NCBI RefSeq assembly: GCF_000427465.1
Contig: NZ_KE386497.1
Span: 438,162-502,161 of the forward strand
From: Sinorhizobium arboris LMG 14919
GTDB lineage: Bacteria > Pseudomonadota > Alphaproteobacteria > Rhizobiales > Rhizobiaceae
Reading direction: 5' to 3'
DNA length: 64,000 nt
Shown: in pieces, positions 1 through 64,000 of the stretch
How positions within the stretch are numbered: the first letter of the stretch is position 1
Layout: every line of letters begins with the position of its first letter
Translations under genes and position numbers: made by a program
The notes under the pieces: generated by a model
Seen by the model: only the letters and a program-made list of their open reading frames with translations
Database searches by the model: none
What the model was told of the DNA's origin: nothing

Positions 1-2
1 AA

Positions 3-1247
3 TTGGACGACGTGATGGAAGACGTTAAGAGAGGCAGGAACGAGTTGCTGCTCGGCGCCGTCGATGCCGACTGGTTTGATCGACCGGGCAACTTCGGTCT
101 CCTGGGTAGAGGCGACACCCGCCTGCGTGCGATCGATTTGGCACCCATTTTCTTTCTCGAGATCGATATATTCGGTCAGGCAGGCGGCCCTTGGGTAGTC
201 GCGACTGGCGAGCGGATCGGAGACCAGTGGATCGAGATCATCATTGCTCCGAGCGGCGATTCGAGGCTTTACCGGAATTTGTTCGGCGACCCGGAGCCAG
301 TGACGGTCCTGTCCGCCCATGTGGTTTCGACCCAAACATCCGACGCTCTGGACGAAATGCACAGTCTGGATGAATGGACAATATCGGACGACGACCTGAC
401 CGCCCATGTCGCAAACCTCAAACATCCGAAAATCGAACGATTGGCCGTCTACGACGTCGGCCAAGGTTCGGCCAACGGCTTCAGCGAAGCCATCTGCATT
501 CCGAGGCTCTACTTTGATTTCGGAGGCGGGAGCAGGTCGCACACGAAAACGAGACCGCACGCCATTCCTCACTTCTGCCTCAGCGCCCCGCCTCTCATGG
601 TCTTGTCCCACTGGCATGATGATCACTGGTCGTCCGGCCCGATCGTCACGCGATCGCTGTCACTGACCTGGATCGCCCCTTTCCAGTCCGTGACCTCACC
701 ACATCTCGCCTTCGCCGCGTCGATCGTGTCCGCTGGCGGACGTTTGCTGGTGACCAGCGTCGCTTCGTTCTCGTTCGGAAACGCGCTCTTTCACCGCGCG
801 ACTGGTACGAGCAGAAACGATTCCGGCTATTGGGTCCAGGTCGACCCTCCCGGCGCGGGCGAACCGTTCTTTTTCCCAGCCGACGCGTCGTATCAACACA
901 TTGGGCCGCGGGCCCCCCTGACCGTGCAAGGGATCGCAGCGACCCATCACGGAGGAGACTGGAAGAACGCGATGCTGCCACCAAGTGCGGGAGCGGCGTC
1001 GCTGTGTCGCTCGATCTTCAGCTACGGCCTTTTCCCTACTGGGGCGTCGAATACCTATGGACATCCGACGACCAGGTCTACTGCGGACCATAACAAGGTG
1101 GGGTTCGTACAACTGGACACTCCTCTGAGGACAGGGGGCAGAAGCGGCAACGGGACTGGGCACGTGCATCTCGACTGGGCAGGGTCTGCCATCCCCAGTG
1201 CACCCTGTGGGAACAGCGCGTGCTACCAGAACCTCGATCAGGCTTAG
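3..1247 (+). CDS. MBL-fold metallohydrolase (ComEC-like type), possibly 5'-truncated by the window edge
   Basis: A 414-residue protein with a metallo-beta-lactamase fold signature. The metal-binding motif HWHDDH lies at about residues 203-208, preceded by a hydrophobic strand (LMVLS). A later ATHHGG at about 314 fits the next metal-binding His. The N-terminal 150 residues match nothing I recognise. The reading frame opens at a TTG only 3 bases into the window, with an ATG at 15, so the true start may lie outside the window. MBL proteins of this subtype act on phosphoesters (nucleic acids or nucleotides), but the substrate here is unknown. It faces away from the protease operon downstream, which carries another MBL protein (3619-5220). 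The two share the fold but not obvious sequence outside the metal motifs. Fold assignment is fairly secure; function is unassigned. Confidence 0.7.
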   Translation: MDDVMEDVKRGRNELLLGAVDADWFDRPGNFGLLGRGDTRLRAIDLAPIFFLEIDIFGQAGGPWVVATGERIGDQWIEIIIAPSGDSRLYRNLFGDPEPVTVLSAHVVSTQTSDALDEMHSLDEWTISDDDLTAHVANLKHPKIERLAVYDVGQGSANGFSEAICIPRLYFDFGGGSRSHTKTRPHAIPHFCLSAPPLMVLSHWHDDHWSSGPIVTRSLSLTWIAPFQSVTSPHLAFAASIVSAGGRLLVTSVASFSFGNALFHRATGTSRNDSGYWVQVDPPGAGEPFFFPADASYQHIGPRAPLTVQGIAATHHGGDWKNAMLPPSAGAASLCRSIFSYGLFPTGASNTYGHPTTRSTADHNKVGFVQLDTPLRTGGRSGNGTGHVHLDWAGSAIPSAPCGNSACYQNLDQA

Positions 1248-1989
1248 GCCCACTCACAAATCTCAATCTTAGGTCTTCAGCATGCATGAACTGTTATCTT
1301 GAAAAGCCCAGCGCACTTCTAGCGCCTGCAATAAAAGCGGCGGTCTCCGATGCGGCTCAGACAGACGAGCAAGTGCAGCGAGACCGACCACCGCCGACCT
1401 GTAATGGCGAATACAAAGGGAGACGCACGTGCTCACGATTTCTAGGCGGCCGGGAAGGCCACCCAGTAACATTTTCATGCCGTAGCTGCGGTTGATCTCG
1501 GGATCGTAGAAGCTGGAATACGCAGTAGCCTATTATCCTATTATCTGACCAATCCGTCATTGCTCTTGATAGGCCCTGGCCATGCGGACATTTCAACGTG
1601 GGCGCCACACCGCACACCCTCATCCGCGCGCAAGTCGATGCCAGGGGCGGTCAGGGCATGACCCAGTTCCTGGATGGCTGAGGCCGGCCTGTGGCTGTCG
1701 CGCTAGCCCAGAGCTGCATTCCGCTTGCGCAAGCAGCCTCGATTACCGAGAACACGCGGTTTTCTAATGTGCTCAAGGACCCCCAAGCGCATTTTCCTTT
1801 GAAGGCCTTTCCCAGGAAAGTCATGTATTTCTTACAAAGATCCGACGTTCGGGATCACGCCCGTCGTCGAAGGTCTTGATGGCTGCCGCTCGTGCCTCGT
1901 CTGATTTTGTAAACAGGGCGGCCAGTCCGCGGCCAACGCGGTGGCCTCAGGGGAGGCATCGGGAGCCGCATTGAGCAGAATATCCTTGT
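1248..1989. other. Gene-poor stretch
   Basis: No reading frame here has convincing coding character on either strand; the longest are under 95 codons and mutually overlapping. I see no tRNA, long repeat or clear terminator. It may be decayed accessory DNA, as the adjacent minus-strand fragments suggest. Confidence 0.4.
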
Positions 1990-2334
1990 CGACCTTGATC
2001 ATGTGTTTGTCTCCCCCGTTTCGGACGAGGCAACTGCGACGCGCTCCTTCATGAAGTGCGGATCTTGTCGAGATCGATCTCCTCGATATCCGTTACCGGT
2101 CGGGCTCCAGCATAGCCGTAAGGTTTCAGCTCGATTTCGAGTTCCCGACGCTCTCTGACCTCGCTTTCATCAGGATCGGCACGACCGATGACCGATGAGC
2201 TCTGCGTGACGCTTGATGCGCTCTGCGATTTTCAGGTTCCGATCAGATTCAAGTCCGAAAACCGGACTGGTGAGGATGGCTTGCGGCCGTTGACCGTAGA
2301 GATCGATCCGAACATCAAGCGGAGCGACCGACAT
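1990..2334 (-). pseudogene. Decayed minus-strand gene(s), unknown product
   Basis: On the minus strand an ATG at 2334 opens a protein-like stretch (MSVAPLDVRIDLYGQRPQ, then FGLESDRNLKIAERIKRH) that stops at 2170. The sense continues in another frame (ADPDESEVRERRELEIEL, then PVTDIEEIDLDKIRTS) to a TGA at 2049. This looks like one gene of about 95 codons broken by a frameshift. Just downstream, an ATG at 2002 begins MIKVDKDILLNAAPDASPE, which then runs into an implausible tail, so a second gene may be truncated there. I do not recognise the family. The evidence is amino-acid composition and continuity across the shift only. Confidence 0.35.
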
Positions 2335-2577
2335 CGTTGTCGGGTCAAATTCGTCCTCCTGTTATGAGGATCGGCCCGGCCTGTCTAAGCAGTCCTCGGA
2401 AGAACCGCTTAGGAGAGCTACCTACTCCCGAAGGAGGACATACGGTCTTACCCTTTCGTGACGCGTTATCTCTTATTTTTGGGCGTTCGCGCTTTCAGAG
2501 CGGCCATCTGGCTCTCGCCGTAGTGCCCCTCCTTCGGCTGCTGTTTCGGCGGCTTCCGCTTCTGCGCGGCCCTTCCC

Positions 2578-3105
2578 TCAGGCGACTTTGAGGACGAAGT
2601 ATTGGTTGGCTGAGACTTCTTTATCATTGGATCTTCCCCAGACAGTACAGACGAAGAACGAGGCATGTAGGACGACACCCAAGAGCAGTGCATAACGGGC
2701 CAGACTCAACCATTCGGCCTTGCCGTCATTCACAGCAGAATTTCTGTGATAGGCAGCTGTGTAATCGATGATACGTGCATCGAAGAACTCTTCGTTCGTC
2801 GGCGGAGTAGGGCCGAGTTTGGCAATAATTTCCTCCGGATCGGTCAGGGCTTCATAGGTCGCAATGTTTGTCACCAGCAGTGACAGGAAAAATGAAGCGG
2901 CCATCGCACCGAGAGCAACCGCGAACAGCGTGAAGCCCATGGCACTAAGCCCGTCTGCCTGCTTTTCAAGCACGAACAATGCGAAGCCGGAATACAGGGT
3001 GACCAGCGTCACATTGCTCCTGCTGTGCTCAAGCAGGGTCGCCGTGCGCTTCTCCTCCTCCTCGTAAACGGATTTGAAGAAGTCCATCTGTTCTTTTGTC
3101 GCCAT
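2578..3105 (-). CDS. Small integral membrane protein, three predicted TM helices
   Basis: A 175-residue protein if started at the ATG at 3105, which has a GGAG five bases upstream; an in-frame upstream extension has none. Hydrophobic segments lie near residues 31-48, 56-83 and 135-155. A soluble stretch between the second and third contains TDPEEIIAKLGPTPPTNEEFF. A short charged N-terminus (MATKEQMDFFKSVYEEEEKR) could form a helix in the cytosol. The layout recalls small membrane effectors of bacterial conflict systems (SLATT or Pycsar-TM type), but I cannot assign a family. It is on the same strand as the MBL/protease operon but 513 bp beyond its last gene, so it may be separately transcribed. 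Confidence 0.6.
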   Translation of the reverse strand: MATKEQMDFFKSVYEEEEKRTATLLEHSRSNVTLVTLYSGFALFVLEKQADGLSAMGFTLFAVALGAMAASFFLSLLVTNIATYEALTDPEEIIAKLGPTPPTNEEFFDARIIDYTAAYHRNSAVNDGKAEWLSLARYALLLGVVLHASFFVCTVWGRSNDKEVSANQYFVLKVA

Positions 3106-3618
3106 GACCGCTCCATGCATCGGGCGGCGGCGCTGCCGCCACCCGCCAGTTAGATCCACCGGTCATTCACCCTAGAAATGGTTCAAAGAAATCTAGGTGC
3201 GCTCGAGTTTCATATCCAACGCGTTATCTCGAGCTGGCATGTTCCCGCGGCGGTCCGCTCTCCGGCTCGCCTAATTCAATATGATACCAAATTCCCCTCT
3301 CTTGCCTCGAGCAATTGTAGGCGCTTCGCATCCGATTTCAAACACAAAGAGCGTAAATCTGAGCATTGGGGCCCGAGTAGTCTTGCTCATTACCTACGGC
3401 GATGCGCCACAAGGGGATCCCTTTTTTCGGTCAAGCTGATCGAACCAGTCCGCATTAACGCAGTCGAACAGTATGACAGTTTCAGACTCTTGTATATCCA
3501 ACGGCTCGACTTGGTCCACTCTAGCGAATAGCCTTGTCGGTCTTGGAGAATCAAAGGACGGTCGATTCTGAGTAAAGAAAGAACATCGCGGACCACCTTT
3601 GTAACTTGTACGGTTACG
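3106..3618. other. Intergenic region between MBL gene and small membrane protein gene
   Basis: This 513-bp gap separates two minus-strand genes. A 117-codon plus-strand frame (3178-3531) exists but has low-complexity, non-protein-like composition and no ribosome binding site, so I do not call it. The gap presumably holds the end of the protease operon transcript and a promoter for the membrane protein. I could not pick out a convincing terminator or promoter. Confidence 0.35.
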
Positions 3619-5220
3619 TCACTGATACCAGCTGTCATGGATTTCGTATTCGAAGTAATGGTCCTTAGTTTTCGTCCGTTTCGAAAAGTTAGCCCACTCC
3701 GCCTCTGATACATCGTCTGGTCGGATCGGCGCACCCTTGTCGCTCTGTAGAACCCTCCCACGCGCTTTCTTTTGAAGCGCGTTATAGATCGCTTTCAGCG
3801 GGTGGCGCCATGGCACCGGCTTCAGGTCCAGAGCCCAAGGTTCGTTCGCCGGAATCATGGCGGTAAATTCTTCGCGAAACTCGTCTTGTGCCATCCATGA
3901 CAGGTTCGCATAGTCATCAGATGCGGCCCCGTTCAGCGTGGCATTGTGGCTGCCGTGGTGTCCCACCTTGTAAAGAACGCACCTGGAGAGGAGGTCCCGC
4001 GCCGTAATAGCGTTTGCCGGAGCATCGGGCCGCCAACTCAATTTGCTCCAGGAGACCCAGCTTCCACGTTGTGCATCACCGGCGAAGAGCAGCACTTTAC
4101 CAGTATTCGGCAGCTCGAAAGCAAGCACGAGGCTCGTGTTGTTGACCTCGCTATTCAAGCGCAGCGCTAGCTCATCAGCGGTGCCCAACCAGTCATCGTC
4201 AATTCTGCGCCAATCATTGGGGTGCGGCGCGCGCGGCAGGTGACGGCGCCCGCTCCTCCGCATTGAGGGAGTTGCTTTCAATCCATAGTGCGAGATGAAA
4301 AACTGCGAAGCTTCGTCGGAAGCGGCACCGGCAATTTCGGATATCTGCAACCCATACCGTCTGCCAAATGGCCGGTCGGTCGTTGAATCCTCTTCATAGG
4401 CAGCGAGCAGCGTCCGACTTTCGCGGTCGCTAACCATACCCATCCTGAACTCTTCAGCACCTTGAGGATCCAAAGAAAGTAGGAGTGCTGCGTCGCGTGG
4501 TGGACCCAAAGCGAATACGCGGAGACCACTCACTCCAGGAACTTCATAAGGCCCTTTGTCCGGCCTCAGGAAATTAACACCTTTCTCAGCATGGTCCCGG
4601 ATGAACTTTATCGCTTTTTTATTGCTGACACCTGCGATGGCCATCTGTTGTGCCTCACGTAGTGACAGGTTCGGATCAGTGGACTGCAATTGCGCAGCTC
4701 TTATGGTGACCTCTATGCCGACATCTTCTTCACCAGTGTGAAACGCGAGAGCTTCTCCGATGAACCCCAAGCCGCTCCGAAGCGCATTTCCGCTTGGGTC
4801 GCCTGTAAGGCCAATCAGCGCAAGAAGCGTGTCCTCGAATCGTTTTCGCAATTGGTTCGCCAATTCATCATTGCGGTCTTCTGTCCAAGCAAGCCACACC
4901 TCGTCGATGACAATGCTGTCCCAAGCCTTGGCCGTCGGGTCGTCTACCGAACGCGCTAGGAAACCACTAACATGATCCTCATGCTCATGCGTGACCACGA
5001 CGACATGGATATGATTGTCGGTCGCTTCACCAATATCTTTGATAATCTTCTCGATCGGCCAATCGGCATTGATCTCGGATTTTTTCTTCAGGCCGCAGTC
5101 GATCAAGACATACCGGGGCGCGCCGTCGTCGCCTGGAAACGCCATAAGGAAGCAGTCTCCATGGCCCTGGCGATACATCCTTACGAGAATACTGCCAGCC
5201 GACGGGGTCAATCTTGCCAT
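3619..5220 (-). CDS. MBL-fold metallohydrolase, last gene of the RiPP/protease operon
   Basis: A 533-residue MBL-fold protein. The N-terminus has the strand YVLIDCG near 37-43 and the metal motif HEHEDH at residues 78-83. A later LLFAGDAQRG near 380 supplies the bridging Asp, and GHHGSHNA near 420 gives the final His region, as in ComEC/Rec2-type MBL domains. About 250 residues are inserted between the metal motifs, which is long for the family and could form a separate substrate-binding or regulatory part. The start codon overlaps the end of the metalloprotease gene by 13 bases, so the two are translationally coupled. It is the last gene of the minus-strand run that begins at the precursor peptide (13428). 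Likely a hydrolase of phosphoesters or small molecules; the substrate is unknown. Confidence 0.8.
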   Translation of the reverse strand: MARLTPSAGSILVRMYRQGHGDCFLMAFPGDDGAPRYVLIDCGLKKKSEINADWPIEKIIKDIGEATDNHIHVVVVTHEHEDHVSGFLARSVDDPTAKAWDSIVIDEVWLAWTEDRNDELANQLRKRFEDTLLALIGLTGDPSGNALRSGLGFIGEALAFHTGEEDVGIEVTIRAAQLQSTDPNLSLREAQQMAIAGVSNKKAIKFIRDHAEKGVNFLRPDKGPYEVPGVSGLRVFALGPPRDAALLLSLDPQGAEEFRMGMVSDRESRTLLAAYEEDSTTDRPFGRRYGLQISEIAGAASDEASQFFISHYGLKATPSMRRSGRRHLPRAPHPNDWRRIDDDWLGTADELALRLNSEVNNTSLVLAFELPNTGKVLLFAGDAQRGSWVSWSKLSWRPDAPANAITARDLLSRCVLYKVGHHGSHNATLNGAASDDYANLSWMAQDEFREEFTAMIPANEPWALDLKPVPWRHPLKAIYNALQKKARGRVLQSDKGAPIRPDDVSEAEWANFSKRTKTKDHYFEYEIHDSWYQ

Positions 5221-7427
5221 GACGCGTCCTCCTCTGAGACATGTCTATGCAACATCGCAAACGCCTCGTACTTACCTGCGTCCGAGACTACGTGGAAAGC
5301 GTCCAATGGCCGCGATCTACTCCTGGCAAGAAATTTGCGTACTTGTTCCAGTTGAGTGTTATTCGTGACGTCGCCGCGAGTGCGAATGACGCGTCGCACG
5401 CGAAAACTGCGCGCATCAATCAGCAGTGTGCAGCCCCTCCTGAAACGAAAGTCTATCTGCTCTTTCTCGTCGCCCCAAAAAGGTTCTGGCCGCCGATCCA
5501 TTTCTTGTTGTTTGGTGAGGTCGAGAAACCCTGCCCGCCTTTGGACCAGTTCTACGACATATTCTCGCTCGACTTGGCCGCGAGTGCCGCGTCTGTTCGA
5601 CATCCGGACGGAGTGAACCTGGATGGCAGGAAGCCGGGTAGCTCTGCTCCGATACACGGTAGAGGGCGCCTCCGCATCACGCGTAAGGCCTAACAGGCCC
5701 AGCAATTTTGCGTTGTCCGGATCGGTCAAGAGGCCCCAAAACAACTGGCCGTAGAAATTTTGAGCATGCCAAGTGATCTCTCGGTCGGCCGCCAAACCCA
5801 GTTCGAGTAGATTCTGTGACAGAATAGAGCTGGCAGAATGGGGCGGTCCGGACTCGATTTCATATTTTCCTGTTACCTTTGAAAGCTCGCGGTCAGGAAC
5901 TTTTGGATCGCGCTTACCGGCAAGCCGCGCCATCATCTCACTGTTCATCAGCGCCGAAATCTGTTCGGCCATTCGGTCTAATCGATCGTTTATGTTGGTT
6001 GATACATCTGGTCGATTTTTTAACTTCTTGCGGATTGCAGACGCGTCCGCAATTAACACGCCAAGCTCGGATTCAAGTTCTTGACTGTGCTGGCTCACTC
6101 CCATGTCTGCTGCGACTTCGCGAAGAGTGGGCCAAAGGAGTGTCGACTGCGAGACTGTTTGCATGCCATGCGGCACGATCCCCCATTCAACAAAGGCTTC
6201 AAGAATGGCGACCCTGTAGTTGTGTTCGTCCTCTGGGTAGAGATCAGTGTCTGCAGTGATGATCGCTCTCAGGTAATCCCCAAACGTTATGTCGACCGGC
6301 GGGCAATAATCCAGACCGCGAATACAGATTTCAAGCAGATGGGTCGCGCTTTTGGCAGCGGCTTCAGCCAGCCTGTTCACCAAATCGGGATGAATGTCTC
6401 CGGGTGGGAGAACACCCGTGCCTTGCGTCGCAATTCTGAAAAGGTCTGCCGTTCGCGACTCATACATGTTCAGAAACGCTCGAAACACAGCTGCTACCAG
6501 AATGGCGCCTCGAGCATGTGGTCCTTTTGCTCGCGACAGTGCGGCACGATCCGGTTTCCGCAACTGCCATGTACCATTGCTATCAGGACCGCCAATGGCA
6601 TCGCGTAGCGCACCACCCCGACCGAGAGCTAGTCCAAACTCCTGCGCCAATTGACCGAGCAGATGGTCGCTCCTCAAATTGCCGCGGGTTTTTGCGATCT
6701 GGCTGGTTAAGACCTGAGGGTAGGAGAAGTGCAGGAAGAGCGCGACAATATCAGCAAACCCCTCATGCAGGGCGAGCATGTCAGGATTGGTCACCTCAGA
6801 CATTCGCGGATGCAAGCCGTCTAAGAGAGCGTGAGTGGTCTCATGTGCAATGACATCGTGCGAAAGACATGAGAATATGAGGCTTCCGGGGACAACGCTA
6901 GGGTGATCAGCCTCGGCCTCAAAATATCCAAACAAGAGCGCTTTCTTACTGGGGCTGTAGTAGGCGTTAGCCTCACGTAGAGCATGGGGATATATTCTTA
7001 GGCGCCTGACGAATTCATCAGATACGAACTTGCCTTGATCGTCTCTCTTCTCACGTGGCGCCCAAAGGGCAATGCGTCCAAGCGCTTTCTCAAAGGCCGC
7101 GATTGTCGACATTGCAACCGCGTACACCATCTGCTGATGAAACTGCGGATTGGATTCAGTTGGTGCCAACCCATTGCCGACGAGGAGCTTGGGATCATCC
7201 AGATTGACCGGCGGATAAAACAAGCCGCTGGCGGGATCGACGTCTATTACTTCCAAATATTCGCCGACCGGACCGGAGAAATGACCTGGCTCCGTACGGG
7301 CCTCCATTTCACCCGGTATCGTCACAACCAGTTCATTCATCTGATATGTGGAAAGTCTACGCGCAAAGCTGGGGTCAAACGCGAATACGCGTAGCTTGCG
7401 GTCAGACGACGAAGACTCTCGTGCCAT
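5208..7427 (-). CDS. Gluzincin-type zinc metallopeptidase
   Basis: A 739-residue protein when started at the ATG at 7427, where the protein MARESSSSDRKLRVFAFD begins. The sequence upstream in the same frame overlaps the patatin gene and looks non-coding. A zinc-protease signature HETTH lies near residue 192, followed about 30 residues later by HEGFADIVALF, giving the HExxH...E(G)xAD arrangement of gluzincins (M4-like). The N-terminal 180 residues and the long C-terminal half carry no motif I recognise. There is no signal peptide, so it probably acts in the cytosol. It lies between the patatin gene (79-bp gap) and the MBL gene (13-bp overlap). In context it is probably one of several hydrolytic effectors or processing enzymes of the operon. 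Confidence 0.75.
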   Translation of the reverse strand: MARESSSSDRKLRVFAFDPSFARRLSTYQMNELVVTIPGEMEARTEPGHFSGPVGEYLEVIDVDPASGLFYPPVNLDDPKLLVGNGLAPTESNPQFHQQMVYAVAMSTIAAFEKALGRIALWAPREKRDDQGKFVSDEFVRRLRIYPHALREANAYYSPSKKALLFGYFEAEADHPSVVPGSLIFSCLSHDVIAHETTHALLDGLHPRMSEVTNPDMLALHEGFADIVALFLHFSYPQVLTSQIAKTRGNLRSDHLLGQLAQEFGLALGRGGALRDAIGGPDSNGTWQLRKPDRAALSRAKGPHARGAILVAAVFRAFLNMYESRTADLFRIATQGTGVLPPGDIHPDLVNRLAEAAAKSATHLLEICIRGLDYCPPVDITFGDYLRAIITADTDLYPEDEHNYRVAILEAFVEWGIVPHGMQTVSQSTLLWPTLREVAADMGVSQHSQELESELGVLIADASAIRKKLKNRPDVSTNINDRLDRMAEQISALMNSEMMARLAGKRDPKVPDRELSKVTGKYEIESGPPHSASSILSQNLLELGLAADREITWHAQNFYGQLFWGLLTDPDNAKLLGLLGLTRDAEAPSTVYRSRATRLPAIQVHSVRMSNRRGTRGQVEREYVVELVQRRAGFLDLTKQQEMDRRPEPFWGDEKEQIDFRFRRGCTLLIDARSFRVRRVIRTRGDVTNNTQLEQVRKFLARSRSRPLDAFHVVSDAGKYEAFAMLHRHVSEEDASWQD

Positions 7428-7506
7428 TTTAGTTAACCCCCCCTTGGGCACACGCAGCCGCGACTTGTTCGATCCGTACCTATTGGCGATGCGCTCGCAA
7501 ATTGGG

Positions 7507-8664
7507 CTATGCCTCGGGAGGGTCACCGTCTGGAGCGTCCGGTGGTCCACCCGCCGCAGGTCCAAAATATGTCCTCAGTCGCGACGCGGCGTGCGCATAG
7601 CCAGCTTTGAGCAGTAGGGTTTGCGTCCGCTTGGGCATTCGCCAGAGTCGAGTTGAAATACTCCTCGCCTCGTCAAATTCAGTTTCGGTAAGCAAAGGTG
7701 GCCGCTGGCTCTTATCATCAACGCCGGTACTCAATTGCCACATCGCGCCTTGTCTGGCGCCTGTTTTGTAAGCATGGGAGAGAATCCGCTCGCGCAAATT
7801 CTGAGACTGATCCATTGCAATATCGAGCACTCGAAGAGATTGTTGGAGCCAGTTCTGCTTTGGCTCGTCTTCGAAACTAAAAGGGTGGCCGGCATCACTC
7901 ACAAGCACGGTTCGGCAACGTCGCCAGACTGTCTCGGTGCCCAAGTTGTCGTAGACGCCACCATCCGTAAGTATAGCTTTCTCGGTGTAGGGCGCGGTCG
8001 CCATTTTACCCTTCGTGTGCGCCTCTATCGTTCCCGGTGAAAGATTGACTATTGCAGGCGAGAGAAACGGTGGAAACGCCGCTGAGGCTGCAACAACATC
8101 TGCCAGTCTCAGGTCCAGCCCCGTGAACTGGCCAATCTTGTAATCCGCAATATATGCGCGCTGAAAACGAAATGCGCTCCCTGTCATCAGATTGGTCGCA
8201 TTGAAAACAAAACGCGGCTTCACTGGGAGTTGAGACAGCGTCGAACCGTGCGTCAGATTTCGATCGTAGCTCCTAGCAGCTTCCTCGGCTGCCGACGTGA
8301 ACGGATTCAACCCTGCAAAACCTGATGCAATGTCGATGGAGTCATCCGCTTGGGAGAGCACCGGTTCCAGAAACGTCTCGCGCAAATTGGTTACGCGGCC
8401 GTTTGGATCGAAAGAAAATTTGCCATAGGCTACTGCGAGTGCGGCTGCGGCCATTGAGCCGCCGGAAACGCTAGACACTCGATCGAGTTTGTTTAACAAG
8501 CCTAATTCATTCAGTCGAAAAATTGCGCCGGCATGGAAGAGCAGCGCACGGTATCCCCCACCAGACAGGCAGAGGCCGATTGCATCTTCCAGTTTTTCAC
8601 CGTCGATCAGTGAAGTTACGTTGCTCTGATCGGAGTCAAGATCGGTTGCCTCATCGTCTGCCAT
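7507..8664 (-). CDS. Patatin-like phospholipase
   Basis: A 385-residue patatin-family lipid acyl hydrolase. The oxyanion motif GGGYRA is at residues 35-40, and the nucleophile elbow SVSGGS near 65-70 has Ser67 as the expected nucleophile. The catalytic Asp lies in LTDGGVYDN near 235. All parts of the Ser-Asp dyad are therefore present and the enzyme should be active. There is no signal peptide. Bacterial patatins act as membrane-degrading effectors in several immune systems (for example CapV in CBASS). Here it follows the clostripain-like protease by 61 bp and precedes the metalloprotease, which suggests a protein whose activity is released or directed by the other products of the operon. Confidence 0.85.
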   Translation of the reverse strand: MADDEATDLDSDQSNVTSLIDGEKLEDAIGLCLSGGGYRALLFHAGAIFRLNELGLLNKLDRVSSVSGGSMAAAALAVAYGKFSFDPNGRVTNLRETFLEPVLSQADDSIDIASGFAGLNPFTSAAEEAARSYDRNLTHGSTLSQLPVKPRFVFNATNLMTGSAFRFQRAYIADYKIGQFTGLDLRLADVVAASAAFPPFLSPAIVNLSPGTIEAHTKGKMATAPYTEKAILTDGGVYDNLGTETVWRRCRTVLVSDAGHPFSFEDEPKQNWLQQSLRVLDIAMDQSQNLRERILSHAYKTGARQGAMWQLSTGVDDKSQRPPLLTETEFDEARSISTRLWRMPKRTQTLLLKAGYAHAASRLRTYFGPAAGGPPDAPDGDPPEA

Positions 8665-8725
8665 AATGCGCCTCCACTGTCATCCTGAAAGCCAAAAGCG
8701 ACATGCAACGCGTAGTAGCAGGGGT

Positions 8726-10153
8726 CTAAGATAAAAAGTGGTACTGTTTAATTGCGTCTGACCAGCCACTAATTTGGTTTGTGAGATCAAGACTTGCGTA
8801 CGCTCCATCATAAATAGGTTTTGTTGGGAAGTAGACCGAGAGCCCCGTTGGCTTCTGTCGTTCACGTCCAAATAAGAACTCTGAACTAATAACGGAGTGT
8901 TGAAGTGCGTTTAAGAAATTCTCGATGCGTTGATCATTCTTATGGTCCTTGAGTATTGTCGCAAAGTGTCCTAGGTCCAGAAAATCAGTGTCATAAAAAC
9001 GAGTGGCGTTCTTTTCGCTTTTTGCTAGTAAGATGTACTCTGGTGCGATCATCTCAGAAATGAGTTCGCCAAGTGAGCCAAGTGCCATTGCGAGACCTTC
9101 AATTTGCTCCATGTCTATAGCAGACTGGGTAACCAGCCGTATTCGATAATCCCGCATTCCTTCTATGTAGGAAGCGACCATAGCACTGGACAAATCCCGC
9201 GCGCTGATGTTTCCATCGGCAGCCGCAATGGAGTTCACGAGCAGGTCGTAACGCCAACCGATCGCTGGCTCAATTTCTTCGGAAGCAACAACAAACGACG
9301 ATAAATTTCTAACTTGGAAGGCGACCTCCAGTCCCGCCATCAGGCACGCATCAAAGCCCAGAATGTCGAACTTGAAGGGTGTGCCCCTGCTCTGGGCGAT
9401 ATGATTAATTGCTCCAACCAAAGCGTTCTTTAGTTCGATACTGTCCAGGGCGTCGTGCTGGGACGTCTCGTCAAGACCAATAGCTCGATCAACCAGCAAC
9501 TCTAGCTCGCGATCCAGCTCATTCCGATCCCTTTCCCGCAGAGACAACATCGGAGGTCGCGCCGATGAGCGCTGCAGCGATGTTAGCAGAGCATCCCTGC
9601 CGACCAGGAATCGGCGCTCAGGTGCGGCGATAAGCGGCACGAGAGTACGTCCAATGAAGTCGGTCACAACTTCCTTAGCATTTTTTCGAAATAGAATTCG
9701 TTGAAGACGTCGTTTGTAGCGGTCCGCAAGATCAACATGGCGCATCGCCCGCGCCAAGCGCTCACCGGCAACTTCCTCTGCCTGCTCGTATATAAACTCC
9801 GGCTTCCAGCCGCTTCCATGGTTCCAGATAACCAGAGCATATCGTTCGGCAGGGTGGTTCAATACACCCCATTCGATGAACGCTTGGAGAACAGACGGAT
9901 CACCGGTGTTAGTTTCACCGATTTCATTCAAGGGCGAAATGAACCTGAAATCATAGGGCTGCCAGTTCGGGTCTTTTATGATCGGCCCCCGCAGCGCCGG
10001 TCCTCTTGTGCCGTCGCCGTATCGGTCAACCTGAACAATTAAATCGACCTGGTCAGTAGATCCAACTAACTCCATTTCGTGAAGATCTTTGACAGCAAAG
10101 CGGTCAAGATCGTTATCAGCAGCCATGAATAATAGTATAGTCCACCGTTTCAT
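8726..10153 (-). CDS. Clostripain-family (C11) cysteine protease
   Basis: A 475-residue protein with the caspase-like C11 fold. It opens with MKRWTILLFMAADNDLD, typical of the first strand of clostripains. The catalytic His lies in LVIWNHGSGW near residue 112, and the catalytic Cys in ILGFDACLMAGLEVA near residue 268. I chose the ATG at 10153 because it follows a run of G residues (ACGGGGGTGAAC), although codons upstream are open to 10168. The gene overlaps the end of the B12 radical SAM gene. C11 proteases cleave after basic residues and are often autoprocessed. In RiPP clusters, proteases of this fold can remove leaders or act as effectors. Which role applies here is not shown by the sequence. 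Confidence 0.85.
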   Translation of the reverse strand: MKRWTILLFMAADNDLDRFAVKDLHEMELVGSTDQVDLIVQVDRYGDGTRGPALRGPIIKDPNWQPYDFRFISPLNEIGETNTGDPSVLQAFIEWGVLNHPAERYALVIWNHGSGWKPEFIYEQAEEVAGERLARAMRHVDLADRYKRRLQRILFRKNAKEVVTDFIGRTLVPLIAAPERRFLVGRDALLTSLQRSSARPPMLSLRERDRNELDRELELLVDRAIGLDETSQHDALDSIELKNALVGAINHIAQSRGTPFKFDILGFDACLMAGLEVAFQVRNLSSFVVASEEIEPAIGWRYDLLVNSIAAADGNISARDLSSAMVASYIEGMRDYRIRLVTQSAIDMEQIEGLAMALGSLGELISEMIAPEYILLAKSEKNATRFYDTDFLDLGHFATILKDHKNDQRIENFLNALQHSVISSEFLFGRERQKPTGLSVYFPTKPIYDGAYASLDLTNQISGWSDAIKQYHFLS

Positions 10154-12125
10154 GTTCACCCCCGTCATGCGGCAGAAACGCCGATGATCTGTGGAAGTAC
10201 GAATGTTCCAAAGAGTCTCTAATTTCTGTCTTTAGGGGCGCTCTTTCGAATCCAGGCTGGCGAAGAGCCAGCGACAATACATCTTGGCCCTCACGAAGGA
10301 GCAAATGCAGGCTAAGTAGTTCCTCGATCGTCTCGGAAGCGACCGATGCCCCAAATTCTCGGCCAAGTTTGTCGCGGATTCCTTGCACTCCCTGGATTTC
10401 AGCCGCGAAAGCAAGTGCTCGCGTGGCAGGACGAGTGAGCCGAAGCAAATTGTTGCCAGTTCCAACTCGACAGTCACGGACAACCGCCTCTCCATCGTTG
10501 TTTTCCCGAAGCGAAAGCGCTGATGTCGCGGCGTGGGCGTCCCATCTCTCCAAAGCCGTGTGAAGTTCCTGATGGATTGGCTCGAAATGGTGGTCATCAG
10601 GCTTTTCGATGTCAAAATGATATGCCAGCTTCTGAATGGATGAGCCAACCGAGCTATAAATATGTGCGTAGGCGGGTAATGGTCGAATCGAAATGTTAAA
10701 TGCGGACGGTTCATTGAAGTACGGGCTAAAGCGGTCGGCCCGGACGCGGGTAACGCCACTGGGGGGGGACAAGTGGGTGAGAAACGGGATCAAACCCAAC
10801 ACGCAACGATAATCATCTATGGTCTCACCGGGAAATCCATACAAGTGACCCCATTCAACATAAATGCCTGCCTCAGCAGCAAGCTTTAGGGTTTGGACGT
10901 TTCGCAGCATGGTAGTGCCCTTTCGCATGAGGCGAAGGACGTTTGTGCTAAACGATTCTATGCCTGGCTGAATTTTCCGAACGCCGGCGCGAGCGAGAAC
11001 TGACAGCTGAGATGCTCGTAGGTTTGCTTTTACCTCATAGTGCATGAGCAGTGGGGGTAACGTTCTGGCGAGACGCGGCAAAAAATGGTTGAAGTATTTT
11101 GTATTTAGAATGTTATCTACGACAAGAATCTCTCGTCCGTATCGATTGGCTATGCCGAGAAGCTCTGAATAGGCTCGCTCTTGACTCTTGCTTCGGTACG
11201 TCATTCCCAAAGCGTTGAGACCACAGAATGTGCAGTGATGCTTCTGGCCCCACCAACATCCCCGTGCGCTTTCAAAAAGAGGCACGGCATCAAAGGACTT
11301 TGAAACATTAGGGGCTCGATGGCGATCAGCGTAGAAGTCGTCGTAATCCACAAACGGTAAGTCATCGAGATCGACTATCGGGAGTGATGGACCTTGGGCA
11401 TGGATTGCCTTCTCACTATCCCTTACTGTCACACCGGGTAACCCGGCTAGATTCTCCCGGTTGAGGTACCTCTTGACGAGTTCTGGAAAAGTTATTTCGG
11501 CCTCGCCACCTACGACAGCATCAATCACAGGATACAGACGATGGAGCTCAGTCCCCATTTCGTCTTCACAGTTGGCTCCCCCAAAAACAATAAACTTATT
11601 CGGGTATCTCTCCTTAATACGTTTGGCGAGCGCTAATGAGGCCATCGTCTGCTGAAATGACGACGAAAACCCGACGACCGCGTATGCTTCCCAGTCTATC
11701 GCAGCCATGCAATGGTCGAGAAATCCAGATATCTTCTTCCGGGATTCTAAGATGTTCAACACCTTACGAGCATCAACAAGATGCCTGTACTCGCCGCATA
11801 GAATACGTGAGATGTAACCTATGTCGTCTGTTGAGACGTCACCGTGCGCGGCCGCTGAAAATAGCCATTCACCGACAAGTGCGAGAAAATATCGGTCATC
11901 ATTGATGTCGCAGTATGCCGCCGGGCCCACATATTCAGCGAAATCCAAGAAAAAATGTCGGATCGCAGCGTGATAGCCGTTTCGGCGAAGCGCGCTCTTT
12001 AAAAGAGAGAGGCCGATCGTGGGATGATTCAAGGATGCCATTGGCATCGAGAGTAGAATGACGTCGCCACGCTGGGAGCGCGGCTGCTGGTATATGTAAG
12101 TTGAGGCTTGGTCCTCATGGCGCAT
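10116..12125 (-). CDS. B12-binding radical SAM RiPP maturation enzyme (rSAM_ocin_1-like)
   Basis: A 669-residue protein. The first 200 residues resemble a cobalamin-binding domain, opening with the strand VILLSMPMASLNHPTIGLSL and including FIVFGGANCE. The radical SAM cysteine cluster reads CWWGQKHHCTFCGLN near residues 285-300, with the Cx7CxxC spacing seen in the 'ribosomal peptide maturation radical SAM protein 1' family. EVKANLRASQ and PGIESF follow, as expected for the TIM barrel. Members are thought to methylate unactivated carbons or otherwise modify a ribosomal peptide. The substrate is probably the 82-residue peptide encoded two genes upstream. It overlaps the preceding SPASM-type radical SAM gene by 11 bases and the following C11 protease gene by 38. 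Confidence 0.85.
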   Translation of the reverse strand: MRHEDQASTYIYQQPRSQRGDVILLSMPMASLNHPTIGLSLLKSALRRNGYHAAIRHFFLDFAEYVGPAAYCDINDDRYFLALVGEWLFSAAAHGDVSTDDIGYISRILCGEYRHLVDARKVLNILESRKKISGFLDHCMAAIDWEAYAVVGFSSSFQQTMASLALAKRIKERYPNKFIVFGGANCEDEMGTELHRLYPVIDAVVGGEAEITFPELVKRYLNRENLAGLPGVTVRDSEKAIHAQGPSLPIVDLDDLPFVDYDDFYADRHRAPNVSKSFDAVPLFESARGCWWGQKHHCTFCGLNALGMTYRSKSQERAYSELLGIANRYGREILVVDNILNTKYFNHFLPRLARTLPPLLMHYEVKANLRASQLSVLARAGVRKIQPGIESFSTNVLRLMRKGTTMLRNVQTLKLAAEAGIYVEWGHLYGFPGETIDDYRCVLGLIPFLTHLSPPSGVTRVRADRFSPYFNEPSAFNISIRPLPAYAHIYSSVGSSIQKLAYHFDIEKPDDHHFEPIHQELHTALERWDAHAATSALSLRENNDGEAVVRDCRVGTGNNLLRLTRPATRALAFAAEIQGVQGIRDKLGREFGASVASETIEELLSLHLLLREGQDVLSLALRQPGFERAPLKTEIRDSLEHSYFHRSSAFLPHDGGEHETVDYTIIHGC

Positions 12126-13116
12126 CGGTCGATACCAATTCTGTCCATATGAGCGAAGCTTGTTCTCTCAACCGCGCGGTGACCCGAACCGCAACTTGTG
12201 CTCCAGCTGGATCTCGGAAGAGACGATGGCAGACAACACAATCGTGCAAAGCGCCAGGCACGAGCCCCAGTTTAACTTTCTCTGCTTCCGTCATGCGTTC
12301 GACAAAGAACTGAGGACCTTGTGATGCTAAAACAATCCAAAAAAGGTCGCGATCCCTCCGTGTAAGCAAGGACTTTATAGATTCGTCGGGGTATCGACCT
12401 AAGCGAATTCCGTCCGTAAATCCTCCCACGGCGCAGCATGGGAAAACGTCGCCGTTGGGCGTCAGAGACATTGTGTCAAAGTCTGCCCTACAAGCGCGCT
12501 TCAGATCCGTCGGAGCAGGCGGCAACAGGTCTCCGGGTTTGACCTTTCTTTCAGCCCGCCCCACCGGAAGACACTTGACTTGTGTTATCGGCAATTCGAA
12601 CGCTTCGTCACCGAGAAGTTCCAACGCTGATGACAGGCTTGACACCTTACTAACCACTGCCGTCAACCGAACGCTCACGCCGTACTTGCGGCAGGCACAA
12701 ATTGCATTGCGAATCCGCGCGGGATCTATGAACCTCGAGTGGTACTGGTCCCAGCTCAAACTAATTGCTTCGATTCCTATTGATGCTAGTGATCCTATGG
12801 CTCGCTCGGCAGTAACCCGGTCCACAGCGAAGGAGCCGTTGGTCACGACCCTGAAAAGCAAGCCACACGAGTGCGTAACTCGCGCAATCGAAGTTAGATA
12901 ATCAAAGTCGAGGAACGCCTCTCCCCCAGACAGGGTTATGCGCTTCACAGTCGACACTGCAGCTACCTCCTTGATAGCCTCAGTGATGTCATCTAGGCTC
13001 AGCCGCTCATTTATGGAAGGCGCAGAACTGAAGACGCAGTGATGACAGACAACATCACACTTCCAGCTTGGCATAATCGCCAGCGTTTCCAGCGGGTGCT
13101 TATATCCTGCGCCCAT
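12115..13116 (-). CDS. Radical SAM enzyme with SPASM-like C-terminus
   Basis: A 333-residue radical SAM protein. The [4Fe-4S] motif CDVVCHHC uses Cys20, Cys24 and Cys27 (CxxxCxxC), and ITLSGGEAFLD is the SAM-binding GGE strand. The C-terminal third contains LTPNGDVFPCCAVGGF and HDCVVCHRLF, a cysteine pattern like the SPASM or twitch auxiliary-cluster domains of peptide-modifying enzymes. It lies 63 bp downstream of the precursor peptide and overlaps the B12 radical SAM gene. This makes it the first enzyme of the operon and the likely first modifier of the peptide. SPASM enzymes of RiPP pathways make thioether, C-C or epimerised residues. The precursor core has no Cys, so a thioether is unlikely here. 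Confidence 0.85.
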   Translation of the reverse strand: MGAGYKHPLETLAIMPSWKCDVVCHHCVFSSAPSINERLSLDDITEAIKEVAAVSTVKRITLSGGEAFLDFDYLTSIARVTHSCGLLFRVVTNGSFAVDRVTAERAIGSLASIGIEAISLSWDQYHSRFIDPARIRNAICACRKYGVSVRLTAVVSKVSSLSSALELLGDEAFELPITQVKCLPVGRAERKVKPGDLLPPAPTDLKRACRADFDTMSLTPNGDVFPCCAVGGFTDGIRLGRYPDESIKSLLTRRDRDLFWIVLASQGPQFFVERMTEAEKVKLGLVPGALHDCVVCHRLFRDPAGAQVAVRVTARLREQASLIWTELVSTDAP

Positions 13117-13179
13117 CGCTGCCCCGTTTCTGCTAGCGTCAGATATCCGAAAGCGGCAAATTATCGGTGAGCGGGGCTC

Positions 13180-13428
13180 TTAGAGCCACGCCCCTATCAC
13201 TGGGCGCCCGCCCAGACGATTTTCGACAGTATTCGCGGCAGCTAAGAATGTTTGGTCATTCAGCGCCCGGAAGAAGTTTATCGAATCCTGAGACATGTTC
13301 AGCCCAAGTACCATGAAGGCCGCTTCTGGATCCTTGAGCAAAGCCTCACGAAATTCGGCATCGACCAAGGCTCGGCCAAGGATTTCTTGGACGTCTTCAA
13401 GCGTAATATCGCGTGCAGTCGCTGGCAT
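13180..13428 (-). CDS. RiPP-like precursor peptide (Nif11/Franean1_4349-like leader)
   Basis: An 82-residue peptide. The ATG at 13428 is preceded by GGAGG with a five-base gap; the in-frame TTG at 13440 has no such site. The helical leader (VQEILGRALVDAEFREALL, then KDPEAAFMVLGLNMSQDS) resembles leaders of Nif11-like and Franean1_4349-type RiPP precursors, which share 'FR..LL.DP..AL..LGL'. The C-terminus reads NTVENRLGGRPVIGAWL. The Gly-Gly could be a leader cleavage point, leaving RPVIGAWL. There is no Cys, one Trp and little Ser/Thr in the putative core, so methylation, epimerisation or C-C crosslinks are more likely than lanthionines. It is the first gene of the operon containing both radical SAM enzymes. 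The precursor role is inferred from size, leader resemblance and position. Confidence 0.75.
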   Translation of the reverse strand: MPATARDITLEDVQEILGRALVDAEFREALLKDPEAAFMVLGLNMSQDSINFFRALNDQTFLAAANTVENRLGGRPVIGAWL

Positions 13429-13440
13429 TTCGACCTCCAA

Positions 13441-13806
13441 AGTATAACTGTGAAGTCAATTGCAAAAGCATTATGCCGAATGATGTTTTGCGCATTAGCT
13501 TCGCTTGGACTCTGCATGGCGTCCAAAGCGTTCGTTGCCCCCGGGTAGGAAAGCATAAGCCGTCAACTAGCAATTGCTAAAATAGCAGGATGCGTTCTAA
13601 GGTCAATCCCCCGGTCCTGGAATTTTGTAGTAGGGCGTTGGGGCCTAGGGTATATACAATAGCATTTCCGCAGCCAGGCAGAGCTGGTATTTTGTCGCTA
13701 CCACGAGCAGTTGCTAAACGCCCCTGAATACAAGGCCGCCGCAAGATCCCCTAAGGAGCGCCTCAGCCAATTTCAATGTGACGGAGACCGGTGGCAGGGT
13801 TGACTG
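13441..13806. other. Upstream region of the RiPP operon
   Basis: This 366-bp stretch separates the RiPP operon from IS66 remnants. It must hold the operon promoter. A TATACT-like hexamer lies about ten bases upstream of the GGAGG on the minus strand, but I see no convincing matching -35. I see no gene. The IS66 debris directly upstream may have replaced original regulatory sequence. Confidence 0.35.
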
Positions 13807-14106
13807 TCAGAGGGCGAAGAGGTCGGTGACGATCGCCGCGGAGGCCTCCTGACGCGCTGCGACACGAGCATCCAGGGCTTTGCCCGCGCACGGTCTTCCG
13901 ATCTGCCAGAGCTTCACCATACGCTCGACCGTCTCAATTGCGACCTTCGAGCTTTCCGCGACATGCAGCTCATAAAACCTCCGCCGGCTTTGCAACCAGC
14001 AGCCAGCCAATGTGATGCCGTCATTGCCGCGATCGGAGCGGACCAGCTTGTGGTAGGCGGCATAGCCGGTGGAGTGGACGCCCCCCGACGGCATCAAATG
14101 TGCCAA
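13807..14106 (-). pseudogene. IS66 transposase (TnpC) 3' fragment
   Basis: The minus-strand frame reads TGYAAYHKLVRSDRGNDG and then FYELHVAESSKVAIETVERM, the C-terminal region of IS66-type TnpC transposases. It ends at a stop near 13807. The sequence in front of STGYAAY belongs to an inserted IS110-type element. The other half of the same transposase reappears at 15216-15468, so one IS66 copy was split by the insertion. The fragment cannot encode a working enzyme. Confidence 0.75.
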
Positions 14107-14142
14107 AGTGCGGGTGTGTTAGGACCTGCAAGGAGGACGTCC

Positions 14143-15165
14143 ATGAACGAGATTACCATCGTTGGTTTGGATCTGGCAAAGAACGTATTCCATATCCACG
14201 GCGCAGGCCCCGATGGAGCGGCGGTCCTACGCAAGAAGCTGAGCCGCGGAAGGTTGCTTGAGTTTTTAGCCAAGCTCCCGATCTGCGTAGTCGCGATGGA
14301 AGCCTGCGCCAGCGCCCATTATTGGGACGGGAGATTGGCAAGCTGGGGCATGAGATCAGACTGATCAATCCTTCCTATGTGAAGCCTTTTGTCAAACGCC
14401 AGAAGAACGATGCTGCTGACGCTGAGGCAATCGCGGAAGCGGCATCGCGTCCCACGATGAGATTTGTAACGGTGAAGAGCGCAGAGAAGCAGGCTTCATC
14501 CATGGCATTCAAGGTTCGGAACCTGTTGGTGCGACAGCGCACACATACAGTCAACGCACTACGCGGACATCTCATGGAGTACGGGTTGATTGTGCCGCAG
14601 GGTATCAAACACCTTCCCAACTTGAGGGAACTCGTCGCAACTCACCCCGACCTGCCTGAGGCTGCGCGGATCCTTTGCGACGGCTTGCTGGAGCAGGTTG
14701 CATTTCTTTCAGAGAAGATTGCCGTGGTAGAGGCAGATCTCCGGACGCGCGCTAGACAAGACGATGTCGCTTCCCGTTTGATGACCATTCCAGGCATCGG
14801 TGCTATTTGCGCGACCGCTATGGAAGCCTTAGCTCCATCAGTCGAGATCTTCAGCAAGGGTCGTGATTTTGCGGCTTGGATTGGCCTCACGCCTAAGCAG
14901 AATTCGTCCGGAGGCAAGGACAGGCTCGGTAAAGTATCCAAAATGGGCAACGAGATCTTCGACGTATTCTTGTTCTTGGCGCTACCGCCGTGGTGCGTTG
15001 GGCAAGACGATATGGAGCGCCTGCCGGCTCCTGGCTAGCAAGAGTGCTTTTGAAGAAGCCGCCGAAGCTTGTCGCGGTAGCGTTGGCGAATAAACTGGCG
15101 CGCACCGCTTGGGCTCTGATGGCCCGTGGTGGCGTCTATCAAGCTCCGACATCTGCCGCTGCATA
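14143..15165 (+). pseudogene. IS110-family transposase, frameshifted
   Basis: An ATG at 14143 (after AAGGAGGACGTCC) starts MNEITIVGLDLAKNVFHIHG, the N-terminus of IS110-type DEDD transposases. The frame breaks near 14330. The sense continues in the frame carrying SYVKPFVKRQKNDAADAEAI, and the second domain has TIPGIGAICATAMEA near 14790. A second break near 14960 is followed by LVAVALANKLARTAWALMAR, which ends at 15165. Two frameshifts make this inactive. It is inserted inside the IS66 remnant. Exact element ends were not determined, since IS110 elements usually lack clear terminal inverted repeats. Confidence 0.8.
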
Positions 15166-15215
15166 AGGCAGAACCGGGGCCGCGAGACGTCGGGAGTGTG
15201 GTGAGGTCTACGGAG

Positions 15216-15468
15216 GATTGCGCCATCAGCTTGCGGTCGAGCTCGACCTTGTCGCGAGCGTAGATCGCCTCCTGCTGGTAGAGCGGCAGGCCATCGGCTT
15301 TGGAGACAGCGATCTGGGCCAGCAGCGCTTCCGTCGGAATGCCGCCTTCGATGATGTGCGCCGGCGCCGGTGCCCTGGATGACGCCGTCCTCATTTTTGA
15401 AGACATACTTGGGGCGGCGCGTGACGATGACGCGCAACTCCGCCGGCACCACATCAAGTGATGAGTCC
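15216..15468 (-). pseudogene. IS66 transposase (TnpC) central fragment
   Basis: Minus-strand sequence encodes, in two frames, VVPAELRVIVTRRPKYV and then IIEGGIPTEALLAQIAVSKA plus EAIYARDKVELDRKLMAQ, the central part of IS66 TnpC. One frameshift lies between them. No tnpA or tnpB remains: the 5' end of the transposase gene stops near 15468 against the small gene that precedes dinB. Together with 13807-14106 this is a truncated, interrupted IS66 copy. Confidence 0.75.
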
Positions 15469-15711
15469 AGCTTAACGAACCTTCCGAAACTGAGGGATCA
15501 CCGCGAGCCGATCATTGAATTCCTCTGTCGCCCATGTCATCGCCACTGCGCAGTTGAGCGCAAGCTGTTGGTGAAAGCATTCGGCGCCAGTGTGAGCTTC
15601 GCGGTGATCCGCCGGCGCACGGCGATGGGCTGCGAGCGCATGCAAACGCCGGAGGGTGACAAATGCGGCGCGCACTTCCCATGTTTGGCTGAGGGAGCTG
15701 ATGGAAGCTAG
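15469..15711 (+). pseudogene. 5'-truncated small Cys-rich protein gene upstream of dinB
   Basis: The frame ending at 15711 encodes LTNLPKLRDHREPIIEFLCR, followed by a Cys pair (CRPCHRH), a stretch VLVK-like (KLLVKAFGASVSFAVIRRRT), and a second Cys group (MGCERM, CGAHFPC). It looks like a small zinc-ribbon-like protein of the kind often found just before dinB in rhizobia. No proper start codon with a ribosome binding site is left, because the IS66 remnant abuts it. I therefore treat it as truncated. The stop is four bases before the dinB start. Confidence 0.5.
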
Positions 15712-15714
15712 GCG

Positions 15715-16806
15715 ATGACAAACGACGAAGGCAACGAGCGCCCGCGCAAGATCATACATGTGGACATGGATGCCTTCTATGCATCAGTCGAACAGCGCGA
15801 CAATCCGGAACTCAGGGGCCTGCCGGTTGCCGTCGGCTATCCTGCTGCCCGCGGCGTGGTGGCGGCCGCCAACTACGAGGCACGCAAGTTCGGCGTTCAT
15901 TCGGCGATGCCTTCGGTGACCGCTCAACGGAAATGCCCCGACCTCATCTTCGTCAGACCGCGCTTTGACGTCTACAAGGCCGTCTCGTTGCAGATCCGCG
16001 CGATCTTCGCCGAATACACGCCGATGATCGAGCCACTCTCGCTCGACGAGGCCTACCTCGACGTCACCGAAAACCTGAAGGACATGGAGATCGCCACCGA
16101 GATTGCCGCGGAGATCCGGGCGAAGATCAAGCAGGTCACTGGCCTCAATGCGTCGGCCGGGATTTCCTACAACAAGTTCCTCGCCAAGATGGCATCCGAC
16201 CTGAACAAGCCCAATGGTCAGGCTGTCATCACGCCGAAGAACGGCCAAGCCTTCGTCGAGGCGCTCCCCGTCAAGAAATTCCATGGCGTAGGTCCCACAA
16301 CGGCCGAGAAGATGCACCGGCTGGGGATCGAGACGGGCGCAGACCTCAAGGACAAGACACTCGAGTTTCTGGTCGAGCATTTCGGGAAGTCGGGACCCTA
16401 TTTCTATGGGATCGCCCGCGGCATCGATAATCGCCAGGTCAAGCCGGACCGGGTGCGGAAATCCGTCGGCGCGGAGGACACGTTCTCCGAGGACATCCAG
16501 TCCTACGGCCCGGCGCGCGAAGGTCTTCAGCCGCTGATCGAGAAGGTATGGGGCTATTGCGAGGCCAACGAGATCGGCGCCAAGACGGTGAAGCTCAAGG
16601 TCAAGTATGCCGACTTCAGCCAGATCACCCGGAGCAAGACGGTTCCGGCACCTCTGCAAACGATCGGCGATCTCGAGGAGGTGGTCGGCCTGCTTCTCGC
16701 GCCGATCTTCCCGCCACGCAGAGGAATCCGCCTGCTCGGCGTCACGTTGTCATCGCTGGAACGGCGGACGTTTGGGGTGGCGCCGCAGTTGCGGCTGGCG
16801 CTTTAG
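15715..16806 (+). CDS. dinB: DNA polymerase IV (Y-family)
   Basis: A 363-residue Y-family polymerase, a normal length for a plasmid-borne or accessory DinB. The catalytic motifs are intact: HVDMDAFYASVEQRD at the N-terminus carries the first metal-binding Asp, and LSLDEAYLDVT near residue 105 carries the Asp-Glu pair. A helix-hairpin-helix region (FHGVGPTTAEKMHRLG) near 185-200 and a little-finger domain follow. The protein lacks a C-terminal beta-clamp tail that I can recognise. It performs low-fidelity translesion synthesis. SRAP-type genes next to it form a DNA-damage-response neighbourhood typical of rhizobial plasmids. The start at 15715 overlaps nothing and follows the small truncated gene by three bases. 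Confidence 0.93.
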   Translation: MTNDEGNERPRKIIHVDMDAFYASVEQRDNPELRGLPVAVGYPAARGVVAAANYEARKFGVHSAMPSVTAQRKCPDLIFVRPRFDVYKAVSLQIRAIFAEYTPMIEPLSLDEAYLDVTENLKDMEIATEIAAEIRAKIKQVTGLNASAGISYNKFLAKMASDLNKPNGQAVITPKNGQAFVEALPVKKFHGVGPTTAEKMHRLGIETGADLKDKTLEFLVEHFGKSGPYFYGIARGIDNRQVKPDRVRKSVGAEDTFSEDIQSYGPAREGLQPLIEKVWGYCEANEIGAKTVKLKVKYADFSQITRSKTVPAPLQTIGDLEEVVGLLLAPIFPPRRGIRLLGVTLSSLERRTFGVAPQLRLAL

Positions 16807-17301
16807 ACGGCCAGCATCGGCTGGGCTGGATCGATCGAATGGCGCTTGACCCGGAATGTCCCTGCCGGCAGCGGACGGAGGATTTCGTCCTCAGGCACAA
16901 ATCCGTCGAGCCAGGCCAGGCGTTGATCGCGTGTCAGCACCGCCAACTGCCGGTCGTGAAACGGCGCGAGATCGGCATTCGCCTCGATCGTCAGGATGGC
17001 ATAGGACGCCGGCCAGTCTTCTATCGCCGGCCGCCAGATCGCCGCGAAGTAGAACCAGTCGCCATTTACGAGCGAGAAGCTGAAGCTCCTATGGCGAAAC
17101 TCCAAGGCCGGCACCAGGCAGCGGTGCGGTGGGAAACGTCCTCCCTTCCGACCGAACGACGTTCACGGCGCGCAGACCGCCGTCGCGGGGCCGCAGGCCC
17201 CATGGCAGTTCAACCATCTCCACATCGCCGTCATGGCGCCTTATGATCACGCGGCGCTCATCAAGCGGGGCGTCGGACTGGAAAACGGTCGCACTCATCA
17301 T
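16803..17301 (-). pseudogene. SRAP (YedK/HMCES-like) family gene, frameshifted and N-terminally short
   Basis: Two minus-strand pieces join into one SRAP-like protein. The upstream piece (17301 down to about 17110) gives VVIIRR-like strands and VEMVELPWGLRPRDGG, the 'WGL.P' motif of the family. The downstream piece gives PALEFRHRSFSFSLVNGDWF and then LAPFHDRQLAVLTRDQRLAW to a stop at 16803. A frameshift lies near 17110. The invariant Cys2 of SRAP proteins, normally right after the initiator Met, is absent from the visible start (MMSATVF). The gene is therefore probably non-functional as an abasic-site crosslinker. Its last codons overlap the dinB stop on the opposite strand. Confidence 0.65.
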
Positions 17302-17359
17302 AGATGGAACATATCAGGAACGACATTCCCACAAAACCAAACCCTGAGACGGAGGACAC

Positions 17360-17949
17360 ATGTGCAATGATTATCGGCTGATGGTGGATGTCGCCTCTAT
17401 CGTCGAGGACTTCGCCGAGCTCAAGATCAAGATTCGCTTAGGCGAAGGCGCGCCGAACCTGCAGCCACGCGAGGACATCAAGATCACCGATATCGGTCCA
17501 ATCGTCAGAACGATCGACGGGACCCGGGATGAGGCCGAGCTCGTGCAGCGGCGCTGGAGCTGGCCGGGGCCGAACAAGCGTCCGGTGTATAATTTCCGGT
17601 CGGAAGGACGCGAGTTCAGTTCCAATCGCTGCCTGATCACCGCCGACGGCTTCTACGAGTTCGCCGAGCCGAAGGACCCGAAGAAGAAGCGCAAGGACAA
17701 ATGGCTGTTCACGAAGAAGGATGAGCCGATCTTCTGCATCGCCGGCATATGGCGCGACACGCCGGATGTCGGACAGGCCTTCACCATGCGACGATGGAGC
17801 CCGGGCCGGACATCGCGCCATACCAGGACCGGCAGATCGTTATCCTGGAGCGTGACTCATGGGCCGCGTGGCTCAATCCGGCGGTTTCCGCGAAATCGCT
17901 GATCAGGTCGCTTCCGGCGGGCGCGCTGGTGGTGGAACAGGTCGGCTGA
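17360..17949 (+). pseudogene. SRAP (YedK/HMCES-like) family gene with C-terminal frameshift
   Basis: Begins MCNDYRLMVD with the catalytic Cys2 of SRAP domain proteins, which crosslink to abasic sites in single-stranded DNA. NFRSEGREFSSNRCLITADG and FYEF supply the Asn and Glu of the active site. At about 17790 the frame shifts: AFTMRRWSPG in the first frame corresponds to TMEPGPDIAPYQDRQIVILE in the next, which holds the conserved His region (APYQDRQ, where many relatives have His) and ends at 17949. As it stands the product would be 180 residues with a wrong tail. A sequencing error cannot be excluded because the rest is well conserved. An A-rich SD (GACGGAGGAC) precedes the start. Confidence 0.65.
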
Positions 17950-18144
17950 TCGCCAGTTCCGTACCGGCGTTCAAAGGACAAATTCAGCGCAGGTCGGCGG
18001 CCTGTGAACGAAACCACTTCAAAAGCCTCTATATCAGTCCACCTAGATGGCGGTATTGATTGCATTTTATTGATATATAACGTACTGGTAGCTGCCTCAG
18101 TAGGTGGCGTTTCATCTTTAAGCTTTACTCAACTGAGATTTTCC

Positions 18145-19215
18145 GTGTCGATAGTCGATCAAGTCAAGAAGTATGAGGATTGGCTCGCGACGCAGTGCGA
18201 CGTCGTGGAGGCGGGGCTTGATGAAAAGCACGAACGGATGGCGCGCGATCCGTTCAAGTTCTTTCGCGCGACATGCTTCCGTTTCGCTCGCAAGCTGTTT
18301 GACTGGCTGCCCGAATTGGGTGGCGGGCCTTTGGTGATGAACGTCGGCGACGCTCATATCGAAAACTGGGGCACATGGCGGGACGAGGAAGGACGCCTGG
18401 TTTGGGGCGTCAACGACTTCGACGAGGCCGCCACGCTCCCGTACGTCTGCGATCTCGTGCGTCTTGCAACAAGTGCTCGCCTTGCCCCGGATTTACCGGG
18501 CAGTGAGAAGGCTCGGGTTGAAGCTATCGTCGAGGGTTATCGGCGCGGCCTTGAAGCGCCCGGCCCATTTTTCATTGATGACAGGGTTCCTTGGATGCAG
18601 GCGCTGGTAAACCGACCTGCAACTAAGATCGACTCCTTTCGGACCGAGTTGAGTGGGGCTGCCGCAGTGGTGCCGCCGCCCCAGACTTCCGACTTGTTGA
18701 GGGAGCAGCTTCCCGCCGGCACCCGCGACATTATCTTCCGAACCTGGCAGCGCGGCGGCGGTTCACTTGGACGTCCGCGCTACCTTGCGATCGGCACCTG
18801 GAATGGCGGAAGCGTCGTGCGTGAGGCAAAAGCACTGGTTCCGTCGGCTTGGGAGTGGGCGAATGGAAAGATCGGCCCCGTCGGACTGTTTCAGGTCGTC
18901 TCAACCGGGCGCTATCGCTCACCGGACCCGTTCCTGAAAGTTCGTTCTGACTTCGTCGTCCGCCGTATTGCATCGGATTCGCAAAAGATCGACCTCAGTA
19001 AAGTAGACGCTTGGGCCTATGGGCCGGACCTTTTGGCAGCAATGGGAGCAGATCTGGCAGCGATCCATCTTGCGGGAAAAGTAAGCGCCAACGACATCAA
19101 CAGCGACCTCGCCAGACGCGAGTCGAATTGGCTGCACAACGCCTCGAAGGCTGCGGAAGAATTCGTGATGAAGGACTTCGAAAAGTGGAAGCGCTTTCAG
19201 CAGGGGGACGCATGA
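18145..19215 (+). CDS. DUF2252 family protein (kinase-like fold)
   Basis: A 356-residue protein if started at the GTG at 18145 (VSIVDQVKKYEDW). The open frame extends upstream to 18004, but that part has non-coding character. VGDAHIENWGTW near residue 68 and VNDFDEA near residue 90 resemble the HxD...N and DFD-type catalytic loops of protein-kinase-like enzymes and are the hallmark of DUF2252. The biochemical activity of the family is not established. It overlaps the following hydrolase gene by four bases (ATGA), so the two are an operon. The pair sits between the dinB/SRAP block and the phospholipase/caspase block. Family assignment is good; role unknown. Confidence 0.75.
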   Translation: MSIVDQVKKYEDWLATQCDVVEAGLDEKHERMARDPFKFFRATCFRFARKLFDWLPELGGGPLVMNVGDAHIENWGTWRDEEGRLVWGVNDFDEAATLPYVCDLVRLATSARLAPDLPGSEKARVEAIVEGYRRGLEAPGPFFIDDRVPWMQALVNRPATKIDSFRTELSGAAAVVPPPQTSDLLREQLPAGTRDIIFRTWQRGGGSLGRPRYLAIGTWNGGSVVREAKALVPSAWEWANGKIGPVGLFQVVSTGRYRSPDPFLKVRSDFVVRRIASDSQKIDLSKVDAWAYGPDLLAAMGADLAAIHLAGKVSANDINSDLARRESNWLHNASKAAEEFVMKDFEKWKRFQQGDA

Positions 19216-20645
19216 AACAGGCAGTCGTCGTGATCCATGGCATGGGTGAGCAAATTCCGATGGACACGCTCATGAGTTTCTCGGAGTCAGTGTGGGCTAC
19301 TGACTCTGACCTCATTGATGCTAATCGTCCTGATTCTTCTACGGGCGCGAAACGAACGACGAACGCGATCTGGTTCAAGCCGGACGAGTATAGCCGTTCC
19401 TACGAGCTTCGACGTCTGGCAACAGAGAGCCTTCCGGGACGTGGTTCCACCCACTTCTACGAATTCTATTGGGCCCATCTCATGGAGGGAACCTCGTTCG
19501 AGCATTTTCGAGCCTGGATGAAAGATCTTCTCTGGCGCTCACCGCGTCGGGTGCCGCAAGGGCTCGGCCTCGCTTGGACTGTTCTTTGGATCATCACAAT
19601 CGCTGCGGTCACCTGCTTCCTCCTGTCGCTTCTACCGTCCGAAGGCAAGGCCTGGTACTGGGCGGTGTTGGGAGGCGTTGCAAGCCTTTCCGTCGGCGGT
19701 CTCGTGAACACGTTCCTGCTAAAATACTTTGGTGACGTTGCCCGCTACGTGAAGGCGAGTCCACCAAATGTCGCTCGCCGCCAGGAAATTCGCGAGAAGG
19801 GAGTGCAGCTCCTAGAATCGCTGATGGGTATCAAGCCCGACGGGACAACAGTCACGTCCGAGTACGATCGGATCGTGGTCGCGGCGCACTCGTTGGGAAC
19901 GATCGTGGCTTACGACATCCTCACTCATAGTTTCGCGCGCCTAAACACGAGAATGACCGCGGCAGAAGACCAGCCGGAGCTCGCGAAGATGGAGGTTCTC
20001 ATTCGCCGGGCGACTGGATTGGAACCGCAATTGGCTGATGCGCGTCAGCAACAAGACGTGGATCTCGATGCATATCAGGCGCAGCAGGCGCTCTGCAGAA
20101 AAGAGTTGAACGCGCAAGGGAATCCCTGGATCGTTTCGGATTTCGTAACACTTGGGTCACCACTGGCGCACGCGGAGTTCCTCCTTGCCTACGACAAGCC
20201 GGCTCTCAGGAAGGCCCAGGAACGGCGCATCCTGCCGACCTGCCCCCCAACACTGGAATATGATGCGACCACCAAGAAGCGGCACATGTCCTATCGGACC
20301 GATGATGATGCCGCTGCCCCGCGCCTGCCCCACCACGCGGCTCTATTCGCATTTACACGATGGACAAACATCTACTCCCGTCACAGAGCTATCCTCTGGG
20401 GGGACATCATTTCCGGTCCAGTCGGCAAACAGTTCGACCTGGCCGTGAACGGCAGGACGTTTTCCGGCATTCGCGATATCGCTGTAATGCCAGAACCAAA
20501 AGACGGAACGGTCGGCTGGAAGTTCTGGCCTCCATTCTTCACTCACACAAAGTACTGGACGCTTCCCCGGAGATGGTCCGCTGGTGCGGCCGTGCCGCAC
20601 CACATCTCCGAGCTTCGTAAGGCGCTGAAGCTGAAGGAAAGGTGA
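19212..20645 (+). CDS. Membrane-anchored alpha/beta hydrolase
   Basis: A 477-residue protein starting at the ATG at 19212, inside the stop of the DUF2252 gene (ATGA). The first strand QAVVVIHGMGEQIPMDTL is typical of lipase-like alpha/beta hydrolases. Two hydrophobic segments, near residues 118-140 and 148-170, would anchor it in the inner membrane. The nucleophile elbow AAHSLGTIVAYDIL near residue 222 has the GxSxG-like form AHSLG. FVTLGSPLAHAEF near 315 is another lipase-type strand. It probably hydrolyses an ester or lipid at the membrane. Its coupling to DUF2252 is by overlapping translation; the next gene downstream, a PLD-like protein, is 303 bp away. Confidence 0.75.
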   Translation: MKQAVVVIHGMGEQIPMDTLMSFSESVWATDSDLIDANRPDSSTGAKRTTNAIWFKPDEYSRSYELRRLATESLPGRGSTHFYEFYWAHLMEGTSFEHFRAWMKDLLWRSPRRVPQGLGLAWTVLWIITIAAVTCFLLSLLPSEGKAWYWAVLGGVASLSVGGLVNTFLLKYFGDVARYVKASPPNVARRQEIREKGVQLLESLMGIKPDGTTVTSEYDRIVVAAHSLGTIVAYDILTHSFARLNTRMTAAEDQPELAKMEVLIRRATGLEPQLADARQQQDVDLDAYQAQQALCRKELNAQGNPWIVSDFVTLGSPLAHAEFLLAYDKPALRKAQERRILPTCPPTLEYDATTKKRHMSYRTDDDAAAPRLPHHAALFAFTRWTNIYSRHRAILWGDIISGPVGKQFDLAVNGRTFSGIRDIAVMPEPKDGTVGWKFWPPFFTHTKYWTLPRRWSAGAAVPHHISELRKALKLKER

Positions 20646-20948
20646 GGTTCGGGAGACCGGTCAGGTGTCAGTGTTGGACGGTTGGGCAGAGGACTCCGTC
20701 AGCGTCGCATCGATTTATTCAAGCTCGTGCCAAAGGCATTTTATTGTACAATTCAGAAGAGAAATGATAGTTCCAGCAGTACAATACTTACCCTCTTGGA
20801 GTGATAGGCAAATTGAGTGTATCTGTGAAGGATATCTTCTCCGACCGTCATCCTGAATGATTATGGAAAGTGACGTATATTCTGTCTAGCTACGGCGCAA
20901 CGCAAGGGTGTAATATCTTTAGGGCGCACAAAACAGGGGGGCAAGACA
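20646..20948. other. Intergenic region upstream of PLD-like gene
   Basis: About 300 bp with a locally AT-rich middle (20730-20900), unlike its GC-rich neighbours. This is consistent with a promoter for the PLD-like gene. I see no gene and no strong hairpin. Confidence 0.4.
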
Positions 20949-22625
20949 TTGGCGAACCAGGAAGCTGTAGAGGATTTGATTCAACGGCACGCAGCGATAT
21001 TCGATTCGGTTGAAACGATTACAGTGCGCGCCGCTCCGACAATGGTCCACGGGCGTCCGGACCACAGCAATTATCATATTGAGGTGATCGCGCGGCGGCC
21101 CGCCGCGCTGGACCTACCTCCGCAGATCGACGGTATCGTGGTCCTCAAGATTGCCGCGACGATGGAAGAACAGGCGTTGCGATACAACGGCCTCACCATA
21201 AATGACGCGGACGCGCTGTCGCGCGAATGGCGAACAGGCCTCCTGCGCGGCGCAGATGAGGCGCCACGCGACTATAGCCTGCTCACCTACAAACCGCTCA
21301 ACCCGTCAAAGCTCGTCGAAGTGAATGAAGATTGCGAGCTTACGTTGCATGTGAGCCCGGACGCCGGATGGGCGGTCCTGTGCGAGTATCTTACGGACCC
21401 CTCCGATCTCAATATCGGGATGTATGATTTGACGGCGCCACACATTGTGAATGCGCTTGAGGCAATCGGGCAGCAAGGCGGCAAGCTTGGCCTATGCCTT
21501 GGACCCAAAGCATCGCTGGGCAGCGGGACCAAAGCGGAGGACATTCCTGAAGCCGACGTGAAAGCCCGGCTGGAAGCGGCGTTTGGCGAGCGCTTCCGCT
21601 TCGCCTGGGCTTCAGTGGGTGGGCGAAAGCAGTTTCCATCGGCCTATCACATCAAGGTTGCGGTCCGAGACGCTAAGCAGTTCTGGCTGTCAAGTGGCAA
21701 TTGGCAGAGTTCGAACCAACCAAAGCGTCGGTTCGCAGGTGATGCGGCCGGCACTCCCGCAGATGGCGCCGACATGGCGCGCTACAATCGTGAATGGCAT
21801 ATTGTCGTCAAAAGCTCGAAGCTTGCGGAGATCTTCAAAGCCTATCTCGACAAAGATCGCGAAACCTCTGAATTTGACGAGAGCAGTCCCGAAGCAGGCA
21901 ACCTCACTCCGCTTCCCGCCTCCCCGGTGCGATGGCCAAGCGATGACGAATTCACATTAGAGTTCCGTGTCCCTGATGGGCCCGACGCGGCGCTCCCCGA
22001 GGCGCCGCGTCCGTACCACAAGGCCTTTCCGCCAAAGAAACTAGCGAGGCGCAAGCGGCGTATCATGCCACTGCTCACGCCCGACAATTTCGGAGAAGAG
22101 GTACTGGCCCTAATTGAGTCGGCAACGACAAAACTGTGGTTTCAAAACCAGTCCCTTTCGATCAACGTGACACCTTCGCCCTTGTATCGTAGGCTGGTGA
22201 CCGCTCTGCGAGAGAAGGCTTGGGCTATCGAGAACACCCGAATATTCTTCCGCGATTTCATCCAGGAGGATACGAAGGACGCGCTCCGCGCGCTGGATCG
22301 CGATGGCTTCCCGATGCACAAGGTGCGAGTCATGAAGAATGTGCACACCAAGGCTATTCTGGTGGATGATCGTCTCACGCTTATCGGCAGCCATAACTGG
22401 ACCAACGAGGGTACGAACTACAACCGCGACGCCAGCCTGATCATCGATGACAAGGATGTGAACGGTTGGTATGCCGGGGTGCTCGACCATGACTGGAACC
22501 ATCTCGCCTATCAGTTAGCTTACGATCTGGAGGTGCCGAGTGCAGTCCTTCCGCTCGGCGGCGAGGAAATCGCCGGCATCCCCAAACGGCTAGATCCACG
22601 CATGGACGTGGTCAAGCGAGATTAG
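20949..22625 (+). CDS. Phospholipase D-like (HKD) protein
   Basis: A 558-residue protein read from a TTG at 20949 that follows a G-rich ribosome-binding sequence (CAGGGGGGCAAGACA). One clear HKD motif, HTKAILVDDRLTLIGSHNW, lies near residue 465, with the trailing NWTNEG typical of PLD-family nucleases and phospholipases. A weaker region near residue 380 (ALIESATTKLWFQNQSLS) may correspond to the first half-domain without a canonical HKD. The N-terminal 360 residues are unassigned. With one HKD it would need to dimerise. It converges on the protease gene with overlapping ends (22622-22625). It is probably an effector of the caspase/trypsin module or of the DUF2252/hydrolase pair. Confidence 0.7.
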   Translation: MANQEAVEDLIQRHAAIFDSVETITVRAAPTMVHGRPDHSNYHIEVIARRPAALDLPPQIDGIVVLKIAATMEEQALRYNGLTINDADALSREWRTGLLRGADEAPRDYSLLTYKPLNPSKLVEVNEDCELTLHVSPDAGWAVLCEYLTDPSDLNIGMYDLTAPHIVNALEAIGQQGGKLGLCLGPKASLGSGTKAEDIPEADVKARLEAAFGERFRFAWASVGGRKQFPSAYHIKVAVRDAKQFWLSSGNWQSSNQPKRRFAGDAAGTPADGADMARYNREWHIVVKSSKLAEIFKAYLDKDRETSEFDESSPEAGNLTPLPASPVRWPSDDEFTLEFRVPDGPDAALPEAPRPYHKAFPPKKLARRKRRIMPLLTPDNFGEEVLALIESATTKLWFQNQSLSINVTPSPLYRRLVTALREKAWAIENTRIFFRDFIQEDTKDALRALDRDGFPMHKVRVMKNVHTKAILVDDRLTLIGSHNWTNEGTNYNRDASLIIDDKDVNGWYAGVLDHDWNHLAYQLAYDLEVPSAVLPLGGEEIAGIPKRLDPRMDVVKRD

Positions 22626-24685
22626 CCGCCGGCTTCGGCCTGCCCCGCGGTCTCCCAGATAAACGGCCTGAGAAAGCGGCTGGCACGGTTGCGCTTGTAG
22701 CCACCCTCGGCCATACCGCCCCAGTGCATGCCGATTACCGTGCCAGTTTCGACATCCAGCACCGGAGCTCCGCCGCTGCCGCCAACGGTTGACGCGTCGT
22801 GGTCAAAGGTCTCGCCCTCGTCAACGGCGGCTAGTATGAAGCCAGGGAGCAGAAACTTACGCACTACGCTGCTTTTGAGATCCACGTTATAGCCAAGCAC
22901 ACAGATAGCACGGCCCGGTTTGCCGTGATCCAGTTCAGAAACTGGAAGCACGAAGGTGGAGTTGAGGGGCTCCATGAGGCGAAGAAGGGCGACGCGCGCT
23001 TCAGGGTAAATCGCCAGGCATTCGCAAAGGATCCCATCGCCTGGGGCACCGCCGGTGACCCGGCATTCGTCGGCTCTGGAGAAATAGACCCGCGCCGTCT
23101 CAGTCGCCTGCCCGACAACGTGGTTTGCGGTCACCACCAGGTCTGGCGCCACAAGAAATCCGGTTCCCGCGCCCTGAGTGCCTTTGTCCCCGACTACGGT
23201 AACCAGCCCGCATCCCGTTAGAAAGCGTTCGATTCGAGGACGTTCGATCTCAAGCTGGCGCCACTGAACGGGGGGAGGCTCAAAGCGGCCATTTTGCACG
23301 GCAAGTTGTGGCTCGCGAGAAAGCCAGGAAGAATAGGCGGTGCCGATCGAAAGTGTGCGCCGCGCGCGATCAAATTCGGAAGGGTACCGATCGAGCGCCT
23401 TGCCGAAATAATCTATCAACACTCGAAATCCGTCGGCAAAAACGGGGAGACCGCATTCGAGCGCCTTGGAGAAATAGCTATGCCGGTCTTCAGGCGCGCA
23501 GAGCCCTGCAAGGATGTGCGTGTCGCAAAGATTACCGAAATGATTGAGCATGTTCTGCATTGCCGAGTATTCGTTCCAACTGGTGTCGCCTTTCCGAAAG
23601 TCGCCGCGAAATTGCTCGCGCCTGCCATCGCGGACGAGTGCGTAGCCGGCGAGGCACGCGGTGAGCGGATCGGTCATCTTGGCGTCGAGCAGCGCATCGA
23701 TGATCGAGGCGGGCACCGGTCGGCCGGCCACGAAAAATCGCTGCGCTTTCTCGATCAACGGCAAATCGGTTTCTTCAAGGTCACCGCCGCCCAGTTTAAA
23801 AAGGTATTGCAGGACCTCAAGATTTCCGTCGTCGGCAACGCCGATCACAAGGGTCGAGACTCGCCCTGCCATGCCGTTCATCGCAAAGCGGGTCGGCGGT
23901 ATGCCGGGCAAAGACACTTCGACGGAGTAGCTGCCGAGCGGGCAGCGTGCAGTCAAGTAAGCTGTTCCTGGGAGATTGACAATGGGGCGCAGGCGTTGAT
24001 CGCCGCCGCCGGGCGAACCACCTGGCAACAAGGCTTGCACATTTCTCAGAAACGCCTTGACGCTTGCTCCCTTGAGCGGTTCGTATCCGGTTACCCCAAC
24101 GAGGATGGTGACCCAGGCTTCCTGGGACTTGCGGTTGATCGCCTTGAGCTTGATTGCCCGGAGACGGCGCATAACGTCAGAACGGGCAGAATATGCGGCG
24201 TAGGCGCCAAAGGCGAGAAGCGAGGTTAGCCTGAATTCTGCCTGGCGCCCCAAACTCTCAGCGGGCTCGACACCGTCCTCGCTCGTGGTCATGCCGAGGT
24301 CGCGGACCGCCGCGGCGCTTACGCCGGTCAGTAAGGACGGCGCCACGTCTAAAGTGATGTAGTCTCCGCATTCAGGAAACGCGAACGGCCGCAACTCGAG
24401 CGGCCGATCAGCGCTCAGTACGGCGGCGCGATAGTGGCCGGCTTTGGGATCGTTGAAATGGACAACACCAAGAGCCGTGACGGGATTATTGTCGGGGTCG
24501 AAGGCGACGATGGGCATGGTGCGATCGCTTGTCGCGAACGATAGACTGGTGGGGACCGCGTGGGCCTGCGGAGGTTTAAGCTCCAGGTCGATGATCCCGT
24601 CATACGGTACGGCGATCGTCACCTGGTTGGAAGTGAGGCCAGGCGCGCGTGCTCGGACGTCATAAAAACTAGGTTTTAGAAACAA
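22622..24685 (-). CDS. Large protein with C-terminal trypsin-like domain, in frame with the caspase gene upstream
   Basis: Read from the TTG at 24685 this is 687 residues, but the frame is open up to 24754. There it meets the caspase gene's TGA with no break in protein-like sequence (ELFYERQRLKPQYGPPLK). It is therefore in the same frame as the caspase. The C-terminal 200 residues are chymotrypsin-like: TGFLVAPDLVVTANHVVG has the His near residue 520 and STVGGSGGAPVLD has the Ser near 636. The Asp position in 'x-ALLRL' reads ARVALLRL, so the usual D is Arg and the triad may be incomplete. The N-terminal 450 residues are all-beta-looking and then helical, with no family I recognise. It may be a target-binding or regulatory partner of the caspase. 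Confidence 0.7.
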   Translation of the reverse strand: MFLKPSFYDVRARAPGLTSNQVTIAVPYDGIIDLELKPPQAHAVPTSLSFATSDRTMPIVAFDPDNNPVTALGVVHFNDPKAGHYRAAVLSADRPLELRPFAFPECGDYITLDVAPSLLTGVSAAAVRDLGMTTSEDGVEPAESLGRQAEFRLTSLLAFGAYAAYSARSDVMRRLRAIKLKAINRKSQEAWVTILVGVTGYEPLKGASVKAFLRNVQALLPGGSPGGGDQRLRPIVNLPGTAYLTARCPLGSYSVEVSLPGIPPTRFAMNGMAGRVSTLVIGVADDGNLEVLQYLFKLGGGDLEETDLPLIEKAQRFFVAGRPVPASIIDALLDAKMTDPLTACLAGYALVRDGRREQFRGDFRKGDTSWNEYSAMQNMLNHFGNLCDTHILAGLCAPEDRHSYFSKALECGLPVFADGFRVLIDYFGKALDRYPSEFDRARRTLSIGTAYSSWLSREPQLAVQNGRFEPPPVQWRQLEIERPRIERFLTGCGLVTVVGDKGTQGAGTGFLVAPDLVVTANHVVGQATETARVYFSRADECRVTGGAPGDGILCECLAIYPEARVALLRLMEPLNSTFVLPVSELDHGKPGRAICVLGYNVDLKSSVVRKFLLPGFILAAVDEGETFDHDASTVGGSGGAPVLDVETGTVIGMHWGGMAEGGYKRNRASRFLRPFIWETAGQAEAGG

Positions 24686-24754
24686 CTGATTGGTCGCCTT
24701 GAGCGGCGGGCCATACTGCGGCTTGAGACGCTGCCGCTCGTAGAAAAGCTCAAT

Positions 24755-25687
24755 TCAGCCCTCATTGATTTTGTCACCTGGGGTAACTCGGACATGCAGG
24801 GGTTGTGGCGGCACGCGAGCCGCGTCAATCGTTGCGATCTCGAACTCGGGCTGGCGGGCATCCGGGTCGATTTCGGGGGCCTGGACATAACGATACGGCG
24901 TATCGAGGAGAAAACGGCGGATCCGCGTCTCGACCATCTTGCGTACATAAGCGGCGAGGCGCGCGAAGGTCAGCTGATAGTCGGTCTGGCCCGCAAGCCG
25001 CTGAAGTGCTGCCGGATGCCCGTTCAGGCCCTCAAGCAGCGCGGTCGCGAATACCCCGTATCCCGAACCGAGCTCGAGCGATCGCTCACCAGGCGCGGTT
25101 GCGTAGAGAATATTCTGCGCGCATCCCGCATCGTCGAGGACGGGACGGAGATAGCGACCGACCGACGCGCCGGCGGTTGAAGCATAATCAGCAAGGGCAA
25201 AGTCGCGACAGGCATCGATGAAGATCAATTGATTTCTGGGACCATATGCGCGAAGGGGACTCAATATGTCCTCAAATCCCAGTAGAAGATTGCTGTCGAT
25301 TGGAAGCTCCTTCACATCGAGCGGGAAGAGCACGGGCTCGGGGCGTTGGCCCCTCGCCCATTCATGCGAGCAGCCATGGCCGGCAAAGTAGAAGTAAAGC
25401 CGATCGCTGGCGCCCCAATTTCGCTTGCGGATTTCCGTGAGCAGCAGTGCCATGATCGCCTTGCGTGTTGGCGCAACGTTGGCAACGCGCACCCCGCTGT
25501 CCGGTAAATCGACCTTAGCCGGCGCGCCGCCCGGTGGCGCCACCATCATGCGCAGATTTGACGGGTCGACGCCTCCCGAACCGATCGCCCAGTCAGCAAA
25601 GCGGATCGCGTCGGCGGCACAGGCGCCGAGCTTCCAGGCCGGGCTCTTATAGGCGTCGATTCCGATCGCGATGCAATGGCACGTCAT
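24755..25687 (-). CDS. Caspase-family (C14) protease
   Basis: A 310-residue caspase-like protein. It opens with the first core strand CIAIGIDAYKSPAWKLGAC. The catalytic His is in FYFAGHGCSHE near residue 105, and the catalytic Cys in IFIDACRDFALADYAS near residue 158. KLGACAADAIRFADWA has the usual 'L..A..DA' element. The final 40 residues are a linker-like tail ending in an in-frame TGA, beyond which the same frame continues into the protease-like gene. Bacterial caspases act in abortive-infection systems, often beside trypsin-like proteases. Here one trypsin-like gene lies seven bases upstream and another directly downstream. The active site is complete. Confidence 0.88.
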   Translation of the reverse strand: MTCHCIAIGIDAYKSPAWKLGACAADAIRFADWAIGSGGVDPSNLRMMVAPPGGAPAKVDLPDSGVRVANVAPTRKAIMALLLTEIRKRNWGASDRLYFYFAGHGCSHEWARGQRPEPVLFPLDVKELPIDSNLLLGFEDILSPLRAYGPRNQLIFIDACRDFALADYASTAGASVGRYLRPVLDDAGCAQNILYATAPGERSLELGSGYGVFATALLEGLNGHPAALQRLAGQTDYQLTFARLAAYVRKMVETRIRRFLLDTPYRYVQAPEIDPDARQPEFEIATIDAARVPPQPLHVRVTPGDKINEG

Positions 25688-25694
25688 TGACTGC

Positions 25695-26786
25695 TCACTG
25701 AAAGTTCAGCCCGTAGCCGGAAAGGGTCTCCTTAAGGCGCCAGATCTGGAGGGCATAGTTTGAACGCTTGTAGAGTCCACGGAAATGAAGACCGATGACC
25801 TTGCCCGCCTGGAGATCGACGACACAGGAACCGCTATTTCCACCTAATGTCGAACAATCATGCGAGAAAGCGAGAAAATCGTCGAACGCCGCTCCATATT
25901 CACCGGGCTGCAGCCGTTTCGCCTGGTAGATGTCGTTAAAAATCGCCTGCATAATTTCGGGCGGCACGACATTCTCGTTATCGGTCCAGGGATAGCCCAC
26001 GAGATAAAGGTCTTTGTCGTCGTCGTCGCTTGGCGCCGCACTGCTCAGCGCAACAGGTTTCGGCAGGAAAACGCCAGCAGGAGCGAACGAAAGCCGCTCG
26101 ACCCGCAGAAGTGCGAGATCCAGGCTTTTCATCCTCTCCGCCTCGAAGCGATTGTGACCGAGTACCACATCGGTGATCTTAAATTGCTTGCGGGTTGGAA
26201 TGTCATGCTCTGCTTTGAAATCGACCGTTGGCAAGGCGCCGTGGCGGATCACCCAGCGGCTATAATCTGGCGCGGGGTCGGCGAACAATTCAACCACGTG
26301 CATGTTGGTCATAATGAGATCTTCGCTGACGACAAAGGCCGTGCCAAGCATCGTGCGCGTGTTGCCGGTGGCCATATCCACACGGCCGACCAGAGGGAGT
26401 AACCGCTCGACATCCGACCGATATGGCGAATCCAGCCGCGCCCAACGCTGCGGCGGCAACGCAAAGCTGTCGTTTTTTACAAGCAGCGCAGGTCGCTCGG
26501 TCAATCGAATGACTGCCTCTTGTCCAAGTATTTCGGCAGGGTCTAGTTCGACGCCAGGGTCATTGATCGACTTGAGGGTGGCGGAAATGCCGGCCTCAAC
26601 CAACGCCTCACTCGCCGCTGCGGCCGCATCGTTGACTGGCAATCCAGCGACGATTGAGCGCAGACGAAGATTGGACTTGAGGTTTGATCTGATGGTGTCG
26701 GGGTCAAAGCCGGGGGTAGTGAGGTCCGGCAGATATTGCGAGAAGTCGATTAAGTCCAGCGGCAGCTTATCATCAAATGCTCGCAC
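25695..26786 (-). CDS. Trypsin-like serine protease
   Basis: A 363-residue protein started at a GTG at 26786 with GGAGG six bases ahead. The C-terminal 230 residues form a chymotrypsin-fold protease with a complete triad. The His is in LIMTNMHVVELF near 163, the Asp in SLDLALLRVE, and the Ser in TLGGNSGSCVVDL near 316. The N-terminal 120 residues (DLIDFSQYLPDLTTPGFD) are helical and may be an adaptor or effector-associated domain. There is no signal peptide. It is the first gene of a minus-strand operon with the caspase (7-bp gap). In comparable bacterial systems the protease and caspase act in sequence, but the order here is inferred only from gene context. Confidence 0.85.
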   Translation of the reverse strand: MRAFDDKLPLDLIDFSQYLPDLTTPGFDPDTIRSNLKSNLRLRSIVAGLPVNDAAAAASEALVEAGISATLKSINDPGVELDPAEILGQEAVIRLTERPALLVKNDSFALPPQRWARLDSPYRSDVERLLPLVGRVDMATGNTRTMLGTAFVVSEDLIMTNMHVVELFADPAPDYSRWVIRHGALPTVDFKAEHDIPTRKQFKITDVVLGHNRFEAERMKSLDLALLRVERLSFAPAGVFLPKPVALSSAAPSDDDDKDLYLVGYPWTDNENVVPPEIMQAIFNDIYQAKRLQPGEYGAAFDDFLAFSHDCSTLGGNSGSCVVDLQAGKVIGLHFRGLYKRSNYALQIWRLKETLSGYGLNFQ

Positions 26787-27371
26787 TTCAAGCCTCCAAA
26801 GAACTTCCTAGGTTGCATAGTAACTGAAAACCCTTATGAGGCGATAGTATTCATTTCGGATCGGTCCGAATATTCATCAGGACGTCTTCGCCGCTGATTT
26901 ACTCCGTCTTCGCCTCGCGATTTATATTGATGACTTCAAAAATAATGCGGACAAGCTGCACATGAATCCGCGCAGTTGAAGGGATCTGAACCTGTGACCG
27001 GCAGATCTGAAGACACTAAGTCACTGAATAAATTGAAGACGGCTGTTGCCCATTGTCGACTTGGTTAATGACAGTGTTGGGAGCGAGCGAGTCCGCCATC
27101 CCGCCGCCTCATCGAGATCCCCGTTATCCAAACTTAGCGATAACCGCCGTTCCCTGACCTACGGTTGTGGATACTCGGCTAGCAGAGCCGTAAGCTTGAG
27201 TACCGACCATGCCTCATAGGAGGTTCGGACAGACTGGCAATTCGACGACTCGCCGTTAGTGCGCGAGCTTTACGGCCTCCAGCCGAGGAAGCCTCGGCAT
27301 CAGCGTCAGAACGCCAGGTTTCTGTGACACTTCGAGCCTGACGAGACTGCCACCACGCTGCAGTGATGCGC
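26787..27371. other. Intergenic region upstream of the protease-caspase operon
   Basis: This 585-bp gap lies between two minus-strand genes. It must contain the promoter of the protease-caspase operon in its left part. I found no credible gene. A frame of 87 codons on the minus strand (27179-27442) runs through the end of the DUF2971 gene and looks like its shadow. Confidence 0.4.
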
Positions 27372-28301
27372 CTACTGGTACGGCTTTCTTGGCCCCACCG
27401 GGTAATTTTCAATGTATTCTTCAAGAAGCCCATAGTGCTCAAGTATCCTAAAGGGATTGTTCATGGCGGCGGCCATCCGGTGAGCGTCATCGACCGAACA
27501 CCACGGACAGAGACCTCCCTTGTCCCTTAGTGGCTCGGTACATTCAGCGCATTCCGCGATCGGAGGTGATATCTCCGAGTCCGAAAACACTCTGCTACTC
27601 CCCGCGTCTGTGATGAGGTAAGGCATCGGATAGCTGCGACCTATTCTCCCGATATAGAAGTCGGCGCCGAGCTCTTGCGCTACCTCCTGAAGAGCATCTC
27701 TCGTCTGCGAGGAAGACTTGGCACCGGAGACTATCGCCGCGACACATTGCTTGGGGACATAGAGAATCTTATTGCCGCTCACGTTCTCGACATATTCGTC
27801 GATATTGACGGCGCGCACTTCCTGCTCGTAGCTCCATTCCAGATACTTCGAAAAGTAAGCTTGATAAAGTACAGCGTTCCGAAGGGCCATGGCGTCCCTT
27901 GGCTTCTTCCGGTGAGCTGCCATCTCCGCGAACGAAATCAGCGTCTCACTTGGTCGGTCTCGGTACGAAATCTCGCGGACCAGAAGATCTTGGAAGACCT
28001 CTTGCAGCTCGGCAACGTCGAACCCGATCACGAATCCTTTGTGATTGTTTCCGTAGTGTGCCCACATTGGGGTCACGACGGGTGATTTCGAGAAGCAGGT
28101 GGTCAACAGCGACGGAATTTCCTGGACCACCTCGCTGTAAGTCGCCAGCAGGTCGGAGCCTTGTTCAAGGTCTACGCCTAGGAAAAGTTCGAACGGATCG
28201 TTGTAATCCTTTGGCAGGCTGCACTTGAAGCCGACATGGCCATCACGAACAAAAACGCGTTCAACAACGCTCTCTGAAAAGTACTTGAAGATCAATTTCA
28301 T
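27372..28301 (-). CDS. DUF2971 family protein
   Basis: A 309-residue protein. The sequence LIFKYFSESVVERVFVRDG, followed by KDYNDPFELFLGVD and then the segment MWAHYGNNHKGFVIGFDV, fits DUF2971. Members share a 'W..Y.....G..IGFD' core and are often found in defence islands. The C-terminal part has two CxxC pairs (CAECTEPL, LCPWCSVDD near residues 265-290), a probable zinc ribbon not present in all members. It is transcribed away from the helicase gene, with a 91-bp divergent gap, so the two may share control. Its function is unknown. DUF2971 has been suggested to have an ADP-ribosyltransferase-like or related fold, which I cannot confirm. Confidence 0.7.
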   Translation of the reverse strand: MKLIFKYFSESVVERVFVRDGHVGFKCSLPKDYNDPFELFLGVDLEQGSDLLATYSEVVQEIPSLLTTCFSKSPVVTPMWAHYGNNHKGFVIGFDVAELQEVFQDLLVREISYRDRPSETLISFAEMAAHRKKPRDAMALRNAVLYQAYFSKYLEWSYEQEVRAVNIDEYVENVSGNKILYVPKQCVAAIVSGAKSSSQTRDALQEVAQELGADFYIGRIGRSYPMPYLITDAGSSRVFSDSEISPPIAECAECTEPLRDKGGLCPWCSVDDAHRMAAAMNNPFRILEHYGLLEEYIENYPVGPRKPYQ

Positions 28302-28392
28302 TTGGTAGGTCGCCCCATGTTCCGCAGCATTGATACCCTAGGCGACGCCGCTGCAAAAGAGGTCGCCAGAGCGCCCAGAAAATTCCTGTTTA

Positions 28393-31356
28393 TTGTTCGT
28401 GCGAAACCAGCCGCAATGCTTGATACAGCAGATAATCCATATCATCGTTCTCGCTACCAATAATCGCATCGACGACCCACAACTCAAAGGCGCCCTGCAC
28501 GCGATTTCAGCCCACTTTGCGGTCGGAATACAATTCGAACCCGCTACCGTCGTCCTTCCAACGGGTACTGGCAAGACTGAGACGATGCTTGCAACGCTCG
28601 TCTATCGTCGCCTCGGTCGCACACTGGTTCTCGTGCCAAGCGATGCGCTTCGGAGCCAGATCGCCCGCAAATTCATAGGTCTCGGCGTTCTGCCCGATGC
28701 ACAGGTGATAGGCCACGACCTTGCCAAGCCACGTGTTGCAGTGATCACCACGGGCATCCGATCCATGGAAGATCTGGATTTGATTGTTCGTAATGCGAAC
28801 GTCATCGTAGCCCTGCCGAACGTCCTGGAAGCCTCAGACCCGGCCGTAGTCCGCCGACTTGCGGAGGCATGCTCTGATCTAATTGTTGACGAGGCCCACC
28901 ACATCACTGCGAAAACGTGGAATGGCGTCCGCGAGCATTTCTCGGGAAAGAGAATTCTTCAATTCACAGCCACGCCGTTTCGTCGAGACGGCAAGCGCAT
29001 CGATGGCAAGATCATCTTCAACTACAAGCTCGGGGACGCGCAAGCCGCCGACTACTATCGGCCCATCAATCTTAGGACGATCGAAGAATATGGTGACGAA
29101 GAGGCGCACGACATCGCTATCGCCAAGGAAGCGATCGCCGCGCTCCGACACGATCGGGACGACCTGAAGCTCGATCATCTGATGATGGCGCGAACATCCT
29201 CCAAGGATCGCGCGGAAGCCGTTGGCCGCATCTACCAACGTCTTGCACCGGATCTGAAACCAGTGATCGTTTACTCCGGTCCCGGACGCACAGTCGCTAA
29301 TCGCGAGGCCATGAACCAGCTATTCGATCGCGGAGCCGCCGGCGCGAGGATCGTGATCTGCGTAGACATGCTGGGGGAAGGATTCGACCTGCCTTACCTG
29401 AAGGTCGCAGCACTCCACGACACACATAAGTCACTCGCCGTGACCCTGCAGTTCATCGGTCGCTTCACCCGCAAAGGCCCCAAGGAGGCGATTGGGGAGG
29501 CCTCGGTTGTGATAAACATCGCCGATCCCGATGCGGAGGCGAAGCTCGCTGACCTCTATGCGGAAGGCGCCGACTGGGATCACATCATCAAGCGGTTGAG
29601 CGAGGACAGGATTGATCAGGAGCTGCGGCTCCAGGACGTCGTTCTAGCGCTCAAGGAAACGGGTAACCTCCATTCCAATCTTTCGCTCTGGAATCTCCGG
29701 CCAGCACTTTCGGCGCAGCTCTTCCGGACGAAATGCGTTGAATGGAGTCCATTGGCCTTCGAGTCAGTGCTCCCGAAAGGGTCCGAAACCTGGTACGCAT
29801 TAAGTGAGCACGACAATGTACTGGTTGCCGTCGTTTGCCGTTCAAGCGATGTCTCCTGGGGCAACTACCAGAATGTGTTCGACACGATATATGACCTGCT
29901 AATTGTCAGGTGGGATAAGGTTGCAGGATCTCTCTGCCTGTTCGCAAGCGATTACGATGCACTGCGATCCGAGAAGCTTGCCAAGGCAATTACGGACAAC
30001 GACACAACCCTGGTTTCAGGAACCCCGATCTTCAACATCCTCAACAATGTTGAACTCCCGTTGGTGAAGAGCCTGGGTTCATCACGCATTGGCGCGATCA
30101 GCTTCACCTCGTATTTTGGTCCCAACGTCACGGAAGGGCTCGCCAGCATTGAGAAGGCCGAATCTACCCTAAACAACCTTGCCTGTCTCGGATACGAGGA
30201 CGGTGAGCGCGTTCTTTGGGGAGGAACCCAGCGGCGTGGCAAAGTCTGGCAGCAGAAGGCCGGATCGATATCCGACTGGATCGAATGGACCTCGGCAACG
30301 TGGGCAAAGGTTACATCTGACGTCGAGAGCGACAGCAACATCGTCCGCGATTTCTTGCGTCCGGAAAGAATGACGAAATCACACGCGGCGTGGCCGATAG
30401 CAGCCCAATGGGGTGAACAGGCGCAAACTCGCTTCAACGACAAACAGTATGTCGTCTTCGGGTCCTTGGAGGTCCCGGTCTTCGCTGTAGACTTGAAGCT
30501 AGGCGATGTCGGCCCGTATGGCGAGATAGTCTTTCGCATCGAGTGTGACGAGGCAACCTCCGAATACAGGCTCGTCATCAGCGACGAAATCCCCGGTGGC
30601 TACCGCCACGATCACCTCTCTGGCCCGACCGTCTTTTTCCGATACGGTACGCAGCCAGCAATTGCGTTAGACGAATACCTCCAGAAGGATCCGTTCATCG
30701 TTCGCTATTCGGACGGCACCTATTCCTACAACTGCTACCACATTCCCGTGAAGCTCGACGCAGGGCTTTACCAGCGGGAGAAGCTCGAAGCCTGGAACTG
30801 GGATGGCATCGAACTGAACAAGGAGTCTATGCACAAGATTGGAGATCAGCAGACAATCCAATTCCGGACGTTCGAGCAGATCAAGGGTGAATTCGACGTT
30901 ATCTTCAACGACGACGGCGCGGGCGAAGCTGCTGACCTTGTTTGCCTCAAGGATGTCGATGAGACCACTGTCCGATTAAGCCTCGTCCACTGCAAGGGCG
31001 CCCACGAGGGTCGTGTGTCCCAGGACATCCGGAATTTCTATGTCGTCTGCGGTCAGGCCCAGAAAAGCATAACCGCAAAGCACGCTGGGCTTCCGACGCT
31101 TTATCAAGATCTGAAGAGACGTCACGAAATCTGGGGACGCGAAGGCTATAGCCGCTTTCTCAAAGGCAATATAAAGGACCTCTCGTACTTCAAGGAGAAG
31201 TCGCGCCGCGCGAAACTCGATTTCGAGATGTTGCTCGTGCAGCCGGGAGGCTCGGTTGCTTCGATCACGGATGACGCTCTACGGCTCTTGGCAACGACCG
31301 AACTCTATTTGCTGAAGACCACCCAGGCGAAATTCCGCGTCGTGCTATCACCCTGA
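28393..31356 (+). CDS. DEAD/DEAH helicase with C-terminal PD-(D/E)xK-like nuclease domain
   Basis: A 987-residue superfamily 2 helicase. Walker A is VLPTGTGKTETM near residue 55, DEAH box VDEAHH near 165, QFTATPFRRDG is motif III, and QFIGRFTRKG near 358 is motif VI. Near residue 845 the sequence GAGEAADLVCLKD...LVHCKG has the D...HxK spacing of restriction-type nucleases. The product probably unwinds and cleaves DNA. The TTG start at 28393 gives an odd N-terminus. A better-looking start, ATG 28416 (MLDTADNPYHRSRYQ), lies in another frame and would join the helicase frame at about 28458 by a one-base shift, so the 5' end may be frameshifted. It lies 209 bp upstream of the ABC-3C-like trio. 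Confidence 0.82.
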   Translation: MFVRNQPQCLIQQIIHIIVLATNNRIDDPQLKGALHAISAHFAVGIQFEPATVVLPTGTGKTETMLATLVYRRLGRTLVLVPSDALRSQIARKFIGLGVLPDAQVIGHDLAKPRVAVITTGIRSMEDLDLIVRNANVIVALPNVLEASDPAVVRRLAEACSDLIVDEAHHITAKTWNGVREHFSGKRILQFTATPFRRDGKRIDGKIIFNYKLGDAQAADYYRPINLRTIEEYGDEEAHDIAIAKEAIAALRHDRDDLKLDHLMMARTSSKDRAEAVGRIYQRLAPDLKPVIVYSGPGRTVANREAMNQLFDRGAAGARIVICVDMLGEGFDLPYLKVAALHDTHKSLAVTLQFIGRFTRKGPKEAIGEASVVINIADPDAEAKLADLYAEGADWDHIIKRLSEDRIDQELRLQDVVLALKETGNLHSNLSLWNLRPALSAQLFRTKCVEWSPLAFESVLPKGSETWYALSEHDNVLVAVVCRSSDVSWGNYQNVFDTIYDLLIVRWDKVAGSLCLFASDYDALRSEKLAKAITDNDTTLVSGTPIFNILNNVELPLVKSLGSSRIGAISFTSYFGPNVTEGLASIEKAESTLNNLACLGYEDGERVLWGGTQRRGKVWQQKAGSISDWIEWTSATWAKVTSDVESDSNIVRDFLRPERMTKSHAAWPIAAQWGEQAQTRFNDKQYVVFGSLEVPVFAVDLKLGDVGPYGEIVFRIECDEATSEYRLVISDEIPGGYRHDHLSGPTVFFRYGTQPAIALDEYLQKDPFIVRYSDGTYSYNCYHIPVKLDAGLYQREKLEAWNWDGIELNKESMHKIGDQQTIQFRTFEQIKGEFDVIFNDDGAGEAADLVCLKDVDETTVRLSLVHCKGAHEGRVSQDIRNFYVVCGQAQKSITAKHAGLPTLYQDLKRRHEIWGREGYSRFLKGNIKDLSYFKEKSRRAKLDFEMLLVQPGGSVASITDDALRLLATTELYLLKTTQAKFRVVLSP

Positions 31357-31565
31357 TTCCGAACTGCACGATCCGGGTATCCGAATTCTGATAATGCCCG
31401 AGCGGCGTCCTCATAACGATTTTCGGTTGTTTGGATAGAAGATCGCTGCCGCAAGCAACGCACAAAAATATATCGTTTAAATATCGCGGGAGGGCATTTT
31501 CTGCTCTGGCAATTTTTGCGGAAATCAAATTACCCTACGCAATAAGGTTTTCTGGGGAGAGACGC

Positions 31566-32756
31566 TTGGGAGAGGCCAACCAGTTTAATGCATCCGGCTC
31601 GCTTGCTGGCTACCTTTATCAATGCAGATTAGCTTTGCTTCTTGCGATCCGCGAAATGAAGGTGAAGCCGAATTGCCATATCTCGATCGAGAGGTTCGAC
31701 GATATAACCTTCCATGAAGAAGATCTGGCGCATTGCGTGGTTCAGGCCAAGCATCATATTGGCTCAAAGGACGTCACCGATAACAGTGTCGATGTCTGGA
31801 AAACCCTCCGCATCTGGATTTCACAACTGAAAGCAGGCTCCTTCTCGAATGCCGACACGCGGCGGTTTCTTATTACGACCGCGACGGCTCCTGATGATGG
31901 AGCACTAGCCATGCTACGCGCTGAATGCGGTTCCTCCGAGCGTAAGACGGCAAAAGAGCGGCTGGCAACGGCGGCGCGCGCTTCGACCAACAAGACATCG
32001 AAGGCGGGCCGTAACGACTTCCTGGCGTTGACCGAGGAGGAAGCCGACGTATTGCTCGCGTCAATTACTGTGGTGGATGGCGCGCCAAATCTGCACAATG
32101 TTGTCGACGAAGTCGAAGGGGAACTTCGCATCCTGTCGGCCAGTTCAGCCGACAGGGTTGCGCAATCGCTCGAAGGCTGGTGGCTCGGGGCCGTTGCAAA
32201 GCGTCTCGTTGGTGTCGAGACATCGGACATCCCCGTACAGCACATTGCGATCAAGGCACAAGAATTCGCGGCTCTCTACGGGCCACTTGGCCTTCCCGTG
32301 AGCGATCCCAGCGAATTCGGTGAGCGTCCCTACTCGATTGAGGATGAAGGCGAGACCTACGTCAAGCAGATGCGCCTGATCCAGCTGCCTGACAGGGCGA
32401 TTAAACGTGGGATTCAGGACTATTACCGATCGAATACGCAAAGATCAAAATGGGCGCGAGAGAACCTCCTCCTCGACGGTGACGTTGCGCGATATGAGGC
32501 AAAGCTCCAAGATTCTTGGGAACGTAAATTCGACGAGGAATGCGGTGACGCCCATACCGCCGACGACGCTTCGAAGAACGCAATGGGCCGAAAGGTCTTC
32601 CACTGGGCAAGCCAGCAGCAGATCGAATTCCGGAATGTGATTGAGACCTGGATCACGGCAGGATCGTTCCACGGGTTGGCGGATCGAGTGAAGTTGGGTT
32701 GGCATCCGAATTACCTGGATCATCTTTCGGTTGGAGCTGATGATGCCGCGGCTTGA
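31566..32756 (+). CDS. ABC-three-component system protein with Cap4/DUF4297-like nuclease domain
   Basis: A 396-residue protein if started at the TTG at 31566, which has GGGGAGA four bases ahead; the frame is open further upstream but AT-rich and non-coding. The N-terminal FNASGSLAGYLYQCRLALLL, IERFDDITF and CVVQAKHH match the DUF4297/Cap4-type endonuclease signature 'G..YQ...A', 'IE..DDI' and 'QxKH'. The C-terminal 200 residues probably form the ABC-3C C-terminal domain that contacts the partner ATPase. Its end overlaps the next gene. In ABC-3C systems (described computationally by Krishnan and colleagues in 2020) such a protein is the effector of an SMC-like sensor. Confidence 0.75.
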   Translation: MGEANQFNASGSLAGYLYQCRLALLLAIREMKVKPNCHISIERFDDITFHEEDLAHCVVQAKHHIGSKDVTDNSVDVWKTLRIWISQLKAGSFSNADTRRFLITTATAPDDGALAMLRAECGSSERKTAKERLATAARASTNKTSKAGRNDFLALTEEEADVLLASITVVDGAPNLHNVVDEVEGELRILSASSADRVAQSLEGWWLGAVAKRLVGVETSDIPVQHIAIKAQEFAALYGPLGLPVSDPSEFGERPYSIEDEGETYVKQMRLIQLPDRAIKRGIQDYYRSNTQRSKWARENLLLDGDVARYEAKLQDSWERKFDEECGDAHTADDASKNAMGRKVFHWASQQQIEFRNVIETWITAGSFHGLADRVKLGWHPNYLDHLSVGADDAAA

Positions 32757-33252
32757 TCCCTGGACCCGGCGCCCACCTGAAGAAGCGAACCTCTTCGGCC
32801 CCTCGTTTCTGTGCGCGCTGTCGCATGAATTTCTGCGCGATTTCACTAAGGACGGCCGCGATGGGGCGTCGCTCTTTTTGCTGATCCTCGCACTGTCGAC
32901 GGCCTTGCACCGAAACAGCCGGGAGCGACTGCCTTATTCAACGGTCACCTCGCTTTATGCCTGGGTGCAGGAAAACGAGGATCTGCTCATCGGATTTGCG
33001 TCGAGAGCCCGGAACCTCACGCCCTACCTGAAGGAGGCCGTGCTGTTCGGGCTTGCTACAAAAACGATCGCGGTAGATGACGCGGGAAATCTTCGGACCG
33101 GAGATCGCCGTGCAACCTTCCCAAAGTCTTTCTTGGACGACACCACCGCAGAAACCAAAGAAATCATAGATAGATCGAAGTTCATGGGTAGATGGCTTGC
33201 AAAATCTGGATCTGAAACGTCGGTCGCCGCGGCGTTGGGAGTACGTCCATGA
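32743..33252 (+). CDS. ABC-3C middle component
   Basis: A 169-residue helical protein. The ATG at 32743 has GGAG six bases upstream; upstream in-frame starts are less well placed. The sequence GPSFLCALSHEFLRDFTKDG and TVTSLYAWVQENEDLLIGFA fits the three-component 'middle component' of ABC-3C systems. It overlaps both the preceding gene (14 bases) and the following SMC-like gene (4 bases). Its role is inferred from the gene order nuclease, middle component and DUF3732 ATPase. No catalytic motif is visible, as expected for an adaptor. Confidence 0.7.
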   Translation: MPRLDPWTRRPPEEANLFGPSFLCALSHEFLRDFTKDGRDGASLFLLILALSTALHRNSRERLPYSTVTSLYAWVQENEDLLIGFASRARNLTPYLKEAVLFGLATKTIAVDDAGNLRTGDRRATFPKSFLDDTTAETKEIIDRSKFMGRWLAKSGSETSVAAALGVRP

Positions 33253-35183
33253 GTTTCATCATTAAGGCAATCGTCGTCTACAGCCACACCGGCGAACAGC
33301 AGATCGTGCCATTTCGTGAGACTGGTCTGAACATCATTACCGGCAAATCTAAGACCGGCAAATCGGCGATCATTGACATTGTCGACTACTGCCTTGGTCG
33401 CGGCAGCTACAATGTCGCCGAGGGAGCGATCCGCAAGAAGGTATCATGGTTCGGTCTACACATTGCTAAGGGCGAGGACGAAGTGTTCATCGCTCGTGAC
33501 AATCCAGGTCCGGGTGCCGGCACGGGCTCCAAGGTGTTTTTCCGCCGCGGTCGGAACCTCACCTATCCCTCCCTCGACGAGATCACGAAGAACACCACCG
33601 AGGAAAGCCTCAAGGAGTTCGTGACGCGTTTTGCGGGGATCCAGGAGAACGAGCACCGACCGATCTCAGGCACCCGTCCGCCATTGGAAGCAGATATCGG
33701 GCACGCGCTTTTCCTCTGCTTCCAGAAACAAAATACCATCGCCAGCCAAGACCAGCTCTTCCACCGGATGAACGAGCAGTTCCTGCCTCAAGCGATGAAG
33801 GATACCCTTCCCTACTTTCTTGGGGCGGTGGATGAAGATCATTTCCGGCTGTTCGGGGAGCTGGACGAACTTCAAAAGAAGCTGAGGATTCTGGAAGCTC
33901 AACAGGCCAAGCATGTGCAGGCGGTCGATGTCAGCCGGTCCCGTTTAACGAGAATCCTCAACGAGGGAAGGAAGGTCGGGCTTATACGCCAGGACTATCA
34001 GGCCGTGGACGATAGTGTTTTCGCCTTCCTCGCAAGGATCGGGGAAGGCGCTATCGATCAACCTGACCTCACTTCCGATTTCGGCGAAACCATCGCGCGC
34101 CTCCGCGGCGAGCAGAGCACGCTGCAAGAGCGTCTGGGAGACCTTAATCAGGACGTTCGGGCCGCGCGTGCCTTCTTCTCCGACCAGACCGACTATTCCC
34201 GCGAAGTCAGCGAGCAGCGATCGCGCCTGAAGAGCATCGAGCTGTTCAAGACCGACATTGAAGCGCCGAAACAATGCCCCTTCTGCGATTCGCATCTGGA
34301 GTCCCCTATTCCACGCGTTACGCAGGTGAGAGACTCGTTGAAGCGGGTCAGCGCCCAGCTTGATGGCCTCTACCGCGATAACCCCCATATCCAACGGCAT
34401 ATTGCGGAACTCGAAAGCAAGATTGGCGAAGCTACCGACAATCTGAAGCTAGTTCAGAGAGAGCTACAGCGCGCCGTTCTCGATGATGAGGCCGCCAAAG
34501 CCCGTCAGGACCTGATGGTTTCGCGCGGCCGCTTTCTGGGCCGGCTCGCGGAATTTCTTGAATCGATGGCGCCGGATCGGGACGACCTGGAGCTTGCCGC
34601 GGAAATTGAGCAGGTCAAGGGTCTGATTGCTGCGGTTCGCTCCCGCATCAACAGCGACGATATAGAATCGCGACTGCAGACAATCCTCAGCTTCATCAGT
34701 CAGAAGATGACGGACTATTCCGGTCAGCTTGATCTAGAACATAGCGGCAGCTCGCTGCGATTGGACGTCAAGAAACTTACGGTGGTCGCCAATACGGTCG
34801 ATGGCCCGATCCCACTGAACCGTATGGGAAGCGGCGAGAACTGGGTAGGCTATCACGTGCTCAGCCACCTCGCGATCCACTGGTGGCTTCGCGAACGGGA
34901 TCGCCCCGTTCCGGCCTTCCTGATTTTCGACCAGCCGACACAGGCTTACTATCCGCCAGACATTTCCGAAGGTGGGCTTGAACAGATCGAAAAGGATGCC
35001 GATCGGGCCGCTGTTAAGGCCTTGTTTAAGCTGATGGCCCACGCTTGCCAAGAGATCAAGCCGGACTTCCAGGTGATCGTTCTCGATCACGCGCATCTCA
35101 CCGACGATTGGTTTGAGGACGCTATCGTCAGGGAGTGGCGAGGAGATAGCGCGCTTGTGCCATACCAATGGCCGGAAGGATAA
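33249..35183 (+). CDS. DUF3732 SMC/Rad50-like ATPase of the ABC-3C system
   Basis: A 644-residue ABC-type ATPase. Walker A is ITGKSKTGKSAIIDIV near residues 31-46. A CPFC zinc-hook motif near residue 342 sits between long coiled coils (about 205-340 and 355-470). NRMGSGENWVGYHVL near 520 is the signature motif, and FLIFDQPTQAYYP near 556 is Walker B. This is the architecture of DUF3732. It should dimerise and bind DNA or a complex through the hook. It starts inside the stop of the middle component, so it is co-translated with it. It is the sensor or motor of the presumed defence module. The 185-residue gene that follows starts three bases after its stop. Confidence 0.85.
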   Translation: MSFIIKAIVVYSHTGEQQIVPFRETGLNIITGKSKTGKSAIIDIVDYCLGRGSYNVAEGAIRKKVSWFGLHIAKGEDEVFIARDNPGPGAGTGSKVFFRRGRNLTYPSLDEITKNTTEESLKEFVTRFAGIQENEHRPISGTRPPLEADIGHALFLCFQKQNTIASQDQLFHRMNEQFLPQAMKDTLPYFLGAVDEDHFRLFGELDELQKKLRILEAQQAKHVQAVDVSRSRLTRILNEGRKVGLIRQDYQAVDDSVFAFLARIGEGAIDQPDLTSDFGETIARLRGEQSTLQERLGDLNQDVRAARAFFSDQTDYSREVSEQRSRLKSIELFKTDIEAPKQCPFCDSHLESPIPRVTQVRDSLKRVSAQLDGLYRDNPHIQRHIAELESKIGEATDNLKLVQRELQRAVLDDEAAKARQDLMVSRGRFLGRLAEFLESMAPDRDDLELAAEIEQVKGLIAAVRSRINSDDIESRLQTILSFISQKMTDYSGQLDLEHSGSSLRLDVKKLTVVANTVDGPIPLNRMGSGENWVGYHVLSHLAIHWWLRERDRPVPAFLIFDQPTQAYYPPDISEGGLEQIEKDADRAAVKALFKLMAHACQEIKPDFQVIVLDHAHLTDDWFEDAIVREWRGDSALVPYQWPEG

Positions 35184-35186
35184 GCG

Positions 35187-35744
35187 ATGCCGGAAATTCC
35201 TTTGAACTTCACTCTTGCACTATCCGACGATGATGCTGTCGCACTGGCAGACACGCTTGGCTGCACCCCAGAAGATGTCGGCGAGAACCTGCAACTCTAT
35301 GCGCCGGCGGCGCTAAGAGAATATGTAGAAATGTTTGCTGGCCAAGCAATGATGAGTGTTTCGGACATGCGCGAGCGTCGACTTCTGGCAATACTGCTCG
35401 CATTGCCCGCCGCAAACTTTCCAACCGATGAGCGCATCGCTCGTCTGTTCAATCTGACCAGCCTACAGGGCCGAGCGCTGCTGCGCGCCACGCTTTCGCG
35501 ACACCGCGCACGTCTCAAGGGAACGATGGAGGCTGCGGCCCGCCGTTTCATCGGGGCATGCCAAGGCGAAGCTGGCGCGGAGCGAGAGGCTCGGTTTCCA
35601 AACGCTGTCGTGATCGAAATGCTCAATGCTCAACTATCTGCGGCGAACGCGCCACGCAGCCCGATCCGGCGGAAGCCGGGAACATTCGACACATATCTTG
35701 TCGCCAATGGCGCGTTCATCGAACTTCAAAACCTTTACCCATGA
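35187..35744 (+). CDS. Hypothetical helical protein downstream of DUF3732
   Basis: A 185-residue, largely helical soluble protein, three bases after the DUF3732 gene and overlapping the next membrane-protein gene at ATGA. The N-terminus (IPLNFTLALSDDDAVALADT, LGCTPEDVGENLQLYAPAAL) looks like a DNA-binding or adaptor domain but I do not recognise a family. A short basic helix (TLSRHRARLKG) follows. The overlap with its neighbours makes it part of the ABC-3C operon, probably as an extra regulator or adaptor. Confidence 0.65.
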   Translation: MPEIPLNFTLALSDDDAVALADTLGCTPEDVGENLQLYAPAALREYVEMFAGQAMMSVSDMRERRLLAILLALPAANFPTDERIARLFNLTSLQGRALLRATLSRHRARLKGTMEAAARRFIGACQGEAGAEREARFPNAVVIEMLNAQLSAANAPRSPIRRKPGTFDTYLVANGAFIELQNLYP

Positions 35745-36136
35745 GCACTTCTGAACAACTACCTGACGCGATTTCCGCAGCGAGCTTGGTGCTTGCCGTC
35801 CTCGCAGCTCTCTACACACTCTGGCTTCCGACTGTGACAGCAGCGCTTGACGCAACACCTCCTGCCGATCCTGACGATCGCGGTTCCCTACGAACGCAAG
35901 TTACGGGTGCTCTTGTCACAAAGGCAGTACCGCTCGCCTTCGCCACCATAGCGTCAACGGCAATTCTTTTGCCGCGCGGCATGGCGATATTGTGGGAAGT
36001 ATGGACGCACCACGCTGAATGGGCGTACGATGACGTCAAGGCGTTCTTCGTCCTTACGCTACTGCTTATGCTGTTGCTCGCGGCCGTTTCGATCGTACAA
36101 CTCGTCAGGCTTGTCGTAAAACGTGTCCGGCTCTGA
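35741..36136 (+). CDS. Small membrane protein ending the ABC-3C operon
   Basis: A 131-residue protein from the ATG at 35741, overlapping the stop of the preceding gene. Three hydrophobic segments lie near residues 12-30, 59-80 and 100-123. There is a short positively charged C-terminus (VKRVRL). No enzymatic motif is visible. It is the last gene of the plus-strand operon and converges on the RHE_PE00001-type gene. A membrane protein in this position could be the pore-forming end of the system, but nothing in the sequence proves that. Confidence 0.6.
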   Translation: MSTSEQLPDAISAASLVLAVLAALYTLWLPTVTAALDATPPADPDDRGSLRTQVTGALVTKAVPLAFATIASTAILLPRGMAILWEVWTHHAEWAYDDVKAFFVLTLLLMLLLAAVSIVQLVRLVVKRVRL

Positions 36137-36209
36137 TACGCCAAGTAGGCAAGATGGTCGCGGAGAGACCACCCACGCTTAAGCCACATACAGTTATCAC
36201 ACCCTGCTT

Positions 36210-37346
36210 TCAAAGCACCCCCCATGCCCGAAACCTCCCCCTCCCCGTCATCTCCCGAAGACCGAGCTCACCAACGATCCGCCGCGCCGCCTGCGGCGTG
36301 ACACCGAGCGTCGCGGCGACCATGCCGGCCGACACCAGCGGCCGCTCCATGACCAGATCGATCAGCTCCGGCAGTTTTGACGAGGCGCGCCGGCCATCTA
36401 GTTTTCTTTCCATCATGGTCCGTGCGAGCGCCAGCCGGTCATGCTCCTTCAGTCCGAGATCGCCGGCTGCGGTCAGTCCGTGGGCGATGGCGACGAGCCG
36501 GGTTTCGCGATTGCGATGCCGACGCCGATCAACAGGCACGGTCTTGAGGCCGAGGTTGATGGCGGCGAGATGGGCGCCGGTGGTGACGCCGGCTTGGCGG
36601 AGGATGGATGCAGCAAAAAGCCGGCCGAGCCAGGGCGCGTGCTGCAGCACCGCCAACTCGTTCCAGGCATCCAGGGCGACGATCGCCTGCAGCACCGCCG
36701 GCAGATCTTGCGCCAGCCGAACGACGCCACGCCATTCCTCCAGGCGTTCGTCCTCGTTCCAGTCGAGATCGTAGACCAGCGGATCCTTTTCCCTTGCCCG
36801 AGCCGGGCCGGGCTTCTTTGCTTGTTCGATGGCAGCCTCCGATCGGGCCAGCACCGCATCGATGGCAGCGAATTCTTCCGCAAGCGGACCGGCGTCATCG
36901 TCCTCCTCCCCCTCCCCTCCTCCGACCGTGCCAACATCCGGCGCGACGGCGTCGATCGCGACAGTGCCGTCGGCGCCATGCGACGCAGGCGGTGCCTGCC
37001 CGCGGAGGCTGCGGAGGCCTTCAGGGCTGAGCGCCCAACCGGGTGGCTGCGCCGCGATGCGCCGGCGGGTTTTCAAAACATCGCGGGCGATGGTCAATTC
37101 ATGGGTGGGCGTGCGAATATCCTTTGTGGCGTCGTGGAGGACGAGGTCTTCGAGATGCACGAGCTCACCGTCGATCCACAGTGAAGCGCAGGCATCGGTG
37201 AAATGCATGCGCTCGATCCACCCCGCGCCGACGGCTGAGCGGGCAACGCGCTCGTCGAGGCGGGCAAGTGCTACGCCGGCGTCCGACATCGGTCGCAGCA
37301 GGCTCTGGATGGGCAATTTGGCGAGATCGTAACGCATTGAATTCAT
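36210..37346 (-). CDS. RHE_PE00001 family plasmid protein (DUF1612/HTH)
   Basis: A 378-residue protein of a family found on many rhizobial plasmids. The N-terminus reads [20 protein letters not shown] and then [21 protein letters not shown] Fic-like '[16 protein letters not shown]' segment lies near residues 56-72. The C-terminal 60 residues ([39 protein letters not shown]) form a winged-helix domain. The middle is acidic (near residues 140-150). Two possible start codons lie at 37346 and 37337. Its role is unknown, but the family marks rhizobial plasmid DNA. It is oriented opposite to the ABC-3C operon. Confidence 0.8.
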
Positions 37347-37873
37347 GGTAAATGATTTGCTAAACGAACTCTAGTTGTGCGTTAGCATTCGTCACCGGAT
37401 GATATCGCAAAGACGAAGTCTCACTTCCGATAAGTACTGCTTACCGCAAGTGATTGCGGAAACCGCTAAAATCAGCGATGTCCGTCGCCCTAGATGGGCG
37501 GGTTCGCCTGGAAATCCGGCATTTCGGTCCTTTTATCACACTTATTCCAGCGGACTCATTTGCCTGATGGAGCGGACTGGACCTCTCCCGAGCGGCCGAT
37601 TGCGGAGCTGTCCCCCGTCCATTTCTCCATCTCCGCCCGTCTGAAGCGAAAGGGCGGCAATCGGTCCCTTTCAAAACAGCAGATTTATCGCGTTTCAGCC
37701 ACACGAGGCCACTGACGCGGTTTCGCAACGTTCGACGGCCGACGCTTGTCGCAGACCAGATTTCGCGCTGTACGGCCTTCCGTTTCGGGCATAAACCACG
37801 CTTGCAAAGGAGCAATTTCTCGCGCATTTCTTATCTGTACAAATCACCTCGAAACGAGGCCGTTAAAAGCGCG
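37347..37873. other. Intergenic region between RHE_PE00001 gene and recombinase
   Basis: About 530 bp between divergent genes. It should hold both promoters. I see no gene; overlapping frames of 70-130 codons on both strands have inconsistent composition. No inverted repeat longer than eight bases stood out. Confidence 0.4.
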
Positions 37874-38791
37874 ATGGCGAAGCCACAAAGAGTTAACGTT
37901 CAACAGCCTCTAAAGCGGCTGATAGGCTATGCCCGCGTGTCGACGGACGACCAGGTCCACGATGCCCAGATGGACGAGCTGCGGGCCGCCGGCTGCGATC
38001 GGATCTATCAGGAGCATGGCTCCGGGGCATCGCGCGCCAGGCCAGTCTTGACGCGGCTGCTCGGAGAGCTCACTGCGGGAGACGTCCTCGTCGTTGTCCG
38101 CCTCGATCGATTGGCCCGATCGGTGAGTCATCTCTTGGCAGTGATCGAGGATCTCGAGCAACGCGGGATTCATTTTCGATCGATCCGCGATCCGATCGAT
38201 ACCTCAACCCCGCAGGGCATGTTCTCCCTCCAGGTTCTCGGTGCGGTCGCGCAGCTCGAGAGAGCGCTGATCGCCGAACGCACCAAAGCCGGCATAAAGG
38301 CGGCGAAGGCGCGCGGCAAGCTTCCTGGAAACCCCGGCCTGCGAGAACGACGACCGGAGGCAATCAAAGCAGTCTCAAAAGCACGCGAGAAACTTTATCT
38401 CGACGAGCTCATTGCGTCCGCGCAGATGTGGCTGCCGATGGTGCGGCAACTCCGGCCTCAGCACAGTTGGGACAATGTCGTGCGGGTGCTCAATCGCCGC
38501 GGCCACGACTGGACCGTCGAGCGCCTTCGTCGCGCCGTTCATCGCTTGGTCCGGGAAAAGCTCGCGGAAAAAGAGCTTCTCGCCCGGTCCCCTCGCCGCG
38601 CTCCCGAGAACCATCTGATGAAGCTGGTGGCGGCGATCGCCATTGCCGATCCCGATCTGTCGCTTCGCGACATTGCCGCTCAACTGGACCAGATGGGAGA
38701 ACGCCCTGCGCGAGGCGGCAAGAAATGGCAGCCCTCCTCCGTCCGGGACCTGCTGGACGAAGCACACCGGTTTGGACTTATCCGCCGCTGA
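37874..38791 (+). CDS. Serine recombinase (resolvase/invertase family)
   Basis: A 305-residue recombinase from the ATG at 37874 (MAKPQRVNVQQPLKRLIGYA); the frame is open further upstream but without a coding look. The catalytic Ser lies in YARVSTDDQ, and VVRLDRLARSVSHLL provides the conserved Arg pair. GAVAQLERALIAERTKAGIK is the E-helix. The C-terminal region has two extra helix-turn-helix-like parts (residues about 185-300, for example DLSLRDIAAQLDQMGERPAR). It is longer than a classical 185-residue resolvase. It may resolve plasmid multimers or mobilise an adjacent element. A broken tyrosine integrase lies immediately downstream. Confidence 0.88.
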   Translation: MAKPQRVNVQQPLKRLIGYARVSTDDQVHDAQMDELRAAGCDRIYQEHGSGASRARPVLTRLLGELTAGDVLVVVRLDRLARSVSHLLAVIEDLEQRGIHFRSIRDPIDTSTPQGMFSLQVLGAVAQLERALIAERTKAGIKAAKARGKLPGNPGLRERRPEAIKAVSKAREKLYLDELIASAQMWLPMVRQLRPQHSWDNVVRVLNRRGHDWTVERLRRAVHRLVREKLAEKELLARSPRRAPENHLMKLVAAIAIADPDLSLRDIAAQLDQMGERPARGGKKWQPSSVRDLLDEAHRFGLIRR

Positions 38792-39068
38792 GGGCACAGT
38801 TTATCAGGCGACCGATCACGCGGTTCTTCTTCCTGCCGCTGCTCGCCGGCATGGTCTTCCAAGCTTGGCTATTGAAATCTGCAGCGCCAGGCGACGGTAA
38901 TCGCCATCGGTCCGAAGTTTTAGCACAGCGCTTTCCTCCTGGGACGCGGCGGCGGGGTCTCCCGGCGCCTGCTCTCCCTCCCCTCTCCGGATCGTCCTGA
39001 AGGCCTCATGCACGAAGGTCGGGACGGTTCCGACACCACGACACTGGACCAGACCTGCAAGCTCTGCC

Positions 39069-39710
39069 ATGGCATCGATAGAGGCGGCCTGCCAGGCGAG
39101 AGGCCGCGTGGATAGCGGCGCAGATGCCCTTGGCCGCAATCGGCTGGTCGACCTGCGTGACCAGGCGCTGCTGCTGACCGCATTTGCCTCAGGCGGCCGT
39201 CGCCGCTCGGAAGTGGCGGGGCTTCGCATCGAGGACCTCATCGACAAGGAACCGGTGCACGCCGATCCGGTCGACAAGTCCTCTCCTGCCCTGCCCTGTC
39301 CTGTCTCAGTATTCATCTCGGTCGCATGAAGACCAGCGAAGCGATGGCGACGCCCATGTGATTCTGTTCGGCCGGCCCGTGACCTCCTTGAGGCGATGGC
39401 TGACGGAAACCGTGTCACGGAGGGGCCGGTATTCCGGCGCATCGATCAGTGGGGCAATGTCGACCGGCGGGCGCTCACGCCGCAATCGGTCAACCTGATC
39501 CTGAAGCGGCGCTGTAGGCAGGCCGGCCTCGATCCGATGCTGTTTTCGGCGCATGAATTGATGTCCGGCTACCTGACTAAGGCCACAAACCGCGGTGTTT
39601 CCCTGCCAGAACCGATGCAGCAGTCGCTGCACAAATCGTTGAGCCAAGCGGCCAGCCATTACAACAACGCGGAACGAAAGAATGGACGAGCGGCTCGGCT
39701 GATCGTCTAA
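39069..39710 (+). pseudogene. Tyrosine recombinase (integrase), frameshifted and truncated
   Basis: Three pieces in alternating frames form the C-terminal half of a rhizobial site-specific integrase. NRLVDLRDQALLLTAFASGG and RRRSEVAGLRIEDL (39140-39240) hold the first catalytic Arg region. DGDAHVILFGRPVTSLRRWL follows in another frame, then VFRRIDQWGNVDRRALTPQS and FSAHELMSGYLT return to the first. The His-x-x-Arg box, normally HELRSGY, reads HELMSGY, so the catalytic Arg is lost. NNAERKNGRAARL retains no clear catalytic Tyr beyond SHYNNA. No intact N-terminal domain is present. The gene is inactive. Confidence 0.75.
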
Positions 39711-39716
39711 GCGTGA

Positions 39717-40058
39717 CTATGCGCCGAAGAATGCCTCGGCTCGCCTCTCAAACGATTGCCATTCTTCCAGTTCCGGTTCCGCCTCCAATCTATCGTGCTG
39801 GTCAGCATCCGATGCTGCACTGCCCCAGGCTTCAGCACGCTGCATCAGCGACGCCATCTCTCCCCTCAAGCAATGCGAGCGTTGCAGGTCGGCGGCGTGC
39901 TCGGCGTTCTGGCGGGGATCGTAGAACACGCCGATCGCCTTGCCGGCTGTTTGTCGTGCCGCCTCCAATTGTATTCTCAAGCTCTCCAACTCGGCTTTGG
40001 CCGCAAAATACTGTCTCATCACCGCGATAAGTTCGCGGTCACTGGCGCTGACTTCCAC
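39717..40058 (-). CDS. Hypothetical plasmid protein, 113 residues
   Basis: I start it at the GTG at 40058 (VEVSASDRELIAVMRQYF) because AGGAG lies eight bases upstream; the frame is open to 40403 but the extension looks non-coding. The protein is helical and charged: AAKAELESLRIQLEAARQTA is a probable coiled coil, and EPELEEWQSFERRAEAFFGA ends the protein. I do not recognise the family. Its stop lies seven bases from the end of the broken integrase on the other strand, so it may be cargo of the same former element. Confidence 0.45.
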   Translation of the reverse strand: MEVSASDRELIAVMRQYFAAKAELESLRIQLEAARQTAGKAIGVFYDPRQNAEHAADLQRSHCLRGEMASLMQRAEAWGSAASDADQHDRLEAEPELEEWQSFERRAEAFFGA

Positions 40059-40427
40059 GATCCCTGCTCCTTGGAATTCCTCGTTGCGGGAACTGATCGC
40101 TAACAATGGCAAAATCGGGATAGAGTTCCTACGCTGGAGGAAAGAGGATGGGGCTTCCGGATCGCCGCCTCGCCTGAAGCGATTGAGCAACTGGGCGGTG
40201 CCCCGGAGGGTGCGCCAGGGACCGACAAGGGTGACGAGAGGGCCGCGCCTAACAGTGAAGCAGACCAGCGGTCCTCGGGGAAGCCATGCATGAACGCTCT
40301 CTCCCTTGCGACGGCGCCGGTCCTCCCGCAGTCGAAGGGGCCATGGGCGCGATAACGCTGCCCGCCGGTCTCGACCGGTTGAAGAGCGGTCGGAGTCCCA
40401 CAATAGAGATTGCTCCGATGCCTTGAG
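40059..40427. other. Intergenic region with a possible decayed minus-strand small gene
   Basis: On the minus strand HGFPEDRW (near 40290) and PLVCFTVRRGPLVTLVGPWR, then LRGTAQLLNRFRRGG (near 40260-40170), look like parts of one short DUF982-type protein, common on rhizobial plasmids, but they lie in different frames. If real it is frameshifted. Nothing else is visible. Confidence 0.3.
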
Positions 40428-40463
40428 GAGGGAAAACCCTGACAGCTGTCAGGATTTTTGATC
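40428..40463. repeat. Left arm of a 36-bp inverted repeat containing a partition-like palindrome
   Basis: The core CCTGACAGCTGTCAGG (40438-40453) is a perfect 16-bp palindrome. The whole 36-bp arm matches the reverse complement of 40867-40902 at 35 of 36 positions. The same core recurs at 61559-61576 across the repB stop codon. This suggests a parS-type RepB-binding site. Confidence 0.75.
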
Positions 40464-40866
40464 TCCGGGCGCTGATGATTGCTGGCCTGCATGCCTAATC
40501 GCACTGCGCGCTCAGGTTAGCACCGCAGAAATGACTTTGCCGCCGCGGCGACGGCCATTCGGCCGCGTTTGAGCTTCATCAGTTTGTTCACGAAGCGAGG
40601 CGACACCCGAAACGCCTAGCCGCTTCCCATGACCATCCTCGACAACCTCAATGACTCAAGCGCGGCATTTTCCGATGTGATCTGCCTGCCATCTGTGCGC
40701 CCCTGCCAAGGCGGGGAATAGCAGGCGATCCAATCCGGGAATGCAGCATCCGGAGGTCGTGGTGGCGTTCGGTTGTTGGAAGCGACTAATCCAAGAATCT
40801 TGCTGAAAATGTAATGGAAAGATCAACCGACTGATTACCGCGCTGCCACAACGGAGGCGAGCCTGA
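40454..40866. other. Spacer between the two inverted-repeat arms
   Basis: About 400 bp with no reading frame that looks coding. It includes a 40500-40640 segment with short GC-rich palindromic pieces (GCCGCCGCGGCGACGG). No gene or RNA is called. Confidence 0.4.
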
Positions 40867-40902
40867 GATCAAAAACCCTGACAGCTGTCAGGGTTTTCCC
40901 TC
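40867..40902. repeat. Right arm of the 36-bp inverted repeat, with extended 26-bp palindrome
   Basis: Positions 40872-40897 form a perfect 26-bp palindrome centred on CAGCTG (the core CCTGACAGCTGTCAGG flanked by AAAAC/GTTTT). The arm is the inverse of 40428-40463 with one mismatch. Such palindromes match the expected form of RepB (ParB-like) partition sites of repABC replicons, although the exact consensus for this RepB is not known to me. Confidence 0.75.
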
Positions 40903-42249
40903 ATCAAGAAGGACATTTGCATCAAAAGGGGAGAACGGAAACGTTCGCTCATGATCCACCCGTGACAGGATCCCTCCCGCAGTCAATGAGAAAGCAGTCA
41001 GCTTTGGTTTCGGCGAGCAAGAGACACCCAGGAGCTTTCGGCAGGCCTGCCGCACGTTCGTATACGCCGCAAACTTGCTGCTGACTGCACGACCGACAAG
41101 GCACTTCAGCCGGTGAGCGCGGGCGTCGACGCTCATCAAGAAGGTGCTCTCGCAGCAGGGAACTGAGGATGGTTGAGTGAATCGCGGCACTGTGGGCATC
41201 AGTATTCGCTTGAAGCTACAAGAAAAAACTGCTGACGTTTTCGAAGCACGCGTGGTGCTTAGCCTCCCCGTCAGATGCGCATTGGGCTTTACTGCCGCCC
41301 GACATCATCCACCACCTCAGTCGAAAAAGAGCCATTTACCATGGAGACCGCCGACGAAGAACTGATTAGGGACCGGCTATACGCTCTGGGAGAGAGCAGG
41401 GCGGCTAGACCGTGACAGTGCTGGTGCTGGTTTCAAGCAGCGAAGGACATTCAGCCAACAGGAATATATGGCGTCGAGGTATTGCAGACTGCGGCGGTTC
41501 TTGGCGATCCCGACAAACCTGCCATCAGGGCAGAGAAGGCGCCGAAATCCGCAGTGAGGAAGGCGCCAGATTGCGTGAAGCTGCTGAAGAGGAGCATCGT
41601 TTCCAAGAGCCGGCGCCAGCGGGTTAGCGTGGATCAGGAGGCCGGCCGCCGCAGCATGCCCGGCAACTGCAGGCCGTCGGCCTTGAACAGCTTCTCCGCA
41701 CACAATTCAGCCTCGACCTCCGCGGGCATGCCGTGGGTCGGATCCTCGCTGCGCATGACCAATCCGTGAGATGATGGGCAACGAACTTCAAGAGCAGCGA
41801 TCTCGTCGCAGGGCAGGGGAGGGGAGGGACGGTAGGACGTCGAGTTCCTCGGCCGGTGATGCATCGCTTGGCTGCTCCGATCTGCCGCGCGAGGGTTGTT
41901 GATCATGCGTGCAGCCCCCAGTGCCTCGTGCAATAGTTCCGAAAAACCCGTTCTGCTTGTTTGACGTCGACAGTGACCGTCGCTGCGGATTCAAAGAATT
42001 CCGAGTCTATCAGGACGCCGCTTTGCACGAGAGTGTGATCATCAGAAAAGACGGCGGGAGGCACCGTGCCCATCGCCTATGGATTATCTGCGCCTGTCGG
42101 GGTGTGATCGCCGCATCGAGGTTGAGCGGCGCCTGCCGCTGTCGAACAGGCCCAAATGGAGCCCGTCTCATCATCTCAATGCCGAACGCTGACGGACAAG
42201 AATGCTGCCGACTGGAGTCAAGTTCGGCCACTTCTTCACCATGCCGCCT
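40903..42249. other. Degenerate region without supported genes
   Basis: Several frames of 60-120 codons overlap on both strands here (for example 40888-41199 and 41634-41933, minus), but none has a ribosome binding site, recognisable motif or consistent codon use. One of them overlaps the right repeat arm. It is best described as decayed plasmid DNA, in keeping with the broken vapBC that follows. Confidence 0.4.
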
Positions 42250-42830
42250 CTATGTCTGTAGGTGAGAAGCCGTTACGCTTGAATAGCAGCGGTTCACCGT
42301 GCCTCTTTGCCAGCGCATTAGAAGAAGCAGTCGCCATAATTCAGACCTGCGGGAAGTCGCCCTTTGGCCGTCGCTGCGCCAGGCTCGCCGCCACGAGGAA
42401 CTGCTCCGCGCGACGATTTCGACGCCCTTATCGAGGCACAGATCAAGCTCTGCGGTCGCTGCCTCGCCGAGGCAGGCCTCGATGACGATTGTGAGTTCCA
42501 GGAGTGTTGCGGCCCAGATGAAGCGTCGTGGAGCGTCGACGACCTTTTTGCTCGAAGGTTTCCGGTTCGGGCTCCTCGAAGGCGACGCGACGATGGCGGA
42601 GGCGTCGATGACCATCAGTTGGGATCCCGTTCTCGTCATACTCCAAGATCTCATCTGCAGAGCGGTTGTCCAGCACCGGCAGCTTCGCCCATCGTCGACG
42701 ACTGGCAGCAAGTTCTTCGAGAAGAAACGCAATACCTTGCCTTTGGGAGATGCCGCAGCCGCTCGTCCAGCGCGCGCCGAGTGGCCTTCGTAATCGTTCG
42801 TCAGTCGTTTCGGCCAGTGCCTTTGCCAGG
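42250..42830 (-). pseudogene. Degenerate vapBC toxin-antitoxin locus
   Basis: On the minus strand DNRSADEILEYDENGIPT (about 42676-42625) is the C-terminal tail of a VapB antitoxin of the 'LPVLDNRSADEIL' type. It is followed by a VapC start at 42615: MVIDASAIVA, then in another frame FEEPEPETFEQK, then back to VVDAPRRFIWAATLLELTIV and then GEAATAELDLCLDKGVEIVA. These are PIN-domain toxin elements (DASAIVA carries the first Asp; LELTIVIEA the Glu). At least two frameshifts and stray changes show that the toxin is inactive. The antitoxin N-terminus between 42680 and 42830 is also scrambled. Confidence 0.75.
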
Positions 42831-43237
42831 CGTTTCCGTCAGGGCCATTGGCTGGTTTCTTGGTTCCTATTTGTCTACTTTCTACCTAGACTCTAGGCGC
42901 AAGCGGAGAATCAAGGTCTCGAACGCGGCGAGAACAAGGGGCACTTGGCGAAAAGCGCATCGCCTTCGCCGCAAAGTCGCACAATCAATACTTGGTCCCT
43001 ATCGTAGTGAGCACGCGAAGAAATCGGCGTCCGGGTGACGGAAAGATAAGGCAGGTTGGTTTCCGTTTCCACGATTCAAGATGTTAATTCACATGGTTAA
43101 TAAATCGTCATTGCTGCCGCAGAACGATTGAGGAGGATGCTGGCCTCGATCCACCAGTCATCTTGCTCGAGGGGTGTTATTGCGGCACCAGATTCTGTAA
43201 GAGCGTGCGATCAGACTCCAACCAGGTAAACTTTCGT
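42831..43237. other. Intergenic region upstream of the nucleotide-metabolism island
   Basis: About 400 bp. The left half is probable vapB decay. The right half (43060-43140) is AT-rich (GTTAATTCACATGGTTAATAAA) and is the likely promoter region of the ATP-grasp-like gene. No gene is called. Confidence 0.4.
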
Positions 43238-44596
43238 ATGGCGCTGCACAAAGACGAGATTCTGAACTCCCTTGCTGCTACTGCTAATGTCGCGCAGTTT
43301 GTGGCCTTCCGCCCTTTGGGAGGGCGCCTGGTTCAGAGTTATTGCAGGATTACCGGTTTTGAAGAAAACCACCGATTTCAGGACTCCAAGCAAGCGGTGG
43401 AAGCCCTCCTAGGTCGCAGTTCCGACCGAATGGTCAACGTTCGGAGCTACGAGCCGAACAGCCCCCGCAGCAGAGAGTTTGTATATGGCTTACGAACGGT
43501 CGAAGAGACTTTGGCAGTCCTCGATCGCTTGGCGGCGGAGGATCTCCACCTAATTGTAAATGAGACCATAGACATTCATGACGGCGGCGTATCCGGGGTT
43601 GTACAGGGCCAACTGATTGAATTTGCTCCAGACGACACGCCACGCTGTGTGGAAAAACCAGGGGCTGCATCGTTGCCTCTCGCGATTGGACTGAACATCC
43701 TCAACACAGTTTATGGGCTTTCCGCAGAACTCTCGTTTGCGCAAGGCTCCCGCGTTGAATTCAGCATCCATCCTAAGCCGCGTGGTTACCATCAACGCCA
43801 TACAATTGTATGGGAACTTGAACGCGATGCGCCGAGTTTCCTTCCCGCTGCACTAACCTGGCCGAACCGGTTTAGTCGCCATTTAGGGGACAAGGTCTTT
43901 GGCCTGCTCGTCGCCAACGCATTGGGAGTTCCCGTGCCCCGAACGACGGTGATTGGCAGGCGTACGGCCCCCTTCACTTTCGGAAGAGACACGGGATCGT
44001 CAGAAGTCTGGACGCGGACTGCGCCCACCGAGCCGCAGCCAGGGCTCTACACGACCGTCAAGGGATGGTTGGATCCGTTCGCACTACTGTCATCGGAGGA
44101 TCCCGACGGGTCAAATATTCGTTCGGTGATTTGCCAGTCGGCTGTACGAGCCGAGTTTTCCGGCGCGGCGGTAACCGGCCCGAATGGCCAAATCATCATC
44201 GAGGGGCGCCGAGGGGAGGGGGACCGATTCATGCTTGGTCTCCAATTGCCGGAAACGCTGCCGTCCTTCGTCGTTGAGAATGTTTCAGCCATATATGCTG
44301 TTCTAGCAAGCCGCCTCGGTCCTGTGCGGTTTGAATGGGTGCACGATGGCGATGTCGTTTGGATCGTTCAACTGCATTGTGGCGGGACGGGTACGACCGC
44401 GGACGTCATCGTTCCTGGCGACGCCGACACGTGGGTAGAATTCGAAAGCTCTGCCGGATTGGACAAGTTGCGCAGTTTGTTGGCATCCCTGCCCCCAGGG
44501 GAGGGCATTCTGGTAGTCGGCCGTGTTGGACTTACAAGCCACGTTGCGGACTTGCTTCGGAAGGCAAATCGGCCATCCAAGCTGAAAGGCGTCTAA
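43238..44596 (+). CDS. PEP-synthase/ATP-grasp-like protein of unknown function
   Basis: A 452-residue protein from the ATG at 43238 (MALHKDEILNSLAATAN), preceded by AGGTAA. An open extension to 43163 has no coding look. The part from residue 95 to 270 (VNETIDIHDGGVSGVVQGQL) and FSGAAVTGPNGQIIIEGRRG near 305 recall the nucleotide-binding half of PEP synthase/PPDK, where 'SG...' glycine strands and a late F-E-W motif occur. FEWVHDGDVVWIVQLHCGG near 365 fits the 'EWa.d...iwilQ.R' end of that fold, but the final Arg is not conserved. The catalytic His domain of PPDK is absent. It may bind ATP and phosphorylate a substrate. It lies 204 bp upstream of the HD phosphohydrolase. Confidence 0.5.
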   Translation: MALHKDEILNSLAATANVAQFVAFRPLGGRLVQSYCRITGFEENHRFQDSKQAVEALLGRSSDRMVNVRSYEPNSPRSREFVYGLRTVEETLAVLDRLAAEDLHLIVNETIDIHDGGVSGVVQGQLIEFAPDDTPRCVEKPGAASLPLAIGLNILNTVYGLSAELSFAQGSRVEFSIHPKPRGYHQRHTIVWELERDAPSFLPAALTWPNRFSRHLGDKVFGLLVANALGVPVPRTTVIGRRTAPFTFGRDTGSSEVWTRTAPTEPQPGLYTTVKGWLDPFALLSSEDPDGSNIRSVICQSAVRAEFSGAAVTGPNGQIIIEGRRGEGDRFMLGLQLPETLPSFVVENVSAIYAVLASRLGPVRFEWVHDGDVVWIVQLHCGGTGTTADVIVPGDADTWVEFESSAGLDKLRSLLASLPPGEGILVVGRVGLTSHVADLLRKANRPSKLKGV

Positions 44597-44700
44597 CCGC
44601 TCCGGCATGTAGGAGAGGCGACTGGTTCTCAGGAGCATCTCGTTAACGTTGGCTCATTGTTTTTTACGTGGAAGACAAAAAACATGGGTGGCATTGGCGC

Positions 44701-44748
44701 GTGGGGTCGCATAGCAAACTCCTATTGCTGCTTGCGGTTTTGCCCCAC
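44701..44748 (+). ncRNA. Candidate structured RNA element upstream of the HD gene
   Basis: A long interrupted hairpin: GTGGGG (44701-44706) pairs with CCCCAC (44743-44748), CGCA (44708-44711) with TGCG (44733-44736), and AGCAA (44713-44717) with TTGCT (44725-44729) around a seven-base loop. A competing pairing joins ATGGGTGG (44684-44691) to CCACCCAT (44745-44752). The two are mutually exclusive, as in an RNA switch. It lies about 60 bases before the HD gene start. No known riboswitch class is recognised, and it could equally be a terminator remnant or DNA-level structure. Confidence 0.35.
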
Positions 44749-44806
44749 CCATCTGAATATCCCGCTCAGATAGCAGTACGGAAATGATTCGCCCTAGGAT
44801 GTGTCG

Positions 44807-45355
44807 ATGAACGTTCAAGTCGCTGTCAAGATGAACTCAGGGCCGAGCATCATGCTTGCAAGCGGTACCTGGTTCGATCTCCTTGATCCGTGGCATAGCC
44901 ACTTCACCATACAAGACATCGCTCAGGGCCTTTCAAACATATGTCGCTACGCCGGTCAGTGTAGGGATTTCTATTCGGTCGCAGAACATTCCTTGCATGT
45001 CTGTGATACGATAGGGGAGTTCAAACTCGAGGCATTGCTGCATGATGCTGCGGAAGCGTTCATTGGCGATATTACCAGGCCGCTCAAACAACTCCTTCCG
45101 GAGTATAAAGCCATCGAAGCTAACGTCGAAGCCGCGATTTACAGCCGTTTTAGCCTCAATCAGATGGCTACACCTCACGTTAAGCTGGCAGATCTGCGCG
45201 TGCTGGCGGCCGAGCAAGCGCAACTCATGCCTGTCGGAACTGACTACTGGGCCGCGCAGTCCGATGTTCGTCCTGCACCCGTCGCCGTAGAGTTTCTCTC
45301 CCCCTCCATCGCGCGCGAACGCTTTCTCGCCAAATTTCATGAGTTAACGTGTTGA
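44807..45355 (+). CDS. HD-domain phosphohydrolase (YfbR/DatZ-like deoxynucleotide hydrolase)
   Basis: A 182-residue HD-fold protein. The ATG at 44807 has AGGA seven bases upstream, unlike the GTG at 44801. VAEHSLHVCD supplies the first His, ALLHDAAEAFIGD the HD pair near residue 77, and VKLADLRVLAAE the distal Asp. The set DFYSVAEHSL...LLHDAAEAFIGDITRPLK is typical of small 5'-deoxynucleotidase-like enzymes, a group that includes YfbR and the phage dATP hydrolase DatZ. Its substrate is probably a deoxynucleotide. It is convergent with the DUF7002/PurZ-like operon and shares its terminator region. Near a PurZ-like gene, removal of dATP would be a natural role, but the sequence alone does not fix the substrate. 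Confidence 0.8.
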   Translation: MNVQVAVKMNSGPSIMLASGTWFDLLDPWHSHFTIQDIAQGLSNICRYAGQCRDFYSVAEHSLHVCDTIGEFKLEALLHDAAEAFIGDITRPLKQLLPEYKAIEANVEAAIYSRFSLNQMATPHVKLADLRVLAAEQAQLMPVGTDYWAAQSDVRPAPVAVEFLSPSIARERFLAKFHELTC

Positions 45356-45359
45356 GGGC

Positions 45360-45388
45360 GCTGCACGAGCCCATGTTCGTGCAGCTTT
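45360..45388 (+). terminator. Bidirectional hairpin terminator between convergent genes
   Basis: GCTGCACGA (45360-45368) pairs perfectly with TCGTGCAGC (45377-45385), a nine-base stem with an eight-base loop, followed by TTT. It lies between the end of the HD gene (45355) and the end of the DUF7002-like gene (45407) on the opposite strand, so it could end both transcripts. Confidence 0.65.
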
Positions 45389-45406
45389 GCACCTCATCGT
45401 GATGAT

Positions 45407-46102
45407 TTACTCGTGCGGCCCGTCATCGAGGTCCGCTCCTGGGCGGCGCCACAGTTCAATTAATTGTCCGTTCGCAAAGCGGTGAGCTGATATCAAATGG
45501 TCCATGATATCGTGGACACCATATGGCACCGTCAATTCCACTAGTGTGTCTTCGACCGCGCGCGTTTTCCGCCGCTCGCCGAAGGGGTAATCTGCGATCG
45601 GAAGGAATGTACCCCGGCCGCGAGGCTGAGGGTTCATAATGGTCGAACCGCTGTTGATCGGGCTGAGCAAGATGTTGTTCTGGTGCGAAGCCACAAGCGA
45701 GGCGGTATCCACTGTAAGGATGGTTTGCGGATAGTCGCGGTACGCCTTGGCCTTCAGCAACCTCCACAAACGCTTCTTGTGAAGCCAGAAGAATGTTTTC
45801 TCGTTGAGCGTGCGATACCATTGTTCTGGCCTCAGCCCGTCCTGTAGGCACTTTTCTAGAGCGCTGTCCGTCATGGGCTTGTTGTCGCGGATTACCGCAT
45901 TTGGCAGACCGTTTTTTGAAATTGTCACGCTTTCAGGGCGGCGCTGGGCTTCGATTTCCAAGCGTCGCGCGCCGTTGATTTCGTAGAGATCAAGGAGCGC
46001 CGTGGCGCTCAATAGGCCACGCTCCTGTATAGAGGGAAATGCGCCATCCTCGGCCATATGGAAGAGCCGCGGGTACATCTGCAGTAGAAGGTCAATTTCC
46101 AT
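45407..46102 (-). CDS. DUF7002-like protein
   Basis: A 231-residue protein starting at the ATG at 46102, two bases after the PurZ-like gene's stop (TGA at 46105-46107), so translation is probably coupled. The motif LFHMAEDGAFPSIQERGLLS and the following ALLDLYEINGARRLE fit DUF7002. FFWLHKKRLWRLLKAKAYRD and LTVDTASLVA are further family-like strands. The 'H...G....I...GLLS' opening resembles ADP-ribosyltransferase-type folds (for example DarT), which I mention only as a possibility. No other catalytic motif is visible. Its coupling with the PurZ-like gene suggests that it acts on a product of that enzyme or in the same pathway. Confidence 0.6.
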   Translation of the reverse strand: MEIDLLLQMYPRLFHMAEDGAFPSIQERGLLSATALLDLYEINGARRLEIEAQRRPESVTISKNGLPNAVIRDNKPMTDSALEKCLQDGLRPEQWYRTLNEKTFFWLHKKRLWRLLKAKAYRDYPQTILTVDTASLVASHQNNILLSPINSGSTIMNPQPRGRGTFLPIADYPFGERRKTRAVEDTLVELTVPYGVHDIMDHLISAHRFANGQLIELWRRPGADLDDGPHE

Positions 46103-46104
46103 CT

Positions 46105-47706
46105 TCAGTCTTTGCTTTCTCGCCGGTCGATCACGATGGCATTTGGCCCGAAATCTTTTGTAATCCAAGTGACCCTGGCACCAGTGACACGCTCGAGGTT
46201 CTGAACAAATGACTTGGTCTCGGCAGTCAGCCCGGCATACTCCGCCACGGTCTTGTTTGAAGCGTCAATGTAATCAGCGAACGTAAGCGCGATATCGGTT
46301 GCTCCATTCAGGACTGCGGACCGTCGTGCTTGCTCCCAATCGAACTCTCCGATGCGCCTCTTTTTGCCTGACACGGTGCCCACTTCTGTTCCGGTGATAT
46401 CCTCTTCCGGAACGCCGCTTCGCTTAGCGATGGTCGCAAAGTTAATTTCGTTCATCATCGGGCCAGAATTTCCACCCACGCGAATAGGATACGTTCTAGT
46501 TACCATGATCACGCGGCGCACCCTTGATGGAGCGATGCCGGCGTCCGCCAAGCATCCTGACGCGGTCGTTTCCCTGGATGTGACATACGGGTAATGACCA
46601 TGATGGATGCTCAGGTCTGTCCCCTGAGTCCCTTCGAGCAGAATGCGGTCGCCGCGCCGGTAGGCCTTCTCGAGCTCGACCTTCGTGCATCGGACAAACT
46701 GTTTGAATTCCGGTATATCTTGAGCGAGGCGAACCGGAGCATCGAAGTGAACCTTGTCGCCACGCCCGAGGATCTTCCTCGCAGTTGCAACACCGACCCC
46801 CTTCTTCGTTGAGCCGATTGCCTCAAGGCTTCCCATTTCGACCTTGACGTCCTCGTCTTCGATAACAATGGCCTGGGGGTCGATCGACAGTCGGTCTCCG
46901 GTAAGGCTCAGATCGGTGATCTCCTTCAGGACCTGTTTAACAGAAAGTGTGGCGCCTGCACCAATCAGGAGCTTCGCCTCGGGATTTGATTGCGTTCCTG
47001 AAGGAAGCTGAATGTAGTCGTATTTTGGGAAGGAAACTTTGTGCCCGGCGTTCGGTCCACCGACCCGCATGAGAACTTGATACTCTTTTGCGATATGGGC
47101 ACAGATGTTGCCTTTCCCTTCGCTGCCGAATTGTGCACCAACGAGAACATCAACGAGTGGTGGGATACCCTCCGGGAAGAGCTTTAGTCCGCTTGCCGCA
47201 AGGGCCAGGAGGGAAGCGGCACTATTTTTGTGCGCATCCAGAACACGATCGGCTTTTGTCGCGAGTTCTTCAATGCTTCTTTCCGTCCCGTGAAGACGCG
47301 CTTCGTCGTAGCTTGCAAATTCCTGCAATTCCGCGGGGCGTTCCAGGTAGCGTTTTCGGAGAATGCCAATCGGAGCTGTGAGGTGAATATGAATAAGCTG
47401 ATTTTCGAATCTCGTACGAAAATGCTGTATTTGCTGCACAGTTCTAACGGCGTCGATCAACCAAATGGATCTTTCTAGATTGCCACCCGCGAGCGATAGG
47501 AACTCGTCAAGTACCCAGCGGCCCGATGTCTCCTCGTCGAGGTCCAATCCCAACTGAATGAGAGCTTCGCGACCGGCGTCAGGGGTCCGCTGCAGCAAGA
47601 GCTGTCGCGTGGATACCTTGCGAGCGCCGAAACGCGCTTCGAATTCCTTAACTAGAGCTGATTTTCCAACCGAGATGGGGCCAGAGATCAAAATTACATT
47701 GCACAT
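46105..47706 (-). CDS. P-loop kinase fused to PurZ-like adenylosuccinate synthetase
   Basis: A 533-residue fusion. Residues 1-175 are a nucleoside-phosphate-kinase-like P-loop domain: GPISVGKSALVK (9-20) is Walker A and SIWLIDAVRT lies near 82. Residues 184-533 are an adenylosuccinate synthetase. QFGSEGKGN (192-200) is the P-loop, where the catalytic Asp of PurA (GDEGKGK) is Ser195, and GGPNAGH (216-222) holds the catalytic His. LLEGTQGTDLSIHHGHYPYV and RTYPIRVGGNSGP follow. Ser at this place, the IRVGG-N-SGP loop and the compact length of about 350 residues match phage PurZ enzymes, which make 2-aminoadenylosuccinate from dGMP. Typical bacterial PurA is about 430 residues. Start is ATG with GGGGAG ahead. 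The gene is translationally linked to the DUF7002-like gene. Confidence 0.8.
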   Translation of the reverse strand: MCNVILISGPISVGKSALVKEFEARFGARKVSTRQLLLQRTPDAGREALIQLGLDLDEETSGRWVLDEFLSLAGGNLERSIWLIDAVRTVQQIQHFRTRFENQLIHIHLTAPIGILRKRYLERPAELQEFASYDEARLHGTERSIEELATKADRVLDAHKNSAASLLALAASGLKLFPEGIPPLVDVLVGAQFGSEGKGNICAHIAKEYQVLMRVGGPNAGHKVSFPKYDYIQLPSGTQSNPEAKLLIGAGATLSVKQVLKEITDLSLTGDRLSIDPQAIVIEDEDVKVEMGSLEAIGSTKKGVGVATARKILGRGDKVHFDAPVRLAQDIPEFKQFVRCTKVELEKAYRRGDRILLEGTQGTDLSIHHGHYPYVTSRETTASGCLADAGIAPSRVRRVIMVTRTYPIRVGGNSGPMMNEINFATIAKRSGVPEEDITGTEVGTVSGKKRRIGEFDWEQARRSAVLNGATDIALTFADYIDASNKTVAEYAGLTAETKSFVQNLERVTGARVTWITKDFGPNAIVIDRRESKD

Positions 47707-48038
47707 AAAAACTCCCCTGACAGTTGAACAAATGCCATTCCCTAAGCGACGATTAGTAAATCGTGATTCGTGCAGAAGTTGAAGAGCTTGCAGTCGTGGG
47801 AATGGTTCGCGGCGTTACCTATTCAGAAGGTCCTACAAAGGGCAGGAACTCGGTCGTTAGGTTAATATGCGCTCGCTTTCCGGGCTTGTCGGGTGCACAG
47901 TTCTCATGGAGTGGGTCGTCGGGTCGCATCCGCCGTAGGATGCTGCCAACTCGCATGGCCTAGCGTTGAATTAGCAGATTGGGGCTGCGTATGAACAGAT
48001 CTGTGAGTATATCCATTCTTTCCATAGGGTTTTCGGCG
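47707..48038. promoter_or_regulatory. Upstream region of the PurZ-like operon with an inverted repeat
   Basis: This 332-bp region runs from the PurZ-like start to the IS element. ACGATT (47749-47754) and AATCGT (47759-47764) form a six-base inverted repeat with a four-base spacer, about 43 bases upstream of the start codon. That is a plausible operator. A half-site CCTGACAG (47716-47723) resembles half of the partition-like palindrome but is not palindromic here. No other gene is visible. Confidence 0.35.
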
Positions 48039-48056
48039 TGACCTTGCCCCCAAGTT

Positions 48057-48983
48057 TTATCCAGTTTTGAGTTCGCTCCAGCGGTTTTGGGTTGCTGCAG
48101 TTGCGGCGGTAGCGGCGGGTTGCGGTGCGGAGCCATTTCGGCTGCGCAGCACCGCATCACGTCGCGGGCTGATGGTCTGAGCGAACTCGGCAGGTGTCAG
48201 CCAGCCGAGGCCAGAGTGTGGTCGGTTATCGTTGTAATCGCTTCGCCAGTTTAAAAGCGCTGATCGGGCATGGGTCAGTGACGAGAAGAGAGTCTCATTC
48301 AAGAACTCGTCTCGCAGACGCCCATTGAAGCTTTCGATGAAGGCGTTTTGGATCGGTTTGCCTGGCGCGATGTAGTGCCACTCCACCTTGGCTCGGTCCA
48401 CCCATTGCAGGATCGCGTTGCTCGTGAATTCGCTGCCGTTGTCGCTGACGATCATCTTCGGTTTGCCGCGCTCCTCGATGATCCGATCCAGCTCACGGGC
48501 AACCCTCAGACCGGAAAGCGATGTATCGGCGACAAGTGCCAGGCATTCCCTGGTGCAATCGTCGACGACCGTCAGAACCCGGAACCTGCGTCCATCGGTG
48601 AGCTGATCCGATACGAAGTCCAGCGACCAACGATCATTGGCTGCCATCGGGATCAGCATCGGCGCTCGCGTGCCTATCGCTCGCTTGCGGCCGCCGCGCT
48701 TGCGCACTGTCAGCTTCTCTTCCCGATAGAGCCGGAAGAGCCGCTTGTGGTTCACACGGTGACCCTCACGCCTGAGCAGCACATGAAGGCGTCGATATCC
48801 AAAGCGGCGGCGTTCATGCGCCAGCGCCTTCATCCGCTCGCGAAGGTCATGGTCATCGCTGCGCCTGGTTTCATAACGGATCGTCATCCGGCAAAAGCCG
48901 ATGGCTTTACACGCCCGCCGTTCGCTCATCTGGTGGCGATCCATCAGATGCGCGACAGCGTTCCGCCTTGCTGCGGGCGTCAC
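48057..48983 (-). CDS. IS3-family transposase OrfB
   Basis: A 308-residue frame from the GTG at 48983 carrying the DDE catalytic domain: [20 protein letters not shown] holds the first Asp, [18 protein letters not shown] the second, and [17 protein letters not shown] the Glu. The first part ([20 protein letters not shown]) is the usual HTH region. Its frame is open upstream in register with orfA (-1), and the overlap TTTTGGGAAAGAAGTGG is a candidate slippage site, giving an OrfAB fusion transposase. The element appears undamaged. Confidence 0.9.
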
Positions 48984-49246
48984 CACTTCTTTCCCAAAAG
49001 GTCTTTCAAAGCGGCATTGTCGAGCATCGCATCCGCCAGGAGCCGCTTCAGCTTTGTGTTCTCGTCCTCCAGCGCCTTCAGCCGCTTGGCCTCGGATACG
49101 TCCATGCCGCCGAACTTGGCCTTCCACTTGTAGATGCTGGCGTCGCTGACACCATGCTTGCGGCAAAGCTCCGACACCGGCGTGCCCGCCTCGTGCTCCT
49201 TCAGAATGCCGATAATCTGTTCGTCCGTGAAACGGTTGCGCTTCAT
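48980..49246 (-). CDS. IS3-family transposase OrfA
   Basis: An 88-residue protein with an N-terminal helix-turn-helix ([20 protein letters not shown], then [20 protein letters not shown]) and a C-terminal leucine-zipper-like helix ([20 protein letters not shown]). This is the IS407-type OrfA, which binds the terminal repeats. It ends with LGKKW, where the OrfB frame takes over by programmed -1 frameshift. Confidence 0.9.
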
Positions 49247-49447
49247 TCCCTGGTCCTCTCAATGGGCCAGAGCTTACTTCAAAATGGATTATTTCAACGG
49301 GGCAAGGTCAGGCGGAATAAATTAACATCTGTACTGACGTTTATAGAGAGAAAAGATAAATATATCGTCTGCGTCCTATAATCTTTATGTTAGATCGCAA
49401 ATATTATCGAGGGAGCATACAACAATGGTCCTGTTTTGTTAATGATT

Positions 49448-50137
49448 TCAGATGAACTGAAAAGCTGAGGCCCAGCCCAGCTTTGCATGGGCGGCGCTCA
49501 AATTAGTCACTGGTGAGGACGCATCATCACAAAATACTGCATCAGATATTAGCTGCATACCTGCAAGTTTTAGATACTCGTTTATAGAGCTTTGCCGATG
49601 CTTGAACGTCGCGGCCATGACGCTCCCATCCGCCGTTGGCAGCTTTGTAAGTTCATAGGGATGGGATGCATCGACATTTGAGATGAGGAGTAGACCTTTT
49701 GGCTTGAGCATTTGCATCATCATTCTCAAGGATATCCTATAGTCTTCGAGATGAGAAAGGACGCGCGTACACAGCACAACGTCAAACCGTGTGTTCGATC
49801 GGAACTCGGCGCTATCGGCGTGAATGAATTCAGATAAAGGGGCGCGAGCGCGGGCAATGGAGAGCATTCCTTGGCTTACATCGATGCCAACCGAAGACCT
49901 AAAGTAAGGCTGTAGCTCTTTTAAATAAAATCCTGTCCCGCAACCCACGTCAAGAAGACTATCGCGTTCTGCATCGGTGTGTCTACCTATGGTGTTCAGT
50001 ACAAATGGTGCCTCAGTTGAGCGCCAGAAGGCTTGCCATTTCCACTCATCATAGCGTACGGATGCCGCATCGTAGGCATCTGCGGGAGTTAGGACATCCT
50101 TTCTGGAGTCGAGATGGGTTGGGGACGTGTGAATCAT
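49448..50137 (-). CDS. Class I SAM-dependent methyltransferase
   Basis: A 229-residue methyltransferase. Motif I is SLLDVGCGTGFYLKEL near residues 60-75, VGIDVSQGMLSIARARA is motif II and FDVVLCTRVLSHLED motif IV. This is a Type 11 or UbiE-like small-molecule methyltransferase, with no target-recognition region that would point to DNA or protein. It overlaps the DCD-like gene by four bases (50134-50137), so the two are co-translated. Its substrate is unknown; in this nucleotide-rich setting a modified base or nucleotide is possible but unproven. Confidence 0.75.
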   Translation of the reverse strand: MIHTSPTHLDSRKDVLTPADAYDAASVRYDEWKWQAFWRSTEAPFVLNTIGRHTDAERDSLLDVGCGTGFYLKELQPYFRSSVGIDVSQGMLSIARARAPLSEFIHADSAEFRSNTRFDVVLCTRVLSHLEDYRISLRMMMQMLKPKGLLLISNVDASHPYELTKLPTADGSVMAATFKHRQSSINEYLKLAGMQLISDAVFCDDASSPVTNLSAAHAKLGWASAFQFI

Positions 50138-51057
50138 GGTTTCTTCTCTAAGGCTCCCAGGCGCGCGTCTATTTTAGACAGTCGCTCCAGAATCGCGTTC
50201 ACATCGTTCGAGTTGGCAGTTCCGCTGACTGTGATACGCTGCTTTATCGCTTCATCCGCTTCAGAGCGAGCCACTTCTTTCACGTCGGGAAAGAGCTCGC
50301 CTTTGACATAGTCCGTTATTAAGGAAACACCCGCCAAGAAGGCAAACGCACCAAGTGCCCAACCGAACGAGCTTCGGATCGCAGCCGGAAGGTCCCTTTT
50401 GAACTCATGGACAGCCTCCTCCTTGGCTGCGGTGAGTTCATGTCGAACGGAAGTCTTGATTTCATCGCCGATGCTGTTGATCTGACGGATCGCGGTTTGC
50501 CTTTCAGTTGCAATTTCCGTCGAAAGCTCGGCAACTTTCAAGAATGTCTTCGGTTGGTCAACTGCCAGCTGACGCAGCGCGGCATCGTACTGTTGACGAG
50601 TAATTTGACTTGCATACGGTGACAGTACGCGTCCCCGAAGCTCGGTAAACACCATCTTGGCGATAGGGGTTTCACTCGTAATCACGACTGTAGACTTAGC
50701 AAAATTTACAAACAGGCACGCTAAATCACCTTCGTAGCCCGGCTCCACCATGCTCATGTTCACGAGCATCAGACCCTTCCTCGAAAGCGTGTTTGTTTGC
50801 CACCAAAAACCAACCAGATTGTTCGGGATACTAACTCGCTCTCGAGTCCTTATCCAGATCATTTGGCCCGGACTTACAATGACCTCTCCATTTTGGCCGT
50901 CTTGAAATTCGATGGGGACGGATGTCTCTCCTGGGATGAAGGCAGAGCCGCACACAAATGAATAGGAGCATTCTTGCGCTCGTTTAGGATCTCCATTCTT
51001 CACCAATTCGCCGCGGTCGATGCAAAACCTAATTTCTTCGTCAGACAGTACTGCCAC
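50134..51057 (-). CDS. dUTPase/dCTP-deaminase-like domain with coiled coil and membrane anchor
   Basis: A 307-residue protein from a GTG at 51057 with GGAG seven bases upstream. Residues 1-140 show the dUTPase/DCD fold: YSFVCGSAFIPGE, IWIRTRERVSIPNNLVGFWW and SMVEPGYEGDLACLFVNFAK, with PIAKMVFTEL as the last strand. The SSLAR loop of dCTP deaminases is NTLSR here, and the Glu of 'LEL' after the 'DPGYEG' turn is absent (ACLF). The catalytic residue of the deaminase is therefore probably lost. Residues 150-220 form a helix or coiled coil, a hydrophobic segment at about 229-248 (SFGWALGAFAFLAGVSLI) spans the membrane, and a short coiled coil follows. A nucleotide-sensing or scaffolding role at the membrane seems more likely than classical deamination. 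Confidence 0.65.
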   Translation of the reverse strand: MAVLSDEEIRFCIDRGELVKNGDPKRAQECSYSFVCGSAFIPGETSVPIEFQDGQNGEVIVSPGQMIWIRTRERVSIPNNLVGFWWQTNTLSRKGLMLVNMSMVEPGYEGDLACLFVNFAKSTVVITSETPIAKMVFTELRGRVLSPYASQITRQQYDAALRQLAVDQPKTFLKVAELSTEIATERQTAIRQINSIGDEIKTSVRHELTAAKEEAVHEFKRDLPAAIRSSFGWALGAFAFLAGVSLITDYVKGELFPDVKEVARSEADEAIKQRITVSGTANSNDVNAILERLSKIDARLGALEKKP

Positions 51058-51431
51058 AGAAAATCTCCAGAATCAGATTTCCAGCTTACACTAGGAGTGT
51101 GATGGATTTTGTGAAGGCCCTTTAAGCCTGCGTTCGCGGGAAAGCGCGGTGATGAAGAGAGGTGAGGCAGATCAGCAGCGAGCTGGTGACCGAGCATGTG
51201 CCTAACCCCTACACATGGAGCATCGGCCCACTAAACCGCTGCGCGGACGATGTTCAATGTGGCAGCCCGCGAGGAACATCAATATTCGAAAGGGTTCGAA
51301 CGAAACGTTCGACCGAGGAATGGCAGATCCGTTGCTGGTCTGCCGGCGGTCCGGCTTAGATGGCTCCAACTCTTAACCCTTTTCCGGTCCCAATGGTACC
51401 CAAACACAACATATTTGATGTGTCATTGACC
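51058..51431. other. Divergent intergenic region
   Basis: About 370 bp between the DCD-like gene (minus) and the XRE-ImmA gene (plus), so it carries both promoters. I see no gene. Frames of 60-65 codons exist here but lack ribosome-binding sites and recognisable content. Confidence 0.4.
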
Positions 51432-51447
51432 ACAACAAAAAAGTTGT
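51432..51447 (+). promoter_or_regulatory. Candidate operator for the XRE-ImmA gene
   Basis: ACAAC and GTTGT form a five-base inverted repeat around six A residues, directly between TTGACC (51426-51431, -35 like) and TAAAAG (51449-51454, -10 like), 13 bases before the ATG. The position suits autoregulation by the XRE domain of the downstream gene. The evidence is position and symmetry only. Confidence 0.4.
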
Positions 51448-51460
51448 CTAAAAGAGAATC

Positions 51461-52735
51461 ATGAACGGAATTGTGCTGAATGAGAAAGAACTGCGGGATG
51501 CGCGAGCGCGGGTAGCAAAACTATCAGACGCGTTGTCGGCAGAAAGCGGCATCGTGCAGCTCGCTTCAAATCTCCCACCCGAAGTCGTGACGCAGGTCAC
51601 AAAAATGATGAAGGCGGAGCGTCTTCGGCTACTTTCGGCGATAGAGGCATTCGAATACGCAAGAGAGGCTGGTGATGCATCTTCCCTTCTCAAGCAATCT
51701 GGGACGGATCCTGGCGTAACACTCATCGTGGCGAGGATCGCGAAGGGCTATTCCCAAAAAGATCTTGCTTGGCGTCTGGGAGTGAAAGAACAGCAGATCC
51801 AGCGATATGAGGCTGATCGCTACAGCTCTATTAGTCTGAAAAACTATGCTCGTGTAGCAGCGCTGCTCGGTGTCCAATTGAGCGCAACTATCACAGAGAA
51901 TCCGAACTTCCGTGGTTTGGATGCTGTCATCGCAGACGTAACTCGGGAGGACATCCGAAAAATCCTGAAGCATGGTCGCTCGCGCGGCTGGTTCGCAACG
52001 GACATGAGCGAAGCGCAACTTCGCCAATACGTCGCAGAAAATCGCATCGAGTTCGGTAGCCCTTCGTTATTGCGGACCGGCCTAAACGTGACCGACCATA
52101 GCGAGGATGTACTCCTTCACGCGTGGCGAGCACGCGTGGCTACCCGGGCTCGTGAGGAACTTTCGCAGCAGGCGATGACCTTCGATCCGGCGGATATACT
52201 TTGGCTGGCTGGACTCGTTCGGCTGAGTGCCCATCCCGATGGACCAAGGCGGGCCCGGGAAACGCTCAAAGAAAAAGGGATTCTGCTCATCGCGGAGCCT
52301 CAGATACCCGGTCTTGCAATTGATGGGGCGGCATTCCTCGAAGGCAACATTCCAGTTATCGCCTTGACCATTAGGAAGGACACTATTGACAATTTCTGGT
52401 TCACGCTGCTGCATGAAATCGGTCATGCAGTCCTGCACTATCGGACAGGACTGGCTACTGGTTTCTTCGATCAGCTTGAGACAGTATCTACTGATGAACA
52501 GGAGGCGGAAGCTGATTCCTTCGCTTCCAACATTCTCATACCCGAAGAAAAATGGCGGAGATCGACTGCTAGAATAGCCAACTCTCCTGTTGTCGTGGAG
52601 AGTTTCGCTAAGGAGCTTGGCATCCACCCAGCGATTGTCTTCGGTCGCATACGGAAAGAACGGAATAACTACTCAATATTTTCGAACAAAATAGGCGCCA
52701 ACACTGTGCGCGAACAGCTGATCGGCCCGAGCTAA
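51461..52735 (+). CDS. XRE-type HTH and ImmA/IrrE metallopeptidase fusion
   Basis: A 424-residue regulator. Residues about 85-135 (IVARIAKGYSQKDLAWRLGV, KEQQIQRYEADRYSSISL) form an XRE helix-turn-helix. The C-terminal domain carries the zinc-peptidase motif LLHEIGHAVLHYRTG near residue 316 with EQEAEADSFASNILIP (the family's E.EA..FA segment) some 30 residues later. ImmA/IrrE proteins cleave or derepress partner repressors in response to damage. Here both functions are in one protein, so it may sense a signal and release its own repression. It begins an operon with the Beta-family gene, nine bases downstream. Confidence 0.88.
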   Translation: MNGIVLNEKELRDARARVAKLSDALSAESGIVQLASNLPPEVVTQVTKMMKAERLRLLSAIEAFEYAREAGDASSLLKQSGTDPGVTLIVARIAKGYSQKDLAWRLGVKEQQIQRYEADRYSSISLKNYARVAALLGVQLSATITENPNFRGLDAVIADVTREDIRKILKHGRSRGWFATDMSEAQLRQYVAENRIEFGSPSLLRTGLNVTDHSEDVLLHAWRARVATRAREELSQQAMTFDPADILWLAGLVRLSAHPDGPRRARETLKEKGILLIAEPQIPGLAIDGAAFLEGNIPVIALTIRKDTIDNFWFTLLHEIGHAVLHYRTGLATGFFDQLETVSTDEQEAEADSFASNILIPEEKWRRSTARIANSPVVVESFAKELGIHPAIVFGRIRKERNNYSIFSNKIGANTVREQLIGPS

Positions 52736-52744
52736 GGAGATCTC

Positions 52745-53842
52745 ATGCTTCCGTATCATCCAGCTCTTCGGTTTAAGCAGGGGGAATATCTCGCCACCGG
52801 GAAAGTTGCGCGGGATATCCAAAAACATATTCAGCCGCGCTTCATTCTCGCCCCTCCTAAAGAAAAGGACCCTGAGAAAGGCAAGCCCCTGACGGAGGAG
52901 GAGATCGCTGTTCTCACTGGAGAGCGCATTGCGAAACATTGGCCGCTTTATCCGGCCTATCTCGATGCCCAGTATGTTGCCCCGTTTTTGGGGGACGGGG
53001 GACTTAAGCAGTTATTCCGAATTGCGCAGCGTCGAAACGAGCAGTTGGCCGTCGTCGCCACCGTCAAGGATCTTTTCAATCCAATTTACCGCGATTTCCT
53101 TCGGTCCTCTGCCCCGCGAATTGGTATTTACCTTCCATACGAAGATGTAGACGTCGACTCGCTCTTGAAAGGCGTGAAGGCGATTGGTTGCGAAACGACT
53201 GAGTGCGCTCTGTTCGTTGATTTCACGAAGGCGCCTTTGAGTGTCGAAGGCGTGTCTGGATCAGTTGCAGGAGTCTTTGACATGCTTGGCACGGCGGCGC
53301 AGTGGGCACGCATAATTTTCCAAGGCTCGAACTTTCCCACCAAAAACCCGGCCGAAAACGACAGCCAGTGCTCCATACCTCGGAGTGAATGGCAGGTCTT
53401 TCTTGCCGCTTTGAACGAATGCTCGGTGCCTCCGAATGTTATTGGCTACGGTGATTTCGGCGCAGACCACGGCGAGATCAAGTTCCGACGTAAAGGAGGA
53501 GGGTCTGCGCCTATTCGGCATATTCGCTACACTGGAAAGAAGGCGACATTCGTCTTTAGGGGCAGGGAGTCCGGAAAGCAGGGCGAGGTCATGAGGGCAG
53601 TGTGTGAAAGAGTTCTGAGCAGCGGTGAGTTTGCCGGCCAGGGCTATTCTTACGCCGACGACATTATTTGGCGGGTCGCTAAGGGCATGTCGGCCGCTGG
53701 AACTCCATCGATGTGGCGAGAATGGAATATGGCTCATCATATGACGCGTGTGGTGCGAGATCTTGGATCAATGGCCGGAGTGACCTTCGCGGACGGTCCG
53801 GTCAGCCATGTAGCGGAACAGCACTCTCTATTCACCGAATAG
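52745..53842 (+). CDS. Beta family protein (T4 Beta-like, PF14350)
   Basis: A 365-residue protein with AAGGAG five bases before its ATG. The N-terminus reads YHPALRFKQGEYLATGKVAR and then PRFILAPPKE. The end TRVVRDLGSMAGV and the segment WRVAKGMSAAGTPSMWREWN fit the Beta-protein family (PF14350). Relatives derive from phages and are often next to ImmA/IrrE-type genes in bacteria, with defence or superinfection-exclusion roles suggested. No catalytic motif is obvious. It is followed after 39 bp by the CoiA-like gene, with an SD directly in front. Confidence 0.75.
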   Translation: MLPYHPALRFKQGEYLATGKVARDIQKHIQPRFILAPPKEKDPEKGKPLTEEEIAVLTGERIAKHWPLYPAYLDAQYVAPFLGDGGLKQLFRIAQRRNEQLAVVATVKDLFNPIYRDFLRSSAPRIGIYLPYEDVDVDSLLKGVKAIGCETTECALFVDFTKAPLSVEGVSGSVAGVFDMLGTAAQWARIIFQGSNFPTKNPAENDSQCSIPRSEWQVFLAALNECSVPPNVIGYGDFGADHGEIKFRRKGGGSAPIRHIRYTGKKATFVFRGRESGKQGEVMRAVCERVLSSGEFAGQGYSYADDIIWRVAKGMSAAGTPSMWREWNMAHHMTRVVRDLGSMAGVTFADGPVSHVAEQHSLFTE

Positions 53843-53881
53843 AGCGGCAGCGAGCGTCGCAGTTCGACCTCGGAGGAGCAG

Positions 53882-55381
53882 TTGACGTCTCATGCACCGG
53901 ACGGCGCAAATGGGTGGAGTTCGGATCGTGCCGAACTCGTTTATGGGGAGCGTCCGTCCGGAGAAATCGTTCACATTTCGTCGGTCGAGCGTGGTCTCAA
54001 GTGTGATTGTGTCTGTCCGGGTTGCCGTCGACCCTTAGTGGCCAAGACGAAGGCCGAGAAACAAGTGGCTCATTTTGCGCACTCGGGGCCGGCGTGTGGC
54101 GGGGGACCGGAAACAGCCCTTCACAAACTAGCGAAGCAGATAATCGCTACAGAACTTAGTCTGCTGCTGCCGGAGCGAGTAGTCGTTTTCGGAGAAAAGC
54201 GGAGACTGCTTTCGGAAACAATGGAGATGAGGTTTGATCGCGCTCAAGTCGAGTACTACGATCTTCGCGACGTGGTCCCTGACCTTTACCTCGTCCGTCA
54301 GGGACGTCCACTTTTCGTTGAGGTAGCGGTTACCCATACATGCGACGAGCTCAAGATCGAGCGCTTACGCAATAGGGGTATTTCGTCAGTCGAAATTGAC
54401 CTCTCACGAACGCCTCGAGATGCATGCTTAGAGGATGTGCGGGATGCTGTGCTGAGAACGGCACCTAGGTCCTGGATATTCAACAAGGGGATTGATGAAG
54501 GCCTCGAGTCGATGCGTGTGGAGGCCGCTCGGGAAGAGGAAGAGCAGCAACGGGAGCTTGAAGAGCGGGCGAAGAAGCTCGCGGAGATCTATAGGGCGGC
54601 AAAAAGTGCGGTATCCGGCGGCTTCAAGCGTGATAGAAATTGGCAGCTTCTCGAGCGCGTTGGAGGCACGGATCTTGTAGGTGTCGAATTCGACGGGAAC
54701 GCCGTTTTCGCGGTTTCGTCAATCCAATGGCAGATCACGATACTGATCGATGTCCTACTTCATAGGAAGTTAGGACGAAACCTGCAGACGCCGGTTTCCG
54801 TTTGCCAGTACCTGCAGCGCCTCAATCTCATTCGCCGGGATTTCCTCTATCTGCGGGAGACGGTTGAGCAGAAAATAACTCAACACCAAGAGGATTTTCG
54901 GGCACCTTGGCGCGTGGTTTGCGCCTACCTTGATTTCCTCACGGAGAAGGGCATCGCCGCCCACCTGATGAAGGGCTATACCATTGCACCTGCGGTTGGC
55001 TCTCTTTGGATAGAAGCATCGATGGAGATCGAGGCGGCGCGGCTTCGCGTCGATACTGCCGCGGAGCAAGTCAAGCGGATTTTGAACGAAGCAGACCCTA
55101 CTCGGCGGTCAGCCGTGACGGTTGGCGGATGGTTCTCGTCGGTGGATCCACAGTCTAATCTCACATTTCGGGAGGCTCTCGAATCGAGTGAACATCATGT
55201 CCGTATCGAGCGCGAATTGCGGGCGATCGAAGCAATGCTGGATGGCCGATCAGCTATTCCCAGTGATGCATTAGCGCTGCCCATCGACGACCTTATTGCG
55301 GCCGCTGAGGAGCAACAGGCGATGCTAGAACTGGCGCGTGACAGCGTGCTGAAGCGCGCAACCAGCGCATCGCAGATCTGA
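53882..55381 (+). CDS. CoiA-like nuclease domain protein
   Basis: A 499-residue protein from a TTG at 53882 preceded by GGAGG. Residues 40-70 contain the CoiA-type zinc element CDCVCPGCRRPLVAKTKAE and VAHFAHSG, and ETALHKLAKQIIATELSLLL begins the nuclease domain. DVVPDLYLVRQGRPLFVEVA supplies the PD-(D/E)xK-like Asp and Glu (near 133 and 146). From about 205 the protein is a long charged helix (EEEQQRELEERAKKLAEI). It is a DNA-processing protein of the competence-related type, in an operon with a Beta protein and a regulator rather than with competence genes. This suggests a defence function. Confidence 0.7.
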   Translation: MTSHAPDGANGWSSDRAELVYGERPSGEIVHISSVERGLKCDCVCPGCRRPLVAKTKAEKQVAHFAHSGPACGGGPETALHKLAKQIIATELSLLLPERVVVFGEKRRLLSETMEMRFDRAQVEYYDLRDVVPDLYLVRQGRPLFVEVAVTHTCDELKIERLRNRGISSVEIDLSRTPRDACLEDVRDAVLRTAPRSWIFNKGIDEGLESMRVEAAREEEEQQRELEERAKKLAEIYRAAKSAVSGGFKRDRNWQLLERVGGTDLVGVEFDGNAVFAVSSIQWQITILIDVLLHRKLGRNLQTPVSVCQYLQRLNLIRRDFLYLRETVEQKITQHQEDFRAPWRVVCAYLDFLTEKGIAAHLMKGYTIAPAVGSLWIEASMEIEAARLRVDTAAEQVKRILNEADPTRRSAVTVGGWFSSVDPQSNLTFREALESSEHHVRIERELRAIEAMLDGRSAIPSDALALPIDDLIAAAEEQQAMLELARDSVLKRATSASQI

Positions 55382-55386
55382 AAAGT

Positions 55387-55776
55387 ATGGCAGGGCCTCT
55401 TTTCGCCGCAGAGGAATTGGAAGTCTGGCTGACAACACCGCGCATCGAATTGTCCGGACTATCTCCAGCCGCAGCAGCGGAGACTGGTGGGTTCAGTTCC
55501 GCAAGAGCGAAAGACATCTTGGTGTCTATCAAGCAACAAAAGGAATGGGCGGACGCGGAGATGGCAAGAATTGCAGAATACCGGAAGCTCTTGAAAACGG
55601 AAGCATACGCGCTTCTGGGTGAGGGTGAGGCGACCGAATTCCTCCGGGGCCGTGACGAAGAGCTCGGCGGAGTCCCCCCCGGGATCTATTGCAAGGATGC
55701 GAGTTCCCTTGAGCAATGTCGGGGGAGGTTACGCCAATGGGGCGCTTTCTTGCGAGAAATTAAAGGCGGTAGTTGA
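55387..55776 (+). CDS. Hypothetical small protein
   Basis: A 129-residue protein starting six bases after the CoiA-like gene. The first half (LFAAEELEVWLTTPRIELSG) and the helical second half (KDILVSIKQQKEWADAEMAR) have no match that I know. The tight spacing makes it the fourth gene of the operon. The stop is 82 bp from the convergent UvrD-like gene. Nothing further can be said. Confidence 0.6.
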   Translation: MAGPLFAAEELEVWLTTPRIELSGLSPAAAAETGGFSSARAKDILVSIKQQKEWADAEMARIAEYRKLLKTEAYALLGEGEATEFLRGRDEELGGVPPGIYCKDASSLEQCRGRLRQWGAFLREIKGGS

Positions 55777-55857
55777 TGGCCAATTTTCTGTGATACTGGA
55801 AAAAAGAACGACGAGATGAGCGCAGTACCTCTTGATGAAAGCGCAAGTTAATCACGG

Positions 55858-57702
55858 CTACGGTTTGTTGAGAAACACGACTCCCGCCTTTTCGAGCCGT
55901 TCCAGAAAGTCCTGAACGTTTTTGAAGCCGCGACTGTCTTGTGCGAAAGTAAACTTGATGCGCTCTCTTGCCCTCGAAAGAGCGACGAGGAAAACATTTG
56001 CGTCATCGCCGCTCTTCCAGAACGCGTCGTCGTTCAACTCTATGAATGTGACGGTATGGAACTCCAATCCCTTAGACTTGTGGATTGTCATGAGTTTGAC
56101 GACGCCGCGGCCCTCGATCAGGTCGATGCAGTCCTTCCATTCGGTGTGCTGGCTGGCACTTTCGTCGAAGAGCAGCCGAAAAGCATCGAGGACCTCGGCA
56201 ATGCGAGTTGAACCCCGATACTCATTATATGCGCGTGAGAACTGGTCCCGTCTCGACTGCGGCATCACCAAGTCTACGATCTCGTGACCGCTGATGTCGG
56301 CGGCGCGTTTGCCGACCAAAGCATTGCCGAGGTCGCTGACAAGCCTCTGGACCGCCTGCAGACTGCTGGAGCTTCCTCGCTCGGTGGAGATGTCGTGTCC
56401 GTCGAGATCGGCAAGCGTGTCTCGGCAGACCTGAAACGGATCGCCTTGTCGCACGCTGACCGCCATCTTGAGGGCGGCCATGATGAACCGAAACACTTGC
56501 TCCTTCATCAAATCCTGTATTTCGAGTTCGCCCACTTTTCGCGACTCGTTGCGCAGGCGCAGCCCGGCCTTAACAAAGTGGGGCTTGAGACGCTGCTCAA
56601 TATTATCGACGCGAACCCGCGCAAGCAGCACAAAATCATCAGGCCTCCTCGCCGGATCTACTCCCAGCTCTTCCCGTATGAAGCTTGCAATGTATCGCCC
56701 CTCAGCCTCTCGATCTTCGAATACCCATCCTTCGATCGCGTCGGGAGGAACCGGATCGTCCTTCCTTGCCGCCTGCGTCATCACCGGATTGGTTTCGAAC
56801 ATTGAAGCGATGCTATTGATCAGGTCTACAATTGCTTGATTGGAGCGGAAATTGAACAACAGCTTCGATGGCACTGCGGCGAAGTCGTCGTTGAAGCGGT
56901 TGAAGATGTCCGGAAGCGCACCCGCCCAGGCCATGATAGCCTGGTTCGTGTCTCCCACGGCAGTGACGACTGCGTCACTGCCGTGGAACGCGGCCTTGAT
57001 CAGTCTGTACTGCAGGTCGTTGACGTCCTGAAATTCGTCCAGGAACACGTGGGAGTAGGTCTGTCTGAGGGCGGAAACGATCGAATTCTGAGTTTCAAGG
57101 ATTCGAAGGGCCAGCAGCATCACCATTTCGAACGTGATCGTGGATCGCCGTATGGAATATGCCCACCAGGCGCTGCGAATGCCGTCGGCAGCATTGCCAA
57201 ACAGATCTCCGGAAGGAACCGAATGGACGAGTTTATAGAGGTCTCGGTCGTTATAATTCATGACCGAAGGAAACTGGAGGGAGACCGAGTTTCTGAAGTC
57301 ATCCCATATGCCTCGATTTGGAGAAAAGATTCGGTAACCGGGGGGCGGTCTTACCTCTTTAGGCAACGCTTCGAGGAACTGGTCGAGCAGCCTCTTGGCG
57401 AAGCTGTGCAGAGTGAGGGATTCGAATCTAGTCGACAGGTTTGGGTCGCATCTCGCCGCCACTCGGTCCTGAAGATTCCGCGCCGCGTCGACTTTGAACG
57501 CAACTGCAAGGATTCGTCTAGGGTGTGGGCAGGCGCCTGTTGTGAGCAGGAAGTTGGCTCGCTGCGCAAGCAGCTCAGTTTTTCCGGCGCCCGGCCCTGC
57601 CAGAATGGAGCGGGAATTCGTAGAGCGTGCAATATCCAGCGCGTCGCCTTCCAGGGAGACGCCCTTGGATGGCTTCCAATGTTCAGGGTTCACGTAGGTC
57701 AC
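55858..57702 (-). CDS. UvrD/Rep-type helicase, Gabija GajB-like
   Basis: A 614-residue superfamily 1A helicase. Walker A is ILAGPGAGKTELLAQ near residues 34-48. HVFLDEFQDVNDLQYRLIKA near 220 is motif II and AVGDTNQAIMAWAGA motif III. KLMTIHKSKGLEFHTVTFIE near 530 is motif V and ALSRARERIKF motif VI. It starts at a GTG that overlaps the stop of the OLD-type nuclease gene (GTGA), so it is co-translated with it. Nuclease plus UvrD-like helicase in this order is the arrangement of Gabija (GajA-GajB). At 614 residues it is longer than the roughly 500-residue GajB first described, so a related OLD/UvrD system is also possible. Confidence 0.82.
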   Translation of the reverse strand: MTYVNPEHWKPSKGVSLEGDALDIARSTNSRSILAGPGAGKTELLAQRANFLLTTGACPHPRRILAVAFKVDAARNLQDRVAARCDPNLSTRFESLTLHSFAKRLLDQFLEALPKEVRPPPGYRIFSPNRGIWDDFRNSVSLQFPSVMNYNDRDLYKLVHSVPSGDLFGNAADGIRSAWWAYSIRRSTITFEMVMLLALRILETQNSIVSALRQTYSHVFLDEFQDVNDLQYRLIKAAFHGSDAVVTAVGDTNQAIMAWAGALPDIFNRFNDDFAAVPSKLLFNFRSNQAIVDLINSIASMFETNPVMTQAARKDDPVPPDAIEGWVFEDREAEGRYIASFIREELGVDPARRPDDFVLLARVRVDNIEQRLKPHFVKAGLRLRNESRKVGELEIQDLMKEQVFRFIMAALKMAVSVRQGDPFQVCRDTLADLDGHDISTERGSSSSLQAVQRLVSDLGNALVGKRAADISGHEIVDLVMPQSRRDQFSRAYNEYRGSTRIAEVLDAFRLLFDESASQHTEWKDCIDLIEGRGVVKLMTIHKSKGLEFHTVTFIELNDDAFWKSGDDANVFLVALSRARERIKFTFAQDSRGFKNVQDFLERLEKAGVVFLNKP

Positions 57703-59720
57703 CGCACCACCTCAGTCTGTGCATTGCCCGCCGACACGAGAGACCTCGCCTTTTCGATGAGCGCTTGCAAGGGTTCTGGGCAGCCAGTCTCCAACCGTTC
57801 CTTGGAGAGCTTCGAAAATGCCAGGAGATGTGAACCAGGCTTTGACGATGACTTGAAGAGCTCTCGATAGATGTGCACCTGCTGCTCTGCGATCTTATTT
57901 CCCGTTGCCTCTATCTCGGGCAGTCCCTTGCCGGACGCGCCGAACACGGCCTCCATCAGCTTCCTTCTTGTCTCGTCGTTGTAGTTTTCCGGCGCGTAGG
58001 GCTTCTCTGCAATGTAGGCTTCGGGAAATGCCTGGATCATCATCATATCGAGATCCACCGGGGCCGAGTAATATATTCCCCACCTCCGCAGCCACTTCAC
58101 CCAGCCATCGTAGTTTTGGGGGGTGAGCCCTTCGTTCGTAGGTATGCCATTAACGTTAGCAGGAATTTGCACGCCCGGCTGGTCTGTGCTGGCTGCATAG
58201 GTGGGGACGAACTCCGGACCTAGTGCAGTCAGCCAGGCAACGGCATTCTTCAGTCGTCCGGTGCCTCCACCGTACCGGCCCAAGTCGAAGTCAAGAAGCG
58301 TGAGGTGGGGTATTTCCAGCCCGTTCAAGAGTTTCCAGAGATGGTGGGCGTGACGACCACCGATGGAAACATATGCAATGAAAGACGGATCCAGGCTGGC
58401 CCCACGTGCTTCGGCGAGTTTGGGAATGACGATCCGCTCGGTGTCGCCTTCGCCGATGATAACGAGACGCGCAAAATAAATCTCCGGATTGGCGAGGATC
58501 ACTTGCTGGATGAATTTGTCCTCTTCCGTCCTCTCCGGCGGCAACGGCAGCGACAATACCGTGCTCGTTAGGGTCTGAGGCGAATTTCGGAAATACCGGA
58601 CGTTCTTCGGAGGCACACGGCTGAGGATGCTGGTGGCATGGCTGGTCACAATGGCCTGCGCCGATCCCGTCTTGTTCAGGCTGTCCAGGAGAGCCACCAG
58701 ACGAGGCAGATAGAACGGCGAGAGATGGTTCTCCGGCTCCTCAAGCGCGAAGATAGTCAGGGCGGGCATCGTGAAATCGGATGGACGGAAGCCGACCAGA
58801 TTGGGGCGCGCCTTCTGCATGTCCCACATGAGAGTTTGGTATGTCGCAGCCAGGGCGAAGTACAGCAGCGATGTTTGCCCCTCGCTGAGCTCGTCGAGGT
58901 ATCGTTGGCCGCCACCGGGCGACTTGGTGAACCTAAGAGTCAGATCCTTGATGAGTTTCTGAAACTCGGTGGCAACCACCCCAAGCTGAGGAGTGCCGTC
59001 ATAATGGCCGTCATGGAGAGACTTCCAGAAACCGTCGAGAGTTGCGCTGACGTATTTCATCGCATCCGTGGAATTTAGATTCTGCTCGAGATCGGCAGCG
59101 AACCCTTTCGATTTCGAACGGGTGTCGTCACTCCAGTCCGCAGCACTTTCGAGGCGGCTGAGAAGGTTTCTCAGCGCTGTCTGGCTTACGCCCCGAGCGT
59201 CACGGTGCGCGGGGATGTAGATCACTTCAGCGTACTGCGTCGGGCGTCCGCGGAGAGGGGTTTTCCGTTCGTCGTCCGGCCCGAATGGAACGGTATCAAG
59301 CGTCTTCACGGAGTAGATTTTTGTTTCGAGATCGTCCGTAAGAGCGTCGGAGCTCGAGTACTTGCATTCAAGACGAATTCTAACCCGGAGCTTGCTGTCA
59401 GCTGCCGAAAAGAATAGATCGCTGAAGACCATGGGATACGCCGTTGGATCCTCAAATCCGAATACAGCATCGATCACAATTTCTCTCTCGAGCGCTTTCA
59501 GCATTTGAAGATCTTCAGTGGGTCCGAAATGGACGTCCGTCTTCCGGATTTGACGTTCGGCCGAGATTGGCGAAAACAGCCTTTTCAGAGCCTCGAGAGC
59601 TGCGGTCTTTCCGGAACCGTTGTTGCCGACGAAGGCGTTTATGCCGGACTTGAAGGTGATGGCTACGGGCTTCTGGCCGAAGCAGCGGAAATTTTGAAGG
59701 GTCAATGTTTCTAAATGCAC
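57699..59720 (-). CDS. OLD-family ATP-dependent nuclease, Gabija GajA-like
   Basis: A 673-residue protein with an SMC-like ATPase and a C-terminal TOPRIM nuclease. Walker A is AFVGNNGSGKTAALEALK near 29-46. LSEGQTSLLYFALAATYQT near 280 is the signature, FALEEPENHLSPFYLPRLV near 325 is Walker B, and SHATSILSRV the switch. The TOPRIM elements are LVIIGEGDTERIVIPKL near 423 and LTLLDFDLGRYGGG near 475 (Asp-x-Asp), so the nuclease should be active. OLD nucleases beside a UvrD helicase form Gabija, in which GajA cuts DNA and is inhibited by nucleotides. The start is a GTG. The gene lies downstream of repC on the same strand, with 440 bp between them. Confidence 0.85.
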   Translation of the reverse strand: MHLETLTLQNFRCFGQKPVAITFKSGINAFVGNNGSGKTAALEALKRLFSPISAERQIRKTDVHFGPTEDLQMLKALEREIVIDAVFGFEDPTAYPMVFSDLFFSAADSKLRVRIRLECKYSSSDALTDDLETKIYSVKTLDTVPFGPDDERKTPLRGRPTQYAEVIYIPAHRDARGVSQTALRNLLSRLESAADWSDDTRSKSKGFAADLEQNLNSTDAMKYVSATLDGFWKSLHDGHYDGTPQLGVVATEFQKLIKDLTLRFTKSPGGGQRYLDELSEGQTSLLYFALAATYQTLMWDMQKARPNLVGFRPSDFTMPALTIFALEEPENHLSPFYLPRLVALLDSLNKTGSAQAIVTSHATSILSRVPPKNVRYFRNSPQTLTSTVLSLPLPPERTEEDKFIQQVILANPEIYFARLVIIGEGDTERIVIPKLAEARGASLDPSFIAYVSIGGRHAHHLWKLLNGLEIPHLTLLDFDLGRYGGGTGRLKNAVAWLTALGPEFVPTYAASTDQPGVQIPANVNGIPTNEGLTPQNYDGWVKWLRRWGIYYSAPVDLDMMMIQAFPEAYIAEKPYAPENYNDETRRKLMEAVFGASGKGLPEIEATGNKIAEQQVHIYRELFKSSSKPGSHLLAFSKLSKERLETGCPEPLQALIEKARSLVSAGNAQTEVVR

Positions 59721-60159
59721 AGCAATGCTCGGTCACGGAATCGATGATCACGATTTTGGCATAGGCAAACGCAAAAGCAACTTGAGCTTGTGCAGGGATA
59801 GGGTCACCCACGGCCATATCCTCAATATTTAAAGCCGCGGTATTGGCCGCTTCGTGGCCGCGATGCGGTCGTTGGTGTCGTTTTCGGCTAGCACCGGATA
59901 TCCCGGCCGATGTTAATGAGCCGCCGCGACGGGGACTAAGGGGGCCGTTTTCCACGAGCCCTGTGCACGGCTTGTTGCGAGGATGTTCACGTTCTGGGCT
60001 AAAAAATCGCATAATGTATCGTCCGGAACTGACCCTCACGCATGGCGACAGTGAGCGGCTCCGCAGGACACCTGAACCACAGCGATCGCGATGCCATTGT
60101 TGCTTTCAGACGCTAACTGCCAACTATGAGGTATCGGAGTTGCGCATTGCTCTTTCCGG
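59721..60159. other. Intergenic region between repC and the Gabija-like operon
   Basis: About 440 bp downstream of repC. It should hold the promoter of the Gabija-like operon. I see no convincing gene; a 174-codon minus-strand frame (59515-60039) overlaps the nuclease gene in another frame and is judged a shadow. Confidence 0.4.
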
Positions 60160-61374
60160 TCATCCGGTTCTTTTGTCACCTTGCCCATGAGCTCTGAGAA
60201 GCGCCATTAAAACAGGCCCAAGTGAAAATACACCGCGCTTCGTCTTAGACGTCAGATCTCGCAGATAGCCGCCTGCCGAGTTGATGTGTCCCGCCCGCTC
60301 GAGAATGCAAGCAATCGTCACGGCCGCATTTTCCGAGCCCATGGCCTCGCATGCTTCCTGATAAGCCGATGGGCTGACCCCTAGCATGGATCGCACAGTG
60401 ACGGCAGCAGTCATCAGGTCTCGCCAGTTGCTTATGACGCCGTTCGGACCGTATGACGAAATCTCCGGACATGCCCTTAACACGGTTCCCAACGGAAACA
60501 CCTTCAACGCCTCATTCGTACGGTCCTGTTTCCGGCTCGCCTTCGCACCCAGCTCGTTTCTAGAGCGAGGTTCAGATTCATGAATGGATTCGGTATGTGA
60601 ATTCTGTTTGTGATGCTCATTGTGAGCATCATTGGTGCTATAATTTTCTGCATTTTGCTGAGACTTCAACGTGTTAAGGATTTCCTCCCGCAGCGTCGTC
60701 ATTTCATGGAGAAGCCCCAACAGCTCGGAAGGGCTTGGAGTGCGCGGTATGCGGCGGACTAGCTCGACGTACTTGGAGTTAATCTTCTCCCAATCCCCGT
60801 CTGCGCCCTCTTCGATCGCCGCAGTGATGAGCTTACGGACGTCCCGGCGGCATATTGTCAAATTTTCCTTGGCTCTCCTGAAGGCCGCCCGAGCCGCCGC
60901 GACCCGCTGCGCCATTTGAGCAAGCTCTTCGGCACGGGTGAGCAGGGGGGAGAGATCGAAGCCAAACGCACTTTCGATCTCGCCTGACCTATGCCTTCGG
61001 GCGTATCGCTTTCCATTCGCACTGTCCTTACGCACGATAAGACCTGCCTCTACCAGAAGGGCTAGGTGTCTACGAAGCGTGGCGCCAGTAATGCCATGAG
61101 CGCGGAGTGTCAGCTGCGCATTGGATGGGAAGACTATGAGCTGCGCGTCTTGACGGAGTTCATTGTCAGGATAAAAACTCAACAGGGCGTCAAGGACCGC
61201 GAGGCTTCGGTCCTGAAGTCCCAGCAATTCTCTCGCCTCGGAAGCGTCTCGAAAGACCTTCCATTTGTCAGCCGACTTGCCGGGCTGAATGACGGTCGCG
61301 GCAACTTGTTGCCGAACCTGGGCAAGCGTCATCGGCCGCCGCCCGAAAGGCGTCGTCACACTTCCACTCTGCAT
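60160..61374 (-). CDS. repC: RepC replication initiator
   Basis: A 404-residue plasmid replication initiator, the usual length. I start at the ATG at 61374 (MQSGSVTTPFGRRPMTL, the family's canonical opening), where AAGGA lies five bases upstream; an upstream GTG at 61386 is less likely. The N-terminal half holds winged-helix domains with a helix-turn-helix (HGITGATLRRHLALLVEAGL, near 75). The C-terminal half (PSAYQEACEAMGSENAAVTI) is the conserved RepC tail. RepC binds an origin within its own coding sequence. Expression is controlled by the counter-transcribed RNA in the 196-bp repB-repC gap and by RepA/RepB. Confidence 0.95.
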   Translation of the reverse strand: MQSGSVTTPFGRRPMTLAQVRQQVAATVIQPGKSADKWKVFRDASEARELLGLQDRSLAVLDALLSFYPDNELRQDAQLIVFPSNAQLTLRAHGITGATLRRHLALLVEAGLIVRKDSANGKRYARRHRSGEIESAFGFDLSPLLTRAEELAQMAQRVAAARAAFRRAKENLTICRRDVRKLITAAIEEGADGDWEKINSKYVELVRRIPRTPSPSELLGLLHEMTTLREEILNTLKSQQNAENYSTNDAHNEHHKQNSHTESIHESEPRSRNELGAKASRKQDRTNEALKVFPLGTVLRACPEISSYGPNGVISNWRDLMTAAVTVRSMLGVSPSAYQEACEAMGSENAAVTIACILERAGHINSAGGYLRDLTSKTKRGVFSLGPVLMALLRAHGQGDKRTG

Positions 61375-61471
61375 TTTTTCCTTCACCTTCTAAGAGGCAA
61401 AAGAAAGCTGCTCACCAAAATCGGTGCCAAAGACTCTTGACGGGGATTCGGGGAAATGCGATTCTCTAGTT

Positions 61472-61527
61472 GTCACACACAGAGAGAGGCTTCCACGACG
61501 GCAACGTTTGGGGGGCCTTTTTCTTTT
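61472..61527 (+). ncRNA. Counter-transcribed RNA (ctRNA/incA) of the repABC replicon
   Basis: In the repB-repC gap on the strand opposite to repC. A TTGACG at 61437-61442 and a GATTCT at 61460-61465 (17-base spacing) form a promoter candidate. AGGCTTCC (61487-61494) pairs with GGGGGCCT (61511-61518), an eight-base stem with two G-U pairs, followed by a T-rich run (to 61527). This is an intrinsic terminator. Position, polarity and the terminal hairpin match the ctRNAs that repress repC and set incompatibility in repABC plasmids. The transcript ends are estimates. Confidence 0.7.
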
Positions 61528-61558
61528 GCAGCGCTTCCTTTCCTGAACAAGATACAAA

Positions 61559-61576
61559 CCCTGACAGCTGTCAGGG
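61559..61576. repeat. Partition-like palindrome (parS candidate) over the repB stop codon
   Basis: CCCTGACAGCTGTCAGGG is a perfect 18-base palindrome and includes the repB stop codon (61571-61573). The 16-base core is the same as in the repeats at 40438-40453 and 40876-40893. A RepB target next to repB fits the usual organisation of repABC replicons. Confidence 0.7.
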
Positions 61577-62599
61577 CTTTTCGTGGTTTCGCTGAAGGGC
61601 AAACTGCGCAGCAAGGTTTGGCAGTTCCGCCTCAACAAACTTCAAGAACTCGATGCCGAGCGAGCCCTCGGCCGAGATTCGAACCTCTTTCGGGGACATC
61701 ACCAACGCGGCAAGCTTTGTACCGCTACCATCCGAAATCGGAGTCGGACCTAAGCCCTTTTTGGTGGCTGGCTTGATCGCACTCAGGACGCGCTGGAACC
61801 GTTTGTCGGAAGTTTCAACGGGGTCCACCTTGGCCAACGTAGTGCGAATAGAATCGAGAGTGTCCGGATCGCCGGCAACAGCCTTGGCAAGGTCGAGCCA
61901 TCGCGGCCGGCCAATCTTTGGTGCCCGTCCAATAGCCTCGATGATATCCGCCGGCACGACGCGATAGACATTTCGCATACGAGCCAGTTCAGTGTCCTCG
62001 ATCGAAAGCGCTGCGTAGATATGGCGCGGCTTGATTCCCGCATCATCCATGCGCGACGCAAACAGCGCCCGCTCGATCCAGGTCAGGTCCTGGCGGCTTG
62101 CATTCTCGATCCCCTGCGCGAGAACAAGATCGAGGTCAGAAATTTCCACCTCGATGGCTCGAAGGGCCTTGCCGAGCTGCTTGGTAGCAAGCCAGCGCCG
62201 GTGACCGTACACGATCTGATAGCGACCGGGCGACGAGGGGTGTTTCCGGACCTGGACAGGAACCTTTTGGCCCTCGGTCTCAATGGAACGTTTGAATGCC
62301 TCGAAGCTTGCCTCGTCATCATCCGGCAGTCTGTCCGGGTACGGGGAGGGGTCGATGAGGGAAGGATCCAGCTCGCGGATCGCCCCCCCGCCCGACTCGA
62401 CGAGAGCCTTCAACCGATCTCGCTCTGATCGAATGTCGTCGATCGCACGGTGGGCTGCGCCTATGACACCAGCCCCAACACGATTGCCCACGGATGGAAC
62501 AGGGGGCGCTGGCTGCTGATCGCTGGCCAGCTTGTTCTCCAGCTCTGCTGACAGCAGTCCGAAGCTGGCGACAATCGACTTACGAGGAGATTTGCTCAT
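61571..62599 (-). CDS. repB: RepB partition protein (ParB family)
   Basis: A 342-residue ParB-type protein. IVYGHRRWLATKQLG near residues 129-143 is the ParB/Srx nucleotide-binding box, and the following QGIENASRQDLTWIERALFA is the start of the DNA-binding helical domain. The N-terminus (MSKSPRKSIVASFGLL) is basic, as in RepB. The start overlaps the repA stop (ATGA, 62596-62599). RepB binds partition sites such as the palindromes noted at 61559 and 40 kb and works with RepA in plasmid segregation and in repression of the operon. Confidence 0.95.
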   Translation of the reverse strand: MSKSPRKSIVASFGLLSAELENKLASDQQPAPPVPSVGNRVGAGVIGAAHRAIDDIRSERDRLKALVESGGGAIRELDPSLIDPSPYPDRLPDDDEASFEAFKRSIETEGQKVPVQVRKHPSSPGRYQIVYGHRRWLATKQLGKALRAIEVEISDLDLVLAQGIENASRQDLTWIERALFASRMDDAGIKPRHIYAALSIEDTELARMRNVYRVVPADIIEAIGRAPKIGRPRWLDLAKAVAGDPDTLDSIRTTLAKVDPVETSDKRFQRVLSAIKPATKKGLGPTPISDGSGTKLAALVMSPKEVRISAEGSLGIEFLKFVEAELPNLAAQFALQRNHEKP

Positions 62600-63819
62600 G
62601 TCCGCCCCCAGCTATCGTTGATAAGGCGAACAATGGCCTCGTTTACGGCGTCTACGGCCTCGCGGGCGCGCTTTTGGGTGTCCCGTCCGATTTGCCCCAT
62701 TTCGAGCTCGTACACGGAGCGCTTCGCGAGGCCAGCGGCTTCAACGGCAGTGCTCTCGATGGCAGTCGGCAACAGGACATCTGTACCGAACATATGGCGG
62801 AGCATCGCGACAACTTGCGATTGCGGCGCGTCATTGGGGTCATGTCGTGTTACCAGGTATCGAATGAAGTCCTGGTCCAACTGAGCGCCGCTCTCATTAA
62901 GAACACTAATTAGATCGCCCATCATCAGCAGGAACTGGCTCATCGATGCAACGTCTAGCATTGCCGGATGCACCGTGATGATCATGCTGGTCGCAGCGTA
63001 TATCGCGCTTAATGTCAGAAAGCCGAGCGACGGCGGTGTGTCCAGGATTACGACGTCGTAGTCTGCTTCAACTTCTGAAAGGGCGAGCTTCAATCGCTCG
63101 AAGAAGATCGCGCCGGAACTCGACTTGTTCGCCAAAACGCGAGGAGTTTCGTGTTCATACTCCATCACTTCCAGATTACCTGGAATGAGGTCGATGCCTT
63201 CGAAGTATGTCTTGCGGATGATATCGCGGATTGGACGACGGTCGTTTTCGTCGTAGCGCAAAGCGGCGTAGATCGTTTCATTCGAGCCGACGTCAATCTC
63301 TGGCTGGGCGCCGAACATAGCCGACAAGGATGCTTGGGGGTCCAGATCGAGTGCGAGTACGCGATAGCCGTGGAGGGCTAGGTAGTGCGAGAGGTGCACG
63401 CAGGTCGTTGTCTTTGCGCTGCCCCCCTTGAAGTTGGCGATTGCAAGAACCTGAAGGTGCTCGCCGGGCCGACGGCGAGGAAGGAATCGCAGGGCCTCCG
63501 ACGGCTTCTGCTTCGCGAACAATTCGCGCAGTTCGTTGATCTGGGCAAGCGTGTAGACGCGATGATTATTCTCCAATCTGCTGGGAACTGGTCCGCGTCC
63601 TTCGGTCGACATGAGCTTTAAGGTCGAATCGGGTATTGACGTCAGCTTCGACACTTCATTGGTCAAGAACGAACGTAAGGTCTTTTCCGATCTTGGCGGA
63701 TACATGCGAGTTCTGAGCTGCTGCAATTGCCCGGACAGAAGCCCTGCGTGGCGCATGATCTTGCTGCCAGCATCTTCCCTCGAGCACACAACTGATTCCA
63801 CTCGTTCTGCTATCGCCAT
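62596..63819 (-). CDS. repA: RepA partition ATPase (ParA family)
   Basis: A 407-residue ParA-type ATPase, the usual RepA length. The deviant Walker A is ANFKGGSAKTTTCVHLS near residues 128-144. VLALDLDPQASLSAMFG is the A' motif and YDVVILDTPPSLGFLTL the Walker B. The first 110 residues contain the RepA helix-turn-helix region (KLTSIPDSTLKLMSTEGRGP), which binds the operator upstream and represses the operon. The ATG at 63819 has AGAGGAAA just ahead. It is the first gene of the operon. RepA with RepB segregates the plasmid. Confidence 0.96.
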   Translation of the reverse strand: MAIAERVESVVCSREDAGSKIMRHAGLLSGQLQQLRTRMYPPRSEKTLRSFLTNEVSKLTSIPDSTLKLMSTEGRGPVPSRLENNHRVYTLAQINELRELFAKQKPSEALRFLPRRRPGEHLQVLAIANFKGGSAKTTTCVHLSHYLALHGYRVLALDLDPQASLSAMFGAQPEIDVGSNETIYAALRYDENDRRPIRDIIRKTYFEGIDLIPGNLEVMEYEHETPRVLANKSSSGAIFFERLKLALSEVEADYDVVILDTPPSLGFLTLSAIYAATSMIITVHPAMLDVASMSQFLLMMGDLISVLNESGAQLDQDFIRYLVTRHDPNDAPQSQVVAMLRHMFGTDVLLPTAIESTAVEAAGLAKRSVYELEMGQIGRDTQKRAREAVDAVNEAIVRLINDSWGRT

Positions 63820-64000
63820 CTTTTCCTCTTAGCGGCCTTCCGCCGGTTTACCGACCATTGCCCGCCAAAGATAGAACACGATTCTCCTAACCCGTCCAGA
63901 AGTTTAGGGTTAACAGATGGTTAAGGTCCGGAGAGAAATCCCAAGAGGACTCTTGAATTTTTGGTTTCCGTTCCGTGGCTTAGCCCGACGCTTCCACTAG
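63820..64000 (-). promoter_or_regulatory. repABC promoter/operator region
   Basis: Upstream of repA on the minus strand an AT-rich stretch contains TTAACC twice (63900-63930, read on the minus strand as CTTAACCATCTGTTAACCCTAAAC), a likely site of RepA/RepB autoregulation. TATCTT near 63869-63875 may be a -10. The palindromic TTAAC pieces could also be further partition sites. The window ends before the complete control region. Confidence 0.4.

Follow-up and report, generated by a model that had tools for sequence, protein, structure and literature searches.

A probable plasmid of Sinorhizobium arboris LMG 14919 carries four neighboring genes that we read as a host nucleotide-conflict module, in which a phage-type synthetase of 2-aminoadenine (Z) nucleotides is joined by an ADP-ribosyltransferase effector, probably acting against phages; to this reading as a whole we give a probability of about 0.5. 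The window analyzed is a stretch of 64,000 nucleotides (contig NZ_KE386497.1, positions 438,162 to 502,161), in which genes D and C, on the plus strand, meet genes A and B, on the minus strand, tail to tail. The parts of the reading are not equally firm. Judging from its residues and clade, gene A very probably performs PurZ-type chemistry on a guanine nucleotide, and genes A and B in all likelihood work together; an anti-phage role of the module is likely, and action of gene B on Z itself is doubtful.

The synthetase-kinase fusion and its clade

Gene A (46105..47706, minus strand) starts with ATG and encodes 533 amino acids, assigned from models, alignment and trees as a PurZ-like synthetase with an N-terminal NMP-kinase-like domain. 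The kinase-like domain covers residues 1-180 (47167..47706, minus strand), and the adenylosuccinate-synthetase domain runs from about residue 184 onward (Pfam Adenylsucc_synt, 187.7 bits). In the N-terminal part Pfam matches the AAA_18 P-loop NTPase family over residues 5-136, below cut-off; all 12 members of the kinase-domain profile A4 match AAA_18, nine match phage guanylate kinase and six match dNMP kinase. Against the PDB this profile finds archaeal AdkA-like/UPF0200 proteins (E 5e-13 for 3lw7, and 6.1e-13), and these profile matches agree with the nucleoside-phosphate-kinase-like domain put forward in the sequence-only reading.

The P-loop reads GSEGKG (residues 194-199, 47110..47127, minus strand) and places Ser195, in the alignments, at the position of the catalytic Asp of PurA, exactly as had been read from the sequence at the outset. 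G194-S195-E196-G197-K198-G199 is invariant in an alignment with 15 fusion rows, and among the best 120 homologs all 119 that retain the P-loop carry the Ser: a P-loop pattern caught 118, with Ser in every one, and of the two that it missed, P0114 likewise has GSEGKG and P0085 is a 325-aa fragment beginning past the P-loop. The IRVGG-N-SGP loop, pointed out earlier as a second PurZ feature, is present in gene A; I-R-V and S-G are invariant over the 15 fusion rows, with the rest variable, and the PurA rows have TRVG-GPF at this position.

Substrate-contacting residues were compared in a 28-sequence alignment, in S-2L numbering, that included 14 fusions and four PurA-type rows. Position 23 is Ser in 14/14 fusions and Asp in 4/4 PurA-type rows; position 131 is Ser in all 14 fusions and Thr in three of the four PurA-type rows (L018 has Ser). 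Position 273 divides the fusions, being Gly in the window protein and all nine subtype A rows, as in PurA, and Thr in the five subtype B and C fusions and in 10/10 viral-contig fusions checked; the phage PurZ rows have Thr in eight of nine cases (Ala in BpsS140). Position 308 is Asp in the window protein, likewise in PurZ0 phages and PurA rows. Excerpts of one study name S23, T273 and Q308 among the substrate-touching residues unique to PurZ (PMC8342488). By these residues gene A appears to have the base pocket of a PurZ; in its subtype the aspartate loop, GTVSG, is instead that of a PurA, so GMP may also serve as a substrate.

Plain scores speak against a PurZ assignment. Gene A scores 210.7 bits against the NCBIfam PurZ model NF038379 (cut-off 300); its best NCBIfam score is to adenylosuccinate synthetase PRK04293 (270 bits, cut-off 368), it reaches 213.6 bits against TIGR00184 PurA (cut-off 395.55) and 173.1, 119.4 and 96.7 bits against other PurA models (cut-offs 402, 445 and 700), and it matches none of the PurA and PurZ NCBIfam models listed above its cut-off. 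By plain score the archaeal Pyrococcus horikoshii PurA is the closest solved structure, at 178 bits, and phage PurZ reaches only 119.9 bits. Against PHROG 1211, the phage PurZ family, gene A scores 228.6 bits.

The trees, like the residues, favor PurZ. In a tree of 57 rows, 22 fusions, 17 standalone bacterial proteins and nine phage PurZ separate from nine PurA-type rows with support of 100/100; the fusions form one group (100/99), closest to the S-2L/phiVC8/BpsS140 phages (97/87), in a tree flagged for long branches, S-2L among them, and for uneven composition. The rows include one archaeal PurA and zero archaeal PurZ. A second tree of 72 rows added 18 viral-contig rows and removed LR756503 as well as F_Mbull_L014 and F_Smel_L010, the last two being near-duplicates of retained rows. 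The split persists (64 versus 8 rows, 100/100) and 29/29 fusions group together (100/100), viral ones scattered among bacterial ones; the link of the fusions to the S-2L-type phages is no longer resolved. L101 and L104 branch first under the drawn root, which is a midpoint used for drawing only, so that a phage-to-host direction is something we infer. The uncultured phage record LR756503 turned out PurA-like: it retains the Asp and groups with PurA.

On these sequence comparisons, gene A is a member of the PurZ clade, apart from PurA. The P-loop Ser, the tree position and the PHROG 1211 match thus uphold the claim that it is PurZ-like rather than PurA-like: in both trees, set against PurA and phage PurZ, the synthetase domain falls outside PurA (100/100), and the PurA rows all have Asp where an ordinary PurA with Ser would have weakened the case. 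A PurA duplicate is ruled out by the P-loop and tree position, despite the archaeal PurA being nearest by plain score. The host has its own PurA, separate from gene A (G000:C4, 584.9 bits), and a PurB (516.9 bits).

Standalone bacterial relatives also depart from the PurA P-loop, with 115 Ser, 5 Gly and 0 Asp among the top 120 relatives of the L019 protein. Standalone PurZ-like genes lie beside dCTP deaminase/dUTPase-like genes in L019 (11.3-14.1 kb) and L071 (8.6-11.4 kb); the dCTP deaminase-like neighbor scores 21.7 bits, below cut-off, in L019 and was read by eye in L071, which has a deoxynucleoside-kinase-like gene as well (by eye). Of 8000 scored candidates, 7063 reach E <= 1e-10, PurA maybe included, and the standalone proteins are possibly a large uncharacterized lineage.

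Conserved partners of the fusion

The sequence-only reading, sound on the PurZ-like character and the kinase domain of gene A, had missed its conserved partners, which change the picture. Gene B (45407..46102, minus strand) encodes a DUF7002 protein of 231 aa and starts 2 nt past the end of gene A; over seven loci measured, the spacing ranges from a 2-nt gap to an 11-nt overlap. A DarT1-like ADP-ribosyltransferase fold is predicted for gene B. Its only Pfam match is DUF7002, and in a PDB profile search DarT1 appears at E 0.51, ranked below chance-like talin matches. Glu189 is invariant in 17/17 rows and lies at the start of a strand (189-193), making it a candidate counterpart of DarT1 E152. 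Among the window proteins scanned with Pfam and NCBIfam there was no NADAR or macro-domain antitoxin gene, and DUF7002 was not mentioned in the literature searched.

Gene C (44801..45355, plus strand) encodes an HD-domain phosphohydrolase of 184 aa that is YfbR/Dmp-like and distant from DatZ by PHROG, Pfam and PDB comparison. It scores 209.5 bits against PHROG 318 (dNMP phosphatase) versus 31.7 bits against PHROG 7076 (dATPase), 24.2 bits against PF12917 (cut-off 25.9), and matches the DatZ structure 6zpa at E 0.095. We therefore rejected gene C as a DatZ; being nearer to dNMP phosphatases, it might destroy the product of gene A, which we count against our preferred explanation. The HD motif of L019 reads HE, so some variants may have an inactive gene C product.

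Gene D (43238..44596, plus strand; also callable from an upstream TTG at 43163) encodes a 452-aa protein without a Pfam family, whose ATP-grasp domain (residues ~205-452) resembles the nucleotide domain of PPDK/rifampin phosphotransferase. It reads R364-F365-E366 and lacks the Asp that we take to precede the PPDK Glu, which makes catalysis by gene D unsure. This ATP-grasp family also occurs in four of seven genomes where no fusion was found. In four genomes without the fusion (L059-L062) it stands beside an HD dGTPase-like gene, which in two of them matches the PADLOC dGTPase family at 409.9 and 402.8 bits, and in three there are QueC-like and PfkB-like genes too (by eye); the ATP-grasp and dGTPase-like pair looks like a separate undescribed defense unit.

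In loci L004-L017 the fusion has one and the same set of partners (DUF7002, HD and 452-aa proteins), which recurs in L029, L072 and L089. Of the 34 fusion loci, 27 have an ADP-ribosyltransferase-like gene within 6 kb of the fusion (25 DUF7002, two DarT-like by eye), and 17 of these 27 have both the HD and ATP-grasp genes. The set of 34 counts one record twice, as L007 and L013, and includes a near copy of the window (L004) and two loci whose fusions are identical (L098 and L102). An ADP-ribosyltransferase-like gene was not found within 6 kb in the other seven loci, all viral contigs, one of which (L104) has a left flank of only 1 kb. Across the order, 8/397 genomes have the fusion and 7/394 have DUF7002, with both in six, the fusion alone in two and DUF7002 alone in one (Fisher p 4e-11 over ~394 genomes, the difference between 397 and 394 being ignored). 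Class-wide, 11/385 genomes have DUF7002, which is beside the fusion in five (the window genome, G510, G805, G823 and G888) and has no fusion within 3.5 kb in another five (G1030, G1048, G1061, G911 and G905, two with broken frames); the eleventh is a fragment and stands outside this comparison. Close DUF7002 proteins are thus strongly tied to the fusion, and no such tie was seen for distant ones.

Variant loci add other genes. An ImmA/IrrE-type gene directly precedes the fusion in L030, L032, L087, L088, L095 and L100, and in L030 (subtype B) a macro domain was found with it; such a gene might sense or erase ADP-ribosylation. A metallopeptidase-like gene follows the fusion in L030, L033 and L100. 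L033 and L034 have a DarT-like gene, a label given by eye, plus a second kinase; neither DarT-like protein has a PDB sequence match at E <= 1, that of L034 has only a Pfam RE_Bsp6I match below cut-off, and that of L033 has no PADLOC match.

Replicon, host and viral settings

A RepC match inside the window, on the same contig (about 60817..61338, minus strand; G000:C5:498978-499499), indicates that the replicon is probably of the repABC type and supports the plasmid location already proposed. Eight plasmid records, from seven Rhizobiaceae and one Methylobacterium, have one match covering at least 80% of the query. A 100% identical copy of gene A occurs in Sinorhizobium kostiense DSM 13372. An IS3-type insertion of ~1.27 kb with rve domains (48039..49310, minus strand; ORF 48057-49262) lies between the methyltransferase gene and gene A, outside the module; it is missing from L004, the S. 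kostiense DSM 13372 locus, whose sequence to either side of the site is the same as in the window, and its flanks share 4 bases.

Upstream of gene A are two possible accessory genes, each with a homolog in L012: a class I methyltransferase gene recognized by Pfam (49448..50137, minus strand), and a dCTP deaminase/dUTPase-like gene (50134..51057, minus strand; Pfam 54.1 bits) with a hydrophobic C-terminal segment seen by eye, whose homolog adjoins the module in L012. For comparison, the DutZ of Z phages is Dut-like, according to excerpts of PMC12884076. PD-Lambda-2-like defense genes (51461..52735 and 52745..53842, plus strand; PADLOC PD-Lambda-2_B 225.8 bits, PD-Lambda-2_C 86 bits) adjoin the module and give it an island context, and defense genes near relatives, picked by annotation, include Gabija (L011, L015), an RdrA-like gene (L013) and SIR2 (L016). 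None of the families of PADLOC-DB 2023 matches the four module proteins.

A different purine cluster occurs on another rhizobial plasmid. In L018 (Rhizobium leguminosarum pCC283b_4), a 7-deazapurine-type cluster beside nod genes encodes FolE, a synthetase with Asp, PurB, QueE, IMP dehydrogenase, a nitrile hydratase subunit and QueC. The L018 enzyme has kept the Asp (WGDEAKG) and falls with PurA in the tree. On both counts the fusion differs, and we rejected the reading of gene A as a 7-deazapurine cluster gene.

The viral fusions come only from the viral_contigs set (IMG/VR), as the best 80 of 87 confirmed loci; since GSEGKG was part of the search pattern, the Ser of those loci is not counted as evidence. 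Among phage isolates, none of 218 matching records covers 80% of the fusion. Of the seven fusion-bearing viral contigs without a recognized ADP-ribosyltransferase, six adjoin phage DNA-polymerase or nucleotide-enzyme genes. In L104 the gene that immediately follows the fusion encodes a nucleoside deoxyribosyltransferase-MazG protein, and L096 has such a gene 2.6 kb upstream of the fusion. L097, L098, L101 and L112 encode family-A DNA polymerases, to which L098 adds a primase; reading by eye also gave helicases in L098 and L112 and a primase in L112. DmtZ, an enzyme of the deoxyribosyltransferase family, is part of Z biosynthesis (excerpts of PMC12884076), and the deoxyribosyltransferase-MazG neighbor resembles it; by this analogy, the fusion of the viral contigs may serve Z-DNA synthesis.

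Proposed mechanism, alternatives and known systems

From the sequences, clade, gene linkage and predicted folds described above, we draw the following scheme of substrates, A-B coupling, defense and effector target. Gene A would join Asp to the 6-position of dGMP (or GMP) in the manner of PurZ, host PurB would release fumarate to give Z monophosphate, the fused kinase domain would phosphorylate it, and host NDK would complete the triphosphate. Gene B, translated directly after A, is the likely effector. A DarT1-fold relative of gene B attacks the N2 amine of guanine, and one option is that gene B targets the 2-amino group of Z, in the free nucleotide or in newly made DNA; a second is that it is a nucleic-acid toxin regulated by the Z nucleotide. 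Genes C and D may clean up, sense or license the nucleotide, and the output would probably be a stop to phage replication. In its most specific form, which we hold doubtful, infection would lead to Z nucleotides and the DarT1-like partner would ADP-ribosylate the Z N2 amine in phage DNA or nucleotide. This would amount to a build-your-own-target immunity around a captured phage-type enzyme, with a replication-coupled label on new phage DNA or with ADP-ribosyl-Z as messenger. In E. coli the S-2L Z cluster proves toxic (excerpts of PMC8342488), and a module of this kind would therefore have to be controlled, likely through C and D. Several observations weigh against the scheme: neither an enzyme converting dGTP to dGMP nor a Z polymerase was recognized in the window module, the seven viral-type fusion loci are without gene B, and both distant DUF7002 proteins and the ATP-grasp family also occur away from the fusion.

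The same enzymes could instead serve base modification: the module would make dZTP, plasmid or cell DNA would carry some 2-aminoadenine, for example as protection against restriction, and the ADP-ribosyltransferase would be regulatory. A PurZ-type enzyme with a kinase fits this, as does an HD hydrolase from a broad family that includes DatZ (excerpts of PMC12884076), and E. coli given datZ, mazZ and purZ does incorporate Z into its DNA; however, that triad is toxic there (excerpts of PMC8342488). Pfam gives no MazG-type match among the module proteins, and no Z polymerase was recognized. The sparse carriage noted above, the position beside defense genes and the DNA-type ADP-ribosyltransferase partner, which would be unexpected, also speak against base modification, and we consider it unlikely.

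Equally improbable, in our estimate, is a ribonucleotide version, in which gene A uses GMP, 2-aminoadenosine nucleotides act as messenger or RNA poison, and gene B modifies RNA or a ribonucleotide. The PurA-like loop of the window's subtype at the T273 position would suit it, and excerpts of PMC11618068 describe CmdTAC as an antiviral mRNA ADP-ribosyltransferase system. Against it, subtypes B and C and ten viral-contig fusions have Thr at that position, the viral homologs accompany DNA polymerase genes, and gene C is nearest to deoxynucleotidases.

Depletion would need no Z at all: gene A would turn dGMP into a dead-end adduct and gene C would degrade deoxynucleotides, starving phage DNA synthesis. 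Depletion of dNTPs is a known defense in Clover and dGTPases (excerpts of PMC12265719), and the ATP-grasp family stands beside an HD dGTPase-like gene in four loci without PurZ. The trapping of dGMP as a succinyl adduct had been offered earlier as a defense strategy; we disfavor it because host PurB could split the adduct and the fused kinase suggests onward phosphorylation. With the kinase domain and gene B left unexplained, depletion seems to us quite unlikely. That gene A is a diverged PurA, or a cargo enzyme acting on some other purine, with no conflict role, is very improbable: L018 shows that a 7-deazapurine-type cluster on a rhizobial plasmid can include an additional synthetase, and archaeal PurA is nearest by plain scores, but the L018 enzyme has the Asp and the PurA grouping, neither of which holds for the fusion, and its partners are other ones.

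The comparisons show a PurZ-type lineage that is present in bacteria, including their plasmids, as well as in viral contigs, and that in the bacterial loci is tied to an ADP-ribosyltransferase. Should the proposed chemistry be right, bacteria would themselves make 2-aminoadenine nucleotides, and an enzyme known from phages for genome modification would be a host weapon in a new class of nucleotide immunity. Among the literature matches listed, which cover few subscription papers, there was no bacterial PurZ, no such fusion and no system that pairs PurZ with an ADP-ribosyltransferase; phage defense and adenylosuccinate synthetase were not mentioned together in the literature searched, and adenylosuccinate goes unmentioned in a survey of viral NAD/ADP-ribose systems (PMC9503650). 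Excerpts of PMC12884076 give a PurZ group of 147 phage and four archaeal sequences, with 298 prokaryotic sequences sampled, so bacterial PurZ could have been missed there. The single families are known or named and their coupling is undescribed in the literature searched, and for this reason we rate the system as new, not the enzyme. Archaeal PurZ has reportedly been described by Tong in 2023.

Phage PurZ and PurZ0 (S-2L, phiVC8, Ghobes) are succino-2-aminodeoxyadenylate synthetases. Gene A resembles them in the Ser for Asp in the P-loop, the IRV..SG loop and the side of the tree on which it falls; it differs in being host-encoded and kinase-fused, in its PurA-like aspartate loop and in partners unlike those of the phage Z cluster. 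Kongming, which reportedly relies on dITP-based signaling, would be alike in the use of a base-modified deoxynucleotide as immune signal, with a different base, synthase and effector. DarTG1, a pair of DarT1 and NADAR, is an anti-phage setting for ADP-ribosyltransferases (excerpts of PMC11543638) and shares with gene B the predicted DarT1 fold; in contrast, gene B matches only DUF7002 in Pfam, no NADAR was found in the window, and its partner is a nucleotide synthetase. Clover (CloA-CloB) and the anti-phage dGTPases are alike in having an HD hydrolase and acting at the level of nucleotides, and the ATP-grasp family of gene D also pairs with dGTPases; compared with Clover as described in excerpts of PMC12265719, the four genes here have no dGTPase-nucleotidyltransferase pair and bring in a synthetase and an ADP-ribosyltransferase.
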